Assembly (NCBI RefSeq): GCF_003207825.1 | Contig: NZ_NKTY01000001.1 | Span: forward strand, 124,001 to 188,000 | Source: Komagataeibacter saccharivorans | GTDB lineage: Bacteria > Pseudomonadota > Alphaproteobacteria > Acetobacterales > Acetobacteraceae | DNA length: 64,000 nt | Direction: 5' to 3' | Shown: positions 1 through 64,000 of the stretch, piece by piece | How positions within the stretch are numbered: the first letter of the stretch is position 1 | Layout: each line of letters starts with the position of its first letter | The notes under the pieces: generated by a model | Seen by the model: the letters and a program-made list of their open reading frames with translations, nothing else | Told to the model about the DNA's origin: nothing | Database searches by the model: none | Program-made: the position numbers and the translations under genes

Positions 1-1111
1 CATGGGTATGGGCCATGGCGCGGGCGGTTTCCTCCACCGCTTCCAGCCCGCTGGCTGAACTGTGGACGATCACCTCCGCCGAGGAAATCACTTCCCGCGC
101 GCGCTTGCTGATCTGAGCGCCGGAATGGGTGATCTCATCCACGGTTGCGGCGGTTTCCTGCACGGCGGCGAACTGTTCTTCCACACTCGCGGCCTGCTGC
201 TGGGTGGATGCACGGATCTCCGCCACGGCGGCATCAAGGTTCTGGGTGACTTCCCCGCTCTGCCGGGCGATTTCGCGCAGCCCGTCGATCATCCGGTTCA
301 GTCCCGCCGCAAGGCGCGCGACCTCGTCACGTTCCTCGCCCATGCCGCCAACCTTGGCGCGGGTGGCAAGGTCGCCCTGCCCCACACGTTCCATTACATG
401 CATGATGGATGATATAGGCTCCATGATCGACCGGCGGGTCCAGAAGGTGACGATCAGCGCCACCACAACCGCGACCCCCATGCCAATGGCAAGCGAACGG
501 CGGCTGTAATCATAGGATGCCGCCCCCTGCGTTTCCGCCACCTGCACCCCGTGATCCAGCAGGGACGCCGCCCGCCCGACCAGCATGTCGATCGACTGTT
601 CGCGGCTGTCGATGCGCGATGCCTGCTCGCGCACGCTGTCATCATTCGTCGCCCGCATGGCCTGGAACAGCAGCCCCGCGCCATGGGTATCCATCTGGAA
701 CTGGCTGGAAATATCACGTAGCTGGCTGGCTACGGTATTGAACATCTCGCGCTGGTCATCGCTGCGGGCAAGGCGTCCGGCCTCTTCCGCGCGTGACAGC
801 ACGCCTGCCAGCAGCCCTTCTTCCTCGCGCGCCTTTTCGTCCCAGCTTGCAATGGCATCTTCCAGCACGGCAGGCGCGGTCTGGAAATCACGCGCGTAAT
901 AATGCGCCAGAATGGCGAGACGCCGGGCGACAAGATCGTTTTCGTTCGCACGGATATGGGTCAGTTCACGATAGACCGACAGGTCGCGCGTGACGATGAT
1001 GGTCATTTCATCGCGCACCTCCCGGATCTGCCCCAGCGCGTAGATACCCAGCGATACCAGCAGCAGGACACCGACCATGAAGCCGAACAGCAGGCGATTG
1101 GCGATTGTCAC
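1..1111 (-). CDS. Methyl-accepting chemotaxis protein, C-terminus cut by window edge
   Basis: Transmembrane chemoreceptor; 370 residues are visible and the rest of the signalling hairpin lies off the left edge. TM1 is near residues 6-25 (LLFGFMVGVLLLVSLGIYAL), followed by a sensor region of about 175 residues that looks all-helical (four-helix-bundle type). TM2 is near 203-222, then a HAMP segment beginning MEPISSIMHVMERV and the start of the methyl-accepting coiled coil (STQQQAASVEEQFAAVQET). The start is GTG: an in-frame TGA lies just upstream, and GGAG precedes it. It is the fourth gene of the operon, 6 bp after the second CheW. The ligand cannot be inferred. Family is certain; the pathway (flagellar or alternative) is not. 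Confidence 0.9.
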   Translation of the reverse strand, partial: MTIANRLLFGFMVGVLLLVSLGIYALGQIREVRDEMTIIVTRDLSVYRELTHIRANENDLVARRLAILAHYYARDFQTAPAVLEDAIASWDEKAREEEGLLAGVLSRAEEAGRLARSDDQREMFNTVASQLRDISSQFQMDTHGAGLLFQAMRATNDDSVREQASRIDSREQSIDMLVGRAASLLDHGVQVAETQGAASYDYSRRSLAIGMGVAVVVALIVTFWTRRSIMEPISSIMHVMERVGQGDLATRAKVGGMGEERDEVARLAAGLNRMIDGLREIARQSGEVTQNLDAAVAEIRASTQQQAASVEEQFAAVQETAATVDEITHSGAQISKRAREVISSAEVIVHSSASGLEAVEETARAMAHTH

Positions 1112-1117
1112 GGGATT

Positions 1118-1654
1118 TCACACTCCGACATAACGGGAAGAAAACAGGCGCGCGGGGTCGATGACCGTCAGGCTGCGCCCGTCGGGCAGGCCAACCTGCG
1201 GAAAGCCGGACGGGGTCAGCGGCGCGGGCGTTCCGGCCACGTCCACCGTACCGGCCGCCGATGTGGCCAGAAGGGCGATGCGACCGAGCGGGATACTGGA
1301 AACCGAGCGCAGCAGCAGCATCACGCCCGGCTTTTCCAGCCGCGCCCCACCCAGCAGCACCGACAGGTCGAACACGGTATACAGATCACCCTGATAACCA
1401 TGCACGCCCCGCACGCCGGGGGGACAGTCCGGGCGACGGGGCATATCGCTCCATACCGGATCGGTCACGCGCAGCACGGCATGCAGGTCCACCCCGCACG
1501 CCTGCCCCGCCAGATCAAGCATGACAAGCGGTCGGGCCGCCATGGCATGCCGGTCATCCCCGCCCCGCGCCGCCATGCTGCGCGCGCGGGCATGCATGAC
1601 GCGGCGGGCAAAATCGTCCCGGCCGATGGGCTGCGTCTCCCCGTCATTCCCCAT
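1118..1654 (-). CDS. CheW-like chemotaxis coupling protein
   Basis: Scaffold that couples a receptor to a CheA kinase. 178 residues. The CheW fold is visible from about residue 45: LVMLDLAGQACGVDL, then RVTDPVW, GVRGVHGYQGDLYTVFDLSV with the typical G-x-x-x-x-x-G...V-x-D core, and VDVAGTPA near the end. The first ~40 residues are an Arg-rich extension. The ATG overlaps the stop of the upstream cheR by one base (TGATG), showing translational coupling. It is one of two CheW homologues in the operon, and they are not close copies. No regulatory signal seen. Confidence 0.85.
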   Translation of the reverse strand: MGNDGETQPIGRDDFARRVMHARARSMAARGGDDRHAMAARPLVMLDLAGQACGVDLHAVLRVTDPVWSDMPRRPDCPPGVRGVHGYQGDLYTVFDLSVLLGGARLEKPGVMLLLRSVSSIPLGRIALLATSAAGTVDVAGTPAPLTPSGFPQVGLPDGRSLTVIDPARLFSSRYVGV

Positions 1655-3030
1655 CACGAGGAGACCCGCGCATCCCGCGCCACCGGCATGTCACCGACCT
1701 GCTGCGCCAGCCGGAGCAGACCGCCCGCGGTCAGTCCGCCCCCATCGGGCAGGATCGTGTCGGGCGGGCAGCGGCGCACCAGTGCGATCATCTGCTCGCG
1801 CAGCCTGCGCGCCTGCGCCCGCCCACCGGCTTCTTCCAGCAGGCGGGCGAGGTAGCAATGCGCCATGACATGGTTGCGGCACAGATAGATGACCCGGCGG
1901 AACGATTCTTCCGCCTGCAGGCAGGAACCTTCGCCCCATGCCAGCACGGCGAACAGGAAGTGAATGCTGGCATCGACGGGATTGCGCGCCAGATAGTCAC
2001 GGCACATCTGCATGCCGCGCCGGACATGGCCGCTATCGGCCACACGCCTGATCTCGGCGGCGATGCCGGCGCTGTCCACGCTTTGTGCGGGCGGCGCGTC
2101 ATACACCGGCCTGCGCCGGGGGACGGCGGGAGGCGCTGGCGGCATCGGGGCCGGTTCACACGCTGGCGGCACGCGGAAAGCCAGCGTGCCGGGCAGGCGC
2201 ACGGTTTCAAGAAGCGGCGCGAAATCGCATAGCGGTTCGGAATGCCCCTGCAGAAGCCAGCCTTCGGGCGCAAGCCGACCGGCCATGGCTTTTACCAGGG
2301 CCGCCACCTGCGCCTGTTCAAAATAGATCAGCACATTGCGGCACAGGATCAGATCGAAGGGACCGGCAGGCCCGCAATCGGGCTGCAGCAGGTCAAGGAT
2401 GTTGCTGTAGCGGAAGCGGACCATGCGGCGGTAACGCTCATGCAGCCGCCATGTGCGCGGGGTTACGGGGGTAAACCAGCCCTGACGCCGGGCGGGGGGA
2501 ATGTCGCGCAGGGTCCATGCACTGAATTCCGCCTGCCGGGCCTGTTCCAGCGCACGGCTGCTTATGTCGGTGCCAAGGATCTCGATATGCCAGTCGCATG
2601 GCTCCATCCCCGCTTCTTCCAGAAGGCGGGTCAGCAGGATGGCGATGGAATAGGGTTCCGCCCCGTTGGAGCAGCCGACACTCCATATCCGCAGATGGCG
2701 GGTTGCGGCAGCCCTGCGGATCAGTTGTGGCAGGATGGTATGTTCAAGCGCCTGAAACTGCTCGGCATAACGGAAGAAGAATGTTTCCCCGATCGTGATG
2801 GCGGATTCCAGTTCCTGCCATTCGGCATCCCCGCGCGCACCATCGGACAGGAGCGCGAGATAGTCATGACACGTGGCACAGCCATGCAGAAGCATACGCG
2901 CGCCCACCGCCTGTTTCAGCAGGTCGGTCTTGTCCACGTAGTAATGCAGCCCGGTGCGCTGGGTCACGGCACTGACCAGCCGCCGGAAACCCGCAGGCGG
3001 AAAGGCCACCGATCCGGTCATGGCCTGCAT
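1654..3030 (-). CDS. CheR-type protein-glutamate methyltransferase with C-terminal TPR-like region (WspC-like)
   Basis: SAM-dependent methyltransferase that methylates glutamates of the receptor's signalling domain. 458 residues, against about 280 for simple CheR. The all-alpha N-terminal domain covers roughly 10-80. The methyltransferase domain shows the SAM motif LRIWSVGCSNGAEPYSIAI, EILGTDIS and FDLILCRNVLIYF. After a Pro-rich linker (about 290-320) come helical repeats around 330-430 (DASIHFLFAVLAWGEG, AHCYLARLLEEAGG) that look like tetratricopeptides. CheR-TPR is the WspC architecture of alternative chemosensory systems. It overlaps both neighbouring CheW genes, so the three are coupled. 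Confidence 0.9.
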   Translation of the reverse strand: MQAMTGSVAFPPAGFRRLVSAVTQRTGLHYYVDKTDLLKQAVGARMLLHGCATCHDYLALLSDGARGDAEWQELESAITIGETFFFRYAEQFQALEHTILPQLIRRAAATRHLRIWSVGCSNGAEPYSIAILLTRLLEEAGMEPCDWHIEILGTDISSRALEQARQAEFSAWTLRDIPPARRQGWFTPVTPRTWRLHERYRRMVRFRYSNILDLLQPDCGPAGPFDLILCRNVLIYFEQAQVAALVKAMAGRLAPEGWLLQGHSEPLCDFAPLLETVRLPGTLAFRVPPACEPAPMPPAPPAVPRRRPVYDAPPAQSVDSAGIAAEIRRVADSGHVRRGMQMCRDYLARNPVDASIHFLFAVLAWGEGSCLQAEESFRRVIYLCRNHVMAHCYLARLLEEAGGRAQARRLREQMIALVRRCPPDTILPDGGGLTAGGLLRLAQQVGDMPVARDARVSS

Positions 3031-3599
3031 TCCCCTTCCCCTTCGTCAGCCGCCCATAATGCGGCGCGGGCACGCGTGCGTTCCATCAGGTCATCAAGGC
3101 GCATGCGCTCATCCCGGCTCAGGATGTCGGACATATGCAGCATAAATGCAATACTGCCATCCTTCAGTTCCAGTTCCTGCCCCGTGGCATGTGCGACCTG
3201 CGGGCCGCCGTCCAACATGCCGGGCGACACGGTTGCAGGGTGCGCGACCTCGCACGCCATGTCCACCAGCAGCGCCACCTGCCCGCCACCGGGCAGGCTG
3301 CACAGAAGCAGCGGGCGGTAGAGCAGGTCCACCGGCTGGCTGAGCGCCTGCGTCCGCTCCCCCAGCAGGACGCCCAGATCCAGCACCACGACCATTGCCG
3401 CCCCCAGCCGGAACCAGCCCGATACATGCGGCGGCATGACTGCCATGGGCAGCAGTTCAGGCACCGGCATGCATTCACGCACCACCAGCCCCGCAGGCAG
3501 CCCATACTGCCGCGCGCCCACCCGAAAGATCATGACGGGCGCTGCATTGGCGCGGGCATGTTCCTGCCCGCTGCCGTTATGTGTTCTGGCGTGATCCAT
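3018..3599 (-). CDS. CheW-like coupling protein, first gene of the chemosensory operon in view
   Basis: 193 residues. CheW signature: MIFRVGARQYGLPAGLVVREC, then GWFRLGAAMVVVLDLGVLLG and VALLVDMACEVAHP. A C-terminal tail (DILSRDERMRLDDLMERT) extends past the fold, as in WspD-like proteins. I chose the ATG that gives MDHARTHNG; an ATG 51 bases upstream would add a Cys-rich stretch unlike CheW. The end overlaps the start of cheR by 13 bases. Together with the downstream CheR-TPR, second CheW and receptor this is most of a Wsp-type set. CheA, CheB and the output protein are not in view. Confidence 0.82.
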   Translation of the reverse strand: MDHARTHNGSGQEHARANAAPVMIFRVGARQYGLPAGLVVRECMPVPELLPMAVMPPHVSGWFRLGAAMVVVLDLGVLLGERTQALSQPVDLLYRPLLLCSLPGGGQVALLVDMACEVAHPATVSPGMLDGGPQVAHATGQELELKDGSIAFMLHMSDILSRDERMRLDDLMERTRARAALWAADEGEGECRP

Positions 3600-3733
3600 G
3601 CCGGTGCCGCAACCTGCTGTTTCCCATATGCACAAGGCAGAAGTTTGCATTTAATACAAGCCGTCGCTACCTCGGTCAGGAATGCGTTTCCTACAATCCG
3701 GGGAAGCTGCCCCGTGGCCGGAGTCTTGTTTTG

Positions 3734-4141
3734 ATGGACAGTTCCTTTTCCAACCGTTCCCAGGACCGTGCACTGCCACCCGAAACCGGTAGCGGAAAAG
3801 GGTGGGGCGTGGCGCGTATCGTGCGGGTCGCGGTGTGGTCCGTTTTCTACTTCCTGTTCTATCTGGTGCAGCAGGTATCCGAACTGGTGGCCCCGCTTGT
3901 CCTGATCCTTGGCATTGGATGGAGCGCGCTGCCCCATATCGTGGGCATCGTCAGCAGCGCCGCGGGTGGCGACCCGCAGACCCGCGACATGATCGCGCGC
4001 GTGGCGCATTCCATCCCCGACCATGTGGAGTTCGGATCGCACCTGCTTACACCGTCATCGCTGGTATTCGACGGGCTGCTGCTCATGGCCGCCGCCGCCC
4101 TGTGCGCCACATTGTCGACCATCGCCGCGCGTACCATGTAA
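3734..4141 (+). CDS. Small membrane protein upstream of ftsE, function unknown
   Basis: 135 residues. I do not recognise a named family. There are two hydrophobic stretches: about 31-60 (VWSVFYFLFYLVQQVSELVA, running on into VLILGIG), possibly a hairpin, and about 112-130 (LVFDGLLLMAAAALCATLST). The N-terminal 25 residues are polar. It ends 21 bp before ftsE on the same strand and ftsE-ftsX overlap, so it is probably the first gene of that unit. Start chosen at the ATG giving MDSSFSNRS; the open frame continues upstream but the extra residues are Cys/Arg-rich and look non-coding. A role with FtsEX is suggested only by position. Confidence 0.7.
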   Translation: MDSSFSNRSQDRALPPETGSGKGWGVARIVRVAVWSVFYFLFYLVQQVSELVAPLVLILGIGWSALPHIVGIVSSAAGGDPQTRDMIARVAHSIPDHVEFGSHLLTPSSLVFDGLLLMAAAALCATLSTIAARTM

Positions 4142-4162
4142 GCCCATCAGGGACACATCCCC

Positions 4163-4834
4163 ATGTTCCGCCTGCACGATGTCAGTTACGCCTATGGTGG
4201 CAGCCGCACGGCGCAAGCCGCGCTGTCGCATATCAGCCTGGATGTGCCGCAGGGTGAATTCCGCTGGCTGCTGGGGCCATCGGGGGCGGGAAAATCGTCC
4301 CTTCTGTCCATTCTGGCGCTGGAGGCGCAGGCCAGTGCGGGCATGGTGGAAATACTGGGCGTGCCCGTCATGCAGGCGCGACGCGGTGCGCTTGCGCGGC
4401 TGCGGCGGCGCATTGGCGCCGTGTATCAGGATTTCCGCCTGCTGCCCGACCTGAACGTATTTGACAATGTGGCCCTGCCGCTGCGGCTCCAGCACCGCGC
4501 GGAAGCCGAAATCAGCCACGAGGTACATGCCATCATGAAATGGGTGGGGCTGGAAACCCGGCTGGACGCCCTGCCGCCGCAGCTTTCGGGCGGGGAGCAG
4601 CAGCGCGTGGCGATCGCGCGCGCGGTGATCTACCGCCCTGCCCTGCTGGTGGCGGATGAACCGACCAACGCGCTTGACGACCGTCAGGCCGCGCGCCTGC
4701 TTGCGATGTTCCACCGTCTGGCGGAACTGGGCACCACCATCGTGGTTGCGACCCATAACGATTCCATCGTGCGCAAATACCCTGCCCCCGCCATCGAACT
4801 GGCGCATGGTCATCTGGTGCGGGATTACCGCTGA
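4163..4834 (+). CDS. ftsE: Cell division ATP-binding protein FtsE
   Basis: ATPase of the FtsEX complex, which links the divisome to activation of septal peptidoglycan hydrolases at the inner membrane. 223 residues, normal length. Visible motifs: Walker A GPSGAGKSS, Q-loop YQDFRLLPDLNVFDNV, ABC signature LSGGEQQRVAIARA, Walker B LLVADEPTN and the switch histidine in VVATHN. The start has AGGGACA upstream. It overlaps ftsX by one base. The window also holds an EnvC-like protein at about 49-50 kb, the usual downstream partner of FtsEX. Very sure. Confidence 0.97.
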   Translation: MFRLHDVSYAYGGSRTAQAALSHISLDVPQGEFRWLLGPSGAGKSSLLSILALEAQASAGMVEILGVPVMQARRGALARLRRRIGAVYQDFRLLPDLNVFDNVALPLRLQHRAEAEISHEVHAIMKWVGLETRLDALPPQLSGGEQQRVAIARAVIYRPALLVADEPTNALDDRQAARLLAMFHRLAELGTTIVVATHNDSIVRKYPAPAIELAHGHLVRDYR

Positions 4835-5781
4835 TGGCCCGGCAGCGCTACCATGACGGACTGGCCCTGCATCAGGCGCTGCCGGGGCGTTTCCTGCCCT
4901 TCCTTGTCGGGGCCATGACATTTCTTGCGGCCCTTGCGCTGGCGGGCGGCATCGCGGCCCATGCCCTGTCGCAACGCTGGACGCATGGCGCAGGCGCGGT
5001 CACGACCGTACAGGTACCAAACCCCGATGACCCTGCGGCCGCGAATGCCGGGGGCGCTTCCCCCGCCGCGACGCGCATCCACGCCGTGCAGGACATCCTT
5101 GCCACCACGCCCGCCATTACCGCCGCCCACCGCCTGACGGATGCGGAACTGCGCGCGCTGCTGGCCCCGTGGATCGAACAGACCGGTGATGGCAGCCTGC
5201 CGCTTCCCGCCGTGATCGAGGTCCATATCGCCCCCACTCGCAACCCCGACAATGCCCTGCTGGCGCGGTTGCAGGCCAGCGCGCCGGGAACCATGGTGGA
5301 GCATGACAGCGTATGGAGTGACAGGCTTGCAGCCCTGGCGGGCAGTCTTCAGGCCTGTGCGCTGCTGGCGGTGCTGATTGTCATGACGGTTGCGGTATGC
5401 GTGGTCATGGCCGCCACCCGCGCGGGGCTTCAGACCCGGCGACAGGCCATTGCGCTGATCCATTCGCTGGGTGCGACCGATGGGTACATATCCGGCCGGT
5501 TTTCCAGCCGTGTGGGGCTGCTGGCCCTTGGCGGCGGGTTATGCGGGGGTGTCCTCGCCCTGCCCATGCTGCTGGCCATGTCCCATCTCGCAGCGCCCTT
5601 CACCGCCACGACCGATACCCTGCCCACCATGGGCATGGAGTGGCGCAATCCGCGCATGCTGCTCGATCTGCTGCCGCATGCGCTGTTATGGATGTTGCTG
5701 GCCCTGCCCCCCGCAGCCGGGCTTACGGGATGGATCACGACGCAACTGACGGTCCGGGCGTGGCTGCGTCGCCTGCCATGA
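4834..5781 (+). CDS. ftsX: Cell division permease-like protein FtsX
   Basis: Membrane partner of FtsE; its periplasmic loop controls EnvC-type hydrolase activators. 315 residues. TM1 is near 28-50 (FLVGAMTFLAALALAGGI), followed by a periplasmic domain of about 120 residues with an Ala/Pro-rich start. Three further TM segments follow: near 172-195 (LLAVLIVMTVAVCVVMAAT), 226-248 and 284-305 (WMLLALPPAAGLTG). The cytoplasmic helix ALIHSLGATDGYI is the FtsX/MacB-type coupling element. Its stop overlaps the start of the next gene by three bases (ATGA). Confidence 0.95.
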   Translation: MARQRYHDGLALHQALPGRFLPFLVGAMTFLAALALAGGIAAHALSQRWTHGAGAVTTVQVPNPDDPAAANAGGASPAATRIHAVQDILATTPAITAAHRLTDAELRALLAPWIEQTGDGSLPLPAVIEVHIAPTRNPDNALLARLQASAPGTMVEHDSVWSDRLAALAGSLQACALLAVLIVMTVAVCVVMAATRAGLQTRRQAIALIHSLGATDGYISGRFSSRVGLLALGGGLCGGVLALPMLLAMSHLAAPFTATTDTLPTMGMEWRNPRMLLDLLPHALLWMLLALPPAAGLTGWITTQLTVRAWLRRLP

Positions 5782-6440
5782 AATCGCGCCTGCGCGTACG
5801 CACCCGGCTTCGTCGCACGGTGATCGGGACCGGCCTGCTGGTGGCCATCATCGCATGGGTCAGCGGACTGGGGTGGTTCATCCATGACGCGATGCGCGCC
5901 CCTGCCCCGCCACCGCATTCGGACGGGATCGTGGCGCTGACAGGTGGACAGGGCCGGATCGAGGAATCCCTGCGCCTGCTGGCCCGGGGCGATGCCGACA
6001 GGCTGCTTATTTCGGGCGTGGACCTGCATGCGACACTGGGGGATTTCCTGCGCCACCAGCCGCAACCCGTGCCGCTGCGGCTGTGGTCACGTACCACGCT
6101 GGGCCGCCGCGCCACGTCCACGCTGGGCAATGCGGATGAAACGGCGGCGTGGGTGCGTGACCATGACATTCACAGTCTGATCGTCGTCACGGCGGGCTAT
6201 CATATCCGCCGCGCCATGCTGGAGATTTCGCGCACCGCGCCCGATGTCCGGCTCCACGCCTACCCGATCCGATCCCCCGCACTGCGTCACCTGCTGCATC
6301 CCGCCACGCTGCGGCTTATGGTGCTGGAATATGATAAATGGCTGCTGGCCTGTCTGGACATGGCGCGACTGACCCGTCCGGTGCATACCCTGTTCAACCA
6401 TGGCGATACCCGCCCCGGCATCGGCCCCCATATGGGCTGA
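5778..6440 (+). CDS. YdcF-like DUF218 envelope protein
   Basis: 220 residues. One N-terminal TM helix (about 14-35: TVIGTGLLVAIIAWVSGLGW) anchors an external DUF218 domain. The DUF218 landmarks are present: DGIVALTGGQGRIEESL, RLLISGVD, TLGNADETAAWVRDH and VVTAGYHIRRAMLEI. The family includes SanA/YdcF proteins linked to cell-wall or polysaccharide metabolism, but no reaction is firmly known. The ATG overlaps the ftsX stop; the long open frame upstream is out-of-frame ftsX sequence and is not used. Placed between ftsEX and plsC. Confidence 0.88.
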   Translation: MKSRLRVRTRLRRTVIGTGLLVAIIAWVSGLGWFIHDAMRAPAPPPHSDGIVALTGGQGRIEESLRLLARGDADRLLISGVDLHATLGDFLRHQPQPVPLRLWSRTTLGRRATSTLGNADETAAWVRDHDIHSLIVVTAGYHIRRAMLEISRTAPDVRLHAYPIRSPALRHLLHPATLRLMVLEYDKWLLACLDMARLTRPVHTLFNHGDTRPGIGPHMG

Positions 6441-6502
6441 CAGGGCGGATGGCTTGTCCTGCGGGCGGTTTTCTGGTGTTAGGGTAGCCGCCTTCCGCAC
6501 TG

Positions 6503-7249
6503 ATGGACCCGTTTGTGATGACCGTACTGCGCGCGCTTGCATTCAACCTGTATTTCATACTGCTGACCATCGTGATGGGGATCATGGCCTTTCCCATCCG
6601 GCTGGTCGCACCGGGACGCGCGCTTGCCTATGCCAAGCTGTGGACGGCGCTGACCCTGCGCGGGCTGTGCCGTATCTGCAATATCGACATACAGGTCAGC
6701 GGCAGGGAGAACCTGCCCGCCGGTCCGTGCCTGCTGGCATGCCAGCACCAGTCCATGTTTGACACGCTGGTATGGATGAATCTGGTGCCGCGCCCGACCT
6801 ATGTGATGAAACGGGAACTGGAGCGCATTCCACTGGTCGGTCCCATGCTGCGGCTGAGCGGCATGATCCCCGTTGACCGCGATGGCAAGGCCAGGGCCCT
6901 GCGCGCCCTGCTGGCCGAGGCGGATCGGGCCGTAAGCGACAATCGCCAGATCATCATCTTCCCCGAAGGCACGCGCAGGCCGCCCGGCGCGCCGATTTCC
7001 CTTCAGCCTGGAATCGCCGCCCTGTCCGGCCATACCCGCGTGCCGGTCATTCCCGTCGCTACCGATGCGGGACTGCACTGGGGGCCCAATGCGCTGGTCA
7101 AACAGCCGGGCACGATCCACATCGTCATTGGCGCGCCGCTGCCCGATGGCCTGCGTCGCGCGCAGCTTCTGCCCGCCATTGGCGCGGCATGGCGGGAACT
7201 GTGCGCGGACCATGCCCTGCCGCTTCCCGCACCCGATACGACGCCCTGA
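6503..7249 (+). CDS. plsC: 1-acyl-sn-glycerol-3-phosphate acyltransferase PlsC
   Basis: Transfers an acyl chain to lysophosphatidic acid to give phosphatidic acid, the second acylation of phospholipid synthesis, at the inner membrane. 248 residues. N-terminal membrane segment about 11-33. Acyltransferase motif I is HQSMFDTLVW (H-x4-D), motif II is VMKRELERIPLVG, motif III is FPEGTRRPPG and motif IV is PVIPVATDAG. It stands 62 bp after the DUF218 gene and faces phaR, 24 bp away. The window also holds psd and pssA, so several phospholipid steps are close together. Confidence 0.95.
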   Translation: MDPFVMTVLRALAFNLYFILLTIVMGIMAFPIRLVAPGRALAYAKLWTALTLRGLCRICNIDIQVSGRENLPAGPCLLACQHQSMFDTLVWMNLVPRPTYVMKRELERIPLVGPMLRLSGMIPVDRDGKARALRALLAEADRAVSDNRQIIIFPEGTRRPPGAPISLQPGIAALSGHTRVPVIPVATDAGLHWGPNALVKQPGTIHIVIGAPLPDGLRRAQLLPAIGAAWRELCADHALPLPAPDTTP

Positions 7250-7273
7250 TTACACGAACACCTTCCGACAGGG

Positions 7274-7810
7274 TCAGTCGGATGTGCCCGCGCGATCGGT
7301 CCCGTTATCCAGCCGGGTCTGAAGGGTTTCAACCTGCTGGCGCAGGTCCATGATTTCCTGCAGCAGGTTTTCCACCGTGCGGTTACCGGTCCGCTCCACC
7401 GCATAAAGCGATGTAAACAGCGACATCGCCTGTCGCACGACGGCGGCATTTTCCTGTCCCAGCCCATCCACCGTGCCGCCCGGCGGTTGCTGGTCCATGA
7501 ATTCGCCCATCATGCGTTCCAGATAATCGGAAACCTCGCCCTGCCGGCTATGGCCATAGCAGCGTATGAGCTGCCGCAGGAACGCCACGGGCAGCATGGC
7601 GCGACCACGCGTTTCCTCCTCCAGCATGACCTGTGCCAGAACGCCGCGCGTTATGTCATCGCCGGTCCGGGCGTCGAGAATGACAAACCCCCGGTCCTGC
7701 TTGACCATATCCATAAGGTTCTCAAGCGTAATATATGCAGAAAGCTCGGTATCGTACAGCCGTCGATTTGCATATTTCTTGATTACGACCGGAGCGGGAG
7801 ATACCGACAA
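7274..7810 (-). CDS. phaR: Polyhydroxyalkanoate synthesis regulator PhaR
   Basis: DNA- and PHB-binding repressor of phasin/PHA genes. 178 residues from the chosen start. The conserved N-terminal DNA-binding domain is clear: VVIKKYANRRLYDTELSAYI, NLMDMVKQDRGFVILDARTG, then the accumulation-associated domain (GVLAQVMLEEETRGRAMLP, FLRQLIRCYGHS). The C-terminus is a predicted coiled coil (MDLRQQVETLQTRL). No ATG lies close to the domain start; the only nearby candidate is TTG at 7810, with AGGAAGG just upstream but close. Longer starts exist in the open frame but add sequence unlike PhaR. No PHA synthase or phasin gene is in the window. Confidence 0.85.
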   Translation of the reverse strand: MSVSPAPVVIKKYANRRLYDTELSAYITLENLMDMVKQDRGFVILDARTGDDITRGVLAQVMLEEETRGRAMLPVAFLRQLIRCYGHSRQGEVSDYLERMMGEFMDQQPPGGTVDGLGQENAAVVRQAMSLFTSLYAVERTGNRTVENLLQEIMDLRQQVETLQTRLDNGTDRAGTSD

Positions 7811-8134
7811 ATGCCTTCCTTTCCGCGTGAAACAGGCGCCTGCCGCCCGATTGGCCGTGACACCGGCTTCATGCAATGGATGCCACAGGGAAACCGGCCT
7901 TACTGTATCCCATAATACAGGGGCGGACCATGCGGCCTGAAACACTTTAACAGACGGCCCGCACAGGATTGCAGCGCCCTGCCAACGCGTGCCACGCGAT
8001 CCGATACGATCAGCACCGGGCATCATGCTGCCCCCGCCCGCCCGGCAGGGCCATTTTTCCCATCACGACATGACAGGCACGAACAGACCAGCAGGGGACT
8101 GTTTCAATGCAAAACCCGATCGTGACATATTATT
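7811..8134. other. Non-coding stretch between phaR and gloB
   Basis: 324 bases between the phaR start and the gloB stop, both minus strand. It should hold the phaR promoter and the end of the gloB transcript. It is somewhat richer in A and T near 8100-8160. I see no convincing hairpin with a T-run, no promoter I would defend and no small gene with a ribosome site. Confidence 0.6.
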
Positions 8135-8866
8135 TCAGAAATTATCCTTCTCTTTTCGCAATCGTGCAAGGGTCGGCGCATCCGCGGCACGCAGGAAGGG
8201 GTTGGTCGCCCGTTCCACCCCAAGCCTTACCGGCACGGTCGCAAGCCCCCTGCGGCGCAGGTCGGCCACCTGTTGCGCGCGTGCCTGCACGGCCGCGTTG
8301 TCGGGATCGACATGCAGGGCGAAACGCGCGTTTGACTGCGTGTATTCGTGGCCACAGCATATCAGCGTATCGTCCGGCAGGGTGGCGATGCGCTGAAGGC
8401 TTGTAAACATATCCGCAGGCGTGCCCTCAAACAGTCGCCCACAGCCCATGCTGAACAGCGTATCGCCGCAGAACAGGGCGGGACCGGCGGGAAAGTAATA
8501 CGATACCTCCCCCGATGTATGGCCAGGCGTCGCGATGACCTGCGCCTGCACCTGCCCCAGCGTGACGACATCGCCGTCCTTCACCGCGACATCAAGGGCG
8601 GGCAGACGGCGGGCATCCGCTGCCGCCCCCACGATCCGCGCGCCATAACGCTGGCGCAGGGCAGCGGCAGCGGCGATATGGTCGGCATGGTGATGGGTCA
8701 GGAAAATCATGTCCAGCCTGCCGCCCGCCGCGTCAATGGCAGCGACCAGCGGCGCTTCTTCCGCCGGATCTATCATGCCAGCCGCCCCGGTCGCGCCGTC
8801 ATGCACGAACCATGCATAATTATCCGACAGGATGGGAATCGCCTTGATGGAAAGATGCCGTGTCAT
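8135..8866 (-). CDS. gloB: Hydroxyacylglutathione hydrolase (glyoxalase II)
   Basis: Hydrolyses S-lactoylglutathione to D-lactate and glutathione, the second glyoxalase step for methylglyoxal detoxification. 243 residues, typical. The metallo-beta-lactamase motif THHHADH is present, with GHTSGEVSYYF, CGDTLFSMGCGR and CGHEYTQSNARFA giving the remaining metal ligands and the family's C-terminal signature. The start is the ATG giving MTRHLSIK, preceded by GGAGG; the open frame upstream is not coding. Transcribed away from the methyltransferase at 8950. Confidence 0.96.
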   Translation of the reverse strand: MTRHLSIKAIPILSDNYAWFVHDGATGAAGMIDPAEEAPLVAAIDAAGGRLDMIFLTHHHADHIAAAAALRQRYGARIVGAAADARRLPALDVAVKDGDVVTLGQVQAQVIATPGHTSGEVSYYFPAGPALFCGDTLFSMGCGRLFEGTPADMFTSLQRIATLPDDTLICCGHEYTQSNARFALHVDPDNAAVQARAQQVADLRRRGLATVPVRLGVERATNPFLRAADAPTLARLRKEKDNF

Positions 8867-8949
8867 GTCTGTCCTCCACGCCTGCGCTACATGATGGGCC
8901 CCGGGCCATGGATGATGGTCCCGACCGCCTTGTGTGCTAGTGTGTACCA

Positions 8950-9714
8950 ATGCCATCCAACATGCACATCGCCGCAAGCTTCTATGCGTCCCGCCGGGGG
9001 CGGGTGACCGCACGCCTGCTGGCGCAGCGCATGGCTGCCTTCTGGCCTGAAAAGCCGTTTGGGCATACGCTTGGCCTTGGCTACGCCCTGCCCTTCCTCC
9101 CGTTATGGGACGGGGCGGAAACCCCGTGCATTTCCGCCCGGCTGGACACGCATGTAACGCGCGATGCGCCACCGTGGCATGGACGGGACTGCATCGCCAA
9201 TGGCACGCACCTGCCGTTTGATGACCTGAAATTCGACCGTATCGTGCTGATCCACGCGCTGGAAGTCAGCGAGGACAAGGGCAGCCTGCTGCGGCAGGTA
9301 TGGAAGATACTCAAGGATGACGGCAGGCTGCTGCTGGTTGTCCCCAACCGGGCAGGGTTGTGGGCGCATGCGGATAACTCCCCTTTCGGGCAGGGCACGC
9401 CGTTTTCGCGCCGCCAGATCAGCCGATGGCTGGGGGATGCCTGCTTCCGTGCGGAGCGTCATGAAGACGCGCTGTATATCCCCCCTGCCGGTCCGTGCCC
9501 GGCGGCACCCGCGCGCATGATCGAATGGACGGGCCGCAACCTGTTTCCCCGTCTGGGCGGGGTGTGCATGATAGAAGCCGTAAAGGACATCTACGCAGGT
9601 ATTCCCGCCCGCCCCTTAAGCCTTGTGCCCGCGGGGCTTATGGGGCGGGCGGCGGGTGTCTTTTCCCGGCTTCCCACATCGCGCCCGCCGCCCGGTGATG
9701 CGCAGAATACTTGA
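8950..9714 (+). CDS. Class I SAM-dependent methyltransferase-like protein
   Basis: 254 residues. Methyltransferase_11-type features: [20 protein letters not shown] (motif IV region) and [20 protein letters not shown] (post-motif II), then [20 protein letters not shown]. Motif I is atypical: [16 protein letters not shown] stands where G-x-G-x-G is expected. A hydrophobic C-terminal half includes [20 protein letters not shown]. Substrate unknown. Homologues next to gloB are common in alphaproteobacteria (from memory). It shares an 83-bp divergent intergenic region with gloB. Confidence 0.8.
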
Positions 9715-9748
9715 CCAATTTTACCGGAATCTTCATGAACATGGTCCC

Positions 9749-10426
9749 ATGTCGCTGATTCAATCCCTCAAGCTCGTGATCGCCCCGCCGCACCCGGCCG
9801 CGCGTCCCTTCCTCCTCGCCTCCGGGGCGGGGGCTGTCATCGGTCGGCTGCTGCCGTTCCGGGCCACGAAATGGCTGGGCACGGCCAGCGGGCTGTTCTT
9901 TGGCTTCTGCCTGTATTTCTTCCGTGACCCCGAGCGCGTCACCCCGGCCGAGCCGAACGTGGCCGTCGCCCCTGCGGACGGGCATATCGTCTCGATCGAA
10001 AAAGTGGCCCCGCCGCCGGAACTGGAGATGGGCGACACCCCGGTATGGCGCATTGCCACGTTCCTGTCGGTTCTGGACGTGCATGTGAACCGCATGCCGG
10101 TCGCGGGCACGGTGACGCGCATTTCCTACCATGCGGGGCAGTTCCTGAACGCCAGCCTCGACAAGGCATCGGAACTCAATGAACGCAACGCCCTGCGCCT
10201 GACGCTCAATGACGGGCGGCAGGTTGCGGTGGTGCAGATCGCGGGGCTGATCGCGCGCCGTATCCTGTGTGATGCGGAAGAAGGCATGCAGTATGAAACC
10301 GGCGAGCGGTTCGGCCTGATCCGCTTCGGCTCCCGCACCGACCTGTACCTGCCCGCTGATGTGACCCCGCTTGTGGAAGTCGGGCAGACGATGATTGGTG
10401 GCGAAACCGTAATGGCGCGGCTCTGA
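9749..10426 (+). CDS. psd: Phosphatidylserine decarboxylase proenzyme
   Basis: Decarboxylates phosphatidylserine to phosphatidylethanolamine; a pyruvoyl enzyme that cleaves itself. 225 residues, the short Psd type. Visible features: [12 protein letters not shown] near the N-terminus, a hydrophobic stretch about 38-55, [37 protein letters not shown] and the cleavage site [11 protein letters not shown], where the Ser after Gly becomes the pyruvoyl group. Start chosen at MSLIQSLK; an upstream ATG at 9698 would overlap the methyltransferase gene by 17 bases and add 17 residues. It is followed 6 bp later by pssA, which makes its substrate. Confidence 0.93.
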
Positions 10427-10432
10427 CCCGGC

Positions 10433-11302
10433 ATGGCCGCGCCTTCCAACCAGCCTGCACGCCGCATCCGACGGTTGAAGAAACGCCCCCATCCGCGCCC
10501 ACGCGTGCGGGGGCTTTCATTCAACCGGATGATCCCCAACCTGCTGACAATGCTGGGCCTGTGCGCGGGCCTGACGGGCATGCGATTCGGACTTGAAGGC
10601 CGTTTCGGCAACGCTGCCGCCGCCCTGCTGATCGCCGCGTGCATCGACGGGCTGGACGGGCGCATCGCCCGCCTGCTGCGGGGGACCAGCCGCTTCGGGG
10701 CCGAATTCGACAGCCTGTCCGATTTCCTGTGTTTTGGCGTGGCCCCCGCGTTCGTGCTCTACCTATGGGCGCTGCATGAAGGGGGGCGGTTTGGCTACAT
10801 CCCGTGCATCATGTTCACGGTGTGCATGGCGCTGCGGCTGGCACGGTTCAACGCCAGTCTGGATGACGACGCCGACAAGCCGAAATACGCCAGCAATTTC
10901 TTTACCGGCGTGCCTGCCCCCGCTGGCGCGGGCCTTGCGCTGTTCCCGCTTTTCCTGGGGCTGGAAGCACAGCACCTGCACTGGGACTGGCTGTACAATT
11001 TCACCCGTGATCCGCTGCTGCCTGCGCTGACGTTAAGCGGCACGGCGTTCCTGCTGGTTTCCACCCTGCCGGTATGGTCCTTCAAGAACTTCAAGGTCCC
11101 ATCGCCCATGATCCTGCCCACCATGCTGGGCACGGGGGCCTATGCCGCCATTCTGGTGGCCGAACCATGGGGCGCGCTGGCTGCGGCGGGCATCATCTAC
11201 ATCCTGCTGCTACCGATGAGCCGCATGAGCTTCCACCGCCTGCGCCGTGAAGCCGATGCCCTGCAGGAAAGCGACGAACCGGCACCATCAACGCCAGCCT
11301 GA
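10433..11302 (+). CDS. pssA: CDP-diacylglycerol-serine O-phosphatidyltransferase
   Basis: Makes phosphatidylserine from CDP-diacylglycerol and serine; the product feeds Psd encoded just upstream. 289 residues. The CDP-alcohol phosphotransferase motif is complete (DGRIARLLRGTSRFGAEFDS, then LSD), matching DG-x2-AR-x8-G-x3-D-x3-D. About eight hydrophobic segments follow. The N-terminal 30 residues are strongly basic (RRIRRLKKRPHPRPRVRG). 6-bp spacing to psd indicates co-transcription. Very sure. Confidence 0.95.
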   Translation: MAAPSNQPARRIRRLKKRPHPRPRVRGLSFNRMIPNLLTMLGLCAGLTGMRFGLEGRFGNAAAALLIAACIDGLDGRIARLLRGTSRFGAEFDSLSDFLCFGVAPAFVLYLWALHEGGRFGYIPCIMFTVCMALRLARFNASLDDDADKPKYASNFFTGVPAPAGAGLALFPLFLGLEAQHLHWDWLYNFTRDPLLPALTLSGTAFLLVSTLPVWSFKNFKVPSPMILPTMLGTGAYAAILVAEPWGALAAAGIIYILLLPMSRMSFHRLRREADALQESDEPAPSTPA

Positions 11303-11354
11303 ACAGGGCTGCCGCCCTGCGGATACGATAAAACAGACGGGCCGTAAGAACCCG

Positions 11355-11807
11355 CTATACGGTCCCCGCCTGTTCTCCTGACGTATGCCAGTCCACAAGA
11401 GCACGCAGTATTTCAGCAGGCGATGGCGGACAGCCCGGCAGCAGCAGGCTGGTATGGGCATGCCGCGCCACGCCACCCAGCACGGCATAATTCGGCGGAA
11501 ACAGGCCCCCATCCACCGCACAGTCACCCACGGCGGCAAGGCTGCGAGGACCGGGCATGGCCTGCCATGCCTGCTCCACGACCGGAGCCATACTGACCGT
11601 AAGACTGCCCGTTACCAGCAGCAGGGCGGCCTGCCGGGGGGTGGGCACAAAACGGATGGCGGCACGTGCCGCGACCAGCGCCCGCGACAGACTGCGCAGT
11701 TCCATCGCGCAACCGGTACAGCCCCCCGTTTCCATATGGAAAATATCCAGCGTCACCAGACGTGGCACCGCCACCCCATCGGGGCCGAACAGATGCAGGT
11801 ATGCCAT
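11355..11807 (-). CDS. HyfI/HycG/NuoB-like iron-sulfur subunit
   Basis: 150 residues; resembles the small subunit of group 4 hydrogenases and NuoB. The four cysteines for the proximal [4Fe-4S] cluster are kept: CTGC near 31-34, GDC near 95 and PGCPPSP near 124. It begins LVTLDIFHMETGGCTGC, as hydrogenase small subunits do. Last gene of the six-gene Hyf-like operon, 10 bp after the large-subunit gene. With that partner lacking nickel ligands, the cluster probably serves another redox reaction or is structural. No ferredoxin-like subunit is encoded nearby. Confidence 0.8.
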   Translation of the reverse strand: MAYLHLFGPDGVAVPRLVTLDIFHMETGGCTGCAMELRSLSRALVAARAAIRFVPTPRQAALLLVTGSLTVSMAPVVEQAWQAMPGPRSLAAVGDCAVDGGLFPPNYAVLGGVARHAHTSLLLPGCPPSPAEILRALVDWHTSGEQAGTV

Positions 11808-11817
11808 TTCCGTCCTC

Positions 11818-13305
11818 CTACAGATCCGCCCCGGCTGCTGACAGGCCGAGGGAGGTCACGATCAGTCCCACATCATCGTATGTGGCACCCCGCAGGATGT
11901 CAGGCAGCGCCTGTATCCGCGCCAGCGATGGATCGCCACACCACCATGCGGCAATCCGCCCCCCTTCCAGACGGACCCAGTGCCAGACCGGCCCGCTCGG
12001 TCCCTCCGCATGGCCTATGCCTTCGCCCGTTCCATCACTGAATGATGGAATGGATGCAGGCATGACGGTTTCATGGGCTGCGGACAGGCGCTGCACGCCC
12101 AACCCGATTTCATGCAGGCGGATGGCAAGCCGGGCGGTAACATCGCCCATGCCCTCCCCCACATCACCGACCCGATGTGTCCGATAGCCGGGCAGGGAAG
12201 GACGTGGTTCGTATTCGATACCGCTGGCCTGCCCCACGCATCCCATGATCCCCCACCGCCGGGCATGATCGGCTGACAGGATGCCAAGATCACGCCCCTG
12301 CATCGCAAGCCCGCGTGGACGCCGGAAAAGCCGCCGCAATTCCGCACGGCCGGTCTGTAACGCCCGTATCATTTCCTCTGCCGGGGACAGATCGTACGGA
12401 GGAACCGCCCTGCCCGGCAGCAGCCGGTCAAGCAGCAGGCGGCGGCCATACTGCGCCCGACAGGTCTCACGCACATATTCCAGCAATTCCCCGGCAAGAC
12501 TGGCGAAACGCACATCCCCCACCCGCTCGGCCGCCTGCATCAGACAGTCCAGATGGGTAGCGATACGTTCCACTTCCCCCAGCACGACGCCCGCAGCACT
12601 GATCCCGTCCATCGCAGTCCCGGTGACTGCGGCAAGGGCACGGAAAAAAGCCAGTTGATGGGCCATGGTCGCCGTCGCATCAATCCGGGCGGCCAGTTGC
12701 GCCGCCTGCGCTGGCGCAAGTCCCCGCATACGCGCGCACAATCCTCGATGGGCGTATCCCATGCGGGTCGTAACCTGCGTGATACGTTCCCCCGGCGTGC
12801 CGAGGCGAAGGTGAAAGGGCGAATCAAAGCCCCCATCCGCCGGTCCATAGCCCAGCACGACACCCCCGGCCTGTTGCAGGGCTATGTCATCGGTAAACTC
12901 CTCCCCATCCGGCGCGGCAGAAGCAGGCGGCGGACGATCGCGCAGGGGCCATGTAACGGGCCAGCGTCCCTGATCCAGCCAGGGGACGTCATCATGGCTT
13001 CCCATGGCCGCGATTCCCCAAAGATCATGGATAATACGTTCATGCGCCGCCGCCCCGGCCCGCATGGGAGACAGGGCCTGATAACGTCCATCCGTCACCG
13101 CCACGCTCGCGATCAGCGACGCTTCCCCATCCATGAACAGGGCATGCACCTGCACGCCATCCGCCCACAACCCCAGTAGCGGCATGGTTGTGCGGGACAG
13201 GGCATGGGCCATATCCAACCACCGGTCGGGCGTCAGCACGAAACGCGCGGCACAGGTAGTGCGCCCACCCGTACGGATCAGGGCTGCTGCATCATCCCCG
13301 TTCAC
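11818..13305 (-). CDS. HyfG/HycE-like large subunit without nickel ligands
   Basis: 495 residues. N-terminal NuoC-like domain (about 20-125; HERIIHDLWGIAAMG, RWPVTWPLRD), then a NuoD/HycE-like domain (GGFDSPFHLRLGTPGERI, RMGYAHRGLCARMRG, GEVERIATHLDCLMQAAERV, AGADL at the end). Catalytic [NiFe] subunits hold nickel with two CxxC pairs; here the first position reads RIDATATMAHQLAF, and near the C-terminus only CGDPSLARI is found. There is no CxxC anywhere in the protein. It is therefore not expected to be a hydrogenase; Ehr-type or complex I-like relatives also lack these residues. Start is GTG overlapping the upstream stop (GTGA). Confidence 0.8.
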   Translation of the reverse strand: MNGDDAAALIRTGGRTTCAARFVLTPDRWLDMAHALSRTTMPLLGLWADGVQVHALFMDGEASLIASVAVTDGRYQALSPMRAGAAAHERIIHDLWGIAAMGSHDDVPWLDQGRWPVTWPLRDRPPPASAAPDGEEFTDDIALQQAGGVVLGYGPADGGFDSPFHLRLGTPGERITQVTTRMGYAHRGLCARMRGLAPAQAAQLAARIDATATMAHQLAFFRALAAVTGTAMDGISAAGVVLGEVERIATHLDCLMQAAERVGDVRFASLAGELLEYVRETCRAQYGRRLLLDRLLPGRAVPPYDLSPAEEMIRALQTGRAELRRLFRRPRGLAMQGRDLGILSADHARRWGIMGCVGQASGIEYEPRPSLPGYRTHRVGDVGEGMGDVTARLAIRLHEIGLGVQRLSAAHETVMPASIPSFSDGTGEGIGHAEGPSGPVWHWVRLEGGRIAAWWCGDPSLARIQALPDILRGATYDDVGLIVTSLGLSAAGADL

Positions 13306-14363
13306 GGCTGGATCATGCCCTGACGCACCACCATGCCCAGTACCACACACCCCATCAGCAGCAGGAAGGGCACTTCCGCCCGCCCGACCGGAACTGACGA
13401 TCCCTGCCGCGCAAACATGGGCCATAAAGATATCCCCGCCAGTACGGCAACCCACACGGCATGACCCATTTCCGCCACCAGTACAAGAACCAGCGCCATA
13501 CCCGGCAGGAATGGTGGCCAGAACAGCATGGTGCCGCGCCTTTCCGCCTCAATCTGCGGTGACGAATCATCGGGAAGCAGGCAGGCCAGTGCAAGCATGC
13601 TGGCTGCAAGGGGAATGGAGGATGCCGCGCCAGGCAAGCCAGCGGCCAGCACCGCCCATGCCGTCCAGTCCGGCGTAACTGATGCCCTGCCCGGTTGCGG
13701 CAGGCAATTCCACAGCAGGCCGGTCAGCCCCATGAATGTCAGCACCGGCTGTAATACGGGCCATGAAACGGCTGCCTGCGCCAGCACAGGCAGCACCGCG
13801 AGGGCATCCACATTCCACCCTGTTCGTCCTGTCCCCGGTCGAGACAGGAAACCACAGGCCATGAGCAGCCCACCCACCAGCAGAACCGCGCCCGCCTGAT
13901 CCTGTAGCGGCCCCCATGCCGCCTGCAACACGAACAGGCCCCCCTGCGCCATCATCAGTCCACCCAGCACGCTACGCAGCAGGTGCTGCCCCTGACGATC
14001 CAGCCCCCGGATCCCATGAGCCACGGCCAGTCGCAGAATCAATGAAGCCCCGACAAACACCCACAACAGGTCGCACCGCCCGAAAGCAAGGGCTAGCGCC
14101 GCATTGCCCGACGTAACGAAAGGCGGCACGGCACCCGACGCATCATGCCGGAAAACATGAATGCACAATGCCAGCGCCGGACATAACGCCATGATCGCGC
14201 GTGGCAGATCGGGCGCGATCACGCCGCCAACGCCCGCGCATAACCCAAGAAAAAGCACAGCCAGCAGACGCCGCAGGGGCGGTGAAGCACCCGCCCCCAG
14301 CAGGGCAGTCGTGGCCAGCGCCATCCATCCGGCCAGCAGGGCGATGTAAAGCCCCGATGTCAT
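13302..14363 (-). CDS. HyfF-position polytopic membrane protein
   Basis: 353 residues, about ten hydrophobic segments. Its place between HyfE-like and HyfG-like genes is where hyfF (about 526 residues, antiporter-like) stands in hydrogenase-4 operons, but it is much shorter. I do not see the membrane lysine and glutamate pattern of Mrp/NuoL/M/N antiporters; charged residues lie mostly in loops. It may be a reduced, non-pumping relative or an unrelated filler. The ATG overlaps the stop of the preceding gene and its own stop overlaps the next start, so it is made together with the rest. Confidence 0.65.
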   Translation of the reverse strand: MTSGLYIALLAGWMALATTALLGAGASPPLRRLLAVLFLGLCAGVGGVIAPDLPRAIMALCPALALCIHVFRHDASGAVPPFVTSGNAALALAFGRCDLLWVFVGASLILRLAVAHGIRGLDRQGQHLLRSVLGGLMMAQGGLFVLQAAWGPLQDQAGAVLLVGGLLMACGFLSRPGTGRTGWNVDALAVLPVLAQAAVSWPVLQPVLTFMGLTGLLWNCLPQPGRASVTPDWTAWAVLAAGLPGAASSIPLAASMLALACLLPDDSSPQIEAERRGTMLFWPPFLPGMALVLVLVAEMGHAVWVAVLAGISLWPMFARQGSSVPVGRAEVPFLLLMGCVVLGMVVRQGMIQP

Positions 14364-14905
14364 GGCTGCCCCCCACCATCACGGAAAAGATCGGCCATGA
14401 CCCAGTTCAGGCCGGCAGCGACCACCAATGCCTCAATGATGACCGGGATACTGTCTGCCTGCGCGCCCAGCAGCATCATGCCATCCACGGCACAGGCCAG
14501 ACCCGCGCACAGGGCCACCACCCCGCGTGTCACACACGCTGCCCAGACCCCGCATACAATGGCGGACAGACCGACCAGTCCCATAAGCCGCGCCATCACG
14601 TCCGCGGCCCCTTCGGACACGATCATCTGCGCCAGCACCGCAACGCATACAAGCCCACCCACCAGGCGGATACCACCCCGCCCATCGGGAACGGCGGGAG
14701 CCTGCCGCATCTGGATGGCCAGCACGCCAACCAGACCGGCGGCAACCAGCGCCAGCGGCACGACCATGCCGCCCTGTCCCCGCACCCAGCATGAAAAGCA
14801 GATGCACGCAGCCGTAAGCGCGGCATGCCACAACAGCGCGCCACCACCACCCGCCCCCCCGGAAACAGACAGGATCACAAGCATGCCCAGCAACAGTACC
14901 AGCAC
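14360..14905 (-). CDS. HyfE-like membrane subunit
   Basis: 181 residues from the chosen GTG. At least five hydrophobic segments. The C-terminal part (GVVALCAGLACAVDGMMLLG, then IPVIIEALVVAAGLNWVMAD) lines up by eye with E. coli HyfE, in which a short subunit related to NuoK ends with a similar conserved helix pair. The GTG is 2 bp after the stop of the HyfC-like gene and has GGGGATGGG upstream. A longer ATG start (about 14962) would overlap hyfC by 55 bases and give a less hydrophobic beginning. Function in the complex is inferred. Confidence 0.7.
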   Translation of the reverse strand: MLVLLLGMLVILSVSGGAGGGGALLWHAALTAACICFSCWVRGQGGMVVPLALVAAGLVGVLAIQMRQAPAVPDGRGGIRLVGGLVCVAVLAQMIVSEGAADVMARLMGLVGLSAIVCGVWAACVTRGVVALCAGLACAVDGMMLLGAQADSIPVIIEALVVAAGLNWVMADLFRDGGGQP

Positions 14906-14907
14906 GT

Positions 14908-15876
14908 TCAGCCCATCCCCCGCCCGGCGAAAAGCAGTACCCCCGCCATAAGGGCACATAACAGCGCCAGCCCTCCGCGTCGCGCCGCCTGCCGCCTGCC
15001 CGATACGATAAAGACCTGCATGGCCGCCACACAGCCACAGGCCACCAGCATATGCAGCATCCACAACCCCACCGCCGCAGCGATGGACACCACCAGCCAT
15101 GAGCGGGGCAGAATGTCCGGCTCCATGACACTTTCAGGCCAGACCAGATCACGCGCAAGCATCATCCATACAACCACCAGCAGATCCCGCGCATATTGGG
15201 CAACGGCGCGGTCAGGGCCTGCAAGATCCTCCACCATGATGGTGAACGGGCCGGAATCCGGGCCGCTGCTCTCCGTCACCCCCACCAGCAGCAGCGCACC
15301 GGCAACCAGCGCCAGCGGCACGCGGATGATGTTCATGTCCGCCACATGCGCCTGCCGCACCAGCCCGGCCAGCGTGCCATCGGGCAGGCACATGCCCAGC
15401 ACGGCACAGGCAAGCAGCAGCACGGGCTGGATCATGATCCCTCTTACCGCCGTGCGCAGCCCCGCCTGTCCCGGTCGGGCCAGTCCTGCAGCAAGGGATA
15501 CGATCACCAGCGCCAGAAACCCCATTTCCAGCAGCCCACCGACAGCCAGCAGATCGGACAGGTCCCCACCGGGCATGCCAAGGGTAAAGGAAGGCACGAG
15601 CAGGGCCGCCCCCAGCCCCGCCGCCAGCGCCACCCACGGCGCAACCGCCGTAATCTGCGCACCGGCAGCCGAACGCACACCCGGCTGCCGCCATGCCCGG
15701 CGTAACAGCCGCCAGTAAGATGCAGGGTCCGGCAGGCTGCGTGCGCCATCCATGGTCGCCATCATCCAGCGCAGCAGGCCGATCCATAACGGCACCGTCA
15801 CCACGACCAGCGCCGTATGACAGGCCAGCAGCAGCAGTGACTGCATCCGTGCCAGCAGAACAAGGGAGAGCGTCAC
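14908..15876 (-). CDS. HyfC/NuoH-like membrane subunit
   Basis: 322 residues, about eight TM segments. NuoH/HyfC family traits: RWMMATMDGARSLPDPASYW after TM1 (the R-x-x-x-R-x-G-P-x-x-Q-x loop, degenerate here), YWRLLRRAWRQ, and VGVTESSGPDSGPFTIMVED, where active family members have an acidic E-x-x-x-x-P-F-D loop. The acidic residues of that loop are partly kept (E, D, E, D). GTG start, 6 bp after the HyfB-like stop. It would form the junction between the soluble and membrane arms. Confidence 0.75.
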   Translation of the reverse strand: MTLSLVLLARMQSLLLLACHTALVVVTVPLWIGLLRWMMATMDGARSLPDPASYWRLLRRAWRQPGVRSAAGAQITAVAPWVALAAGLGAALLVPSFTLGMPGGDLSDLLAVGGLLEMGFLALVIVSLAAGLARPGQAGLRTAVRGIMIQPVLLLACAVLGMCLPDGTLAGLVRQAHVADMNIIRVPLALVAGALLLVGVTESSGPDSGPFTIMVEDLAGPDRAVAQYARDLLVVVWMMLARDLVWPESVMEPDILPRSWLVVSIAAAVGLWMLHMLVACGCVAAMQVFIVSGRRQAARRGGLALLCALMAGVLLFAGRGMG

Positions 15877-15882
15877 CGCCGC

Positions 15883-17658
15883 CTATCCATGCCACGCAAT
15901 AAATATCAGCCCACCCATACACAGGGCGACCATCATCACCGGCCCATAAACTGCACTTTCACGCCACGGTCTCGACAGACGCCGCGTGCCCTTGCACACC
16001 GTCTGCCGGATGTGCCGCCGTAATCGCGCGTAATCGTACATATCCGCCCGCCGCCGTGTCAGCCCCGTCATCATGTCCAGCACGATACGGGCTGGATTAC
16101 CCGGCCCTGCCTGTGTCAGCGGATCACCAAAGACCATCCATGGCGGCACGGCGGGAGCGCCCTGCTGCCAGCCCGCCACCTGCCGCGCCGGACGGGGGAC
16201 GGCAAGACGCCGCAATACCGCTACACACCCGCCCCCAGCAGCCACAAGCAGGCATAACCGCCCCGGATGAAGGATGGCGGCCCCATCTGGCGACAGCAGC
16301 CCGACCTCCGCCAGAACGGGCCATCCCGATCCATGCGCCGGATGGCCAGCGCCTTCCATCAGTCCCAGCCAGTATTCGGGCCAGATGGAAACCACAATGA
16401 CCGGCAGCACCGCCAGCACGACCGGCCACAACGCACGCCCGCGCGGATCACTTGCGCCCGCGCAGCGCGGCGTACGGGGACGCCCGCACAGCATGACCGC
16501 AACCATACGGATAAGGGCGAGCATGCGGACAGCCCACCCCACCCCGAGTGCCAGAAGGGCCAGCAGCAGCGGTATGGTCCCGGCCAGCCCGCCGCCATGC
16601 GGCATGGCTGCCAGCAGGCGCAACAGCATCCAGACAACGGAAAAACCGATAAGGGGCGGCAGGCCGCTTTCCGCCAGCAGGCCGATGGCGCACAGCAGCG
16701 AAAGACGGGGCATGAGTACGCCCAGCCCCCCCAGACGGAGCAGTACGAGCGGCCCCGCCTCCCGCTCCATAACAGTAACGACCCGCGCCATGAACGCCCA
16801 TGTCAGCATCATGCCCGCGACCAGCATGAATGTCCGGCTGGCACAGGCCGTCATGGCAGGCAGGTCATCAGCCTGCGCCAGACGCGTAAGACCCGCAATG
16901 ACAATGACCAGCGCCCCGGTCCCGCCAAGAAGCCCCGCGAGAACCCTGCGCCCGTCGCCTGCGCACAGCGCCCGCCACGAAGCCGTGCCATACAGCAGGC
17001 ACCCCGCAACGATCAGCATGCCGCCCCAGCGCGTATCCGCCACCATGCCCCCGGCAGGCAGATGCAGCCACAGCGCCATGCCCGCGATCAGGGCCGCCAT
17101 GTCCATCATGTGAAAAGGACGTATCGCGCGGGCCGCTACACGCGGGGAAAAAGAAAGGCCGAGCAGTCCCCTCGTGGCGATCCAGCACAGGCCGGGCAGC
17201 AGGAAGTCCATTCGACCGGCCCATGCCGTCCCCGCCGCCAGAAGCAGCAGGGCGACCCTGTCGGGTGCATGCTGTACCCGCTGTGGTGGGGCATGCGGGC
17301 TGTTATCGCACACCCACAGCACCCATCCCGCCCCGATGCACGACGGCACGGGGCCGCCTGTTATCGCAAGTGCCGCCCCGGCGCAGGCGGCAAGGTCATA
17401 CCGACCACAGGCCACCATCCCCGCCACGGCCAGCGGCACAAGCAGGGCGACCGATCCGGTGCCTGCGAAAAAGCCAGATCCCGGCGCAACCCCACCCGGC
17501 AGCGCCACACCCAGACAGACAAGGAGAGCCAGCAGACAGACTGCCGCCCACCCCGCCCGGATGAAGGGAACCATCCCGTCCGCCTGCCGTGACCAGCAGG
17601 CCAGAAGGACCGAAGCCAGCCCGACCGACAGCAGGAGTGCAACGAGCAGAACAGGAAT
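15883..17658 (-). CDS. HyfB-like membrane subunit, probable ATT start
   Basis: 591 residues from ATT 17658, or 563 from ATG 17574. Similarity to HyfB is clearest in the C-terminal half: LLAESGLPPLIGFSVVW matches the ALPPLNGF region, and RMVAVMLCGRPRTPR matches KMYGICFCGAPR. The usual membrane lysine and glutamate of the antiporter core are not evident. The ATG start would cut off the first TM helix (VLLVALLLSVGLASVLLACW), which HyfB proteins have. The only initiator before it after the in-frame stop is ATT, with AAGGGGA seven bases upstream. First gene of the Hyf-like set, 36 bp after the aldo/keto reductase. Confidence 0.7.
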   Translation of the reverse strand: MPVLLVALLLSVGLASVLLACWSRQADGMVPFIRAGWAAVCLLALLVCLGVALPGGVAPGSGFFAGTGSVALLVPLAVAGMVACGRYDLAACAGAALAITGGPVPSCIGAGWVLWVCDNSPHAPPQRVQHAPDRVALLLLAAGTAWAGRMDFLLPGLCWIATRGLLGLSFSPRVAARAIRPFHMMDMAALIAGMALWLHLPAGGMVADTRWGGMLIVAGCLLYGTASWRALCAGDGRRVLAGLLGGTGALVIVIAGLTRLAQADDLPAMTACASRTFMLVAGMMLTWAFMARVVTVMEREAGPLVLLRLGGLGVLMPRLSLLCAIGLLAESGLPPLIGFSVVWMLLRLLAAMPHGGGLAGTIPLLLALLALGVGWAVRMLALIRMVAVMLCGRPRTPRCAGASDPRGRALWPVVLAVLPVIVVSIWPEYWLGLMEGAGHPAHGSGWPVLAEVGLLSPDGAAILHPGRLCLLVAAGGGCVAVLRRLAVPRPARQVAGWQQGAPAVPPWMVFGDPLTQAGPGNPARIVLDMMTGLTRRRADMYDYARLRRHIRQTVCKGTRRLSRPWRESAVYGPVMMVALCMGGLIFIAWHG

Positions 17659-17694
17659 GGTGGCGTCCCCTTGAAACGCCCCGAAACGGGCGGG

Positions 17695-18546
17695 TCAGAT
17701 CATGGCCAGCGGCTCCTTGCGGCGCGGCGGCGCGATGGCTTCATCAATCTCCGCCAGATCATCGCGCGTCAAGATGATCTCCTGCGCCGCGATGTTTTCG
17801 TGCTGGTGGCGCAGGCTGCCAGCCTTGGGAATGGCCAGTACGTTTTCATCCCGCAGCACCCAGGCCAGCGCAATCTGTGCGGGGGATGCGGGGCCAAGCG
17901 ATGTTTCATGGCGCTGCGCCACGCGCCTGAGCACCGGCGCACGCAGCAGATCGCCCCCCTGGCCCAGCGGGGAATAGGCCATGGTCACGATCCCGGCCTT
18001 GCGGTCGTATTCCAGCAGATCGAATTCCGGGCCACGGTAATCCAGACTGTAAAGCACCTGATTGGCGGCGCACGGCGTGGCGCTATGGACGCTTTTGACT
18101 TCGCGCATGGCGTCCGTATCAAAATTGGACACACCCCAGCTACGAATCATCCCGGCTTCGACCAGATCGTTGAAACCGGCGATGGTCTCCTCCAGCGGTT
18201 CGCTCCCTTCCCAGTGCAGCAGGTACAGATCCAGACAGTCCGTGCCCAGCCGCTCAAGGGAGGCGGCACAGGCACGCCGCACCCCCTTGCGCGACGCATT
18301 GGACGGCAGGACCTTGCTGACAAGGAAAACCTCGTCCCGCAGGCCACGGATCGCCTCACCCACCAGTTTTTCGGAACGGCCCGAACCATACATTTCCGCC
18401 GTGTCCACCACGCGGATACCGGCTTCCACACCCGCGCGGATACTGCGTATCTCGTCAGCGCGGCGGCTGTCGCTGTCCCCCATGTTCCATGTGCCCATGC
18501 CAAGAGCGGGCACCACGCGACCATCGGGGAAAGTAACCGTCTTCAT
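17695..18546 (-). CDS. Aldo/keto reductase
   Basis: NADPH-dependent carbonyl reductase of the AKR superfamily, 283 residues. Catalytic tetrad visible: Asp in VVDTAEMYG, Tyr in the same motif, Lys in FLVSKVLPSN and His in YLLHWEGSEP. C-terminal cofactor residues are in VLAIPKAGSLRHQHEN. The substrate is not deducible; the protein resembles YajO/YeaE-type reductases of acetic acid bacteria. It is upstream of the Hyf-like genes with a 36-bp gap and could share a transcript with them. Confidence 0.92.
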   Translation of the reverse strand: MKTVTFPDGRVVPALGMGTWNMGDSDSRRADEIRSIRAGVEAGIRVVDTAEMYGSGRSEKLVGEAIRGLRDEVFLVSKVLPSNASRKGVRRACAASLERLGTDCLDLYLLHWEGSEPLEETIAGFNDLVEAGMIRSWGVSNFDTDAMREVKSVHSATPCAANQVLYSLDYRGPEFDLLEYDRKAGIVTMAYSPLGQGGDLLRAPVLRRVAQRHETSLGPASPAQIALAWVLRDENVLAIPKAGSLRHQHENIAAQEIILTRDDLAEIDEAIAPPRRKEPLAMI

Positions 18547-18601
18547 TACAGAACCTGCCTTTCATCACGTCACCCCGCACCATCGGGCCGTGCGGCAGTG
18601 A

Positions 18602-19048
18602 CTATTTACGGCGCGTCCAGCCTCTGGGCTGCTGTTGCCAGTAGCTCAGATCATGTCCCCCATCGCGCCCCGCGACCCAGCGGCGCCGCGCGGCGGCGAC
18701 AGCGGTTTCATCATGGCCGTCGAACAGGTCGAACACCCGCTCGAACGGGGAAAGGTCCGTAACCTCCACCCCGTCCAGCAGGAACAGGAACGTGGCCCCG
18801 TTGGGCACATCGGCACCATCAGTCAGCCAGATGGGCTGCCAGGGACCATGGCCCAGCGCCTGCGTGCCATGGGGCAGCCATAGCGGGTCGGTCGCCCGCC
18901 ACAGGCCATCGTCGAGTTCCTGCACCCGTTCGGCCGAGGCGCAGCGGATCACCGCGCGCCGCCGGGCATCGAGCGTGCGGCCCAGCAACGCGGGCAGCAC
19001 CTCCACCGCCCTTGAACGCGTCAGGTGATAGAAGCCGATCTGCGCCAT
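18602..19048 (-). CDS. holC: DNA polymerase III chi subunit
   Basis: Clamp-loader accessory that binds SSB. 148 residues. Family features: IGFYHLTRSRAVEVLPALLG at the N-terminus, RRAVIRCASAERVQELDDGL, LWLPHG and the WxxxGRDGGHDLSYW tail. Start is the ATG giving MAQIGFYHL; the open frame begins ten codons earlier. It lies 42 bp after pepA on the same strand, an arrangement common in proteobacteria. Confident from family features and context. Confidence 0.92.
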   Translation of the reverse strand: MAQIGFYHLTRSRAVEVLPALLGRTLDARRRAVIRCASAERVQELDDGLWRATDPLWLPHGTQALGHGPWQPIWLTDGADVPNGATFLFLLDGVEVTDLSPFERVFDLFDGHDETAVAAARRRWVAGRDGGHDLSYWQQQPRGWTRRK

Positions 19049-19090
19049 GGAGTTCCCTGTTCTGTCCTGTCCTGCCACGCGGGGCAGGCA

Positions 19091-20575
19091 TTACCCCTCG
19101 TAATACGTGCTGACCAGACGGTCGAGCAGCCGCACGCCAAAGCCGGACGCGCCCTTGGGCGCCTGCGCCGTGCCCTTGGTGGAAAAAGCAACGCCCGCAA
19201 TGTCCAGATGCGCCCATGGTACGTCGTTTACGAAGCATTCAAGGAACTTGGCTGCCGTGATCGACCCGCCGGGACGCCCGCCGATGTTCTTGAGATCGGC
19301 GATGTCCGAGCGCAGCCGTTCCAGATAGACGGCATCCAGCGGCATGCGCCACAGCTTTTCGGCCGTCTTCTCACCCGTTTCGGACAGGTGGGCCGCCAGT
19401 TCGTCATTATTGGAGAACAGGCCCGCGCGCTCGTTGCCAAGGCTGACCACGATCGCCCCGGTCAGCGTGGCGAGGTCAACCATGAAGCGCGGATTGAAAC
19501 GCTGCTGGGTGTACCACAGCACATCGGCCAGAACGAGCCGTCCCTCCGCATCGGTGTTCAGGACTTCCACCGTCTGGCCTGCCGCCGTGCGCACCACGTC
19601 ACCGGGGCGCTGGGCATTGCCCGACAGCATGTTTTCAACCAGCCCCACGACGCCCACGGCGTTGACCTTCGCCTTGCGCCCCGCCAGCGCGGCCATGGTG
19701 CCAACCACGGCGGCAGCACCGGCCATGTCGGTTTTCATTTCCTCCATGCCCGCAGCGGGCTTGATGGAGATGCCCCCCGAATCAAAGGTCACGCCCTTGC
19801 CGACGAAGGCAACCGGGGCATCCGCCTCAGCCCCCCCGTTCCAGCGCATGATGACGGTGCGCGGCGGGGCGTCGCTGCCCTGCGCCACGCCCAGCAGCGC
19901 GCCGAAACCCAGCTCCAGCATCGCGTCACGGTCCAGCACCTCGATCTCGACGCCAAGATCGGCCAGCGCGTTGATACGCTGCTCGAATTCGGGCGGACGC
20001 AGCATGTTTGCGGGTTCGGACACCAGATCGCGGCACAGATAAATCCCGCGCGCCACGGCGGAAAGGGGCGTCCACGCGGCCTGCGCCGCAGCCGTGTCGG
20101 CACAGGCGATGGTCAGCGCGGTCAGTTTCGTAGGTTCGCCCGCGCGCGGACGTGTCCGGTACGAATCGAAACGGTAGCTGCCCATCACCGCACCCAGCGC
20201 CACATGGGCGGCCAGTGACGGCGCAAGCCCGTCAGCCACGATCACGCCGGTCGATGCCCCGGCGGCGGATGCCAGCGCACCCGCGGCAGTCGCCCCGGCC
20301 TGTTCGGCAACAGTCCCGTCCAGTTCATCCGCGCTGCCCAGCCCGACCAGAACAATACGGTCGTAACCCGCACCCGGCGCCAGCACGACGCAGGTCTTTG
20401 ATGCCTCGAACCCGAATCTGGCGGCCTTCATGGCGCGTTCCAGCGCGCCACCCACGGCGGCGTCGAGCGTGGCGAAAGCGCCCGCAGGTGTCGCGCCGGA
20501 TACGGCCAGCAGGGCAATGGCGCCACCGGTGGGCGCGGTCGTGTCGGAAAAGGCAATATCGAGCATATGGATCAC
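19091..20575 (-). CDS. pepA: Leucyl aminopeptidase (M17, PepA)
   Basis: Two-metal cytosolic aminopeptidase, 494 residues. Metal and catalytic motifs: VGKGVTFDSGGISIKP, MKTDMAGAAAV, NTDAEGRLVLADVL. The N-terminal macro-like domain occupies the first ~170 residues. The first in-frame start is GTG with GGAG four bases upstream; ATG three codons later (MLDIAFSD) is also possible. It is the first gene of the pepA-holC pair and diverges from cysQ across 143 bp. Confidence 0.96.
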   Translation of the reverse strand: MIHMLDIAFSDTTAPTGGAIALLAVSGATPAGAFATLDAAVGGALERAMKAARFGFEASKTCVVLAPGAGYDRIVLVGLGSADELDGTVAEQAGATAAGALASAAGASTGVIVADGLAPSLAAHVALGAVMGSYRFDSYRTRPRAGEPTKLTALTIACADTAAAQAAWTPLSAVARGIYLCRDLVSEPANMLRPPEFEQRINALADLGVEIEVLDRDAMLELGFGALLGVAQGSDAPPRTVIMRWNGGAEADAPVAFVGKGVTFDSGGISIKPAAGMEEMKTDMAGAAAVVGTMAALAGRKAKVNAVGVVGLVENMLSGNAQRPGDVVRTAAGQTVEVLNTDAEGRLVLADVLWYTQQRFNPRFMVDLATLTGAIVVSLGNERAGLFSNNDELAAHLSETGEKTAEKLWRMPLDAVYLERLRSDIADLKNIGGRPGGSITAAKFLECFVNDVPWAHLDIAGVAFSTKGTAQAPKGASGFGVRLLDRLVSTYYEG

Positions 20576-20718
20576 ATGGCTCCGCTACGAGGGTTTGGGA
20601 CGGACAGGATAAATTTCCGTAACCCCACGGCATCGCCATGACCGGAATATCCGTATCCGAAGCCATCAACACCGATAAAGGCATGACGGCGCGGCATGAG
20701 TAAGCTAATGCGAACAGC

Positions 20719-21504
20719 ATGAATACACCATCCATCCCAGCATATGAGGACAGATTCCTTCTGGATCTGGCCCTTCGCCTGGCCGATGAGGCCGCCGACC
20801 TGATCCGGGAGATCCGTGCACGCGGCTTCGCCACACAGGTCAAGTCCGACAGTTCCCCCGTGACGGAAGCCGACCACGCGGCGGAAGCCCATATCCTCAA
20901 GGGGCTTCGCGCCCATGCCCCCGCCATCCCCGTGGTGGCGGAAGAGGAAATGGCCGCTGGCATCCACACCGATACCGGCAGCGAGTTCTGGCTGGTCGAC
21001 CCGCTGGATGGCACGCGTGAATTCGCGGCGGGACGGGATGATTTCACCGTCAATATCGCGCTGGTGCGTGATGGTCGCCCGGTCATCGGCGCGGTGGCGC
21101 TGCCGGCCTATCACCAGCTTTATGGCGCGGGTGCCGGACGTGGGGCCTTCCGCATCGATGCGAACGGGGAACAGGCCATTCACGTCCGCACGCCCCCTGC
21201 CGAGGGACTGACCGTGCTGGCGTCGCGCCATTATGCGGATGATCCACGGCTGAAGGACTTTCTGGGCGGCCATACCATCGCGCATCTGGGCAATATCGGT
21301 TCGGCGGCCAAGTTCATCCGCGTGGCGGAAGGCATCGCCGACCTGTACCCCCGTCTTGGCACCACCATGGAATGGGACACCGCCGCGCCACAGGCGATCG
21401 TGGAAGCAGCCGGGGGCAGCGTAACCACGCCCGATGGCGCGACACTGGCCTACGGCAAGCCCGGCTGGCGCAATCCGCATTTCATCTGTCGTGGCGCACG
21501 GTAG
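20719..21504 (+). CDS. cysQ: 3'(2'),5'-bisphosphate nucleotidase CysQ
   Basis: Inositol-monophosphatase family phosphatase that converts PAP to AMP during sulfate assimilation. 261 residues. Lithium-sensitive phosphatase motifs: SSPVTEADHAAE, AEEEMA, WLVDPLDGTREF (metal site) and MEWDTAAPQAIVEAAGG. The DGTREF form with NIGSAAKFIRVAEGIADLYP points to CysQ rather than SuhB or HisN. It is followed closely by the Sua5-family gene. Confident on family, fairly confident on substrate. Confidence 0.9.
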   Translation: MNTPSIPAYEDRFLLDLALRLADEAADLIREIRARGFATQVKSDSSPVTEADHAAEAHILKGLRAHAPAIPVVAEEEMAAGIHTDTGSEFWLVDPLDGTREFAAGRDDFTVNIALVRDGRPVIGAVALPAYHQLYGAGAGRGAFRIDANGEQAIHVRTPPAEGLTVLASRHYADDPRLKDFLGGHTIAHLGNIGSAAKFIRVAEGIADLYPRLGTTMEWDTAAPQAIVEAAGGSVTTPDGATLAYGKPGWRNPHFICRGAR

Positions 21505-21517
21505 TCGCGCCGTATCG

Positions 21518-22492
21518 ATGGATACACGACTGCTGCATAATGACCCGCAGGGCATTGAGGCCGCCGCCACCATCCTGCGCGCGGGCGGTCTTGTCGCCTT
21601 CGGGACGGAAACGGTCTACGGGCTGGGCGCGGATGCGCGCAACGACCGGGCCGTGGCCGCAATTTACACCGCCAAGGGCCGACCCGGCATCAACCCGCTG
21701 ATAAGCCATTTCGTCAGCGCCGATGCCGCATTTGAACAGGTGGCCGCCAGCCCGCTTGCCCGCAGGCTGGCCGCACGGTTCTGGCCCGGACCGCTGACGC
21801 TTGTCCTGCCCCGTGCGGAAGAATGCGCCATTTCCACCATCGCGACCGCCGGACTGCCGACGGCAGGGGTGCGCGTGCCCGCCGGGGCGACCACACAGGC
21901 CCTGCTGGCGGCATGCGGCTTTCCCGTTGTCGCCCCTTCGGCCAATCCATCGGGCCGGGTCAGCCCATCCGATGCGCAGCATGTGCTGGCGGGGCTGGAT
22001 GGCCGGATTGACGCCGTGCTGGATTGCGGACCGTGCCGGGTGGGAGTGGAAAGCACCATCGTCGACCTGAGCGGGGAACGCCCCGTCCTGCTGCGCCCCG
22101 GTGGCATCACGCTTGAGGCGCTGGAAGACGCCTGCGGCGCGCCACTTGTCACCCCGGCGGGCAGTAATGACATCAATCCCTCCGCCCCCGGTCAGCTTTC
22201 GTCGCATTATGCGCCGGGCCTGCCGGTGCGGCTGGATGCCGATACGGTTGCCGGTGACGAGGCGCTGCTGGCATTTGGCAGCGAACTGCCGGGCAGCCCG
22301 CTGGTGTGGAATCTGAGCAGAACCGCCGATTTGCATGAAGCGGCGGCACGCCTCTTCGCGGGGCTGCGGTTTCTTGATATGGAGGGACGCCGCCGTGGGC
22401 TGGTCAGGATTGCGGTGCAGCATGTACCCGGACATGGTCTGGGCCGTGCCATCCGTGACCGGCTGATCCGTGCTGCCAGTCCGCGTCCGTAA
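21518..22492 (+). CDS. L-threonylcarbamoyladenylate synthase (Sua5 type)
   Basis: Makes threonylcarbamoyl-AMP for the t6A modification of ANN-decoding tRNAs. 324 residues, i.e. the long Sua5 form: a YrdC/TsaC domain (about 10-200; GGLVAFGTETVYGLGADA, KGRPGINPLISH, FWPGPLTLVLPR, VVAPSANPSGRVSPSDA, STIVDLSG) plus a C-terminal Sua5 domain (SSHYAPGLPVRL, ALLAFGSE). Start at MDTRLLHND, 13 bp after cysQ; earlier codons are cysQ out-of-frame sequence. Confidence 0.94.
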   Translation: MDTRLLHNDPQGIEAAATILRAGGLVAFGTETVYGLGADARNDRAVAAIYTAKGRPGINPLISHFVSADAAFEQVAASPLARRLAARFWPGPLTLVLPRAEECAISTIATAGLPTAGVRVPAGATTQALLAACGFPVVAPSANPSGRVSPSDAQHVLAGLDGRIDAVLDCGPCRVGVESTIVDLSGERPVLLRPGGITLEALEDACGAPLVTPAGSNDINPSAPGQLSSHYAPGLPVRLDADTVAGDEALLAFGSELPGSPLVWNLSRTADLHEAAARLFAGLRFLDMEGRRRGLVRIAVQHVPGHGLGRAIRDRLIRAASPRP

Positions 22493-22529
22493 TGGTTTTT
22501 AACCGCATGATCCGACCCCGGTGCCCGAA

Positions 22530-23162
22530 ATGAGCGACACATTCGATCCCAAGGAACTGAAAATCCTTTCGGATATCCTTGCACTTGTGCTGGAGGAACA
22601 TGCAGGCCAGTCGGAAAACGCACTGGCCGCCATCCGGGCGCGGGCAAAGAAGAATCAGGTTACGGGCGGCGCACTGAAGAACCTTTTTTCAGCCATTGCC
22701 CCCAACCCGCCGCCCAAGGCCGCGCCCAAGCCGCGCGCGCCCCGCAGCACAAAGACCGGCACGGCGGCGGCAAAGGAAATACAGGAGTCGCACGCGCGCA
22801 TTTCCAAGCTGACGGACAGCATCCGCAAGCTGGATCTGGAACTGCGCGACGCGCGCGCCCACAACGCCGCCCTGCGTTCGGAACTGTACCAGACGCAGCA
22901 GGCACGGGCCGAAACGCAGGCCGCCCTATCCATCGTGCAGACCCGTCAGGCCCCGCGCCGGTCGGGCGGGCTGGTGGTTGCGGTGGCCGTGGGCGTGCTG
23001 ACCGGCTTTGCCCTGACGGAAATGTGGCACACCCTTGTATCGAGCAGCCCCGCGCAGGCCAGCGCCGCCTACCCCCCGGTCCACCATGACGGGGTGGAGA
23101 ACGGGCAGGCCTTTCTCATGCCGCTCTCCCATCCCCTCTATTCCGGAAGCATGTTGTCATGA
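22530..23162 (+). CDS. Coiled-coil single-pass membrane protein, unknown function
   Basis: 210 residues. I do not recognise a family. N-terminal helical part (ELKILSDILALVLEEHAGQ), then a Pro/Ala/Lys-rich linker (about 55-80), a coiled coil (about 83-135: ARISKLTDSIRKLDLELRDA, LRSELYQTQQARAETQ), one TM helix (about 145-165: GLVVAVAVGVLTGFALTEMW) and a short exposed tail. A GTG three codons earlier is an alternative start. Its stop overlaps the next ATG (ATGA). The topology suggests a structural or tethering protein; no function is claimed. Confidence 0.75.
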   Translation: MSDTFDPKELKILSDILALVLEEHAGQSENALAAIRARAKKNQVTGGALKNLFSAIAPNPPPKAAPKPRAPRSTKTGTAAAKEIQESHARISKLTDSIRKLDLELRDARAHNAALRSELYQTQQARAETQAALSIVQTRQAPRRSGGLVVAVAVGVLTGFALTEMWHTLVSSSPAQASAAYPPVHHDGVENGQAFLMPLSHPLYSGSMLS

Positions 23163-24616
23163 CCGCATCTCCCTCCCCCGCACTGGCACGTCATGACCTG
23201 ATCGCCCGCTTCAGCGAAATACTGGGGCCTGCGGGCGTGCTGACGGATGCGACGGATATCGCCCCTTTCTGCACCGACTGGCGCAGCCTGTACCATGGCC
23301 GCGCGCTGGCCGTGCTGCGCCCCGCCAGCACGGACGAACTGGCCGCCATCGTACGCCTGTGCGTGGCGCATGATGTTCCCATGGTGCCGCAGGGCGGCAA
23401 TACCAGCATGGTGGGCGGTGCAACGCCTGATGATACGGGGCGCGAGGTTGTCATCTGCCTGTCGCGCATGAACCGTATCCGCGGCATCGACCCGCGCGAC
23501 CTGACCATGGAAATCGAAGCCGGGGTCACGCTGAAAGCGGCACAGGACGCCGCGTGGGAAGCCGGTTTCATGCTGCCGCTGTCCATTTCATCCGAAGGGT
23601 CGGCCCAGATCGGCGGCGTGCTGGCCACCAATGCCGGGGGCAACAACACGCTGCGCTACGGCAATGCACGCGAACTGACGCTGGGGCTGGAAGCGGTCAT
23701 GCCCGATGGCAGCGTATTCAACGGGCTGCGCCGCCTGCGCAAGGACAATACCGGCTACGCCCTGCGGCAGTTGCTGGTGGGATCGGAAGGGACGCTGGGA
23801 TTCATCACCACCGCCATCCTGCAGCTTCATCCCCAGCCGCGCGAAATCGACGCCGCCCTGTGTGCGGTGGAAGACGCCAGCGCCGCGCTGGACCTGCTGG
23901 GGCTGCTGCGTTCGCGCGATCCGTCACTGCTGCAGGCGTTCGAGTTCATGTCGGGCACCGGCATGGAACTGGTTACAGGCCTTATCCCCGGCGCGGGCCT
24001 GCCGCTGGAGGAAACCGCCCCGGCCTACGTACTGCTTGAACTTGCCACCCCCCGCCCCGATGCCGACCTGCGTGAGTTCACGGAATCCGTTCTGGGAGAA
24101 GCGCTGGAAGAAGGCATCATTACCGATGCCGTCATAGCCGAGAGCGAAAGCCAGCGCGCCGGGCTGTGGAAACTGCGCGAGGAACATGCCGAAGCCCAGC
24201 GCCGCGCGGGCGCCAGCGTCAAGAACGACGTCTCGGTTCCCGTAACCCATGTGCCCGAACTGATTACACGCGCCACCAGCGCGTGCGAGGCGCTGATACC
24301 CGGCATCCGCCCCGCCCCGTTCGGCCACATGGGCGACGGCAACATCCACTTCAACCTTGTCCAGCCCGAAGGCATGGCGCCGGAAGCCTTCCTCGCGCGC
24401 AGCCACGACATCATGGACACGGTGTCCGCGATCGTGAAGGAACTGGATGGTTCCTTCTCCGCCGAGCATGGGGTGGGCCAGCTCAAGCCCTACATGATGC
24501 CGTCGTGGCGCGGGGGCGCGGAACTGGCGGCCATGCGCCATATCAAGACAGCGCTTGATCCCCGCAACCTGATGAATCCCGGCAAGGTCCTGCCCCCCGC
24601 CACGCAGGGGGCCTGA
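23159..24616 (+). CDS. FAD-linked 2-hydroxyacid dehydrogenase (GlcD/D-2-hydroxyglutarate type)
   Basis: 485 residues. FAD-binding PCMH domain: VPQGGNTSMVGGATPD, EAGVTLKAAQDAAWEAGF, SEGSAQIGGVLATNAGGNN and GSEGTLGFITTA. The C-terminal FAD-oxidase domain shows RPAPFGHMGDGNIHFNLVQP and FSAEHGVGQLKPYMM. It probably oxidises a 2-hydroxyacid such as D-2-hydroxyglutarate or D-lactate, passing electrons to a quinone or ETF; the sequence alone does not decide. Translationally coupled to the coiled-coil gene upstream. No iron-sulfur partner (GlcF) is present. Confidence 0.9.
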   Translation: MTASPSPALARHDLIARFSEILGPAGVLTDATDIAPFCTDWRSLYHGRALAVLRPASTDELAAIVRLCVAHDVPMVPQGGNTSMVGGATPDDTGREVVICLSRMNRIRGIDPRDLTMEIEAGVTLKAAQDAAWEAGFMLPLSISSEGSAQIGGVLATNAGGNNTLRYGNARELTLGLEAVMPDGSVFNGLRRLRKDNTGYALRQLLVGSEGTLGFITTAILQLHPQPREIDAALCAVEDASAALDLLGLLRSRDPSLLQAFEFMSGTGMELVTGLIPGAGLPLEETAPAYVLLELATPRPDADLREFTESVLGEALEEGIITDAVIAESESQRAGLWKLREEHAEAQRRAGASVKNDVSVPVTHVPELITRATSACEALIPGIRPAPFGHMGDGNIHFNLVQPEGMAPEAFLARSHDIMDTVSAIVKELDGSFSAEHGVGQLKPYMMPSWRGGAELAAMRHIKTALDPRNLMNPGKVLPPATQGA

Positions 24617-24715
24617 CGGAACGGCCCGCGCGACCGCGCGTAACAGACTGTTCCCACACCCATGCCGCAGGGGATCACCCCTTTTGCCCCGGCGGGAACG
24701 GGGCTAGACAGGGGC

Positions 24716-25882
24716 ATGCCTGTCGCCCGCCCCGTTCCCGACCGCCTTGCGCTGCGCCTGTCGATTCTGGACCGCTACGTACTGCGTCAGCTCCTGCTGG
24801 CGCTGGTGGCCAGCACGGGCGCGCTGGCGGTGCTGATCTGGCTGACGCAGTCGCTGCATTTCGTATCGCTGGTGGTGGGGCGCGGGCTTTCGCTGCGCGT
24901 GTTCCTTGAACTGACCAGCCTGCTTATTCCGTCCTTCGTCGCGGTCATCCTGCCGATCACGACCTTCGTGGTGGTGCAGTTCATCTACCAGCGCCTGGGC
25001 ACCGACCGGGAACTGACCGTCATGCAGGCGGCGGGGCTGTCCCCCGTCATGATGGCGCGGCCGGGACTGCTGTGCGCCAGCATTGCCACGGGGCTGTGCC
25101 TGATCCTGAACATATGGATCGTGCCGGTTTCGTACCACGCCTTCCGCCAGTACGAATTCCAGATACGCAACCGCATGGCCGCCTTCCTGATACAGGATGG
25201 GGTATTCACGCAGGTATCGGACAACATGACCGTCTATATCCGCGCACGCGACAAGGACGGCACGCTGCATGGCATCATGGTGGAAGATGACCGCACGCCG
25301 GGAGCGGAAGCGACGATCCTTGCGGAAGACGGCAACCTGCTCGTCACCGGCGATCAGCCCCGCGTGGTGCTATTCAACGGATCACGGCAGGAAATCGACA
25401 GCCATACCGGGCGGCTGAACGTGCTGACCTTCGCGCGCAACACCATAGACCTGTCCAGTCCGCACGGGTCGCATACGCGCCAGCCGGACGCCAATGAACT
25501 TTCGATTGCGGAACTACTTCATCCCGACATGCGCCTGTATTCCCGACGTGACGAAAGCAAGATGTTCATCGAAGCCTGGCGCAGGCTCAGCACGCCGTTC
25601 TGCGCCTTTTCCTTCGCCATGATCGGGCTGGTTGGCGCCATGGGCGGCAATTATTCCCGGCAGGCCAGCATCCTGCGCCCTGTGCTGGCCATTCTCGGGG
25701 TCGTGGCGGTGCAGGCGCTGACGCTGCTGGTGCAGAACCTCGCCTCGCGCAACCTGCAGCTCATGCCGCTCATGTGGATCTGCACGCTGGGTCCGGGGCT
25801 GGTCTGCGCGGCCATCCTGTTCGTGCCGGAATTCCGTTCGGACCGCCCGACTGCCCGGGCCGTGCGTGGCCCGCGCGCATGA
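24716..25882 (+). CDS. lptF: LPS export permease LptF
   Basis: Inner-membrane permease subunit of the LptB2FG transporter that extracts lipopolysaccharide. 388 residues. Architecture: N-terminal DRYVLRQLLLALVASTGALA, three TM segments, a periplasmic beta-jellyroll (about 135-260) and three C-terminal TM segments. The family motif FCAFSFAMIGLVGAMGG is present. Start chosen at 24716 (MPVARPVPDR); another ATG at 24662 adds 18 residues. Its stop overlaps lptG. First gene of the envelope unit running to rsmA. Confidence 0.93.
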   Translation: MPVARPVPDRLALRLSILDRYVLRQLLLALVASTGALAVLIWLTQSLHFVSLVVGRGLSLRVFLELTSLLIPSFVAVILPITTFVVVQFIYQRLGTDRELTVMQAAGLSPVMMARPGLLCASIATGLCLILNIWIVPVSYHAFRQYEFQIRNRMAAFLIQDGVFTQVSDNMTVYIRARDKDGTLHGIMVEDDRTPGAEATILAEDGNLLVTGDQPRVVLFNGSRQEIDSHTGRLNVLTFARNTIDLSSPHGSHTRQPDANELSIAELLHPDMRLYSRRDESKMFIEAWRRLSTPFCAFSFAMIGLVGAMGGNYSRQASILRPVLAILGVVAVQALTLLVQNLASRNLQLMPLMWICTLGPGLVCAAILFVPEFRSDRPTARAVRGPRA

Positions 25883-26994
25883 AACCCGCCTTCACCCTCT
25901 CATTCTATATCGCGCGGCAGTTCACTTTCGCCACGCTGGCGGTGATCGCCTTCCTGACCGCGCTGATAACGATGTTCGATTTCATCGACCTGCTGCGCCG
26001 GGTTTCGACGCGACCCAACGTACCCACGTCGCTGGTCAGTGAGATCGCCTTCCTGCATGTGCCTTTCGCCTGCCTTGAAATCCTGCCCTTCGGCGTGCTG
26101 CTGGGCGGGATCATCTGCTTCTGGCGGCTGGCGCGCACATCGGAACTGGTCGTGGCGCGGGCGGCGGGGATTTCGGCATGGCAGTTCCTGGCGGGGCCCG
26201 TCATCTGCGCGGTCCTGATCGGGGCGACGGCCACCACCTGTATCTCGCCCCTGTCATCCGTCATGTACCGGCGGGCGGAAGCGCTGGACCGGCAGTACCT
26301 GCGCGACAATAACGGCAAGTCCCTGAACCTGAGCGGTGGCACGCTATGGCTGCGCCAGGGCGATAACGGGCTGGTGGACCATGGCGTGGACATCATTCAC
26401 GCCCGACGCGTCAAGCTGCACGGCGGCGTGCTGCACCTTGGCGGCGTCACCGTCTTTCGCATGGGACCTGATGACAGCCTGCTGACCCGGCTGGAGGCCG
26501 AAAGCGGCTATCTGGGCCGCGGCCGGTGGATACTGGATTCCACGCGCCAGCTCCGCCCCGATGAAATGCCGCAGGACATGGGCCACATGACGCTGCCCGC
26601 CGACCTGACGCTGGCGGGGGTTGAGGAAAGCTTTGCCTCGCCTGATACACTGTCCGTCTGGGCGCTGCCGGGTTTCATCCGCCAGCTTGAGCGTTCGGGC
26701 TTTTCCACCATCCGCCACCGGCTGCATTTCCAGACCCTGCTGACGCTGCCCGTACTGTCGGGTACCATGGCGCTGGTGGCGGCGGGATTTTCCATGCGGC
26801 CCGCGCGGCGCGGCGGGGTCGTGCGCATGATAAGCTTTGGCGTGGCGGCGGGTTTCGCGCTGTTCGCCATCTCCAAGATCGCGGCGCAGTTTGGTGAAAC
26901 GGGCGCACTTCCCCCCCTTCTCGCCGCCTGGGCACCAACGGGGGCGGGGCTTTGTCTTGCGGTCACGCTACTTCTTCATCTAGAGGACGGTTAA
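25879..26994 (+). CDS. lptG: LPS export permease LptG
   Basis: Partner of LptF. 371 residues with the same six-TM plus periplasmic jellyroll plan: YIARQFTFATLAVIAFLTAL (TM1), FDFIDLLRRVS after it, PFGVLLGGIICFWRLARTSE (TM2 and coupling helix), VARAAGISAWQFL, and the last TMs near 305-365. It overlaps lptF by four bases (ATGA) and its stop overlaps lptD (TAATG), so lptF, lptG and lptD are coupled. Confident. Confidence 0.94.
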   Translation: MKPAFTLSFYIARQFTFATLAVIAFLTALITMFDFIDLLRRVSTRPNVPTSLVSEIAFLHVPFACLEILPFGVLLGGIICFWRLARTSELVVARAAGISAWQFLAGPVICAVLIGATATTCISPLSSVMYRRAEALDRQYLRDNNGKSLNLSGGTLWLRQGDNGLVDHGVDIIHARRVKLHGGVLHLGGVTVFRMGPDDSLLTRLEAESGYLGRGRWILDSTRQLRPDEMPQDMGHMTLPADLTLAGVEESFASPDTLSVWALPGFIRQLERSGFSTIRHRLHFQTLLTLPVLSGTMALVAAGFSMRPARRGGVVRMISFGVAAGFALFAISKIAAQFGETGALPPLLAAWAPTGAGLCLAVTLLLHLEDG

Positions 26995-29384
26995 TGTCCC
27001 GTCCCGCCCCTTCCCCGCGCGCGCCGCTTACCCGGCGGCCCATCGCCGCCATGCGGCGGTTCCCGCGCGGGTTTTTGCTTGCGGCGACGATGCTGGGCGG
27101 GATCGTGTCCGGTCTGGGCACGGGCAACCCGGCCCGTGCGGACGCGCCCAAGCGCACCCAGCCCATCCATGCCCCCAAAAGCCAGCCACAGGCCCCGGTC
27201 AGTTTTTCCGGCACGGTATCCAATAGCGACCCGATGACCTTTCAGGCCGATCATGTGTCGTATGACAGCCGCAACGGCATCGCCACATGGACCGGCAATG
27301 TCCAGATCTGGCAGAACGATCAGATCATGCGGGCGGACAAGGTCATATATGACCGCAATACCGGCGTGGCCTCCGCACGCGGCAACGTGGCGATGGTCGA
27401 GCCGGACGGAACCGTGCTGTTCACCGATTACGCGGAACTGAGCAACGGCATGCGCGACGGGATCATGACGCGCATGTATGCCCAGATGTTCGATAACGCC
27501 CGGCTGGCGGCCAACGGGGTGCGCCGCACCGGCGGCAAGCTCAGCGACCTGACCCGCGTGGTCTATACCGCATGCGAAGTGTGCGCCCGCCATCCCGAAC
27601 GCGCGCCGTTCTGGCAGCTACGCGCTTATGACGCCACGCATGACATGCAGCACAAGCGGCTGGAATTCCGCGATGCGTTTGTCGATTTCTTCGGCGTGCC
27701 GGTTTTCTACCTGCCTACCTTCTCCATGACCGATCCGTCCGTCCGGCGGCAGAGCGGCTTCCTGACACCGGGATTCACGCCGCATAACCGCTACCTGGGC
27801 ACGTATGTCACCATTCCCTATTACTGGGTGCTGGACAAACAGTCGGACATCACGCTGGAAGGGCTGTTCTCCACCCGCACGGGGCCTGAACTCAGTTCGG
27901 TCTACCGCCGCTATTTCCGCAATGCGCGCGTCAACATCAATGCCGGCATCGCCTATGACACGCATCACGACATTGATTACGTCAACACCTTCGGCCAGAC
28001 GGTCGACAGCAACGACAACCATGGCGTGCAGGGCTACTTCTTCGGCAGTGGACAGGTATCCATCAACAAGACATGGCGCGCGGGGGCGAACATCCGCTGG
28101 GCCAGTTCGCCCAACTACATGCGCGACTACCGCGTAAGCGGCTATGGGCAGGATACGCTCAATTCCAATGTCTATCTTGAAGGCTTCGGCACCGGATCGT
28201 ATTCCCGCATCGACGCCGAAGGCTATCAGGGCCTGAATCAGGGCATCATCCACAATCAGGACCTGCCATGGGTCCTGCCGCGCTACACCTACAGCTATTT
28301 TGGCAGGCCGGACGCATGGGGCGGGCGGTTCAGTCTCGATACGACCGATTTCTATGTCTATCGTGACAATGGCACGTCGGACCAGCGCGGGCAGCTTTCG
28401 CTTAACTGGGACCGGCCCTTCCACAACTCGCTGGGGCAGATCTGGAACCTGACGCTGCATGTGGAATCCGCGATCCACCGCGCCACATCGCTTTACCAGC
28501 AGCCCAATTACGCCGCCGCCACCCGCGCGCAGGTCGAAGGACAGGTGCTGCCCACGGTCGGGCTGAAAATGAACTGGCCCTTCCTGCGCAGTTTCAACCA
28601 TAATACCGGCACCCAGATACTGGAGCCGATCGTGCAGATCCTTGCCGCGCCCAATACGGGGAACAGTTCTTCGCGCAATATTCCCAACGAGGACAGCCTG
28701 ACCTACGAATTCACGGATTCGACCCTGTTCTCCATCAACCGCTATCCGGGTACCGACCGGCTGGACGGGGGGCTGCGCGCCAATATCGGGCTGCACAACA
28801 ACTGGACATGGAACGGCCACCAGATCGACATGCTGATTGGCGAAAGCTTTCAGGAACATGTCGAACATGACCGCATTCCCTATTCCGGCCTGAGCCATCA
28901 CCTGTCGGATCTGGTGATGGGCACGCATGTCGTGCCCAACCAGTTTTTCGATTTCGACGGCAAGATGCGGCTTGATCCATACGCCGGGAAGGTGGATTTC
29001 GCCGATGCCCTGGGCAGCACGGGTTTCCGCCATTTCCGCGTGACGGGTGGCTATCTGTATGAACCGGTGACGTCCTATTACTATTATGCCCAGCGGTCCT
29101 ACGCCAACACGCCGCCTGCCGTTTATTACACACCGGTCAGCGAACTGACGGTGGGCGCGGCCTCGAACTGGCAGAACTGGCATCTGGCCGCCTATCTGCG
29201 CCGCAGCCTGTCGCGCAAGGAAAGTGTGTCGGTGGGTGGGGACGCCGGGTTCCAGAATGACTGCTTCGGGCTGGATGTCATGTATCTCAAGCAGTACACC
29301 ACCATTGGTGGCCAACAGAGCAATTCGACCGTAATGTTCTCCCTTACGTTCAAAACCATCGGTACATTTGGTATGAATGGCTGA
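26994..29384 (+). CDS. lptD: LPS-assembly outer membrane protein LptD
   Basis: Beta-barrel that inserts LPS in the outer leaflet of the outer membrane. 796 residues. A signal sequence starts at MRRFPRGFLLAATMLGG (residue 20 from this ATG). Then an LptA/OstA-like N-terminal domain (FQADHVSYDSRNGIATWTGN, KVIYDRNTGVASARGNV) and a long barrel with aromatic strands, ending GTFGMNG. Cysteines that could form the plug disulfide lie in TACEVCARHPER and NDCFGLDV. The last bases overlap the surA start. Confidence 0.95.
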   Translation: MSRPAPSPRAPLTRRPIAAMRRFPRGFLLAATMLGGIVSGLGTGNPARADAPKRTQPIHAPKSQPQAPVSFSGTVSNSDPMTFQADHVSYDSRNGIATWTGNVQIWQNDQIMRADKVIYDRNTGVASARGNVAMVEPDGTVLFTDYAELSNGMRDGIMTRMYAQMFDNARLAANGVRRTGGKLSDLTRVVYTACEVCARHPERAPFWQLRAYDATHDMQHKRLEFRDAFVDFFGVPVFYLPTFSMTDPSVRRQSGFLTPGFTPHNRYLGTYVTIPYYWVLDKQSDITLEGLFSTRTGPELSSVYRRYFRNARVNINAGIAYDTHHDIDYVNTFGQTVDSNDNHGVQGYFFGSGQVSINKTWRAGANIRWASSPNYMRDYRVSGYGQDTLNSNVYLEGFGTGSYSRIDAEGYQGLNQGIIHNQDLPWVLPRYTYSYFGRPDAWGGRFSLDTTDFYVYRDNGTSDQRGQLSLNWDRPFHNSLGQIWNLTLHVESAIHRATSLYQQPNYAAATRAQVEGQVLPTVGLKMNWPFLRSFNHNTGTQILEPIVQILAAPNTGNSSSRNIPNEDSLTYEFTDSTLFSINRYPGTDRLDGGLRANIGLHNNWTWNGHQIDMLIGESFQEHVEHDRIPYSGLSHHLSDLVMGTHVVPNQFFDFDGKMRLDPYAGKVDFADALGSTGFRHFRVTGGYLYEPVTSYYYYAQRSYANTPPAVYYTPVSELTVGAASNWQNWHLAAYLRRSLSRKESVSVGGDAGFQNDCFGLDVMYLKQYTTIGGQQSNSTVMFSLTFKTIGTFGMNG

Positions 29385-30786
29385 CCTGATGCGTGAAAGA
29401 CCGAGCCGGATGTCCTTCTTCCCCGCCACCCGTGGCGCCGTACCCTCCCCCGCACCGCGACGCAGGCGTGCAGGCCGCGCGCTGACCGCCGGCCTGCTGG
29501 CCTGTCTGGCGCTGGCCGGGCATGAACAGGCCGCGGCGGCACGCAGCGCCCGCTCCATCGCGCAGCAGGCACAGGCGGCGGAAGAACAGGACGCCATCAT
29601 CGCCACCGTCAACGGATCGGTCCTGACCAAGCGTGATGTCGATACGCGCGGGCGGCTGTTCGCCCTTTCCTCCGGCCTTGATGTCAGCGATGACGTGATG
29701 GAGCGCCTGCGCCCGCAGATCGTGCGGCAGTTGATTGACGAACGGCTGCGCATGCAGGAAATGCTCGACCGCCACATCAACGTGCCCATCAAGCAGATTG
29801 CCGACGCCATCGCCGGGATCGAGCAGCGCAACGGCATGCCGGAAAATGCGCTGCGCAACAAACTGGCGGAAGATGGCGTCTCGCTGACGACACTGATCGA
29901 CCAGATCCGCGTGCAGCTTGGCTGGTCGCAGGTGCTGCGACAGGAAACGGGCGAACGTGGCCGCATCACCGCAGCCGAGATCGAACAGCGGACCGAGGCG
30001 CTGAAACGTGAGGACGGCAAGCCGGAATACATGATCAGCGAGATATTCATTCCCGTTGACGATCCACGCCACACCGAAAACGAACTGAAATTCACCGAAA
30101 CCATCATTCAGGAACTGCGTGAAGGCGCGCCGTTCCCCATCGTCGCCGCCCAGTTTTCGCAGGGGCAGAGCGCGCTGGAAGGCGGCATGATGGGCTGGAC
30201 GCAGGAAGACGGGCTGGACCCGCAGGTCGTGGCCGTGGCACGCCAGATGCCCGATGGCGCGATTTCCAACGCCATCCGCGTGGCGGGCGGCTACGTCATC
30301 GCCACCATTGCCGAACGCCGCACGGTGGGTCACCAGATGGCGACAATCCTGTCCATGCGTCAGGCTTTCTTCCCCTTCGAAAGCCCGCTTGACCCGGAAA
30401 ATCCGACAGACCAGCAGAAAAGCATGCTGGATTCGGCCAACGCCTTTGTGGCCAACGCCAAGAACTGCGATCAGGTGGAAGCCCAGAACAAGAAGCTGGG
30501 TGAAAAGCATCCTTCCGATCCGGGGGAACTGCTGCTCAACCGCCTCAATCCGCGCATGCGTGAAGTGCTTGAGCCCCTGCCCGTCGGCCAGCCCAGCCAG
30601 CCGCTGGTGTCGGAAGATGGCATCGCCGTGCTGATGGTATGCAAACGTGAGGAACGCAACATTGCCATCCAGACCCCCAGCGAAATCGCCGACCACCTGC
30701 TGAACGAACGTGTGGAACAGACATCGCGCCAGCTCAACCGTGACCTCCAGCGCCGCGCGATCATCGATATGCGCTCCAAGTCCTGA
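29377..30786 (+). CDS. surA: SurA-like periplasmic chaperone / peptidyl-prolyl isomerase
   Basis: Assists folding of outer-membrane proteins, LptD included. 469 residues. A basic N-terminus then signal peptide (ALTAGLLACLALAGHEQAAA). SurA N-terminal domain: IIATVNGSVLTKRDVDTRGR, IVRQLIDERLRMQEML. One clear parvulin domain about 205-315: EYMISEIFIPVDDPRHTENE, FPIVAAQFSQGQSALEGGMM, GWTQEDGL, GGYVIATIAERR. A second PPIase region (about 330-430) is degenerate. Overlaps lptD by eight bases and precedes rsmA by 8 bp; pdxA, usual at this spot, is absent. Confidence 0.9.
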   Translation: MADLMRERPSRMSFFPATRGAVPSPAPRRRRAGRALTAGLLACLALAGHEQAAAARSARSIAQQAQAAEEQDAIIATVNGSVLTKRDVDTRGRLFALSSGLDVSDDVMERLRPQIVRQLIDERLRMQEMLDRHINVPIKQIADAIAGIEQRNGMPENALRNKLAEDGVSLTTLIDQIRVQLGWSQVLRQETGERGRITAAEIEQRTEALKREDGKPEYMISEIFIPVDDPRHTENELKFTETIIQELREGAPFPIVAAQFSQGQSALEGGMMGWTQEDGLDPQVVAVARQMPDGAISNAIRVAGGYVIATIAERRTVGHQMATILSMRQAFFPFESPLDPENPTDQQKSMLDSANAFVANAKNCDQVEAQNKKLGEKHPSDPGELLLNRLNPRMREVLEPLPVGQPSQPLVSEDGIAVLMVCKREERNIAIQTPSEIADHLLNERVEQTSRQLNRDLQRRAIIDMRSKS

Positions 30787-30794
30787 ACGCGGAC

Positions 30795-31646
30795 ATGACT
30801 GTACCGGAAGGGCTGAAGGGCCTTGAGCCGCTGCGCCAGACGATCGCGCGGCACGGACTGGATGCACGCAAGGCGCTGGGCCAGCACTTTCTGCTGGACC
30901 CGGCCATTACGGCGCGGATCACGTCCCTGGCGGGGGATCTGGCGGGACAGCATATCGTTGAGGTGGGACCCGGCCCCGGTGGCCTGACCCGCGCGCTGCT
31001 GGACTCGGATGCCGCCAGCATTACGGCGGTGGAAGTCGATACCCGCGCCGTGGCAATCATTACGGAACTGGCGGCCCTTATGCCGGACCGGCTGCAGGTG
31101 GTCGAAGCCGACGCCATGCGCCGTGACCTGACCACGCTGTGCCCCGCGCCACGCCAGATCATTGCCAACCTGCCCTATAATGTCGGCACGCCGCTTCTGG
31201 TTGGCTGGCTGCGGCAGGCCAGCGCATGGTCGCGCCTGACGCTCATGTTCCAGCAGGAAGTGGCGGAGCGCATCTGCGCAGCCCCCGGTTCCGACCATTA
31301 CGGGCGGCTGGGCGTTCTGGCGCAATGGACCTGCCGTTGCGGGATGCTTATGCATATCCCGCCCGGTGCGTTTTCACCGCCGCCCAAGGTCCATTCCGCC
31401 GTAGTGGGCCTGATCCCCCATGCACAGCAGCCTGACGCCACCCTGTTCCGCGCGATGGAACAGATTACGGCAGCGGCCTTTGGCCAGCGGCGCAAGATGC
31501 TGCGCGGGGCGCTGAAATCAGTCGGGGGCGAAGCCCTGCTGACTGAAGCAGGCATTGATGGCAGCCGCCGGGCGGAAACACTGGATATTGCGGAATTTGA
31601 TAGGCTGGCCCGCCTTCATGCCCGCAGGACTGCCGCCCCGGCATAG
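30795..31646 (+). CDS. rsmA: 16S rRNA dimethyladenosine transferase RsmA
   Basis: Dimethylates A1518 and A1519 of 16S rRNA (KsgA); target of kasugamycin resistance. 283 residues. Motifs: KALGQHFLLDPAI, IVEVGPGPGGLTRALL (motif I), VEADAM, IIANLPYNVGTPLL (motif IV, N-L-P-Y), FQQEVAERI and FSPPPKVHSAVV. Last gene of the lptF unit. Its 3' end overlaps the 3' end of the convergent cfa gene by 31 bases. Confidence 0.97.
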   Translation: MTVPEGLKGLEPLRQTIARHGLDARKALGQHFLLDPAITARITSLAGDLAGQHIVEVGPGPGGLTRALLDSDAASITAVEVDTRAVAIITELAALMPDRLQVVEADAMRRDLTTLCPAPRQIIANLPYNVGTPLLVGWLRQASAWSRLTLMFQQEVAERICAAPGSDHYGRLGVLAQWTCRCGMLMHIPPGAFSPPPKVHSAVVGLIPHAQQPDATLFRAMEQITAAAFGQRRKMLRGALKSVGGEALLTEAGIDGSRRAETLDIAEFDRLARLHARRTAAPA

Positions 31647-32890
31647 GATACCGGCTCCATTACGGGGCAGGAAACCTGCTGCTCCACCGGTTCGTGACCC
31701 AGCATGTAATCCCGCGCCAGAGGCACGGCATCAATCTCCCGCGTTAGCTGCAACTGGAAATTGAGATGCCCCTGCACGCGGAAGGCGAGTTCGGATACGC
31801 ACAGGTAGAATTCGAACATCCGGCAGAACCGTTCATCATACATCCGTGCAATGGCGGCACGCTGCGTGGCGAAACGGCTGCGCCAGTGGGCGATGGTGCG
31901 GGCATAATGCAGCCGCCATATCTCACAATCCGTCAGCCATAGCCCCGCGCGTTCAACCGCCCCGACCGCCTCGCTTACCGCAGGGGAATACCCGCCGGGG
32001 AAAATGTAGCGATCTATCCATGGGTTGGTCACATTTGGCCCCTCCACCCGCCCGATGGAATGCAGCACCATCACACCCCGGGGTTTGAGGGCCTGGCGCA
32101 TGGTGGAAAAAAATGAACCGTAATGCGCGACGCCGACATGCTCGAACATGCCGATGGAAATGATGCGGTCGTACTGACGCCTGACCGCGCGATAATCCAG
32201 CAGTTCAAAACGCACCCGGTCATCCAGCCCGGCCTCACGCGCGCGGCGGCGTGCAATGTGCAACTGTTCCACCGACAGGGTGATGCCCGTCACCTGCGCG
32301 CCATAGTCACGCCCCAGCGTAAGCGCCATTCCACCCCAGCCGCAGCCCACATCCAGTACGCTCATGCCCGGTCGTGTCAGGTGCAGCTTGGCTGCAAGGT
32401 GGTGTTTCTTGGCGGCCTGCGCCTGTGCCAGCGTTTCATAGCCGGTGGGAAAATAGCCACAGGAATACTGCATGTCCTCATCAAGGAACAATCGGTACAG
32501 CCTGCTGTCCAGATCATAATGGTGGGCGACGTTACGCCGCGCGCGCCGCAGGGTGTTGTTCTGCAGCCATTTGCGGACCATGTAGCGCAGCGAGGAGAAA
32601 AAACGTTCTCCCGCCGGGCTGCGCCGCATCACGTTGAGCATGAGCACATGCAGCAGTTCGTACAGCGAACAGTCCACCGGACGCAGGTGACCGGCCATAT
32701 AGGCTTCCCCAACCTTCAGCGCGGGGTCCAGCAGCAGGGCGCGGCAGGTAGCGGGATCGGCAATCCACATGGCGGCATGGGGGCCGGGCTGGCCCGTATA
32801 GACCCGCCTGTCGCCACCGGGATAATACACATCCAGCCGCCCAACCGTGATGAAATGCGCAAAGGCCCGGTCCAGCAATACAGACGCCAT
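31616..32890 (-). CDS. cfa: Cyclopropane-fatty-acyl-phospholipid synthase
   Basis: Adds a methylene from SAM across double bonds of membrane lipids, common in acid-tolerant bacteria. 424 residues. Features: HHYDLDSRLYRLFLDEDMQY, YSCGYF, VLDVGCGWGGMALTLGRDYG (SAM site), ISIGMFEHVG (the catalytic Glu region), NPWIDRYIFPGGYSP and SELAFRVQGHLNFQLQL. Start at MASVLLDRAF; the open frame continues upstream through the ribosomal-operon terminator, which is not coding. Tail-to-tail overlap with rsmA. Confidence 0.95.
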   Translation of the reverse strand: MASVLLDRAFAHFITVGRLDVYYPGGDRRVYTGQPGPHAAMWIADPATCRALLLDPALKVGEAYMAGHLRPVDCSLYELLHVLMLNVMRRSPAGERFFSSLRYMVRKWLQNNTLRRARRNVAHHYDLDSRLYRLFLDEDMQYSCGYFPTGYETLAQAQAAKKHHLAAKLHLTRPGMSVLDVGCGWGGMALTLGRDYGAQVTGITLSVEQLHIARRRAREAGLDDRVRFELLDYRAVRRQYDRIISIGMFEHVGVAHYGSFFSTMRQALKPRGVMVLHSIGRVEGPNVTNPWIDRYIFPGGYSPAVSEAVGAVERAGLWLTDCEIWRLHYARTIAHWRSRFATQRAAIARMYDERFCRMFEFYLCVSELAFRVQGHLNFQLQLTREIDAVPLARDYMLGHEPVEQQVSCPVMEPVSYAGAAVLRA

Positions 32891-32943
32891 CGGCTTTCTC
32901 CCCGCCTGTCCGTACGGGCGGACCGCACACGCCCCGAAAACGA

Positions 32944-32979
32944 CGAAAGCCCGGAAGAGTTTCCTCTTCCGGGCTTTCG
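32944..32979 (-). terminator. Intrinsic terminator of the rpsF-rpsR-rplI operon
   Basis: A perfect 16-bp inverted repeat (left arm begins CGAAAGCCCGG, right arm ends CCGGGCTTTCG) with a 4-base loop. On the minus strand it is followed by TCGTTTTC, a short T-run. It lies 44 bp past the rplI stop and 54 bp before the cfa start. Seen directly. Confidence 0.85.
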
Positions 32980-33022
32980 CAACCAGATCCGACACCCCTT
33001 GCAGGGCGCCGGAACGGATCAG

Positions 33023-33613
33023 TTATTCAGCCGGCGCTTCCTCAACGGCGGTTTCTTCCGAAACCCCGCCTTCGGTCAGCGTGTCTTCTTCGACCAGTGC
33101 CGGTTCGTCGTCGCGCTCGACGCCGATTTCCTCACCGCGTGCCTGACGTTCCGCTTCTTCTTCGGAACGCGCGACGTTCACGGTCACCTGCATCGCCACT
33201 TCCGGGTGCAGGGCAACGCGCACGTCATACAGGCCAAGCTGCTTGATCGGCTCGGGCAGGATCACCTGGTTACGGGTGATGGTCAGACCAGCCTTCGTCG
33301 CGGCTTCGGCGATGTCACGGGTGGTGACGGAGCCATACAGGCTGCCGCTGTCGCCAGCCTGACGGATCAGGATGACGGACAGGCCGTGCATACGCTCGGA
33401 CAGGCGCTCGGCCTCCTCGCGGTTCTTGAGGTTCTGCGCCTCAAGCTGCACGCGCTCACGCTCGAAACGCTCGCGGTTATGTGCGTTGGCGCGGATCGCC
33501 TTGCCCTGGGGCAGGAGGAAGTTACGGGCATAGCCCGGCTTCACCGTTACGATCTCGCCCATCTGGCCCAGCTTCTCGACGCGCTGGAGCAGAATGAGTT
33601 CTACTGCGGACAT
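33023..33613 (-). CDS. rplI: 50S ribosomal protein L9
   Basis: Binds 23S rRNA at the base of the L1 stalk. 196 residues, longer than the usual ~150. N-terminal domain: [39 protein letters not shown], the L9 signature. The connecting helix and C-terminal domain follow ([29 protein letters not shown]). The last ~45 residues are a very acidic tail ([20 protein letters not shown]). Third gene of rpsF-rpsR-rplI. Confidence 0.97.
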
Positions 33614-33626
33614 GTTCCTGCCTCCC

Positions 33627-33902
33627 TCAGCTTACAATGTAGGGCAGCAACGCCAGGAAACGCGCACGCTTGATGGCCTGGGCCAGCTCACGCTGCTTCT
33701 TGGCGGATACGGCCGTGATACGGCTGGGAACGATCTTGCCACGCTCGGACAGGAAGCGGCTCAGCAGACGCACGTCCTTGTAGTCGATCTTCGGCGCGTT
33801 CGGGCCGGAGAACGGGCAGGACTTGCGACGACGGTAGAACGGACGGCGCGCACCAACCGCAACGCGGCGGGCGGCGGGATTGATCTCGGTAGATTCGGAC
33901 AT
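33627..33902 (-). CDS. rpsR: 30S ribosomal protein S18
   Basis: 91 residues. Partner of S6 in the 30S platform. Signature: [60 protein letters not shown]. The N-terminus is slightly extended and basic. It sits 6 bp after rpsF and 13 bp before rplI, the usual order. Confidence 0.97.
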
Positions 33903-33908
33903 CAGCTC

Positions 33909-34385
33909 TTACTCCGCTTCAGCGCTGGCGCTGGCGCGCTGCTGCTCTTCACGCTCGTTACGGGCGCGGAACTCTTCGCGGTCATCGAAATTGCGGCGCG
34001 GACGCCCGCTTTCGAACCGGCCTGCGGGCTTGGGCCCACGGAAGCCACGCTCACGCTCATCGCCCTTGCGCGACAGGATGACGGAGGGAGCTTCGTCAAT
34101 CTCGTCCACACGCAGGGTGAGCACGCGCAGGACGTCCTCGTTCAGGCCGAGCTGACGCTCGATTTCCTTGATGGCGGCAGGAGACGCGTCAAGACCCAGA
34201 AGCATGTAATGCCCCTTGCGGTTCTTCTTGATACGGTAAGCCAGCGTACGCAGGCCCCAGTATTCACGCTTCTTTACGGAACCGGATTCCGCTTCTGCCT
34301 GGGTCGCGATGCCATCAGCAATGGCTTCGACCTGCTGCTGCGACACGTCATTACGTGCGATCAGCACGATTTCATACAACGGCAT
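33909..34385 (-). CDS. rpsF: 30S ribosomal protein S6
   Basis: 158 residues. Core fold about 1-95: MPLYEIVLIARNDVSQQQVE, YWGLRTLAYRIKKNRKGHYM, LRVLTLRVDEIDEAPS. A charged C-terminal extension (RPRRNFDDREEFRARNEREE) is longer than in E. coli. First gene of the operon; the 160-odd bases upstream, before the GNAT gene, should contain its promoter and possibly the S6:S18 autoregulatory leader, which I could not trace. Confidence 0.97.
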   Translation of the reverse strand: MPLYEIVLIARNDVSQQQVEAIADGIATQAEAESGSVKKREYWGLRTLAYRIKKNRKGHYMLLGLDASPAAIKEIERQLGLNEDVLRVLTLRVDEIDEAPSVILSRKGDERERGFRGPKPAGRFESGRPRRNFDDREEFRARNEREEQQRASASAEAE

Positions 34386-34551
34386 TGGTACTCCCTTCGG
34401 ATCACTTCAACCCCGCATGGACGGACACGGTCCGCCATTTCGCCCCGAGGGGCACGGGTATAGCCGGACGCGATGCCACGCATCCGGCAGGGAAGGAGCG
34501 GTTTGAAACACAAACCCCGTCAATAAACAAGGGAAAAGTGCGCCCGCCCCG

Positions 34552-35143
34552 TCAGGCCACGCGCAGCCGCCGGGGCAGCGGCAGGCCCAGCGCATCGGGA
34601 ATGTCCCATATTTCGCGCACGGTCCTGACCTTGAGGAACCCCGCGCGAAGATAATTGGGCAGTGCGCGCGGATGATCGGCCGAACACGTATTGACCCGGA
34701 CTGCGGCCGGATGCGCCTGCCATGCGCGCGCGATCATCTGGTGCAGGAAAATCCGCCCGACCCCGCGGCCTATCCATGCAGGCAGCAGGCCGAAATAGGC
34801 GATGTTCACATCGGGGCTGTAGCGGGCGTCCAGTTCGCAGAAACCGGCAACCCTGTCGCCCTCATACAGCACATGCACACCAATACCCGGATCGGCCAGC
34901 AGGTTCGCAAGCTGCGCATCTGACATGAGGCGACGCAGCCACCAGCAGTAATCGCGACCCACCGCGTCGTACATTTCGCGGTACCACCCCACGGTGGGAT
35001 GTGTGACCGGACGGATCGTATAGCCATCCGGCAGGGCTGGTGGCGATCCCGGCGGCTGCCTGTCCATGCACAGGAAGGTTACATCCACACCGATCCGCGT
35101 TCCATCGCCGCCCGGTTCATCACGGGCGGCAGGACATGGAACC

Positions 35144-35154
<11 letters not shown>
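34552..35154 (-). CDS. GNAT-family N-acetyltransferase
   Basis: 200 residues. GNAT fold about 45-185: [40 protein letters not shown], the acetyl-CoA loop [19 protein letters not shown] (Q/R-x-x-G-x-G/A type), [20 protein letters not shown]. Substrate unknown. The ATG overlaps the rpoD stop by 11 bases; a later ATG (giving MDRQPPG) is also possible because the first 30 residues are not obviously part of the fold. Co-transcription with rpoD is likely. Confidence 0.82.
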
Positions 35155-37132
<1,978 letters not shown>

Positions 37133-37245
37133 GCCCGATCAATCCCCACCCAGCAAATCCGTTTACGCGCGCGCCAACCCTGCCTGCGCGAGGTTGGCCG
37201 CTCCTTTCCCGCCCACCGCATATGCCGGAGGACAGGACAGGGCCA

Positions 37246-37274
37246 ATTATACCGTTTTCATCTGCATTTGTCTG
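37246..37274 (-). promoter_or_regulatory. Probable promoter for rpoD between dnaG and rpoD
   Basis: On the minus strand, a perfect TATAAT -10 (37251-37246) is preceded by a 17-base spacer and CAGACA (37274-37269), matching four of six positions of TTGACA. Initiation would be near 37240, leaving about 105 bases of leader before the rpoD ATG. This would let rpoD be expressed apart from dnaG. Sequence match only. Confidence 0.5.
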
Positions 37275-37349
37275 GTGCAGGTGGTCGATAACATGGCCGA
37301 AGTCAAGGGCACGCCCGGTGCATTTGATGCAAACGGGCAATTTTCCATT

Positions 37350-39149
37350 CTACTCATCCGCCTCGTTCCCACCGCGACGCAGGCTGTCCAGCGCCAGCAG
37401 GCGGGTGCGCAGGCTCTGCCACGCGGCTTCATCCAGATTGCCCGCGCACATGCGTTCGGTATCGGCGCGGACTTCGGCGGCAAAGCGTTCGACGTTGAGC
37501 AGCGCGTAGAAATGCCACCATTCACGCCGCGGGTCGGATGCAAAAATATCGCCATCATCCTGTCCGCGCGTACGCCGCCCGCGTGTTGTGTGGACACGCG
37601 CGCAGACTTCATCCAGCCCGGTGCGCGAAAGGCAGGCGGCCAGTTCATCAGGGGATGGCAGTTCGCCCCGGGCATCATACATATCCAGCAGTTCCTCGCG
37701 CAGCGCGGCCAGATCGGCGGGCAGTTCAAGGCGGCAGTAGGCGTCCTGTACCTCATCCAGTATGGCGGGCTGCTCAAGGATGATCGCACTGAGGATGCAC
37801 TGGCGCTGCAGGTCGGCATCCACCGCAGCCACGGGCGCGGTCGCCACCGGTGCCGGCCTGCCCCCGCCACGCGCCCCGGAGCGGCGGAAGGTCTCGAAGA
37901 AACTGTCCAGCAGGGTGGAGCGGTATTCCGATGCCAGCGCCTTGTCAGGAATCAGTGCCGCGACTTCCACCAGCCTGCGCCGCAACGCCGCGCGCTGTTC
38001 GGGACCGGGATTGCGCACGCCCTCGCTCAGCAGGCCGAACAGCACCTGTCCCATCGGGCGCGCACCGTCGACAAGGGCGGCCATCGCGGCGGGGCCGTGG
38101 CGGCGGACAAGGCTGTCCGGGTCTTCCTTTTCAGGCAGGACGCAGAAGCGCAGCGTGCGATCCACGTTCAGCAGGGGCAGCGCCGTTTCCGCAGCCTTCA
38201 CCGCCGCGCGCTGGCCTGCCGCGTCACCATCGAAACACAGCACCGGCGCCGGGGCGACCTGCCACAGCGCCTCAAGCTGTTCCGCCGTCAGGGCTGTGCC
38301 CAGCGGGGCGACCGCACCGCCGAATCCGGCCTGATGCAGCGCGATGACATCCATGTAGCCCTCAACCACCAGCAGGTCGGCCTGCGCGCCGGTACCCCGC
38401 ACGGCACCGCGAGCACGATCCAGGCCGAACAGCACCCGCCGCTTGGAAAAAATCGCCGTTTCGGGACCATTGAGGTATTTGGGCTGCCCGTCGCCCAGAA
38501 TGCGCCCACCGAAGGAAACCAGCCTGCCGCGCCGGTCGCGGATGGGAAAGGTGACGCGGTTGAAGAACAGTTCACGCTGTGGCGTGCCGCTTTCATCAGC
38601 CCGCATCACACCGGCATCGCGCAGCATGGCGGGCGTTATGTCCAGTGCCGCCATTTCCGCCACCAGCGCGCCGCGCCCTTCCCCCGACCAGCCCAGTCCG
38701 AAAGCGGCGATGGTTTCATCGCTCAGCCCGCGGTCATGCAGATAGGCCAGCCCTTCCCGCCCTTCGGCCAGGTACAGCCTGCGCTGCCATGACTGCTGCA
38801 CGGCTTCAAGCACATCGCCCAGCGTGCGGGCACGTTCGTCCTGCTGCTGCCGGGCGCGGTCGGGCCGGGGCATTTCCATGCCCGCCGCCGTGGCCAGTTC
38901 TTCCACCGCCTCGGGGAAGGAGCGGCCTTCGCTCTGCATGACAAAGGTAATGACATCACCATGCGCCTGACAGCCGAAGCAGTGGTAATGGTCATCATAG
39001 ATATAGAATGATGGCGTCTTTTCCCCATGGAAGGGGCAGCATGCCTTCCAGTATTTCCCCGAACGCACCAGCTTTGTCCGTCGTCCGATAACCGGGGCGA
39101 TGGGCGTGCGGGCACGCAGTTCATCAAGGAATGCGGGGTCAAGCGCCAT
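37350..39149 (-). CDS. dnaG: DNA primase DnaG
   Basis: Makes RNA primers at the replication fork. 599 residues. CHC2 zinc domain: CCPFHGEKTPSFYIYDDHYH, CFGCQAHGD. RNA polymerase core: VTFPIRDRRGRLVSFGGRIL, KYLNGPETAIFSKRRVLFGL. TOPRIM: LLVVEGYMDVIALHQAGF, VLCFDGDAAGQRAA, PEKEDPDSLVRRHG. The C-terminal helicase-binding domain is about 440-599. Start MALDPAFLDE; upstream in-frame sequence is not coding. 22 bp after yqeY. Confidence 0.97.
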   Translation of the reverse strand: MALDPAFLDELRARTPIAPVIGRRTKLVRSGKYWKACCPFHGEKTPSFYIYDDHYHCFGCQAHGDVITFVMQSEGRSFPEAVEELATAAGMEMPRPDRARQQQDERARTLGDVLEAVQQSWQRRLYLAEGREGLAYLHDRGLSDETIAAFGLGWSGEGRGALVAEMAALDITPAMLRDAGVMRADESGTPQRELFFNRVTFPIRDRRGRLVSFGGRILGDGQPKYLNGPETAIFSKRRVLFGLDRARGAVRGTGAQADLLVVEGYMDVIALHQAGFGGAVAPLGTALTAEQLEALWQVAPAPVLCFDGDAAGQRAAVKAAETALPLLNVDRTLRFCVLPEKEDPDSLVRRHGPAAMAALVDGARPMGQVLFGLLSEGVRNPGPEQRAALRRRLVEVAALIPDKALASEYRSTLLDSFFETFRRSGARGGGRPAPVATAPVAAVDADLQRQCILSAIILEQPAILDEVQDAYCRLELPADLAALREELLDMYDARGELPSPDELAACLSRTGLDEVCARVHTTRGRRTRGQDDGDIFASDPRREWWHFYALLNVERFAAEVRADTERMCAGNLDEAAWQSLRTRLLALDSLRRGGNEADE

Positions 39150-39171
39150 CCGGCTTACCTTTCGCCGCCGA

Positions 39172-39630
39172 TCAGGCCGAAAGCTGCGCGCGCACGACAG
39201 CACTTGCGCGCGACGGGTCAAAGGCCGCGCCAAACTGTTCCTTCAGCGCCGCCATGACCTTGCCCATATCCTTCATGGAGGTGGCGTCCGTGCGGCCGAT
39301 GGCCTCACGGACCGCGGCCTCGATCGTGGCGTCATCCAGATCGGCGGGCAGGTATTCACGGATGATGGCGATTTCCGCCTCTTCCTTTTCCGCCAGTTCG
39401 GGGCGGCCACCCTTGATGTACAGCGCCGCCGACTCCGTCCGCGACTTGACCATGCCACGCAGCATGGAAATCACGGCGTCGTCGCTGACCTCGTCATCCC
39501 CCTTGGCGCGCCCCGCGATATCGACATCCTTCAGCTTCGCGGTGATCATGCGGATCGTGCCGACCTTTCCGCTCTGGCCTGCCTTCATGGCTGTTTTCAG
39601 GTCATCCTTGAAACGTGCGCGCAGGGACAT
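39172..39630 (-). CDS. GatB/YqeY domain protein
   Basis: 152 residues. The family is related to the tail of the GatB amidotransferase and probably acts on or binds tRNA; no exact role known. Signature: LRARFKDDLKTAMKAGQSGK, TIRMITAKLKDVDIAGR, EKEEAEIAIIREYLPADLDD, KDMGKVMAALKEQFG. First gene of yqeY-dnaG-rpoD, divergent from carA with a 153-bp shared region that contains two palindromes. Confidence 0.93.
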   Translation of the reverse strand: MSLRARFKDDLKTAMKAGQSGKVGTIRMITAKLKDVDIAGRAKGDDEVSDDAVISMLRGMVKSRTESAALYIKGGRPELAEKEEAEIAIIREYLPADLDDATIEAAVREAIGRTDATSMKDMGKVMAALKEQFGAAFDPSRASAVVRAQLSA

Positions 39631-39681
39631 GACTGTCAACTCCTCTGCCCGGCGGAAGGGCGAAATGCCCCCTCTGGCGCC

Positions 39682-39696
39682 GGGAATAATTTTCCC
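39682..39696. repeat. Palindrome GGGAA-N5-TTCCC, copy 1
   Basis: GGGAATAATTTTCCC, in the yqeY-carA divergent region, 88 bp before the carA ATG. The arms are exact 5-bp inverted repeats. A second element of the same form starts 38 bp downstream. Likely a dimer-binding operator; the protein is unknown. Confidence 0.6.
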
Positions 39697-39719
39697 ACCG
39701 TCCTGTTGCGGCGATATGT

Positions 39720-39734
39720 GGGAATTTTCTTCCC
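39720..39734. repeat. Palindrome GGGAA-N5-TTCCC, copy 2
   Basis: GGGAATTTTCTTCCC, same arms and spacer length as copy 1, 50 bp before the carA ATG. Centre-to-centre distance to copy 1 is 38 bp. Either copy could overlap a promoter for carA or yqeY. Confidence 0.6.
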
Positions 39735-39783
39735 AATCGCGCAGGACGCTGTTAGGCAATACTCCCGGAAGGGACATCATCCA

Positions 39784-41181
39784 ATGCCGATGACGATAGA
39801 AAGTATTATCGAACGCCTTGGCGGCGCCGAACAGGCGGCAAAGCTGACCGGTGTCAGCACCGAGGCCATTCGCAAATGGCGACAGGCCCGCGCCATACCG
39901 CCCAAGCACTGGACAACCGTGCTGCGCGCGACGGGCCTGTCACTGTCCGACCTGCAACCCGATACAGAATCCGACCGACCGGAGCCCCCGATGAGCACGC
40001 CAAACCCGCCCGCACCGGCCGACAGGCCCAAAGCCGCGACAGCAGCCCTGATTCTGGCCGATGGCACCGTCCTGTGGGGGCGTGGTTTCGGTGCGCATGG
40101 CACGGATGCCGCCATTGGCGAGATCTGCTTTTCCACCGGCATGACCGGCTATCAGGAAACCCTGACCGATCCGTCCTTCGCAGGGCAGATCATCACCTTC
40201 ACCTTCCCCCATATCGGCAACACCGGCGCCACCGCCGAAGATGATGAAGCCGATGTCGTGCGTGCCCGCGCGCTGGTGGTGAAGGAGGACCTGACCGCCC
40301 CGGCCAACTGGCGCGCGACCGAGTCGCTGGATGCGTGGCTCAGGACACGCGGCATTCCGGGCATCTGCGGTGTCGATACCCGCGCGATCACCCGCCGCAT
40401 CCGTGAAGGTGGACCGCAGACGGCGGTTGTCGCCTACCCCGCCGACGGAAAGTTCGACCTGCCAGCCCTGCAGGCCCGCGCCCGCCAGTGGCCGGGGCTG
40501 GAAGGCATGGACCTTGCACGCGAAGTCACCTGCGCCAGCCCCTATGCCTGGAGCGAGGGCGTATGGCACTGGCCCCACGGCACCGATCCCCTGCCCGAAA
40601 AGCGCCGCAAGGTGGTGGCGGTCGATTATGGCGCCAAGCGCAACATCCTGCGCTGCCTTGCATCCGCCGGGTGTGACGTGACCGTCGTACCCGCCACCGC
40701 CACGGCGGAAGAAATCCTTGCCCTCAACCCCGATGGGGTTTTCCTGTCCAACGGACCGGGTGACCCGGCGGCGACGGCGGCCTATGCGGTTCCGGCCATC
40801 CGGGGCGTGCTGGAGGCGGGCAAGCCGCTGTTCGGCATCTGCCTTGGCCACCAGCTTCTGGCCCTGACCCTTGGGGCCAGCACATACAAGCTGGCGCGCG
40901 GCCACCGTGGCGCCAACCAGCCGGTCAAGGATCTGGCGACGGGGCGCGTGGAAATCACCAGCCAGAACCACGGTTTCGCAGTGGATGAAAAATCCCTGCC
41001 AGCCGATGTGCGGGCCACCCATGTCAGCCTGTTCGACGGATCGAATGAAGGGATCGCCACCAGCCGCTATCCCGCCTTCTCGGTGCAGTATCACCCCGAA
41101 GCCAGCCCCGGCCCGTCCGACAGCCATTACCTGTTCCGTCGTTTTGTCGATCTGATCGACACCACAACCAAGACCGCGTGA
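39784..41181 (+). CDS. carA: Carbamoyl-phosphate synthase small subunit with N-terminal HTH domain
   Basis: Glutaminase subunit that supplies ammonia to CarB for carbamoyl phosphate (pyrimidines and arginine). 465 residues, about 69 more than the canonical start. Residues 1-60 form a Cro/YdaS-like helix-turn-helix: [37 protein letters not shown] linker leads to the CarA core ([20 protein letters not shown]). Class I amidotransferase triad: Cys in [12 protein letters not shown], His and Glu in [13 protein letters not shown] 39784 has GGAAGGGA upstream. ATG 39991, at the usual CarA start, has its own GGAG six bases upstream, so two products are possible. carB follows 13 bp later. Confidence 0.93.
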
Positions 41182-41194
41182 AAGCCGACCCGAC

Positions 41195-44100
41195 ATGCCA
41201 AAACGGACAGACATCAGCTCCATCCTGATTATCGGCGCCGGCCCGATCGTTATCGGTCAGGCGTGCGAATTCGACTATTCCGGCGCACAGGCCTGCAAGG
41301 CGCTGCGTGAGGAAGGGTACCGCGTCATTCTGGTCAACTCCAATCCCGCCACGATCATGACCGATCCGGGGCTGGCGGATGCGACCTATATCGAACCGAT
41401 CACCCCGGAATTCGTCGAACGCATCATCCTGCGTGAAAAACCCGACGCCATCCTGCCCACCATGGGCGGCCAGACCGCGCTGAACACGGCGATGGCGCTG
41501 GACAAGTCGGGCTTCCTCAAAAAGCACAATGTCGAACTGATCGGCGCCAATGCCGAAGTGATCGACCGTGCCGAGGACCGGCAGAAATTCCGCGAGGCGA
41601 TGGACGAAATCGGCATCGAAAGCCCGCGCAGCCTGATCGCCCACACGCTGGACGAAGCGCGTTCGGCGCTGGAAAGCGTGGGCCTGCCCGCCGTCATCCG
41701 GCCGTCCTTCACCATGGGCGGTTCCGGCGGCGGCATCGCCTACAACAAGGAGGAGTTCGACCGCATCGTCTCCTCCGGTCTCGACGCCTCGCCCACCACG
41801 GAAGTCCTGATCGAGGAATCCGTGCTGGGCTGGAAAGAGTACGAGATGGAAGTCGTACGCGACACGGCGGATAACTGCATCATCATCTGCTCGATCGAAA
41901 ACATCGACCCGATGGGCGTGCATACCGGCGACTCCATCACCGTAGCCCCTGCCCTGACGCTGACGGACAAGGAATACCAGCGCCTGCGCGATGCGTCGCT
42001 TGCCTGCCTGCGCAAGATCGGCGTGGAAACCGGCGGGTCGAACGTGCAGTTCGGCATCAATCCCGTCGATGGCCGCGTGGTGGTGATCGAGATGAATCCG
42101 CGCGTGTCGCGTTCGTCCGCCCTTGCATCCAAGGCGACGGGCTTCCCCATCGCCAAGGTCGCGGCCAAGCTTGCGGTCGGCTACACGCTGGATGAACTGA
42201 CCAACGACATCACCGGCAGCACGCCCGCATCGTTCGAGCCGACGATTGACTACGTCGTGGTCAAGATCCCCCGCTTCACGTTCGAGAAGTTCCCCGGCAC
42301 CCCTGCCCTGCTGTCCACCAGCATGAAGTCGGTTGGCGAGGCGATGGCCATTGGCCGCTCCTTCCCCGAGGCCCTGCAGAAGGGCCTGCGTTCGATGGAA
42401 ATCGGGCTGGCGGGTCTGGACCCGGTCGAAGTGCCGGGCGATGGCGGTGCCGATGCATTCCGTGCCGCGCTGTCACAGCCCCGGCCGGAGCGTATCCTGA
42501 TGACGGCGCAGGCGCTGCGCGCAGGGCTGAGTGTCGAGGACATTCACGACGCCTGCCGCTTCGAGCCGTGGTTCCTGCGCGAAATCGCGAAAATCGTCGA
42601 AGCCGAGCACCGAGTGGTGCGCGACGGCCTGCCCGAAGATGCGGACAGCCTGCGCGCGCTCAAGGCGATGGGCTTCTCCGACATCCAGCTTGCCCGCCTG
42701 TCCGGCACGCAGGAAACGGAAGTGGCGAAGCTGCGCGAAAGCCGTGGCGTGACCCCGGTCTACAAGCGCATCGACACCTGCGCGGGTGAGTTCGCATCGC
42801 CCACGCCGTATATGTATTCCTCCTACGAAGGTGGATACGGCGTGCCGGAATGTGAAAGCCGCCCCACGGACCGCAAGAAGATCGTCATCCTTGGTGGCGG
42901 CCCGAACCGGATCGGACAGGGGATCGAATTCGACTACTGCTGCGTCCATGCCGCCTACGCCCTGCGCGAAGCCGGTTTCGAGACCATCATGGTCAACTGC
43001 AACCCGGAAACCGTCTCGACCGATTACGATACCTCCGACCGGCTGTATTTCGAGCCGCTGACGGCGGAAGACGTCATCGCCCTGATCCGGCGCGAACAGG
43101 AAAACGGTACCGTTCTGGGCTGCATCGTGCAGTATGGCGGCCAGACGCCGCTCAAGCTGTCGCGCGCGCTGGAAGCCGCAGGCATCCCGCTGCTGGGCAC
43201 GCCCGCGGACGCGATCGACCGTGCAGAAGACCGTGAACGCTTCCAGGCCATGCTGCACAGGCTGGGCCTGCGCCAGCCTGCCAACGGCATCGCGCGCAGC
43301 CCGACGGAAGCCGAAGCGGTGGCCGAGAAGATCGGCTACCCCGTGGTGGTCCGCCCGTCCTACGTTCTGGGTGGGCGCGCGATGGAAATCGTGCATGACC
43401 GCGCGAGCCTGCAGCGTTACATGCGCGTGGCGCTACAGCTTGCCGGTGCGGAAGTGGCCAACGGCCCCGTGCTGATCGACCATTACCTGAACGATGCGAT
43501 CGAGGCGGATGTGGACTGCATCGCCGATGGCAACGAGGTCTACGTCGCGGGCGTCATGGAACATATCGAGGAAGCCGGCATCCATTCCGGTGACAGCGCA
43601 TGTTCGCTCCCGCCCTATACCCTGTCACCCGCCATCGTGACCGAACTGAAAAGCCAGACCGAAGCCATGGCCCGCGAGCTTGGCATTGTTGGCCTCATGA
43701 ACGTTCAGTACGCGATCAAGGGACAGGAAATCTTCGTGCTGGAAGTCAACCCGCGCGCCTCGCGCACCGTGCCGTTCGTGGCCAAGGCCACCGGGGTTCC
43801 GGTCGCCAAGATCGGCGCGCGTGTCATGGCGGGTGCGAAGCTGGGTGAATTCCGCCTTGATGACCGTGCCGTCGCCCCGCATGTGGCGGTGAAGGAAGCG
43901 GTGTTCCCCTTCAACCGCTTCCCGGACGTGGATACGATCCTTGGCCCGGAAATGCGCTCCACGGGTGAAGTGATGGGCCTCGACGCATCGTTCGAGCGCG
44001 CATTCGCCAAGTCACAGCTTGCCGCTGGCGTGAAGCTGCCCCTGTCGGGTGCGGTGTTCCTGTCGGTGCGCGACAGTGACAAGGCTGCGGTGAAATCCAT

Positions 44101-44449
44101 CGGCCGCCTGCTGTCGGACATGGGCTTCCGCATCGTGGCGACACGCGGCACGGCAAAGTGCCTGCGTGAAGCGGGCGTAAGCGTGGATGTGGTGAACAAG
44201 GTGCTTGAGGGCCGCCCGAACTGTGTGGACGCCATCCGTTCGGGTGATATCCAGATGGTCATCAACACGGCGCAGGGCGCGCAGGCCGTGACCGACAGTT
44301 TCGATATCCGCCGTTCCGCGCTGACGCATGGCGTTCCCCACTACACCACCATCGCGGGCGCACGGGCGGCAACGCATGCGATTTCTGCGATGCGTGAGGG
44401 GGTTCTTGAAGTCGCGCCCCTTCAATCCTATTTTAAAGGATCATTCTGA
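41195..44449 (+). CDS. carB: Carbamoyl-phosphate synthase large subunit
   Basis: 1084 residues with the internal duplication of two ATP-grasp halves: first carboxyphosphate domain ([20 protein letters not shown], ... [20 protein letters not shown]), oligomerisation domain, then the carbamate domain ([40 protein letters not shown]). The C-terminal MGS-like allosteric domain (about 940-1084; [20 protein letters not shown]-like) binds UMP/IMP/ornithine in relatives. Paired with carA. Confidence 0.98.
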
Positions 44450-44462
44450 GCGTATCGCACCA

Positions 44463-44512
44463 ACGCGGACGTCCTGCCGGTCACCATCAGTGGTCCGGCG
44501 GGGTGTCCGCGT
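44463..44512 (+). terminator. Long hairpin between carB and greA
   Basis: In RNA of the plus strand a stem of about 22 pairs can form: ACGCGGAC with GTCCGCGT at the base, three G-U pairs and then GCCGG with CCGGC, a two-base bulge (TC), and ACCA with TGGT around a TCAG loop. No T-run follows. It begins 13 bp after the carB stop. It may be a Rho-independent-like end, a processing or stability element, or an attenuator before greA. Confidence 0.5.
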
Positions 44513-44589
44513 GGCCTTGCGTGCGATATGCCCGGTTACGGCAACCAACAGTCAGTTGCGGAAACTGACCTTCACCTCGGGGACAAATC

Positions 44590-45063
44590 TTGCAGAAATT
44601 TCCGATGACAGGCCCCGGCCTGCAACGGCTTGAAGACGAACTGCGCAAGCTCAAGAGTGAAGAACGCCCCGCGATCATACGCGCGATTGCCGAGGCACGC
44701 AGCCACGGCGACCTGTCGGAAAACGCGGAATACCACGCTGCGCGTGAACGCCAGTCCTTTACCGAAGGCCGCATTCAGGAACTTGAGGAAATCGTCTCCT
44801 CCGCCGAAGTGATCGACCCGGCCAGCCTGTCGGGCGATCAGGTCAAGTTCGGCGCGCGCGTCAAGCTGGTGGATGAGGAAACGGACAAGGAAGTTTCCTA
44901 CCAGATCGTGGGCGTGTACGAAGCCGACATCAAGCAGGGACTGCTGTCCATTTCCTCGCCGCTGGCCAAATCGCTGATCGGCAAGAGCGTTGGTGACAGC
45001 GTGTCCGTTCCCGCCCCCGGCGGCGACCGGACCTATGAAATCCTGGAAGTCATCTACGGCTAG
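44590..45063 (+). CDS. greA: Transcript cleavage factor GreA
   Basis: Rescues backtracked RNA polymerase by stimulating its RNA cleavage. 157 residues. N-terminal coiled coil with [40 protein letters not shown] (acidic tip D-L-S-E-N-A-E) and [19 protein letters not shown]-terminal FKBP-like domain: [38 protein letters not shown]. Start is TTG with GGGGA six bases upstream, giving the conserved M-Q-K-F-P beginning. ATG five codons later is the alternative. Confidence 0.96.
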
Positions 45064-45073
45064 GCGCAAAACC

Positions 45074-46270
45074 TTGATCACCTTTGAAGATATCCGCGCC
45101 GCCGCACAGCGGATCAAGGGGCGCGTGCTGCACACGCCCACCGTCCCGTGCCAGACACTCTCACGGGTTACGGGTGCGGATATCGTCCTCAAGCTCGACA
45201 ACCTGCAGGCGGTCGGCTCGTTCAAGGAACGCGGGGCCGCCAACAAGCTGGCCCTGCTGACCGAACGCGAACGCGAGCGCGGCGTCATTACCGTATCCGC
45301 TGGCAATCATGCGCAGGGCGTGGCCCGCCATGCCGCGATGCTGGGCATTGATGCGGTGATTGTCATGCCGCGCTTCACCCCTGTCGCCAAGGTGACGCGC
45401 ACTGCCGCATGGGGCGCGCGCGTCATTCTGGAAGGCGACAACTTTGCCGAAGCCACGGCACACGCCAACGCCCTGTGCCAGCGTGAAGGCCGCGTTTTCG
45501 TCCATCCCTATGACGATCCCGAAGTCATGGCCGGTCAGGGCACGTTCGCGCTGGAACTGCTTGAGGACGCCGGGCCGCTGGACACCTTCGTCTGCCCCAT
45601 CGGCGGTGGCGGCCTGCTATCGGGCTGCGCCGTTGCCGCGCGCGCCATGCGCCCGGAGATGGACATCATCGGGGTGCAGGTGGAAAATTTCTCCTCCCTC
45701 GCCGGTTTTCCGGGCGATGAGGTCATGCCTTCGGGTGGCGCCACCATTGCCGAGGGCATTGCCGTGCTCCAGATCGGTCGCCAGCCGCTGGAAGTGATCC
45801 GCGAACACGTCTCCAACGTGCTGGTCGTGCCCGAAAGTGCCATCGAAACCGCGATCACCATGCTGGCCGAAGGGGCAAAGCAGGTCAGTGAAGGGGCCGG
45901 GGCCACAGCCCTTGCCGCCGTTCTGACCTATCCCGAACTGTTCCGTGACAGGCGTGTGGCGCTACCCATCACGGGCGGCAATATCGACAGCCGCATTCTG
46001 GCCAATACGCTGCTGCGTTCGCTGCTGCGCGATGGGCGGCTTCTGTGCCTGAAAATGGAAATACCGGACCGTCCCGGCGTGCTGGCCGATATTTCGCGCA
46101 AGATCGGCGATGCCGGTGGCAACATCATCGAAGTCTCGCACCAGCGCCTGTTCACCACCCCCAGCGTGCAGGCGGCGGAACTGGAAGTCATGATCGAGGC
46201 CCGCGACCCCGAACATGCCCGCATGCTGGAAGCGGAACTGGCCAAGACCTATATCGTGCGCCGCGCCTGA
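45074..46270 (+). CDS. Threonine ammonia-lyase
   Basis: PLP enzyme converting threonine to 2-oxobutanoate and ammonia. 398 residues. PLP lysine in VGSFKERGAANKL, SAGNHAQGVARHAAM, the phosphate-binding loop CPIGGGGLLSG, SEGAGATALAAVL, and a C-terminal ACT-like domain (about 325-398: EIPDRPGVLADISRKIGDAG). The single ACT domain and ~400-residue size fit the TdcB-like form with ACT rather than the long IlvA. Start is TTG (no ATG or GTG near the fold start), 10 bp after greA. Confidence 0.93.
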   Translation: MITFEDIRAAAQRIKGRVLHTPTVPCQTLSRVTGADIVLKLDNLQAVGSFKERGAANKLALLTERERERGVITVSAGNHAQGVARHAAMLGIDAVIVMPRFTPVAKVTRTAAWGARVILEGDNFAEATAHANALCQREGRVFVHPYDDPEVMAGQGTFALELLEDAGPLDTFVCPIGGGGLLSGCAVAARAMRPEMDIIGVQVENFSSLAGFPGDEVMPSGGATIAEGIAVLQIGRQPLEVIREHVSNVLVVPESAIETAITMLAEGAKQVSEGAGATALAAVLTYPELFRDRRVALPITGGNIDSRILANTLLRSLLRDGRLLCLKMEIPDRPGVLADISRKIGDAGGNIIEVSHQRLFTTPSVQAAELEVMIEARDPEHARMLEAELAKTYIVRRA

Positions 46271-46306
46271 CCCCCGGCGGCTTAGGCAGCAACACGGACC
46301 ACACAG

Positions 46307-46348
46307 AAAAAACCCGCGAGGTGGCCTGCGCCGCTTCGCGGGTTTTTT
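46307..46348. terminator. Bidirectional intrinsic terminator
   Basis: AAAAAACCCGCGA and TCGCGGGTTTTTT pair exactly (13 bp) around a 16-base loop. T-runs are present in both directions. It lies 36 bp after the threonine ammonia-lyase stop and 100 bp past the upp stop on the other strand, so it can end both convergent transcripts. Confidence 0.88.
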
Positions 46349-46448
46349 TATCCTATTCCGCCTGAGCGCCCATAACCACGCATCTGGTCAAGGATTCCCT
46401 TCGGGGACATCCCGGCGGCCCCGGGATGCTTTCATGCGTGCTGCGCGT

Positions 46449-47102
46449 TCATTTCGTACCGAACAGGCGGTCACCCGCATCGCCCAGACCGGGGCGGATA
46501 TAGCCATGTTCGTCCAGCCCCCGGTCGATCGCACAGGTGACGATCCGCACATCGGGATGGGCCTTGCGCAGGCAGGCGATCCCTTCGGACGAGGCAAGCA
46601 GGCATACGAAAACCATACGCGTGCAACCCGCCTGCTTCAGCCGGTCGATGGCGGCAACGGCGCTGTGGCCGGTGGCCAGCATGGGGTCCACCACCAGACA
46701 GATGCGGTTGCCGACATCATCGGGCAGCTTCAGGTAATATTCGACCGGCTCCAGCGTTTCAGGGTCACGGTACAGACCGACATGACCGATCCGTGCGGAA
46801 GGGACCAGATCAAGCAGCCCGTCCAGAATGCCATTGCCCGCGCGCAGGATGGAAATCAGGCACAGTTTCTTGCCCGCAAGGCGCCTGGCCTGCATGGTTT
46901 CAAGCGGGGTTTCGATTTCCACCGCTTCAAGCGGCAGGTCACGCATGGCTTCGTAGCCGATCAGCAGGCTGAGTTCGCGCGCCAGATGGCGAAAGGCACC
47001 GGTTGACGTATCGCGCTCACGCATGAGGGTCAGCTTGTGCTGGACCAGCGGGTGGTTGACGACAATCACATCTTCATCATGCGGGGCGGCAGGCTCGGTC
47101 AT
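46449..47102 (-). CDS. upp: Uracil phosphoribosyltransferase
   Basis: Pyrimidine salvage: uracil + PRPP to UMP. 217 residues. Features: [64 protein letters not shown] site [17 protein letters not shown], and the uracil-binding end [23 protein letters not shown] at 47102 has AAGGAG five bases upstream; a GTG two codons earlier falls inside that site and is less likely. Confidence 0.97.
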
Positions 47103-47134
47103 ATTCACTCCTTCAGGATCGTTGGTTTGCGCTA

Positions 47135-47536
47135 TCAGCTTGCGCCATCACGCGGCACGAATGTCAGGGCCAGCCCATTCATGCAATAGCGCAGGCCGGT
47201 CGGCGGTGGCCCATCAGGGAATACATGGCCCAGATGGCCATGGCAGTGCGCGCAGTGGACCTCCGTCCTGGTCATGCCATGGCTGGTGTCGGTCGTGGTG
47301 CCGACCGCGCCGGGAATGGCATCGAAAAAGGAAGGCCATCCGCTGCCGCTCTCATACTTCGTGCCCGAACGGAACAGCGGTGTCCCGCAGCCCGCGCAAC
47401 GATATTCCCCGGCCCGCTTTTCATTGTTGAGCGGGCTTGAACCGGGGCGTTCGGTGCCGTGTTCACGCAGGATGCGCAACTGTTCGGGTGACAGGCAGCC
47501 ACACTGCTGCGCATTTGTGTTCGGAGTATCGGACAT
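47135..47536 (-). CDS. msrB: Peptide-methionine (R)-S-oxide reductase MsrB
   Basis: Repairs methionine-R-sulfoxide in proteins. 133 residues. Two structural zinc pairs: [11 protein letters not shown] and [14 protein letters not shown]. Substrate region [12 protein letters not shown] and catalytic Cys in [13 protein letters not shown]. The resolving position upstream ([15 protein letters not shown]) has no Cys, so recycling may use another cysteine or thioredoxin directly. It lies 32 bp upstream of upp on the same strand. Confidence 0.95.
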
Positions 47537-47626
47537 GGCTGTTTTTTCCTCCAGCAGACGGGCATTTCACGCTGACTGCTTTTAGGGCATGATGCCACAT
47601 AAAATAAAACAGGGAGATAATACCCC

Positions 47627-49180
47627 ATGAGCGACCATGAAGCAGCAAACAGGGTGCCGCGTCCGGTCATGCTTGCCGTTCTGGACGGCTTTGGCTGGCG
47701 CGAGGACCCGTCGAACAACGCGGTAAGTGCCGCGCATACCCCGGCCTTCGACCGGCTGTGGCAGGCGGGACCACGCGCCTTCCTCAAGACCTGTGGGGAG
47801 GATGTCGGCCTGCCGCAAGGGCAGATGGGCAATTCGGAGGTCGGGCACCTCAATATCGGTGCCGGGCGCGTCGTGATGCAGGAACTGCCGCGCATCTCCA
47901 CCGGACTGGCGGACGGATCGGTCGCACAGGGCGCAGTCATGCAGGATTTCATCGCCGCGCTGAAAGCCAGCGGGGGCACGTGTCACCTGCTTGGCCTCGT
48001 CTCCCCCGGCGGGGTGCATGCCCATCAGGACCATGCCGTGGCCCTTGCCCGCATCGTGCGCGCGGCAGGCGTGCCTGTCACCTTCCACATCTTCACCGAT
48101 GGACGGGATACCGCGCCGCAATCGGGGCATGGTTATGTCAGCCAGCTTCTGTCCCAGCTTCCGGCGGGTGTGCGGGTTGGCACGGTCTCGGGCCGCTATT
48201 ACGCCATGGATCGCGACCGGCGGTGGGACCGGGTGGAAAAAACCTACAACGCCATCGTCGCCGGTCAGGGCGAGCGGGCGGGCGACGCGCTGGAAGTGCT
48301 GGACCGGGCCTATGCCGCGGGCACGACGGATGAGTTCGTGCTGCCCACGGTAATCGGGGAATATGGCGGCATGCGCGACGGGGACGGCGTGCTGAGCTTC
48401 AATTTCCGCGCCGACCGTATCCGCCAGTTGCTTGATGCGCTGCTGGAGCCGAATTTCGATGGCTTCAAACGAAGCCGTCTGGTCAACCTCGCCGCCGTTA
48501 CCGGCATGACGCGCTATAGCGACCGGCTGGCTGAACTGATTACCGTGCTGTTCCCGCCGCAGGAACTGCATGACCTGCTGGGGGATGTGGTCTCGGCCGC
48601 CGGACGCAGGCAGATCCGCATGGCGGAAACCGAAAAATATCCCCACGTCACCTACTTCCTCAACGGTGGGCGCGAAGGGGAACTGCCGGGGGAAGACCGG
48701 ATCATGGTCCCGTCGCCCAAGGTCGCGACCTATGACCTTCAGCCGGAAATGTCGGCGCCCGAACTGACCGACCGCGCGGTGGAAGCCATCGACAGCGGCA
48801 AATACGACCTGATCGTGCTCAACTTCGCCAATGCGGACATGGTCGGCCATACCGGCGTGCTGTCCGCTGCCATCAAGGCGGTCGAAGCCGTGGATCAGGG
48901 GCTGGGCCGGATCGTGGACGCCATTCACCGCGCGGGTGGCGCGCTGCTGGTCACGGCGGATCATGGCAATGCGGAAACCATGTTTGACCCGCAGACCAAT
49001 GGCCCGCACACTGCCCATACCCTCAATGTGGTGCCGGTGGTGCTGACGGGTGCGGACGGGGTCAGCCTGCATGATGGCCGTCTGGCCGATATCGCGCCCA
49101 CGCTGCTGCAGCTCATGGGCCTGCCCCAACCCGCCGCCATGACCGGCCATTCCCTGATCGACGGGTCCACGCCATCCTGA
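47627..49180 (+). CDS. gpmI: 2,3-bisphosphoglycerate-independent phosphoglycerate mutase
   Basis: Interconverts 3- and 2-phosphoglycerate using two Mn ions. 517 residues. Alkaline-phosphatase superfamily motifs: VLDGFGWREDPSNNAV, the phosphorylated serine in GNSEVGHLNIGAGRVV, HIFTDGRDT, FNFRADRIRQL, VLNFANADMVGHTG and LVTADHGNAETM. GGGAG lies upstream of ATG. Followed by the EnvC-like and ctpA genes, a conserved gpmI-envC-ctpA order in proteobacteria. Confidence 0.97.
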   Translation: MSDHEAANRVPRPVMLAVLDGFGWREDPSNNAVSAAHTPAFDRLWQAGPRAFLKTCGEDVGLPQGQMGNSEVGHLNIGAGRVVMQELPRISTGLADGSVAQGAVMQDFIAALKASGGTCHLLGLVSPGGVHAHQDHAVALARIVRAAGVPVTFHIFTDGRDTAPQSGHGYVSQLLSQLPAGVRVGTVSGRYYAMDRDRRWDRVEKTYNAIVAGQGERAGDALEVLDRAYAAGTTDEFVLPTVIGEYGGMRDGDGVLSFNFRADRIRQLLDALLEPNFDGFKRSRLVNLAAVTGMTRYSDRLAELITVLFPPQELHDLLGDVVSAAGRRQIRMAETEKYPHVTYFLNGGREGELPGEDRIMVPSPKVATYDLQPEMSAPELTDRAVEAIDSGKYDLIVLNFANADMVGHTGVLSAAIKAVEAVDQGLGRIVDAIHRAGGALLVTADHGNAETMFDPQTNGPHTAHTLNVVPVVLTGADGVSLHDGRLADIAPTLLQLMGLPQPAAMTGHSLIDGSTPS

Positions 49181-49233
49181 CATCACGCCAGAACCCGCTA
49201 TCCCGCTGGCCCGGCCATCTGGCCGGCGGGCTT

Positions 49234-50547
49234 ATGCTTTTATGGGGCACAATAACATACGCATGGTGCGCGCCCGCGCCCCATGCCACTACTGCGACAG
49301 GAGCCAGCCACACCCACCATCTGGTGGCTGGCGTGGCCACGAATGACGCCAATGCGCGCAGAATCCGCCAGCAACTGGATGCCGCCCGCACCGCGCATGA
49401 AAACCTGCTCGCCCGCGAACAGCAGCAGGCGCATGATCTGGAAGAACGCCGCAAGGTGCAGCAGGCCGCCCGCGAACAGGCCCGTATGGACGCGGAAAAA
49501 GCGGCCAGCCTGTCCGCCGCTATGGTGGATGCAAGCGCCCGCCTGCAACATACGGAACAGCAGGCAGCCGATCTGGACAGCCGCATTGCCGACCTGCACA
49601 CCGAACAGGCGACGCTGCGCCAGCAGCTTGACCGGGAAGTCGCGCGCCTGTCCCCCCTGCTGCCGCTGGCTGAACGGCTGTCCCTTTACCCGGCGGATAC
49701 GCTGCTGGCCGTGCCCCTGCCCGCCGACCGGGCCGTAACCGGGCTGCTTGTGGTCCATGGCATGATGGCCGACATCGCCCGCCAGACCCGCGCCATTCAC
49801 GACCGCCGCACCCGCCTGCTCCAGCTTGACAGCGAACTGGCCCAGCAGCAGCAGCAGATGCGCCTTGTGGTCAGCGCGCGCGAAAGCCAGCGCGATACGG
49901 TCAATCGCGCGGCGCGGGCGGCACTTGAGGCCCAGCAGCGCTCCAACGCCGCTGCCGCAAGCGCCACGCAGGCGGTGGAGGAAGCAGCCCGCCGGGCATC
50001 AAGCGTGCAGGATGCGATTGCCCGCATCGAGGAAACCGAACAGCAGGCAGAAAAGAACCTTGAACAGGCCGCCCGCGCTGCCGAGCGCGCCCATAACATG
50101 CAGGAAGCCACCGCCGCCCGCAGGCAGGCGCATGAAATGGCGGCAGGCGCCGGACCCGGCATCACCCCCGCTACCAGCAGTAGCGCGGGCGCGCCCGTGG
50201 CGGGCACGGTGCTGACCGCATGGGGCCAGTCGACCGAAACCGGACCGGCGACAGGCGTGACCTACGCCCCCCCGTCGCGCGCGACCGTGCGCGCACCATG
50301 CACCGGACGTATTGATTTTGCCGGCCCGTTCCGCACATACGGACAGATGATGATCCTTGATTGCGGGAAACACTACCGCTTCGTACTGGCGGGACTGGGC
50401 GATATCGCGGTCACGGCGGGCCAGCAGGTCAGCCATGGGGCCGCGGTGGGGCAGATGCCGCAATGGAATGGGGGCGGCAGCAGGCCCACCCTGTTCGTGC
50501 AGTTGCGCCAGGGGGGTAATACCGTCAATCCGGCCCCATATCTGTGA
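49234..50547 (+). CDS. EnvC-like murein hydrolase activator (degenerate LytM/M23)
   Basis: Periplasmic coiled-coil factor that activates septal amidases under FtsEX control in known systems. 437 residues. Secretory N-terminus, long coiled coil (about 38-305, Gln/Ala/Arg rich) and a C-terminal LytM domain (about 325-437: VLTAWGQSTETGPATGVTYA, YGQMMILDCGKHYRFVLAGL, VSHGAAVGQMPQW). Zinc ligands are lost: DCG for the usual DHG and LFVQ for LHFE. Hence non-catalytic, like EnvC. The ATG leaves only a short signal peptide; the frame is open upstream with WPGHLAGGLMLLW but has no normal start, so the true start is uncertain. Confidence 0.85.
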   Translation: MLLWGTITYAWCAPAPHATTATGASHTHHLVAGVATNDANARRIRQQLDAARTAHENLLAREQQQAHDLEERRKVQQAAREQARMDAEKAASLSAAMVDASARLQHTEQQAADLDSRIADLHTEQATLRQQLDREVARLSPLLPLAERLSLYPADTLLAVPLPADRAVTGLLVVHGMMADIARQTRAIHDRRTRLLQLDSELAQQQQQMRLVVSARESQRDTVNRAARAALEAQQRSNAAAASATQAVEEAARRASSVQDAIARIEETEQQAEKNLEQAARAAERAHNMQEATAARRQAHEMAAGAGPGITPATSSSAGAPVAGTVLTAWGQSTETGPATGVTYAPPSRATVRAPCTGRIDFAGPFRTYGQMMILDCGKHYRFVLAGLGDIAVTAGQQVSHGAAVGQMPQWNGGGSRPTLFVQLRQGGNTVNPAPYL

Positions 50548-50693
50548 TATGGTGCGAGACGGTTTTGCCCGCATGCAAGTTCGGTATATGCTGCCACCCG
50601 TGACGGATGGGCAGGATCACGTTACAACGCAACGCGAAGAATACATGCAGGCCAGCCGGGACAAGGCGGCGGGCATCCAGGAGACAACGACGC

Positions 50694-52304
50694 ATGAAGT
50701 TCCGTAATGGCTTGCTGATCGGTTGCGCCTTTCTTGCAGGGATCGCAGCAGCCCCGCAGATCGCCCACTATTCAGCCAGCAGGTGGGGCAACCTTGCCCC
50801 CATGGCCCATGCGGCTGACATTGTCTCCAAGGATGACAACTCTCCGCGTGAAATCGAACAGCTCATGTTCCTGTTCGGTTACGTTCTGGAAAAGGTGAAG
50901 GCCAATTATGTCGAACCCGTTTCCACCCGCGACCTGATCACCAACGCGCTGAACGGCATGCTGAGCGGACTGGACCCGCACAGCTCCTACATGACGGAAA
51001 AGCAGTTCTCCGACCTGCAGGTCCAGACCAAGGGCACGTTTGGCGGGCTGGGACTGGAAGTTCAGGGTGAGGACGGGCATGTCCGCGTGGTCTCCCCCAT
51101 TGACGATACCCCCGCCGCGCGCGCGGGCATCAAGCCTGGCGATTTCATTGTCGCCATCGACGGCAAGAATATCGACGGCCAGCCGCTGGATCAGGTGGTC
51201 ACCCGCATGCGCGGCAAGCCCGATACCCGCATCACGCTGACGCTGATCCGCGAAAAGGCGCCCAAGCCCCTTATCCTGACCCTGACGCGCGCGGTCATTC
51301 CGCTGCTGGTCATCAAATCCTCGCTGTATGACACGATCGGCTATATCCGAATCGCGCAGTTCAATGAGGAAACGCAGTCCGGCCTGCTCGCGGCCTACAA
51401 GAAGCTGCAGGCCCAGACCCATAACAAGATGGCAGGGCTTATCATCGACCTGCGTTCCGATCCGGGCGGGCTGCTGACGCAGGCCATTGATGTGGGTTCG
51501 GACTTCATCCGCAATGGCGAGATCGTGTCCACCCGCGCCCGCCACCCGCAGGACAGCCAGCGCTGGGATGCGCATAATACCGACATTACCAACGGCCTGC
51601 CGATCGTGGTGCTGATCAATGGCGGCTCCGCCTCCGCCAGCGAGATCGTGGCCGGTGCGCTTCAGGATCACCAGCGCGCCGTGCTGCTGGGTGAAAAGAC
51701 CTTTGGCAAGGGATCGGTGCAGACCATCCTGCCCATTCCGGGCGAAGGGGCGATCCGCCTGACCACGGCGCGCTACTACACGCCGTCCGGCCGTTCGATT
51801 CAGGGTCTGGGGATCATACCCGACATTACCGTGCGTGAAGCACATGATGATGCGGGCTACAGCATCCATGAAGCGGATCTGGCGCATATCATCAAGAACC
51901 GCGGCGGCAATACGGCGCAGCCCCCTTCGCGCACCGACCTGCCCGCCATCGCCAGGTCCATCCCCGCCCAGCCCCCGGCGAACTGGCCGGAATTCGACCC
52001 GCTGAAGCCCACGACGGACTTCCAGTTGCAGGAAGGGCTGAAGGTCGTACGGTCCATGGCGGGCCTGCCGGTTGCAGCAGATGCGCCGGTGCATGACGAC
52101 AAATCCCACAATAATGACAAATCCCAGCCGACACCGCCTGCCACCACATCGGCACCGGCAGGCGGGGAACCGAAGGCCCCCGTGCCGACGACGACACCCT
52201 CACCCACATCCACCCCGGCGGAAAAGCAGGCACCTGCCACGGCTCCATCGACACCGGCAGCGCCTGCGGCACCCGCTGCGCCTGCCACACCTGCCCATCC
52301 CTGA
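50694..52304 (+). CDS. Carboxy-terminal processing protease (S41, CtpA)
   Basis: Secreted serine protease that trims C-termini of envelope proteins and cell-wall enzymes. 536 residues. Signal peptide MKFRNGLLIGCAFLAGIAAA. PDZ domain about 100-185 (GGLGLEVQGEDGHVRVVSPI, AGIKPGDFIVAIDGKNI). Peptidase core with catalytic Ser in NGGSASASEIVAGAL and Lys in LLGEKTFGKGSVQTI. C-terminal ~90 residues are a Pro/Ala/Thr-rich low-complexity tail. Start has AGGAGA nine bases upstream. Confidence 0.94.
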   Translation: MKFRNGLLIGCAFLAGIAAAPQIAHYSASRWGNLAPMAHAADIVSKDDNSPREIEQLMFLFGYVLEKVKANYVEPVSTRDLITNALNGMLSGLDPHSSYMTEKQFSDLQVQTKGTFGGLGLEVQGEDGHVRVVSPIDDTPAARAGIKPGDFIVAIDGKNIDGQPLDQVVTRMRGKPDTRITLTLIREKAPKPLILTLTRAVIPLLVIKSSLYDTIGYIRIAQFNEETQSGLLAAYKKLQAQTHNKMAGLIIDLRSDPGGLLTQAIDVGSDFIRNGEIVSTRARHPQDSQRWDAHNTDITNGLPIVVLINGGSASASEIVAGALQDHQRAVLLGEKTFGKGSVQTILPIPGEGAIRLTTARYYTPSGRSIQGLGIIPDITVREAHDDAGYSIHEADLAHIIKNRGGNTAQPPSRTDLPAIARSIPAQPPANWPEFDPLKPTTDFQLQEGLKVVRSMAGLPVAADAPVHDDKSHNNDKSQPTPPATTSAPAGGEPKAPVPTTTPSPTSTPAEKQAPATAPSTPAAPAAPAAPATPAHP

Positions 52305-52325
52305 TCGTGCCGGAAGCCTGACCCC

Positions 52326-52829
52326 ATGACCGATCCCGCCACCCTGCCCTACCGCCCGAATGTGGGTGCGCTTGTATTCAACCGACAGGGCATGGTGCTG
52401 GTCGCGCGCCGGACGGACATGCCCGGCGCGGGTGGCCCGCCCGATGAAGGCGTATGGCAGTGCCCGCAGGGCGGCATTGATGAAGGCGAAGCGCCCGAAG
52501 CCGCCGTACTACGTGAAGTGCGCGAAGAAATCGGGACCAGCGCCGTGCAGGTCGTCGGCACCTATCCCGAATGGCTCAGTTACGACCTGCCCGCGCACCT
52601 GATCGGTCGGGCGCTGGGCGGCCGTTACCGTGGACAGACCCAGCGCTGGTTCGCCCTGCGCTTTACCGGACAGGATGCGGATATCAGGCTGGATACGCAC
52701 CTGCCTGCGGAATTCGACCTGTGGAAATGGGTCAGGCTGGAGCAGCTTCCCCATCTCAATGTCGGCATCAAAAAAGAAATCTATACCAAACTGGCGGATT
52801 ATTTCGCCTGCTACGCCGTCGCGGCCTGA
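52326..52829 (+). CDS. rppH: RNA pyrophosphohydrolase RppH
   Basis: Removes pyrophosphate from the 5' end of transcripts, starting RNase E-dependent decay. 167 residues. Nudix box GGIDEGEAPEAAVLREVREE, then IG. Flanking RppH features: YRPNVGALVFNRQGMVLVAR, WQCPQGGID, EWLSYDLP, GQTQRWFALRF and LWKWVRLEQLPHLNV. It follows ctpA by 21 bp. Its last 19 bases overlap the end of the convergent second Nudix gene. Confidence 0.95.
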   Translation: MTDPATLPYRPNVGALVFNRQGMVLVARRTDMPGAGGPPDEGVWQCPQGGIDEGEAPEAAVLREVREEIGTSAVQVVGTYPEWLSYDLPAHLIGRALGGRYRGQTQRWFALRFTGQDADIRLDTHLPAEFDLWKWVRLEQLPHLNVGIKKEIYTKLADYFACYAVAA

Positions 52830-53230
52830 GGCATAAGACCACCGCGCACGAGCGCGGTCATGACCTTGCCGCGCAGTAGCGGGGCAAGCGGCAGGGTCAT
52901 CATATCATCGACCGTAACCCAGCGCAGTTCCGCAATCTCGGCTGCGGCTACGGGCGCGCCGTCCAGAAGGGCAAGCCATATGCGTGCCTGGACGATATGA
53001 CCGGGTTCATTGGCCGCCGCATCAGAAAAATCACCTGTCAGTTCCCTGCCCGGTGTCAGGCCACATCCCAGTTCTTCGCGTATTTCACGCTGTAACGCCT
53101 GTTGCGGGCTTTCACCCGCATCGGGCTTGCCGCCGGGCAGCATGAAGGCGGTCGTGCCCTGCTTGCGCACGACCAGCAACCGTTCGCGCACGATGACCGC
53201 CGCACATACAACCCGGATAACCCCCGCCAT
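52811..53230 (-). CDS. Small Nudix hydrolase (MutT-like)
   Basis: 139 residues. Nudix box GGKPDAGESPQQALQREIRE, then ELG. N-terminal strand IRVVCAAVIVRERLLVVRKQ and MLPGGKPD. The substrate is unknown; size resembles NUDIX enzymes acting on free nucleotides. The end overlaps rppH tail to tail by 19 bases. The upstream gene emrB ends 15 bp before this gene starts, so it may be the last gene of that transcript. Confidence 0.9.
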   Translation of the reverse strand: MAGVIRVVCAAVIVRERLLVVRKQGTTAFMLPGGKPDAGESPQQALQREIREELGCGLTPGRELTGDFSDAAANEPGHIVQARIWLALLDGAPVAAAEIAELRWVTVDDMMTLPLAPLLRGKVMTALVRGGLMPQAATA

Positions 53231-53245
53231 ACACCTAAGCCCTTA

Positions 53246-54823
53246 TTACTTGTCGCCCCCCTTGAGTGGCGCCATGAGGAAACAGAACGGCACGACCAGC
53301 ATTGCGCCGATGCCCAGAATCATGAACACCTCATTATAGGCCAGAATGGCGACCTGTCTCTGGAACTCCTTATACAACCGCCCCATCGCCACATTATTGA
53401 TGGCGCTCTGCGCATAACCACGGGCAAGGGCCACTGCCCGGCTCTGTGCCAGGTATTCATTGAATGGCTGGTGGTAGGGCGTCATCCAGTGGACCATCTG
53501 GTTCTGGTGGGCCTGCCGCAGTTCCGTCACCAATGCGGTGGCCCCGGAAATGCTCAGCGACCCCAGAACGTTACGTGACATGCTGAACAGGGCCGATCCA
53601 TCGGCGTTCAGTTCGCGTGGCAGGGTGGCATAGGTGATGGTCGAAATCGGCACGAACAGGAAGGCCAGCGTGGCCGTCTGGCTCATGCGGAACATGACCA
53701 GATGCCGGAAATCCAGTGATGGCACCAGTTGCGCCGACCACAGCATTGATGCGCCCATAAGGAAGAAGCCACAGGCGATGATGTAGCGAAGCTGGACGTG
53801 CTTCATCGCAATACCGACCATCGGGATCAGGATGATGACCGCCACACCGCCCGGTGAAAGGATCAGCCCCGACAGGGTGGCCGTATACCCCATGATCTGC
53901 TGGGAAAACTGCGGCACGATAATGGCCGAGGAATAGAGCAGCGCCCCAACCGCCCCCATGAGACCGGTCCCCACGGCGAAATTCCTGTCCTTGAACACCC
54001 GCAGGTCCACAGCCGGATGCTTGACCCGCAGCAGCCACATGATCGCACCGCCGATACCCAGCACGGCGAGGATGCTCATGATCACGATGATGCGCGAACC
54101 GAACCAGTCCTCATCCTCACCCCGGTCAACCGCCACTTCCAGACAGCCGAAGCCGATGGTGATCAGGCCGATCCCCACGAAATCGAGCGGCGCGCTCTGC
54201 TTGCGGGCCCATGGCGGGTCATCAATCATGATCGAAACCGCAATGGTGGCAAGGATGCCCACCGGTACGTTGATGAAAAACACCCACCGCCACGAATAGT
54301 TATCGGTGATCCACCCGCCAAGGGACGGGCCGAGGACCGGGGCCACCACTGTGGCAATGGCGGTCAGCCCGAAGGCCGCCGCACGCTTGTTGGGCGGGAA
54401 GGTGTCCAGAATGATGGACTGCTGGTTGGGTTGCAGTCCGCCGCCGAAAAAGCCCTGCATCAGACGGAACAGGATCAGTTCGGGCAGGCTGGTCGCGATG
54501 CCGCACAGAAAGGACGACAGCGAGAACATGGCGATACAGATAAGGAAATAGCGCTTGCGCCCGAGCAGCTTGCCCAGCCAGCCCGAGATGGTCAGCACGA
54601 TCCCGTTCGCCACCAGATAGGAGGTCAGCGTCCACGTCGCATCATCATAGGTTGATGACAGGCTGCCCGCGATATGCGGCAGGGCCACGTTGACGATGGT
54701 GGTGTCGAGAATCTCCATGAAGGCGGCGACGGTCACCACCACGGCGATCAGCCATGGGTTGTGCTTCGGCTTCCAGCCCCCGCCATCCGCCGCGCCAGCG
54801 GGGCCTGCCGCCTGCGCGCTCAT
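53246..54823 (-). CDS. EmrB-type DHA2 multidrug efflux permease
   Basis: 525 residues, about 14 TM segments (major facilitator superfamily, DHA2). Motifs: IVNVALPHIAGSL (DHA2 motif 1), the loop GWLGKLLGRKRYFLICI (motif A), FFGGGLQPNQQSIILDTFPP, VLGPSLGGWITDNYSWRWVF (motif C region) and MNVPVG-like FFINVPVGILATI. It pumps hydrophobic compounds through an EmrA-type adaptor. Overlaps emrA by four bases (ATGA). Confidence 0.94.
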   Translation of the reverse strand: MSAQAAGPAGAADGGGWKPKHNPWLIAVVVTVAAFMEILDTTIVNVALPHIAGSLSSTYDDATWTLTSYLVANGIVLTISGWLGKLLGRKRYFLICIAMFSLSSFLCGIATSLPELILFRLMQGFFGGGLQPNQQSIILDTFPPNKRAAAFGLTAIATVVAPVLGPSLGGWITDNYSWRWVFFINVPVGILATIAVSIMIDDPPWARKQSAPLDFVGIGLITIGFGCLEVAVDRGEDEDWFGSRIIVIMSILAVLGIGGAIMWLLRVKHPAVDLRVFKDRNFAVGTGLMGAVGALLYSSAIIVPQFSQQIMGYTATLSGLILSPGGVAVIILIPMVGIAMKHVQLRYIIACGFFLMGASMLWSAQLVPSLDFRHLVMFRMSQTATLAFLFVPISTITYATLPRELNADGSALFSMSRNVLGSLSISGATALVTELRQAHQNQMVHWMTPYHQPFNEYLAQSRAVALARGYAQSAINNVAMGRLYKEFQRQVAILAYNEVFMILGIGAMLVVPFCFLMAPLKGGDK

Positions 54824-55929
54824 TCCGTGTGGACCGTCGGCTCGACCGACAGGCCAAGCGACAGCGGCACGTCCTGGCGCAGTCCTTCATCAATCAGGAT
54901 CTTGACCGGCACGCGCTGGACAATCTTCACGTAGTTGCCCGTCGCATTCTCCGGCGGGAAGGCGCTGAAGGTGGCACCCGTGCCGAGCTGGAGCGAATCC
55001 ACATGTCCGCGCAGCTTCAGAAAGGGATAGGCGTCAACGGCAATATCCACCTTCTGGCCCGGACGCATGCGGGTAAGCTGCGTTTCCTTGTAGTTGGCCA
55101 CGACCCACACCTCCGGCTCGACCACGGACATGACCGTCTGGCCCGCGTTGACATAGGTGCCGCGTTCGATATTGCGCTGCGAGATCCAGCCATCATGCGG
55201 CGCGCGGATGGTGGTCCATTCCACGTTCAGTTCCGCTTCGCGCAGTTTGGCCTCGGCCTGCGCCAGCTGGGCTTCCTGCTCCGTCACGCGGGCTTCGGTG
55301 CTGGAAATATTGGGAATGACAGGCAGCGCGGTTTCAAGGTTGCCCTGCGCCTCAAGCACCTGCGCCTTCGCCGCATTCAGGGCGGCGGTGGCGTAGTCGA
55401 TATTCTGCTGCGATGTCGCCTCACGCGTGACACCATGCTGGCGGCGGTAATCGGTTTCCGCGCGGAACTGCTGCGCCTGCGCGGCGGCAAGCTGGCCCTG
55501 CGCCACCATCAGGTGGCCGGGGAAATTCTTTTTCGCCACTTCCGACAGCAGGCTGTAGTTGCGGACCTGCGCACGCGCGATATCCACCGCAGCCTGGGCC
55601 TGATCGCGCTGGGCGCGCCAGTTACGGTCATCGATACGGGCCAGCACGTCGCCCTGATGAACATACTGGTTATCATTCACCGCCAGTTCGGTCACATAGC
55701 CGGAAACATGCGGGGCCACCGCCACGGCGCGACCGGCAGTAAAGGCGTCGTCCGTTTCCACCTCATGACGGTGCAGGAACCAGTAGAGACCACCCAGAAG
55801 CAGCACCACCACCACAACGCCAATCAGGATCAGCTTGCGGCGCGATGATCCCTCTTTCGTCTGATTATCCCCGTCATCCTGTGCGACGACATGTCCGTCT
55901 TCAGCTGCCTTGCCTTCGTCCGCGGCCAT
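54820..55929 (-). CDS. EmrA-type membrane-fusion adaptor (HlyD family)
   Basis: 369 residues. Cytoplasmic N-terminus, one TM segment (about 30-50: LILIGVVVVVLLLGGLYWFL), then lipoyl and beta-barrel halves: VAVAPHVSGYVTELAVNDNQ, VLARIDDRNWRAQRDQAQAA, a coiled-coil hairpin (about 120-220) and GWISQRNIERGTYVNAGQTV. Links EmrB to an outer-membrane channel not found here. The upstream region carries a perfect TetR-type palindrome. Confidence 0.93.
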   Translation of the reverse strand: MAADEGKAAEDGHVVAQDDGDNQTKEGSSRRKLILIGVVVVVLLLGGLYWFLHRHEVETDDAFTAGRAVAVAPHVSGYVTELAVNDNQYVHQGDVLARIDDRNWRAQRDQAQAAVDIARAQVRNYSLLSEVAKKNFPGHLMVAQGQLAAAQAQQFRAETDYRRQHGVTREATSQQNIDYATAALNAAKAQVLEAQGNLETALPVIPNISSTEARVTEQEAQLAQAEAKLREAELNVEWTTIRAPHDGWISQRNIERGTYVNAGQTVMSVVEPEVWVVANYKETQLTRMRPGQKVDIAVDAYPFLKLRGHVDSLQLGTGATFSAFPPENATGNYVKIVQRVPVKILIDEGLRQDVPLSLGLSVEPTVHTE

Positions 55930-55979
55930 CTGGTTCCCTCATCACTTTGATTGCAGCCCCTGATCCTGTCATTCCACGC

Positions 55980-56002
55980 ATTGACCGAACGGGTCGGTCA
56001 AT
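55980..56002. promoter_or_regulatory. TetR-type operator palindrome before emrAB
   Basis: ATTGACCGA-ACGGG-TCGGTCAAT: 9-bp perfect inverted repeat with a 5-base spacer, 51 bp upstream of the emrA ATG. The form matches operators of TetR/AcrR repressors of efflux pumps. The TTGACC half on the minus strand could also act as a -35. No TetR gene lies in the window. Confidence 0.65.
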
Positions 56003-56144
56003 CCATGACACGAAGCTTGCCACACTTCAACCGCCATCACCGCTCCGGATGCATATTCCACCACGTCGGATCGATGTTTTCGCGGCTGCCTGCCCCCGGC
56101 TACGGATATTTCAGTCCGCCGGAATCCGGGTTGGGGAACAGTCC

Positions 56145-57929
56145 CTAAAGGGTGAAAGCCTGATTGCGCACCATGCGCGCATACAGTCCGTCATGCTGGA
56201 TCAGGGCATCATGCGTGCCGCATTCCACCGCCCTGCCCGCCGCCATCACCACCACAAGGTCGGCAGACCGGACGGTGGACAGTCGATGCGCGACGACGAT
56301 GGTTGTCCGCTCATGGCGCAGGTGGGCAAGGGCCTGCTGGACAATGGCCTCGCTCTCGCTGTCCAGCGCGCTGGTGGCTTCATCAAGCAGCAGCACGCGG
56401 GGATTGCGCAGCAGGGCGCGTGCAAGTGCCACACGCTGCCGCTGGCCGCCAGACAGGCGCTGCCCTCCCGGCCCGACCCGCGTATGGTAGCCCTGCGGCA
56501 GGGCCTGAATGAATTCATCTGCCGCCGCGGCACGCGCGGCGTCGCGCACCTGCGCATCCGTCGCCTGCGGGTTGCCCATGCGGATGTTGTCCACGACCGG
56601 CAGGTCAAACAGCAACGTATCCTGACTGACATAGGCAATTGCATCGCGCAGTTCAGGCAGGATCAGGTGCCGCAGATCAACGCCATCAAGCGTGATGCGA
56701 CCGCCCGATACGTCATGCAGGCGCGGGATCAGGGACAGCGCCGTCGACTTGCCCGCGCCCGATGGTCCGACCAGCGCCACGGTCAGACCCGGCCGGGCGA
56801 TGAAATCCAGCCCGTCCAGCCCCATGCGCCCATCAGGATACTGAAAGGAAACCTGCTCGAAACACAGTTCGCCATGGCCTGCAGGCAGCCCGACCGCATC
56901 GGGCGCCTGCGCCACCGCCACGGGTTCGTCAATCACGTCAAAGACCCGTTGCAGGCCGCCAAGCCCTTCCTGCAGGGCGATGTTGAGGGTACCCAGCGCA
57001 CGCAGCGGACGGGCAGCCAGAAGCAGGGCCGCGACAAAACCGGAAAAATCGCCAAGCGTCGCGCCGCCCTGCGTCGCCCGCCAGCCCGCGAAGCCCAGAA
57101 CGGCGGCCACGGCGATCCCGCCCAGTACCTCCAGCATCGGATCAACACGGGCGCGTCCCCGCGCAATGCGCAGCAGACGGTCATGCAGCACGTCCAGAAC
57201 GTTATCCGCACGCGCCTGCTCGGCCTGTTCCAGACGATAGACGCGGATGGTACGCGACTGGTTGAAGCTTTCCGCCAGCATGGCGCTGGTCTCGCCTATC
57301 TGCTCATGCACCCCGCCGGATTCCCGTCGCAGCCGTTTGCCCAGCTTACGCACCGGCATGGCGGCGATCGGATACAGCACGGCGGCGATCAGGCTCAGTT
57401 CCCAGTCCATATACAGCATGGAGGCAATCAGCCCCACCACCGTAACACCGTCGCCCAGGGCGTTGGTGGCACGGATCATCGCCTCCCGAATCGAGACGGC
57501 ATCGGTGGTGAACCGCGCGGCGATCTGGGCCGGGGCCTCGGTTTCGATACGGGAAATATCGGCATGGACCAGATGGTGGAACATCCGCCCCTGCAGGCCA
57601 CGAATGACGATCAGCACCAGCGACTGCACCGCGATGGACTGCCCGTACTGGGAGATGGCCTTCGCCACCGTAATCACCACGACCAGAAGCGGCACCTGAT
57701 AAAGTATGCGCGGATCATGGGCTGCGAACATGTCCAGCGCGCGCTGGATCACCAGCGGATAAAGCGCGCTGAATATGGCCATGAGCGCGGTCATGACCAT
57801 AACCCCCAGTATGCGCAGCTTGTGACCGGCCAGTTCATCGCGCCACAGCCGCCGCATGAGGCGACGCGACGGCACCGTATCGGCCTGCGGGGCCTGTCGG
57901 TCTGGTCCGGGCGTTGGAATTACGTTCAT
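56145..57929 (-). CDS. MsbA-like ABC exporter (fused TM and ATPase)
   Basis: 594 residues. Transmembrane domain about 40-330 (six TMs; LGVMVMTALMAIFSALYPLV, TDAVSIREAMIRATNALGDG, VHEQIGETSAMLAESF). ATPase domain: Walker A VGPSGAGKST, Q-loop VSQDTLLFD, signature RLSGGQRQRVALARAL, Walker B VLLLDEATSALDSESE and H-loop VVAHRLSTV. MsbA flips lipid A core; this family also includes lipid and drug exporters, so the substrate is not certain. Start chosen at MNVIPTPG; the open frame upstream lies over the CCA gene. Confidence 0.9.
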   Translation of the reverse strand: MNVIPTPGPDRQAPQADTVPSRRLMRRLWRDELAGHKLRILGVMVMTALMAIFSALYPLVIQRALDMFAAHDPRILYQVPLLVVVITVAKAISQYGQSIAVQSLVLIVIRGLQGRMFHHLVHADISRIETEAPAQIAARFTTDAVSIREAMIRATNALGDGVTVVGLIASMLYMDWELSLIAAVLYPIAAMPVRKLGKRLRRESGGVHEQIGETSAMLAESFNQSRTIRVYRLEQAEQARADNVLDVLHDRLLRIARGRARVDPMLEVLGGIAVAAVLGFAGWRATQGGATLGDFSGFVAALLLAARPLRALGTLNIALQEGLGGLQRVFDVIDEPVAVAQAPDAVGLPAGHGELCFEQVSFQYPDGRMGLDGLDFIARPGLTVALVGPSGAGKSTALSLIPRLHDVSGGRITLDGVDLRHLILPELRDAIAYVSQDTLLFDLPVVDNIRMGNPQATDAQVRDAARAAAADEFIQALPQGYHTRVGPGGQRLSGGQRQRVALARALLRNPRVLLLDEATSALDSESEAIVQQALAHLRHERTTIVVAHRLSTVRSADLVVVMAAGRAVECGTHDALIQHDGLYARMVRNQAFTL

Positions 57930-57981
57930 TCGTCGGCCTATAACGGCAAGCCTGTGCAAAACAAAGTGCCGCGACATACGG

Positions 57982-59205
57982 TTACAAATTATGTCCGACC
58001 CGCCGCAGGACGTCATGCATATGCCGCAGGCAGGCGGCATGATCCGCAACGCACCCGTTATCCAGCCACCACTGGCGCATTTCCACCAGCGCCCGCCCCA
58101 CCCCCACGCCGGGCGCGCAGCCTGCCGCCACAAGATCACGTCCGGTCAGGGGAAAGACCGGACGTGGCATTTTTTCCAGCCGGTGGCGCAGCGCATCCCA
58201 CTGCATGTCGGGCTGCCCGATCCGGTCGGCCTGACACAGCCATGTGCGCCACAGCAGGTCACGCAGGGCATGGTCGGCCAGCAGGCGGGCAAGCGTGCCC
58301 GCATCCATGCCGGGCAGCGGCACGGCATCCCCGCGTGTCTGCGCCAGCGCCGTTCCATCGGCACGCGACAGTTTCAGCCGCCGGGCCACGGCGCGCACAT
58401 CGCCTGCTACAAGGGACGCAAGACGCAGCACCGCATCCGCTGGCGCGCCACAGGCCAGCAGCCTGCCCACGCGCACCATGTCGCAGCCTTCTGGCAGGAC
58501 ATGGTCCAGCACACCGCTGGCCTGCATCTGTTCCAGCGTTTCCATGACATTGGGGCCGACAAGGATACGCCGCAGTTCCGACCAGACGCGCTCGACCGAA
58601 AGACGCTCGATCAGGGCAGCCAGATCGGTGATGGCCGCCATGGCCGCCGCATCCGGCCTGCCCCGGCCATAACGGGCCTGAAAGCGGAAAAAGCGCAGGA
58701 TACGCAGGGCGTCCTCGGTAATGCGCTGGCGGGCGTCGCCTACAAACCGCACACATCCCGCCGCAAGGTCGGCCTGACCATTGAAAGCGTCATGCACCAC
58801 GCCTGCCCGGTCGCATGACATGGCGTTGATGGTGAAATCGCGTCGTGCCGCATCCTCGCGCCAGTCATGGGTCCATGCGACGGTGGCGTGGCGACCGTCG
58901 GTTTCCTCATCGCGGCGCAGGGTCGTGATCTCGAACGGACGGCCATCCAGAACCGCCGTCACCGTTCCGTGGGCAAGGCCCGTCGGCACCACCTTGATCC
59001 CGGCATGGCCAAGGCGTTCCATCACCTCCTCCGGCGTGTGGGGGGAAGCCAGATCCATGTCCGTCACCGTCCGCCCGCACAGAAGATCGCGCACAGCCCC
59101 ACCCACCAGCCGCGCATCGGGCACGATGGCCCATAGCGTATCCAGTTGCCGCGCCACATCGGGCATATCGCGACGCAGGCGGACAAGCGGGCTATCTACC
59201 GTCAT
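57982..59205 (-). CDS. CCA tRNA nucleotidyltransferase / poly(A) polymerase family
   Basis: Class II nucleotidyltransferase, 407 residues. Head domain: LVGGAVRDLLCGRTVTDMDL (the GG-x9-D-x-D active site), FEITTLRRDEETDGRHATVA, DAARRDFTINAM and RIVD-like VRFVGDARQRITEDALRILR. The tail binds RNA. It probably adds CCA ends to tRNA; it could be PcnB-like, which cannot be told by eye. ATG overlaps the DUF1285 stop (ATGA). Confidence 0.92.
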   Translation of the reverse strand: MTVDSPLVRLRRDMPDVARQLDTLWAIVPDARLVGGAVRDLLCGRTVTDMDLASPHTPEEVMERLGHAGIKVVPTGLAHGTVTAVLDGRPFEITTLRRDEETDGRHATVAWTHDWREDAARRDFTINAMSCDRAGVVHDAFNGQADLAAGCVRFVGDARQRITEDALRILRFFRFQARYGRGRPDAAAMAAITDLAALIERLSVERVWSELRRILVGPNVMETLEQMQASGVLDHVLPEGCDMVRVGRLLACGAPADAVLRLASLVAGDVRAVARRLKLSRADGTALAQTRGDAVPLPGMDAGTLARLLADHALRDLLWRTWLCQADRIGQPDMQWDALRHRLEKMPRPVFPLTGRDLVAAGCAPGVGVGRALVEMRQWWLDNGCVADHAACLRHMHDVLRRVGHNL

Positions 59206-59777
59206 GAACAGCCTTCAGCCGGCATGGCCGACAGGGGGAAGAAGACATTCTGGCTCCACACTCCCAGACAGGGCACGCCCCGGTGATGTCCTGCCACCGC
59301 CAGCGCCGCCAGTTCGTAATAGACGGGACGGGCGATGCGGGCTTCGACAGGTAAAGCCCCGTCCCCGTCACGCACATGGATGTAGGGTACCGGCCCGGTG
59401 CCGCAGCTTTCGCACGGCACGTCCCAGTCGCAGCGAATCGGATGCGACGGCCCGGCACAGATCACCTGATCGACATTGGTGCGAAACGACAGCACCTGCC
59501 CGCGCCCGCAGCCATGCCATTCCAGTTCGGTTGCGACGAAGGGTGCGTCCTCCACCTCTATCGTGCCCTGTTCTACCGGTGTCTGTAACCGGTAGCCGCC
59601 CTGCGCATCGCGGCGCAGGGTGGATGCGAACAGGCACACCATCGGTTTGCGGCGGATCGGGCTGCCCCGGTACAGCCATGTCCCGTCCCGCTGGATCAGA
59701 AAAGGCAGCGCGCCACATGTGGTCGCCGACTGCAGGTTTGGATGCGGCTGGATCTCTCCAGCCTCGAAATCGTCCAT
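59202..59777 (-). CDS. DUF1285 family protein
   Basis: 191 residues. Recognised by LPFLIQRDGTWLYRGSPIRR near the start, with ELEWHGCGRGQVLSFRTNVD and RPVYYELAALAVAG later. Function unknown; the family is usually encoded between moxR and a CCA-type enzyme in alphaproteobacteria, as here. Start is the ATG giving MDDFEAGE; a TTG just before it is possible. Divergent from moxR with 94 bp between them. Four Cys in CESCGTG and elsewhere are not a recognised metal motif. Confidence 0.87.
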   Translation of the reverse strand: MDDFEAGEIQPHPNLQSATTCGALPFLIQRDGTWLYRGSPIRRKPMVCLFASTLRRDAQGGYRLQTPVEQGTIEVEDAPFVATELEWHGCGRGQVLSFRTNVDQVICAGPSHPIRCDWDVPCESCGTGPVPYIHVRDGDGALPVEARIARPVYYELAALAVAGHHRGVPCLGVWSQNVFFPLSAMPAEGCS

Positions 59778-59871
59778 CAATTGCGTTAACCCGACACTAT
59801 GGAAGCTGCTTGACTTGATATAGGGATCAACACCGGCTTGATGAAACCCCCGGACCTGTCAGACTGTTGGA

Positions 59872-60924
59872 ATGATGACCATGGATGATAATTCGCCCCT
59901 CCATGCAGCGCCGCAGGCGGGCATGACATTTTCCACTGCCCTGACCGGCGAACAGATCGCCGCGCAGGCCGAAGCCATGGCCGGCCGCCTCAAGCAGGCG
60001 CGTACGGAACTGGGCCGTGTCATCCTTGGTCAGGACCGGGTGATCGAGCTTGTGCTGACCAGCATCCTTGCGGGTGGCCATGCGCTGCTGGTCGGTGCGC
60101 CGGGACTGGGCAAGACGCTGCTGGTCACGACGCTGGGCCGTGTGATGGGCATGGATGCGCGACGCGTGCAGTTCACGCCCGACCTCATGCCGTCAGATAT
60201 TCTGGGCAGCGAAATCCTTGATGAGGATGAAAGCGGCCGCCGCAGCTTCCGTTTCGTGGCGGGGCCGGTGTTCTGCCAGTTGCTCATGGCCGATGAAATC
60301 AACCGCGCCAGCCCCCGCACCCAGTCCGCCCTGCTGCAGGCGATGCAGGAGCGCGAGGTCGCGATCGCCGGGACCAACCACCTGCTGCCGCGCCCCTTCC
60401 ATGTGCTGGCGACCCAGAACCCGATCGAGCAGGAAGGCACCTACCCCCTGCCCGAAGCCCAGCTTGACCGTTTCATGATGCAGGTCACGCTCGATTTCCC
60501 GGACATTCAGGCCGAACGCGCCATGCTGCTGGCCACCACGGGCACCACCACCGCCACCGCCAGTCCGGTGCTGGGTGCAGCCGACGTGCTGCACGCGCAG
60601 GGGCTGGTCCGCGCCCTGCCGGTGGGCGAACAGGTCGTGGATGCGATCGTGCGCCTTGTCCGCTCCGCCCGCCCCGAAACCACCGATGATCCCGTGATAC
60701 GCGAAGCCGTGGCATGGGGTCCCGGCCCCCGCGCCGCACAGGCCCTGATGCTGGCCACCCGTGCGCGCGCCCTGCTGGACGGGCGGCTTTCCCCCACCAT
60801 TGCGGATGTGGCGGCGCTGGCGCATCCCATCCTTGTCCACCGCATGGCCCTGTCCTTTACCGCGCGGGCGGAAAATACCAGCCTGTCGGGACTGGTCGAT
60901 ACGCTGGTCGGGCGGATCGGCTGA
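59872..60924 (+). CDS. MoxR-family AAA+ ATPase
   Basis: 350 residues. AAA+ chaperone-like ATPase that acts with DUF58 and VWA-type proteins on metalloenzyme or complex maturation. Walker A GAPGLGKTLLVTTLG, Walker B LLMADEINRASP, sensor FHVLATQNPIEQEGTYPLPE, and AQLDRFMMQV. The lid domain follows (about 240-350). First of three coupled genes: the DUF58 gene starts 3 bp later. Confidence 0.95.
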   Translation: MMTMDDNSPLHAAPQAGMTFSTALTGEQIAAQAEAMAGRLKQARTELGRVILGQDRVIELVLTSILAGGHALLVGAPGLGKTLLVTTLGRVMGMDARRVQFTPDLMPSDILGSEILDEDESGRRSFRFVAGPVFCQLLMADEINRASPRTQSALLQAMQEREVAIAGTNHLLPRPFHVLATQNPIEQEGTYPLPEAQLDRFMMQVTLDFPDIQAERAMLLATTGTTTATASPVLGAADVLHAQGLVRALPVGEQVVDAIVRLVRSARPETTDDPVIREAVAWGPGPRAAQALMLATRARALLDGRLSPTIADVAALAHPILVHRMALSFTARAENTSLSGLVDTLVGRIG

Positions 60925-60926
60925 CC

Positions 60927-61928
60927 TTGCCTGCTCCCCTGTCCTTCCTCTCACGCCTGTCACGTCGCGCCCGGCAGGCTACCGGACGGCCCGCGCCAGC
61001 GCCGGATGCGACGGGCGGGACGTTCCTGCCCCGCAATGCGGTTTCCGCCACGGCGCTGGCCGATTCACTGGCCAGCAGGCTGCCCGCGCTGATCGTGACC
61101 GCCCGCCGCATTGCGGAAAATACCGGTCAGGGTGCCCATCCGCGCCGCAAGGCCGGACAGGGGGACGAATTCTGGCAGTACCGGCCCGCGGCACCCGGTG
61201 AACCCAGCACCCATATCGACTGGCGGCAGTCCGCGCGGGGCGACAGGGCTTTCGTGCGTGAGCGTGAGGCCCAGACCCCGCACACCATCTGCCTGTGGTG
61301 CGATAACAGCGCCTCCATGCGGTGGCATTCGGATGACGCGCTGCCACTCAAGGCCGAAAGCGCCTTCGTTCTGGCGCTGGCCAGCGCCGCCATGCTGCTG
61401 CGACGGGGCGAACATATCCGGCTGCTCGATACGGGTGGCGGGCCGCCCCTGCGGCTGCAGGGACGGCATGCACTGGAACAGATGGCGCATGGCCTGATCG
61501 CATCCCTCCGCCGGGCGGCGGATGAGGCCACCCTGCCGCAGCCTGCCGCAATCCCCACGCGCAGCCGCGTGCTGCTGTTTGGCGACGGGCTGTATCCCCC
61601 AGCCCTGTTCACGACATTCCTGCGCGCGCTGACCGCCCGGCAGGCAATTGGCACGCTGGTGGAAATCATCGACCCGGCGGAGACGACCCTGCCCTATGAA
61701 GGCCATGTCCGCTTTACCGGACTGGAGGAGGAATCGGCCCTGCTGCTGACCGGCGGCCCGGAACTGCGCCAGGGTTATGCAGCGGTATGGAAACGTCATC
61801 AGGAACGGCTGCGCGGCCTGTGTCAGGCGGCGGGCAGCCTGCCGGTGCCCTATATGACCGACCAGCCGCCTGAAAAGGCGCTGCTGGCGCTGCACGCGCT
61901 GCTGGGCATGGGGGGCAACAGGCCATGA
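60927..61928 (+). CDS. DUF58 domain protein
   Basis: 333 residues from a TTG start 3 bp after moxR (no ATG or GTG nearby in frame). DUF58 motif: GQGDEFWQYRPAAPGEPSTH, IDWRQSARGDRAFVREREAQ. A VWA-like part follows (CLWCDNSASMRWHS), MIDAS-like D-x-S-x-S pattern present as DNSAS. Works with MoxR in known operons; client unknown. Its stop overlaps the next gene by four bases (ATGA). Confidence 0.88.
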   Translation: MPAPLSFLSRLSRRARQATGRPAPAPDATGGTFLPRNAVSATALADSLASRLPALIVTARRIAENTGQGAHPRRKAGQGDEFWQYRPAAPGEPSTHIDWRQSARGDRAFVREREAQTPHTICLWCDNSASMRWHSDDALPLKAESAFVLALASAAMLLRRGEHIRLLDTGGGPPLRLQGRHALEQMAHGLIASLRRAADEATLPQPAAIPTRSRVLLFGDGLYPPALFTTFLRALTARQAIGTLVEIIDPAETTLPYEGHVRFTGLEEESALLLTGGPELRQGYAAVWKRHQERLRGLCQAAGSLPVPYMTDQPPEKALLALHALLGMGGNRP

Positions 61929-64000
61929 TCCTGCTTGCGCCGTGGATGTTGCTGGGCCTTGTCGCCCTGCCTGTAGTGTGGTGGCTGCTGCATGCGCTGC
62001 CACCCGCGCCCAGATCCCAGTCCTTTCCGCCCGTCCGGTTGCTGGCGCAGCTTGATTCATCGCCGCCGGATGCGACCTCCGCCCCGTTATGGCGGCTTCT
62101 GTTGCGCTGTCTTGCGGTGCTGCTGCTGGTTCTTGGGCTGGCTCAGCCCATCTTTCCGCGCGGACAGACCGGCATGGCAGATGCAGACTGCCTGATCGTG
62201 CTCGATAACGGCTGGGCTGCAGCCTCCACATGGCCGCAGCGTCTCCGCGCGCTGGATGGCATGCTCGATCATCTGGCCCGTACCAGGCATACCGTTCGCC
62301 TGCTGCTGACCGCGCGCAGCGATGCGCTTGATACGCCCGCCGTGCAACCCGCCCGGCAGGCCGCCGTGCTGCGCGGGATCATTGATCCCATGCTGCCGCG
62401 TTCATGGCCAGTGGACCGCGTGGCCGCGACACACGCACTGGAACAGCTTGCGCAGCAGAACTGGCATGGTCCCGTCCTGTATATCGCCGATGGACTGGCG
62501 ACTTCCGCCGATGCCGGTTTCGCCGCCGCACTTTCGCGGATCGGTCCGGTGCATGAAATGCAGCTACCGAATTCGGACATCACGCTGCTGGCGCCATCCG
62601 GCGGGGACAGCAGCCTTGCCACCCGCATCCGCGCCGTGCCGCGTGCCTTCCCGCGCAACTGGCAGCTTCGCCTTGAAACCCCGACCGGCGGCACGCTCGG
62701 GCTGCTGCCCGTCAGCATGCCAGCGGGCGCGGACCATGTGGATGTAAAGCCCGACCTGCCCGCCGAAATGCGCGGCAAGATCGATCATCTTTCGCTGGAC
62801 GGCGTGGCGGGGCCTGCGGGCATCCGCCTGCTGGATGAGCGCGAACGCCAGCGCCCGGTGGGGCTGATCGCCAGTTCCGCTTCGGATACGCCGCTCATGG
62901 GCAGCCTGTTCTACCTTCGCCGCGCATTGCAGCCGAGTGCCGAACTGCGTGAAGGCGATCTGGATACCCTGCTTTCACGCCCGCTATCGGTCATCATCGC
63001 GCCCGATGGCACGCTGGGCAATCCCGACAGCCGCAGAAAAGTTGAAGCATGGGTGCGCGCGGGTGGCACGCTGATCCGCTTTGCCGGACCGCTGCTGATT
63101 CAGGGAACGGATACGCCCGACCACGCCCCTTCAGGCCCGGATGCGCTGCTGCCGGTGCCGCTTATGGGCGGCGAACGCGTGCTGGGCGGCACCATGTCAT
63201 GGAGCAGACCGGAAGCCCTTGCGCCCTTCCCGGCGTCGTCCCCGTTTCATGACCTTGATATTCCCGCCGATGTCACCGTCTCGCGTCAGGTTCTGGCACA
63301 GCCTTCCACCGATCTGGACAACCATAGCTGGGCGCGACTGACGGATGGCACGCCGCTCGTTACCCATACCGCGCTGGGGGCGGGACAGGTCGTGCTGTTC
63401 CACGTCACCAGCACGGCGGAATGGTCGAACCTGCCACTGTCGGGCCTGTTCGTTGGTATGCTGCAACACCTGATCGACCAGGCATCAGGTATCGAAACCC
63501 CGGCGGGGGCAACGCTGCTTGCCCCCTATATGGTGCTGGATGGTGATGGTGCGCTGGTTTCCCCGCCCGCGGGCGTACAGGCGATGCGGGCCGACGCGTT
63601 TGGCCGGACCGCACCCTCCCCCGAGCATCCGCCCGGACTTTACGGGCCACGCAACAGCCGCCGCGCGCTCAACCCCGGCGACATGGCCCCACCCATGGTG
63701 GCCGAGGGGCCCATCGGAACCGTATCCGATCTGCGCGGACAGGTGCCCGACATCGCCATCGGGCCGCTACTTATGGTGCTGGCGACCGTGCTGCTGCTGA
63801 TTGACGGGGCCATCACGATACACCAGCGCGGGCGCAGGCTAGCACGGCGGTCCATGGCGGCAGTGCTGCTGGGGGGCTGCATGCTGCACGGACCGGCCCA
63901 TGCGGCGGACATCCCGCCCGATGTGCCCGCCGCCGCGCTGGAAACCCGGCTGGCCTATATCACGACAGGCGACAGCGAGATCGATACCGTGTCCAGAGAG
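61925..64000 (+). CDS. BatA/DUF4159-type membrane protein, C-terminus cut by window edge
   Basis: 692 residues visible. N-terminal BatA-type hairpin: LLAPWMLLGLVALPVVWWLL (TM1), and LLRCLAVLLLVLGLAQPIF (TM2, with the A-R-P-x-like end). A VWA-like region (about 80-190; CLIVLDNGWA) lacks an evident MIDAS set. A glutamine-amidotransferase-like region follows around 330-540. TM3 near 617-635 (PLLMVLATVLLLIDGAI) and a secretion-like segment AAVLLGGCMLHGPAHAA precede LAYITTGDSEID, the start of a DUF4159 domain that runs past the edge. Third gene of the moxR operon. Confidence 0.8.
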   Translation, partial: MILLAPWMLLGLVALPVVWWLLHALPPAPRSQSFPPVRLLAQLDSSPPDATSAPLWRLLLRCLAVLLLVLGLAQPIFPRGQTGMADADCLIVLDNGWAAASTWPQRLRALDGMLDHLARTRHTVRLLLTARSDALDTPAVQPARQAAVLRGIIDPMLPRSWPVDRVAATHALEQLAQQNWHGPVLYIADGLATSADAGFAAALSRIGPVHEMQLPNSDITLLAPSGGDSSLATRIRAVPRAFPRNWQLRLETPTGGTLGLLPVSMPAGADHVDVKPDLPAEMRGKIDHLSLDGVAGPAGIRLLDERERQRPVGLIASSASDTPLMGSLFYLRRALQPSAELREGDLDTLLSRPLSVIIAPDGTLGNPDSRRKVEAWVRAGGTLIRFAGPLLIQGTDTPDHAPSGPDALLPVPLMGGERVLGGTMSWSRPEALAPFPASSPFHDLDIPADVTVSRQVLAQPSTDLDNHSWARLTDGTPLVTHTALGAGQVVLFHVTSTAEWSNLPLSGLFVGMLQHLIDQASGIETPAGATLLAPYMVLDGDGALVSPPAGVQAMRADAFGRTAPSPEHPPGLYGPRNSRRALNPGDMAPPMVAEGPIGTVSDLRGQVPDIAIGPLLMVLATVLLLIDGAITIHQRGRRLARRSMAAVLLGGCMLHGPAHAADIPPDVPAAALETRLAYITTGDSEIDTVSRE

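What the first reader, a model, noticed from the sequence alone, without database searches (positions are those of the whole stretch)
39784..40060. Helix-turn-helix domain fused to CarA, with two credible translation starts
The carA frame is preceded in phase by about 60 residues that read as a Cro/YdaS-like HTH. ATG 39784 has GGAAGGGA upstream, and ATG 39991, at the normal CarA beginning, has its own GGAG at ideal spacing. One gene may yield both a DNA-binding CarA and a plain CarA. From memory, a small HTH-like domain of this sort (called carph-isopro) has been noticed on carbamoyl-phosphate synthase and isopropylmalate enzymes; its role is, to my knowledge, unexplained. A biosynthetic enzyme that carries its own repressor is my inference.
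Basis: partly seen in the sequence, partly recalled or inferred. Interest (0 to 1): 0.8.

Follow-up and report, generated by a model that had tools for sequence, protein, structure and literature searches.

The report
Enzyme carrying its own predicted repressor
In acetic acid bacteria and their relatives a basic metabolic enzyme carries a phage-like DNA-binding domain at its front end, and matching DNA target sites sit at that same gene's promoter, so the enzyme very probably switches off its own production.

Summary
Window 39784-41181 encodes CarA with an N-terminal Cro-like helix-turn-helix (HTH; NCBIfam carph-isopro). HTH plus CarA was confirmed in 110 of 120 sampled genomes of the family (Komagataeibacter, Acetobacter, Rhodopila and others).

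New here: two GGGAA-N5-TTCCC palindromes lie just upstream (39682-39696, 39720-39734). All 214 distinct HTH-carA loci have the core GGAA-N5-TTCC within 220 bp (at most 1 mismatch; about 15 expected; 209 exact). The exact core occurs in 0 of 29 HTH-less carA loci of other families and 0 of 3 HTH-less family loci. Of 439 protein columns, recognition-helix residue Q34 best predicts the operator's outer base pair. The proximal site lies between predicted -35 and -10 elements, or on the -35 (window). I infer autorepression of carAB.

The second start is supported too: linker ATGs are about sixfold over-represented, and in 50 of 71 clusters a Shine-Dalgarno precedes one (controls 14-17%). In many relatives the first start looks leaderless.

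Binding, repression, ligand and two protein forms are inferred, not shown. Ten searches of the held paper library found no account of this.

The parts
39682..39696 (.). distal operator, GGGAATAATTTTCCC
   Evidence: unchanged in the 13 Komagataeibacter loci compared while flanking bases vary
39720..39734 (.). proximal operator, GGGAATTTTCTTCCC, 38 bp from the distal one
   Evidence: with the distal site the only exact GGGAAN5TTCCC in the 64 kb window
39730..39735 (+). predicted -35 element TTCCCA, inside the right arm of the proximal operator
   Evidence: consensus of the 32 clusters with a leader; the consensus scanner found no sigma-70 promoter here
39750..39758 (+). predicted extended -10 (TGTTAGGCA), 17 bp after the -35
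   Evidence: consensus; identical in the 13 Komagataeibacter loci
39767..39774 (+). Shine-Dalgarno-like GGAAGGGA of the HTH-CarA start
   Evidence: unchanged in the Komagataeibacter loci
39784..41181 (+). HTH-CarA, 465 aa; glutamine-hydrolysing carbamoyl-phosphate synthase small subunit with N-terminal HTH
39796..39957 (+). HTH domain (residues 5-58; recognition helix 26-35 with Q34)
39958..40035 (+). Pro/Ala-rich flexible linker
   Evidence: pLDDT under 50 at residues 60-76
39981..39984 (+). internal Shine-Dalgarno GGAG
   Evidence: for recurrence
39991..41181 (+). predicted plain CarA from the internal ATG
40042..41160 (+). CarA catalytic part (TIGR01368 match); residues C353, H437, E439 invariant in 31 aligned proteins
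41195..44449 (+). carB-like large subunit, directly downstream (identified by reading the translation)
39172..39630 (-). yqeY-like gene, divergent; 100 of 111 family clusters keep it there

Best explanation
HTH-CarA is a carbamoyl-phosphate synthase subunit that also represses its own operon. Its Cro-like N-terminal domain, tethered by a flexible linker, binds as a dimer to palindromes GGGAA-N5-TTCCC, usually two about 38-40 bp apart, placed so that the proximal one covers the carAB core promoter (in the -35/-10 spacer in many relatives, on the -35 in the window). Bound protein blocks RNA polymerase. A second start with its own Shine-Dalgarno makes CarA without the HTH, which would supply enzyme without repressor. 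Shown by computation: fusion, selection on the HTH, conserved operator, link between HTH and operator, position on a predicted promoter, recurrent internal start. Inferred: binding, repression, the two proteins, and any metabolite signal.
For: Fusion: HTH plus CarA confirmed in 110 of 120 family genomes sampled; an HTH match in 370 of 397 genomes in a wider draw. Operator: core GGAAN5TTCC with at most 1 mismatch in 214 of 214 distinct loci, exact in 209; shuffles expect 15.1 and 0.4; the adjacent stretch -440 to -220 has it in 23 of 214. Exact GGGAAN5TTCCC in 106 of 126 loci against 0-1 for nine other orders of the same half-site letters. A site pair 33-55 bp apart in 100 of 111 clusters. Link to the HTH: the exact core is absent from 29 of 29 HTH-less carA loci of other families and from the 3 HTH-less carA loci of the family, two of which still have the divergent yqeY. 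Covariation: residue Q34 is the column with the highest mutual information with the operator's outer base pair among 439 columns, 203 rows; it lies in the recognition helix. Non-Q34 rows carry only the C form in 19 of 23 loci, Q34 rows in 7 of 191. Promoter: in 64 clusters of the short-gap class TTG stands at -7 to -5 of the site in 57 and TA at +16/+17 in 45, a 17-bp spacing; ttGnnn/Tatnnn is the motif reported for Gluconobacter oxydans (PMC5756330, passages). Dedication: of 10 extended sites TGGGAAN5TTCCCA in 8 relatives, 8 lie at carA; reversed control 0. Second start. Fold: closest solved match N15 Cro on operator DNA, 6on0.
Against: No binding or expression data. Foldseek found no match at E <= 0.001 (best 9.3e-3). 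The consensus scanner found no sigma-70 promoter in the window's stretch. Covariation has few independent events: residue 34 changes 4 times, the operator class 7 times; only 2 pairs on supported branches (4 on all), same direction in most or all, too few for p < 0.05. L138 has S34 with a G-form operator, L009 (T34) is mixed, and 7 Q34 loci have only the C form. A looser core (1 mismatch) occurs by chance in 1 of 29 controls and twice in the HTH-less L180. 40 of 111 clusters lack a linker ATG. Pair spacing of 38-40 bp is not a whole number of helical turns.
Confidence: 0.8

Rival explanations
1. The palindromes are bound by another regulator (for example of pyrimidine or arginine synthesis) and the HTH on CarA does something else or nothing.
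For: Some other regulator could have arisen in the same family; the co-loss rests on few lineages (two genera).
Against: Recognition-helix residue 34 is the top column for operator form, which a foreign regulator does not predict; the sites are nearly confined to carA, which is unusual for a pathway regulator.
Confidence: 0.1
2. HTH-CarA binds there but activates, or switches between activation and repression, as MerR-type proteins do from the spacer.
For: In 57 of 64 short-gap clusters the site sits between predicted -35 and -10.
Against: The spacer is the ordinary 17 bp, not the lengthened one of MerR promoters (recalled); in the window class the site covers the -35 instead.
Confidence: 0.08
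3. The HTH is a stabilising or localising tag with no regulatory role; the upstream ATG is rarely used and plain CarA is the real product.
For: The same domain sits on mitofilin-like proteins elsewhere, where no operator was seen: exact GGGAAN5TTCCC in 1 of 29 such loci, 932 bp downstream.
Against: Strong protein-level conservation of the recognition helix (K31, W32, P39, H42 invariant) together with the operator evidence.
Confidence: 0.05
4. The internal ATG and its Shine-Dalgarno are relics of the pre-fusion carA start, no longer used.
For: The ATG lies where CarA of HTH-less relatives begins; 40 of 111 clusters have lost it.
Against: In fast-changing linkers 80 ATG are seen against 14.1 expected, and the Shine-Dalgarno is written in all three frames (29, 12, 9), which points to selection on the DNA.
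Confidence: 0.3

Closest known systems
carph-isopro domain proteins (NCBIfam NF046037)
   Same: The HTH is a full-length member well over the cut-off.
   Different: The family is a name without a stated function in what I saw; operator, promoter placement and covariation are new here. In the other families sampled the domain is on other hosts.
Phage Cro repressors (N15 Cro 6on0/2hin, Xfaso 1 Cro 3bd1, P22 Cro 1rzs)
   Same: Sequence and fold relatives; small dimeric repressors on palindromes (recalled).
   Different: Here the Cro-like unit is fused to an enzyme and its target is the enzyme's own promoter.
Trigger enzymes and autogenous enzyme-repressors (PepA at E. coli carAB, PMC6245113, passages; PutA, BirA, NadR recalled)
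   Same: An enzyme that also controls transcription of its pathway.
   Different: In E. coli carAB is controlled in trans by ArgR, PurR, RutR, IHF, PepA and PyrH (PMC6245113, passages); 'autoregulat' does not occur in that text. Here CPSase itself carries the DNA-binding domain.

Membership tests
NCBIfam NF046037 carph-isopro | Score over curated cut-off of 38 bits | tested here: met
   67.9 bits for residues 1-73, 62.5 in the whole protein
P22_Cro / YdaS-like HTH (Pfam) | Score over gathering threshold | tested here: inconclusive
   YdaS_toxin 33.5 of 30 as fragment, 29.1 as whole protein; P22_Cro 29.8 of 30.2
Cro-like repressor (works like) | Cro/HTH fold | tested here: met
   AlphaFold2 model; top Foldseek rows are Cro proteins, probability 1.00, though E only 9.3e-3
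Cro-like repressor (works like) | Palindromic operator overlapping a promoter | tested here: met
   the promoter itself is predicted
Cro-like repressor (works like) | Specific DNA binding and repression | not testable with these tools
   needs bench work
CarA (glutamine-dependent CPSase small subunit) | TIGR01368 over cut-off and intact Cys-His-Glu triad | tested here: met
   452.3 bits of 307.35; C353, H437, E439 invariant in 31 proteins; assignment of the triad recalled
Trigger enzyme | Catalysis and transcription control by one protein | not testable with these tools
   only the sequence side is supported
Leaderless mRNA (short-gap relatives) | Transcription start at the start codon | tested here: inconclusive
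   ATG 6-7 nt after the predicted -10 in 57 of 64 clusters; no start-site mapping seen

The most novel reading that the evidence does not exclude
CPSase reads its own assembly or allosteric state and reports it to its own promoter: the four HTHs of an enzyme tetramer of heterodimers would fill the four half-sites of the two palindromes, so ligands known to shift CPSase oligomerisation (ornithine, IMP, UMP; recalled) would set repression, while plain CarA made from the internal start dilutes the HTHs. In many relatives the repressor form would come from a leaderless start and the plain form from a Shine-Dalgarno start, giving two initiation modes in one gene.
Probability: 0.3. Interest if true: 0.92.

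Novelty: new variant of a known kind. Interest (0 to 1): 0.82.

Why it matters
Carbamoyl phosphate is shared by arginine and pyrimidine synthesis, and how a cell balances the two is a classic regulation question. E. coli uses several separate regulators at carAB; here a large bacterial family appears to have built the regulator into the enzyme. The predicted operator gives a function to a domain known so far by name, is small enough for direct binding and reporter tests, and comes with a natural specificity switch (Q34 to S/A/H with G to C) for studying how a Cro-like helix and its site change together. Komagataeibacter and Acetobacter are also production organisms (cellulose, vinegar).

Tried and rejected
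Regulon beyond carA: in the window's genome GGGAAN5TTCCC occurs at 8 places, 2 at carA; the backward control gives 6. Of the other 6, 5 lie inside long ORFs and one (C99:121251) between two ORFs; none is paired. I treat them as chance, without proof.

Stand-alone HTH in G116: it is a Cro-like gene divergent from a CI-like gene beside a DNA-methylase-like gene, so an ordinary prophage gene, not a detached carA domain (reading of translations). It is one of the 113 genomes over cut-off, so the fusion count is 110 confirmed, not 113; G098 was not fetched and L107 has no CarA on its contig.

Family genomes without an HTH match: G019, G039 and G110 show no over-cut-off carA, G026 is cut by a contig end; only G029 is a clear absence there. 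G116 and G508 were found the same way.

Operator as a yqeY element: rejected, since yqeY is found near HTH-less carA in 24 of 29 loci of other families and in L064 and L065 without the sites.

Frame breaks: L022 and L102 have broken frames; not followed, possibly sequence errors. Literature: (10 searches of the open PMC library; subscription journals are mostly missing); two papers were looked at by passages only.

Rows dropped before counts: L107 and L180 plus identical loci; ties in operator class and short proteins; loci with odd linker frame or length.

Full report
What is there. Window 39784-41181 is one open frame: an HTH at residues 5-58, a Pro/Ala-rich linker, then a complete CarA. carB follows at 41195 and a yqeY-like gene diverges at 39630. 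The window is 124001-188000 of a 390-kb contig of a 3.35-Mb genome; its nearest named relatives are Komagataeibacter (13 loci, 95-98% identity over the 62-residue HTH query). CarA's presumed Cys-His-Glu triad (C353, H437, E439) is invariant in 31 aligned proteins, so the enzyme part looks active.

The HTH. It belongs to NCBIfam carph-isopro (67.9 bits, cut-off 38) and is near Pfam YdaS and P22_Cro. AlphaFold2 gives five helices with the recognition helix at residues 26-35. Profile search of solved structures finds Cro proteins (5w8y 2e-4, 3bd1 3.5e-4, 2hin 1.2e-3), and Foldseek ranks N15 Cro on its operator first, though with E only 9.3e-3. In the full-length model the linker, residues 60-76, is disordered (pLDDT under 50). 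Within Komagataeibacter the HTH changes almost only synonymously.

How widespread. Of 120 genomes drawn from the family, 113 have the domain over the cut-off; one of these, G116, is a prophage Cro. Of 111 fetched, 110 hold HTH and CarA together. A wider draw gave an HTH match in 370 of 397. In the class 73 of 385 genomes have the domain over the cut-off, but none of the 29 non-family loci fetched encodes CarA within reach; of six hosts scanned, five are mitofilin-like and one is a YjeF-type NAD(P)H-hydrate repair enzyme. The 29 carA loci fetched from other families have no HTH match. So within what I sampled the CarA fusion is a trait of this one family.

The operator. The intergenic region holds two exact GGGAA-N5-TTCCC palindromes 38 bp apart, the only two in the 64-kb window. 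In 126 distinct family loci 106 have it exactly and 119 with at most one mismatch; shuffles expect 1.06 loci, and nine other orders of the half-site letters score 0 or 1. The seven misses turned out to carry a variant, mostly CGGAA-N5-TTCCG. In the enlarged set of 214 loci the core GGAA-N5-TTCC is present in 214 with at most one mismatch and in 209 exactly (expected 15.1 and 0.4); 168 have an exact G form and 23 an exact C form. In 100 of 111 clusters two sites lie 33-55 bp apart, with the peak at 38-40.

Is the HTH its reader? First, the exact core is absent from 29 of 29 HTH-less carA loci of other families and from three HTH-less carA loci within the family (L064 and L065 of one genus, L180 of another); one of the 29 and L180 have weak one-mismatch cores. 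L064 and L065 still have the divergent yqeY. Second, operator form follows the recognition helix. With Q34, 170 of 191 loci have only the G form; without it 19 of 23 have only the C form. Across 439 columns of the whole protein, residue 34 has the highest mutual information with operator form; residues 36 and 25 of the same region rank 4th and 10th. In 111 clusters with one sequence each, non-Q34 rows are C in 9 of 10 (one tie) and Q34 rows C in 4 of 101 (Fisher 2e-10 without regard to kinship). On a tree the residue changes 4 times and operator form 7 times; independent pairs (2 on supported branches, 4 on all) mostly or always agree but are too few for significance. L138 is a clear exception and L009 a mixed case.

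Position. In the 64 clusters whose start codon follows the site by 12-16 nt, TTG stands at -7 to -5 in 57 and TA at +16/+17 in 45: a sigma-70-like promoter with a 17-bp spacer that contains the operator. The start codon comes 6-7 nt after the predicted -10 in 57 of 64, so these mRNAs look leaderless; a Shine-Dalgarno is missing at the HTH start in 118 of 212 loci. In the other main class (32 clusters, including the window) the right arm of the proximal site, TTCCCA, is the likely -35, with TGnTA 17 bp on, and a leader follows. The consensus scanner called no promoter in the window; Gluconobacter promoters are reported as lax, ttGnnn and Tatnnn (PMC5756330, passages). Either way, bound protein would sit on the promoter. 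Repression is my inference.

Two starts. In 111 clusters 71 have an ATG in the linker; 80 are seen where 14.1 are expected. A Shine-Dalgarno of at least 4 nt precedes it in 50 of 71, against 258 of 1850 other linker codons and 51 of 300 ATGs inside CarA. It is written in all three frames (29, 12, 9), which argues for selection on the DNA, not on the peptide. The ATG lies where HTH-less CarA begins.

Dedicated control. In the window's genome only the carA sites are paired. In eight relatives the extended form TGGGAAN5TTCCCA gives 10 sites, 8 at carA, with none for the reversed control; three of the eight genomes have no extended site.

Comparison with what is known. E. coli carAB is run by several separate proteins, including the trigger enzyme PepA (PMC6245113, passages). 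Enzymes with their own DNA-binding domain are known (PutA, BirA, NadR; recalled), so this is a new variant of a known kind. In ten searches of the held library I found no paper on the fusion, its operator or the domain's function. What remains open is the bench part: binding, sign of regulation, the signal and the two proteins.

Noticed in passing
L034, L036, L041, L046, L047 (1501 onward): Outside the family the same domain begins mitofilin (Mic60)-like membrane proteins (Pfam PF09731); why a Cro-like HTH sits there is unclear.
   Followed up: partly
L059, 1501-3177: The domain also begins a YjeF-type NAD(P)H-hydrate epimerase/dehydratase.
   Followed up: partly
L339 (G116), about 2075-2212, minus strand: A Cro-like gene over the carph-isopro cut-off beside a CI-like gene in a probable prophage: a hint that the domain came from phages.
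   Followed up: partly
L022 and L102: Two HTH-carA loci with broken frames; not clear whether sequence errors.
   Followed up: no
L180 / L340 (G508): A small genome (1.7 Mb) whose genus otherwise has HTH-CarA in the rows seen; here HTH and exact operators are gone and no yqeY was found beside carA.
   Followed up: partly
window 39706-39719: Between the two operators the bases vary freely among Komagataeibacter while both operators and the -10/leader stretch are unchanged.
   Followed up: yes
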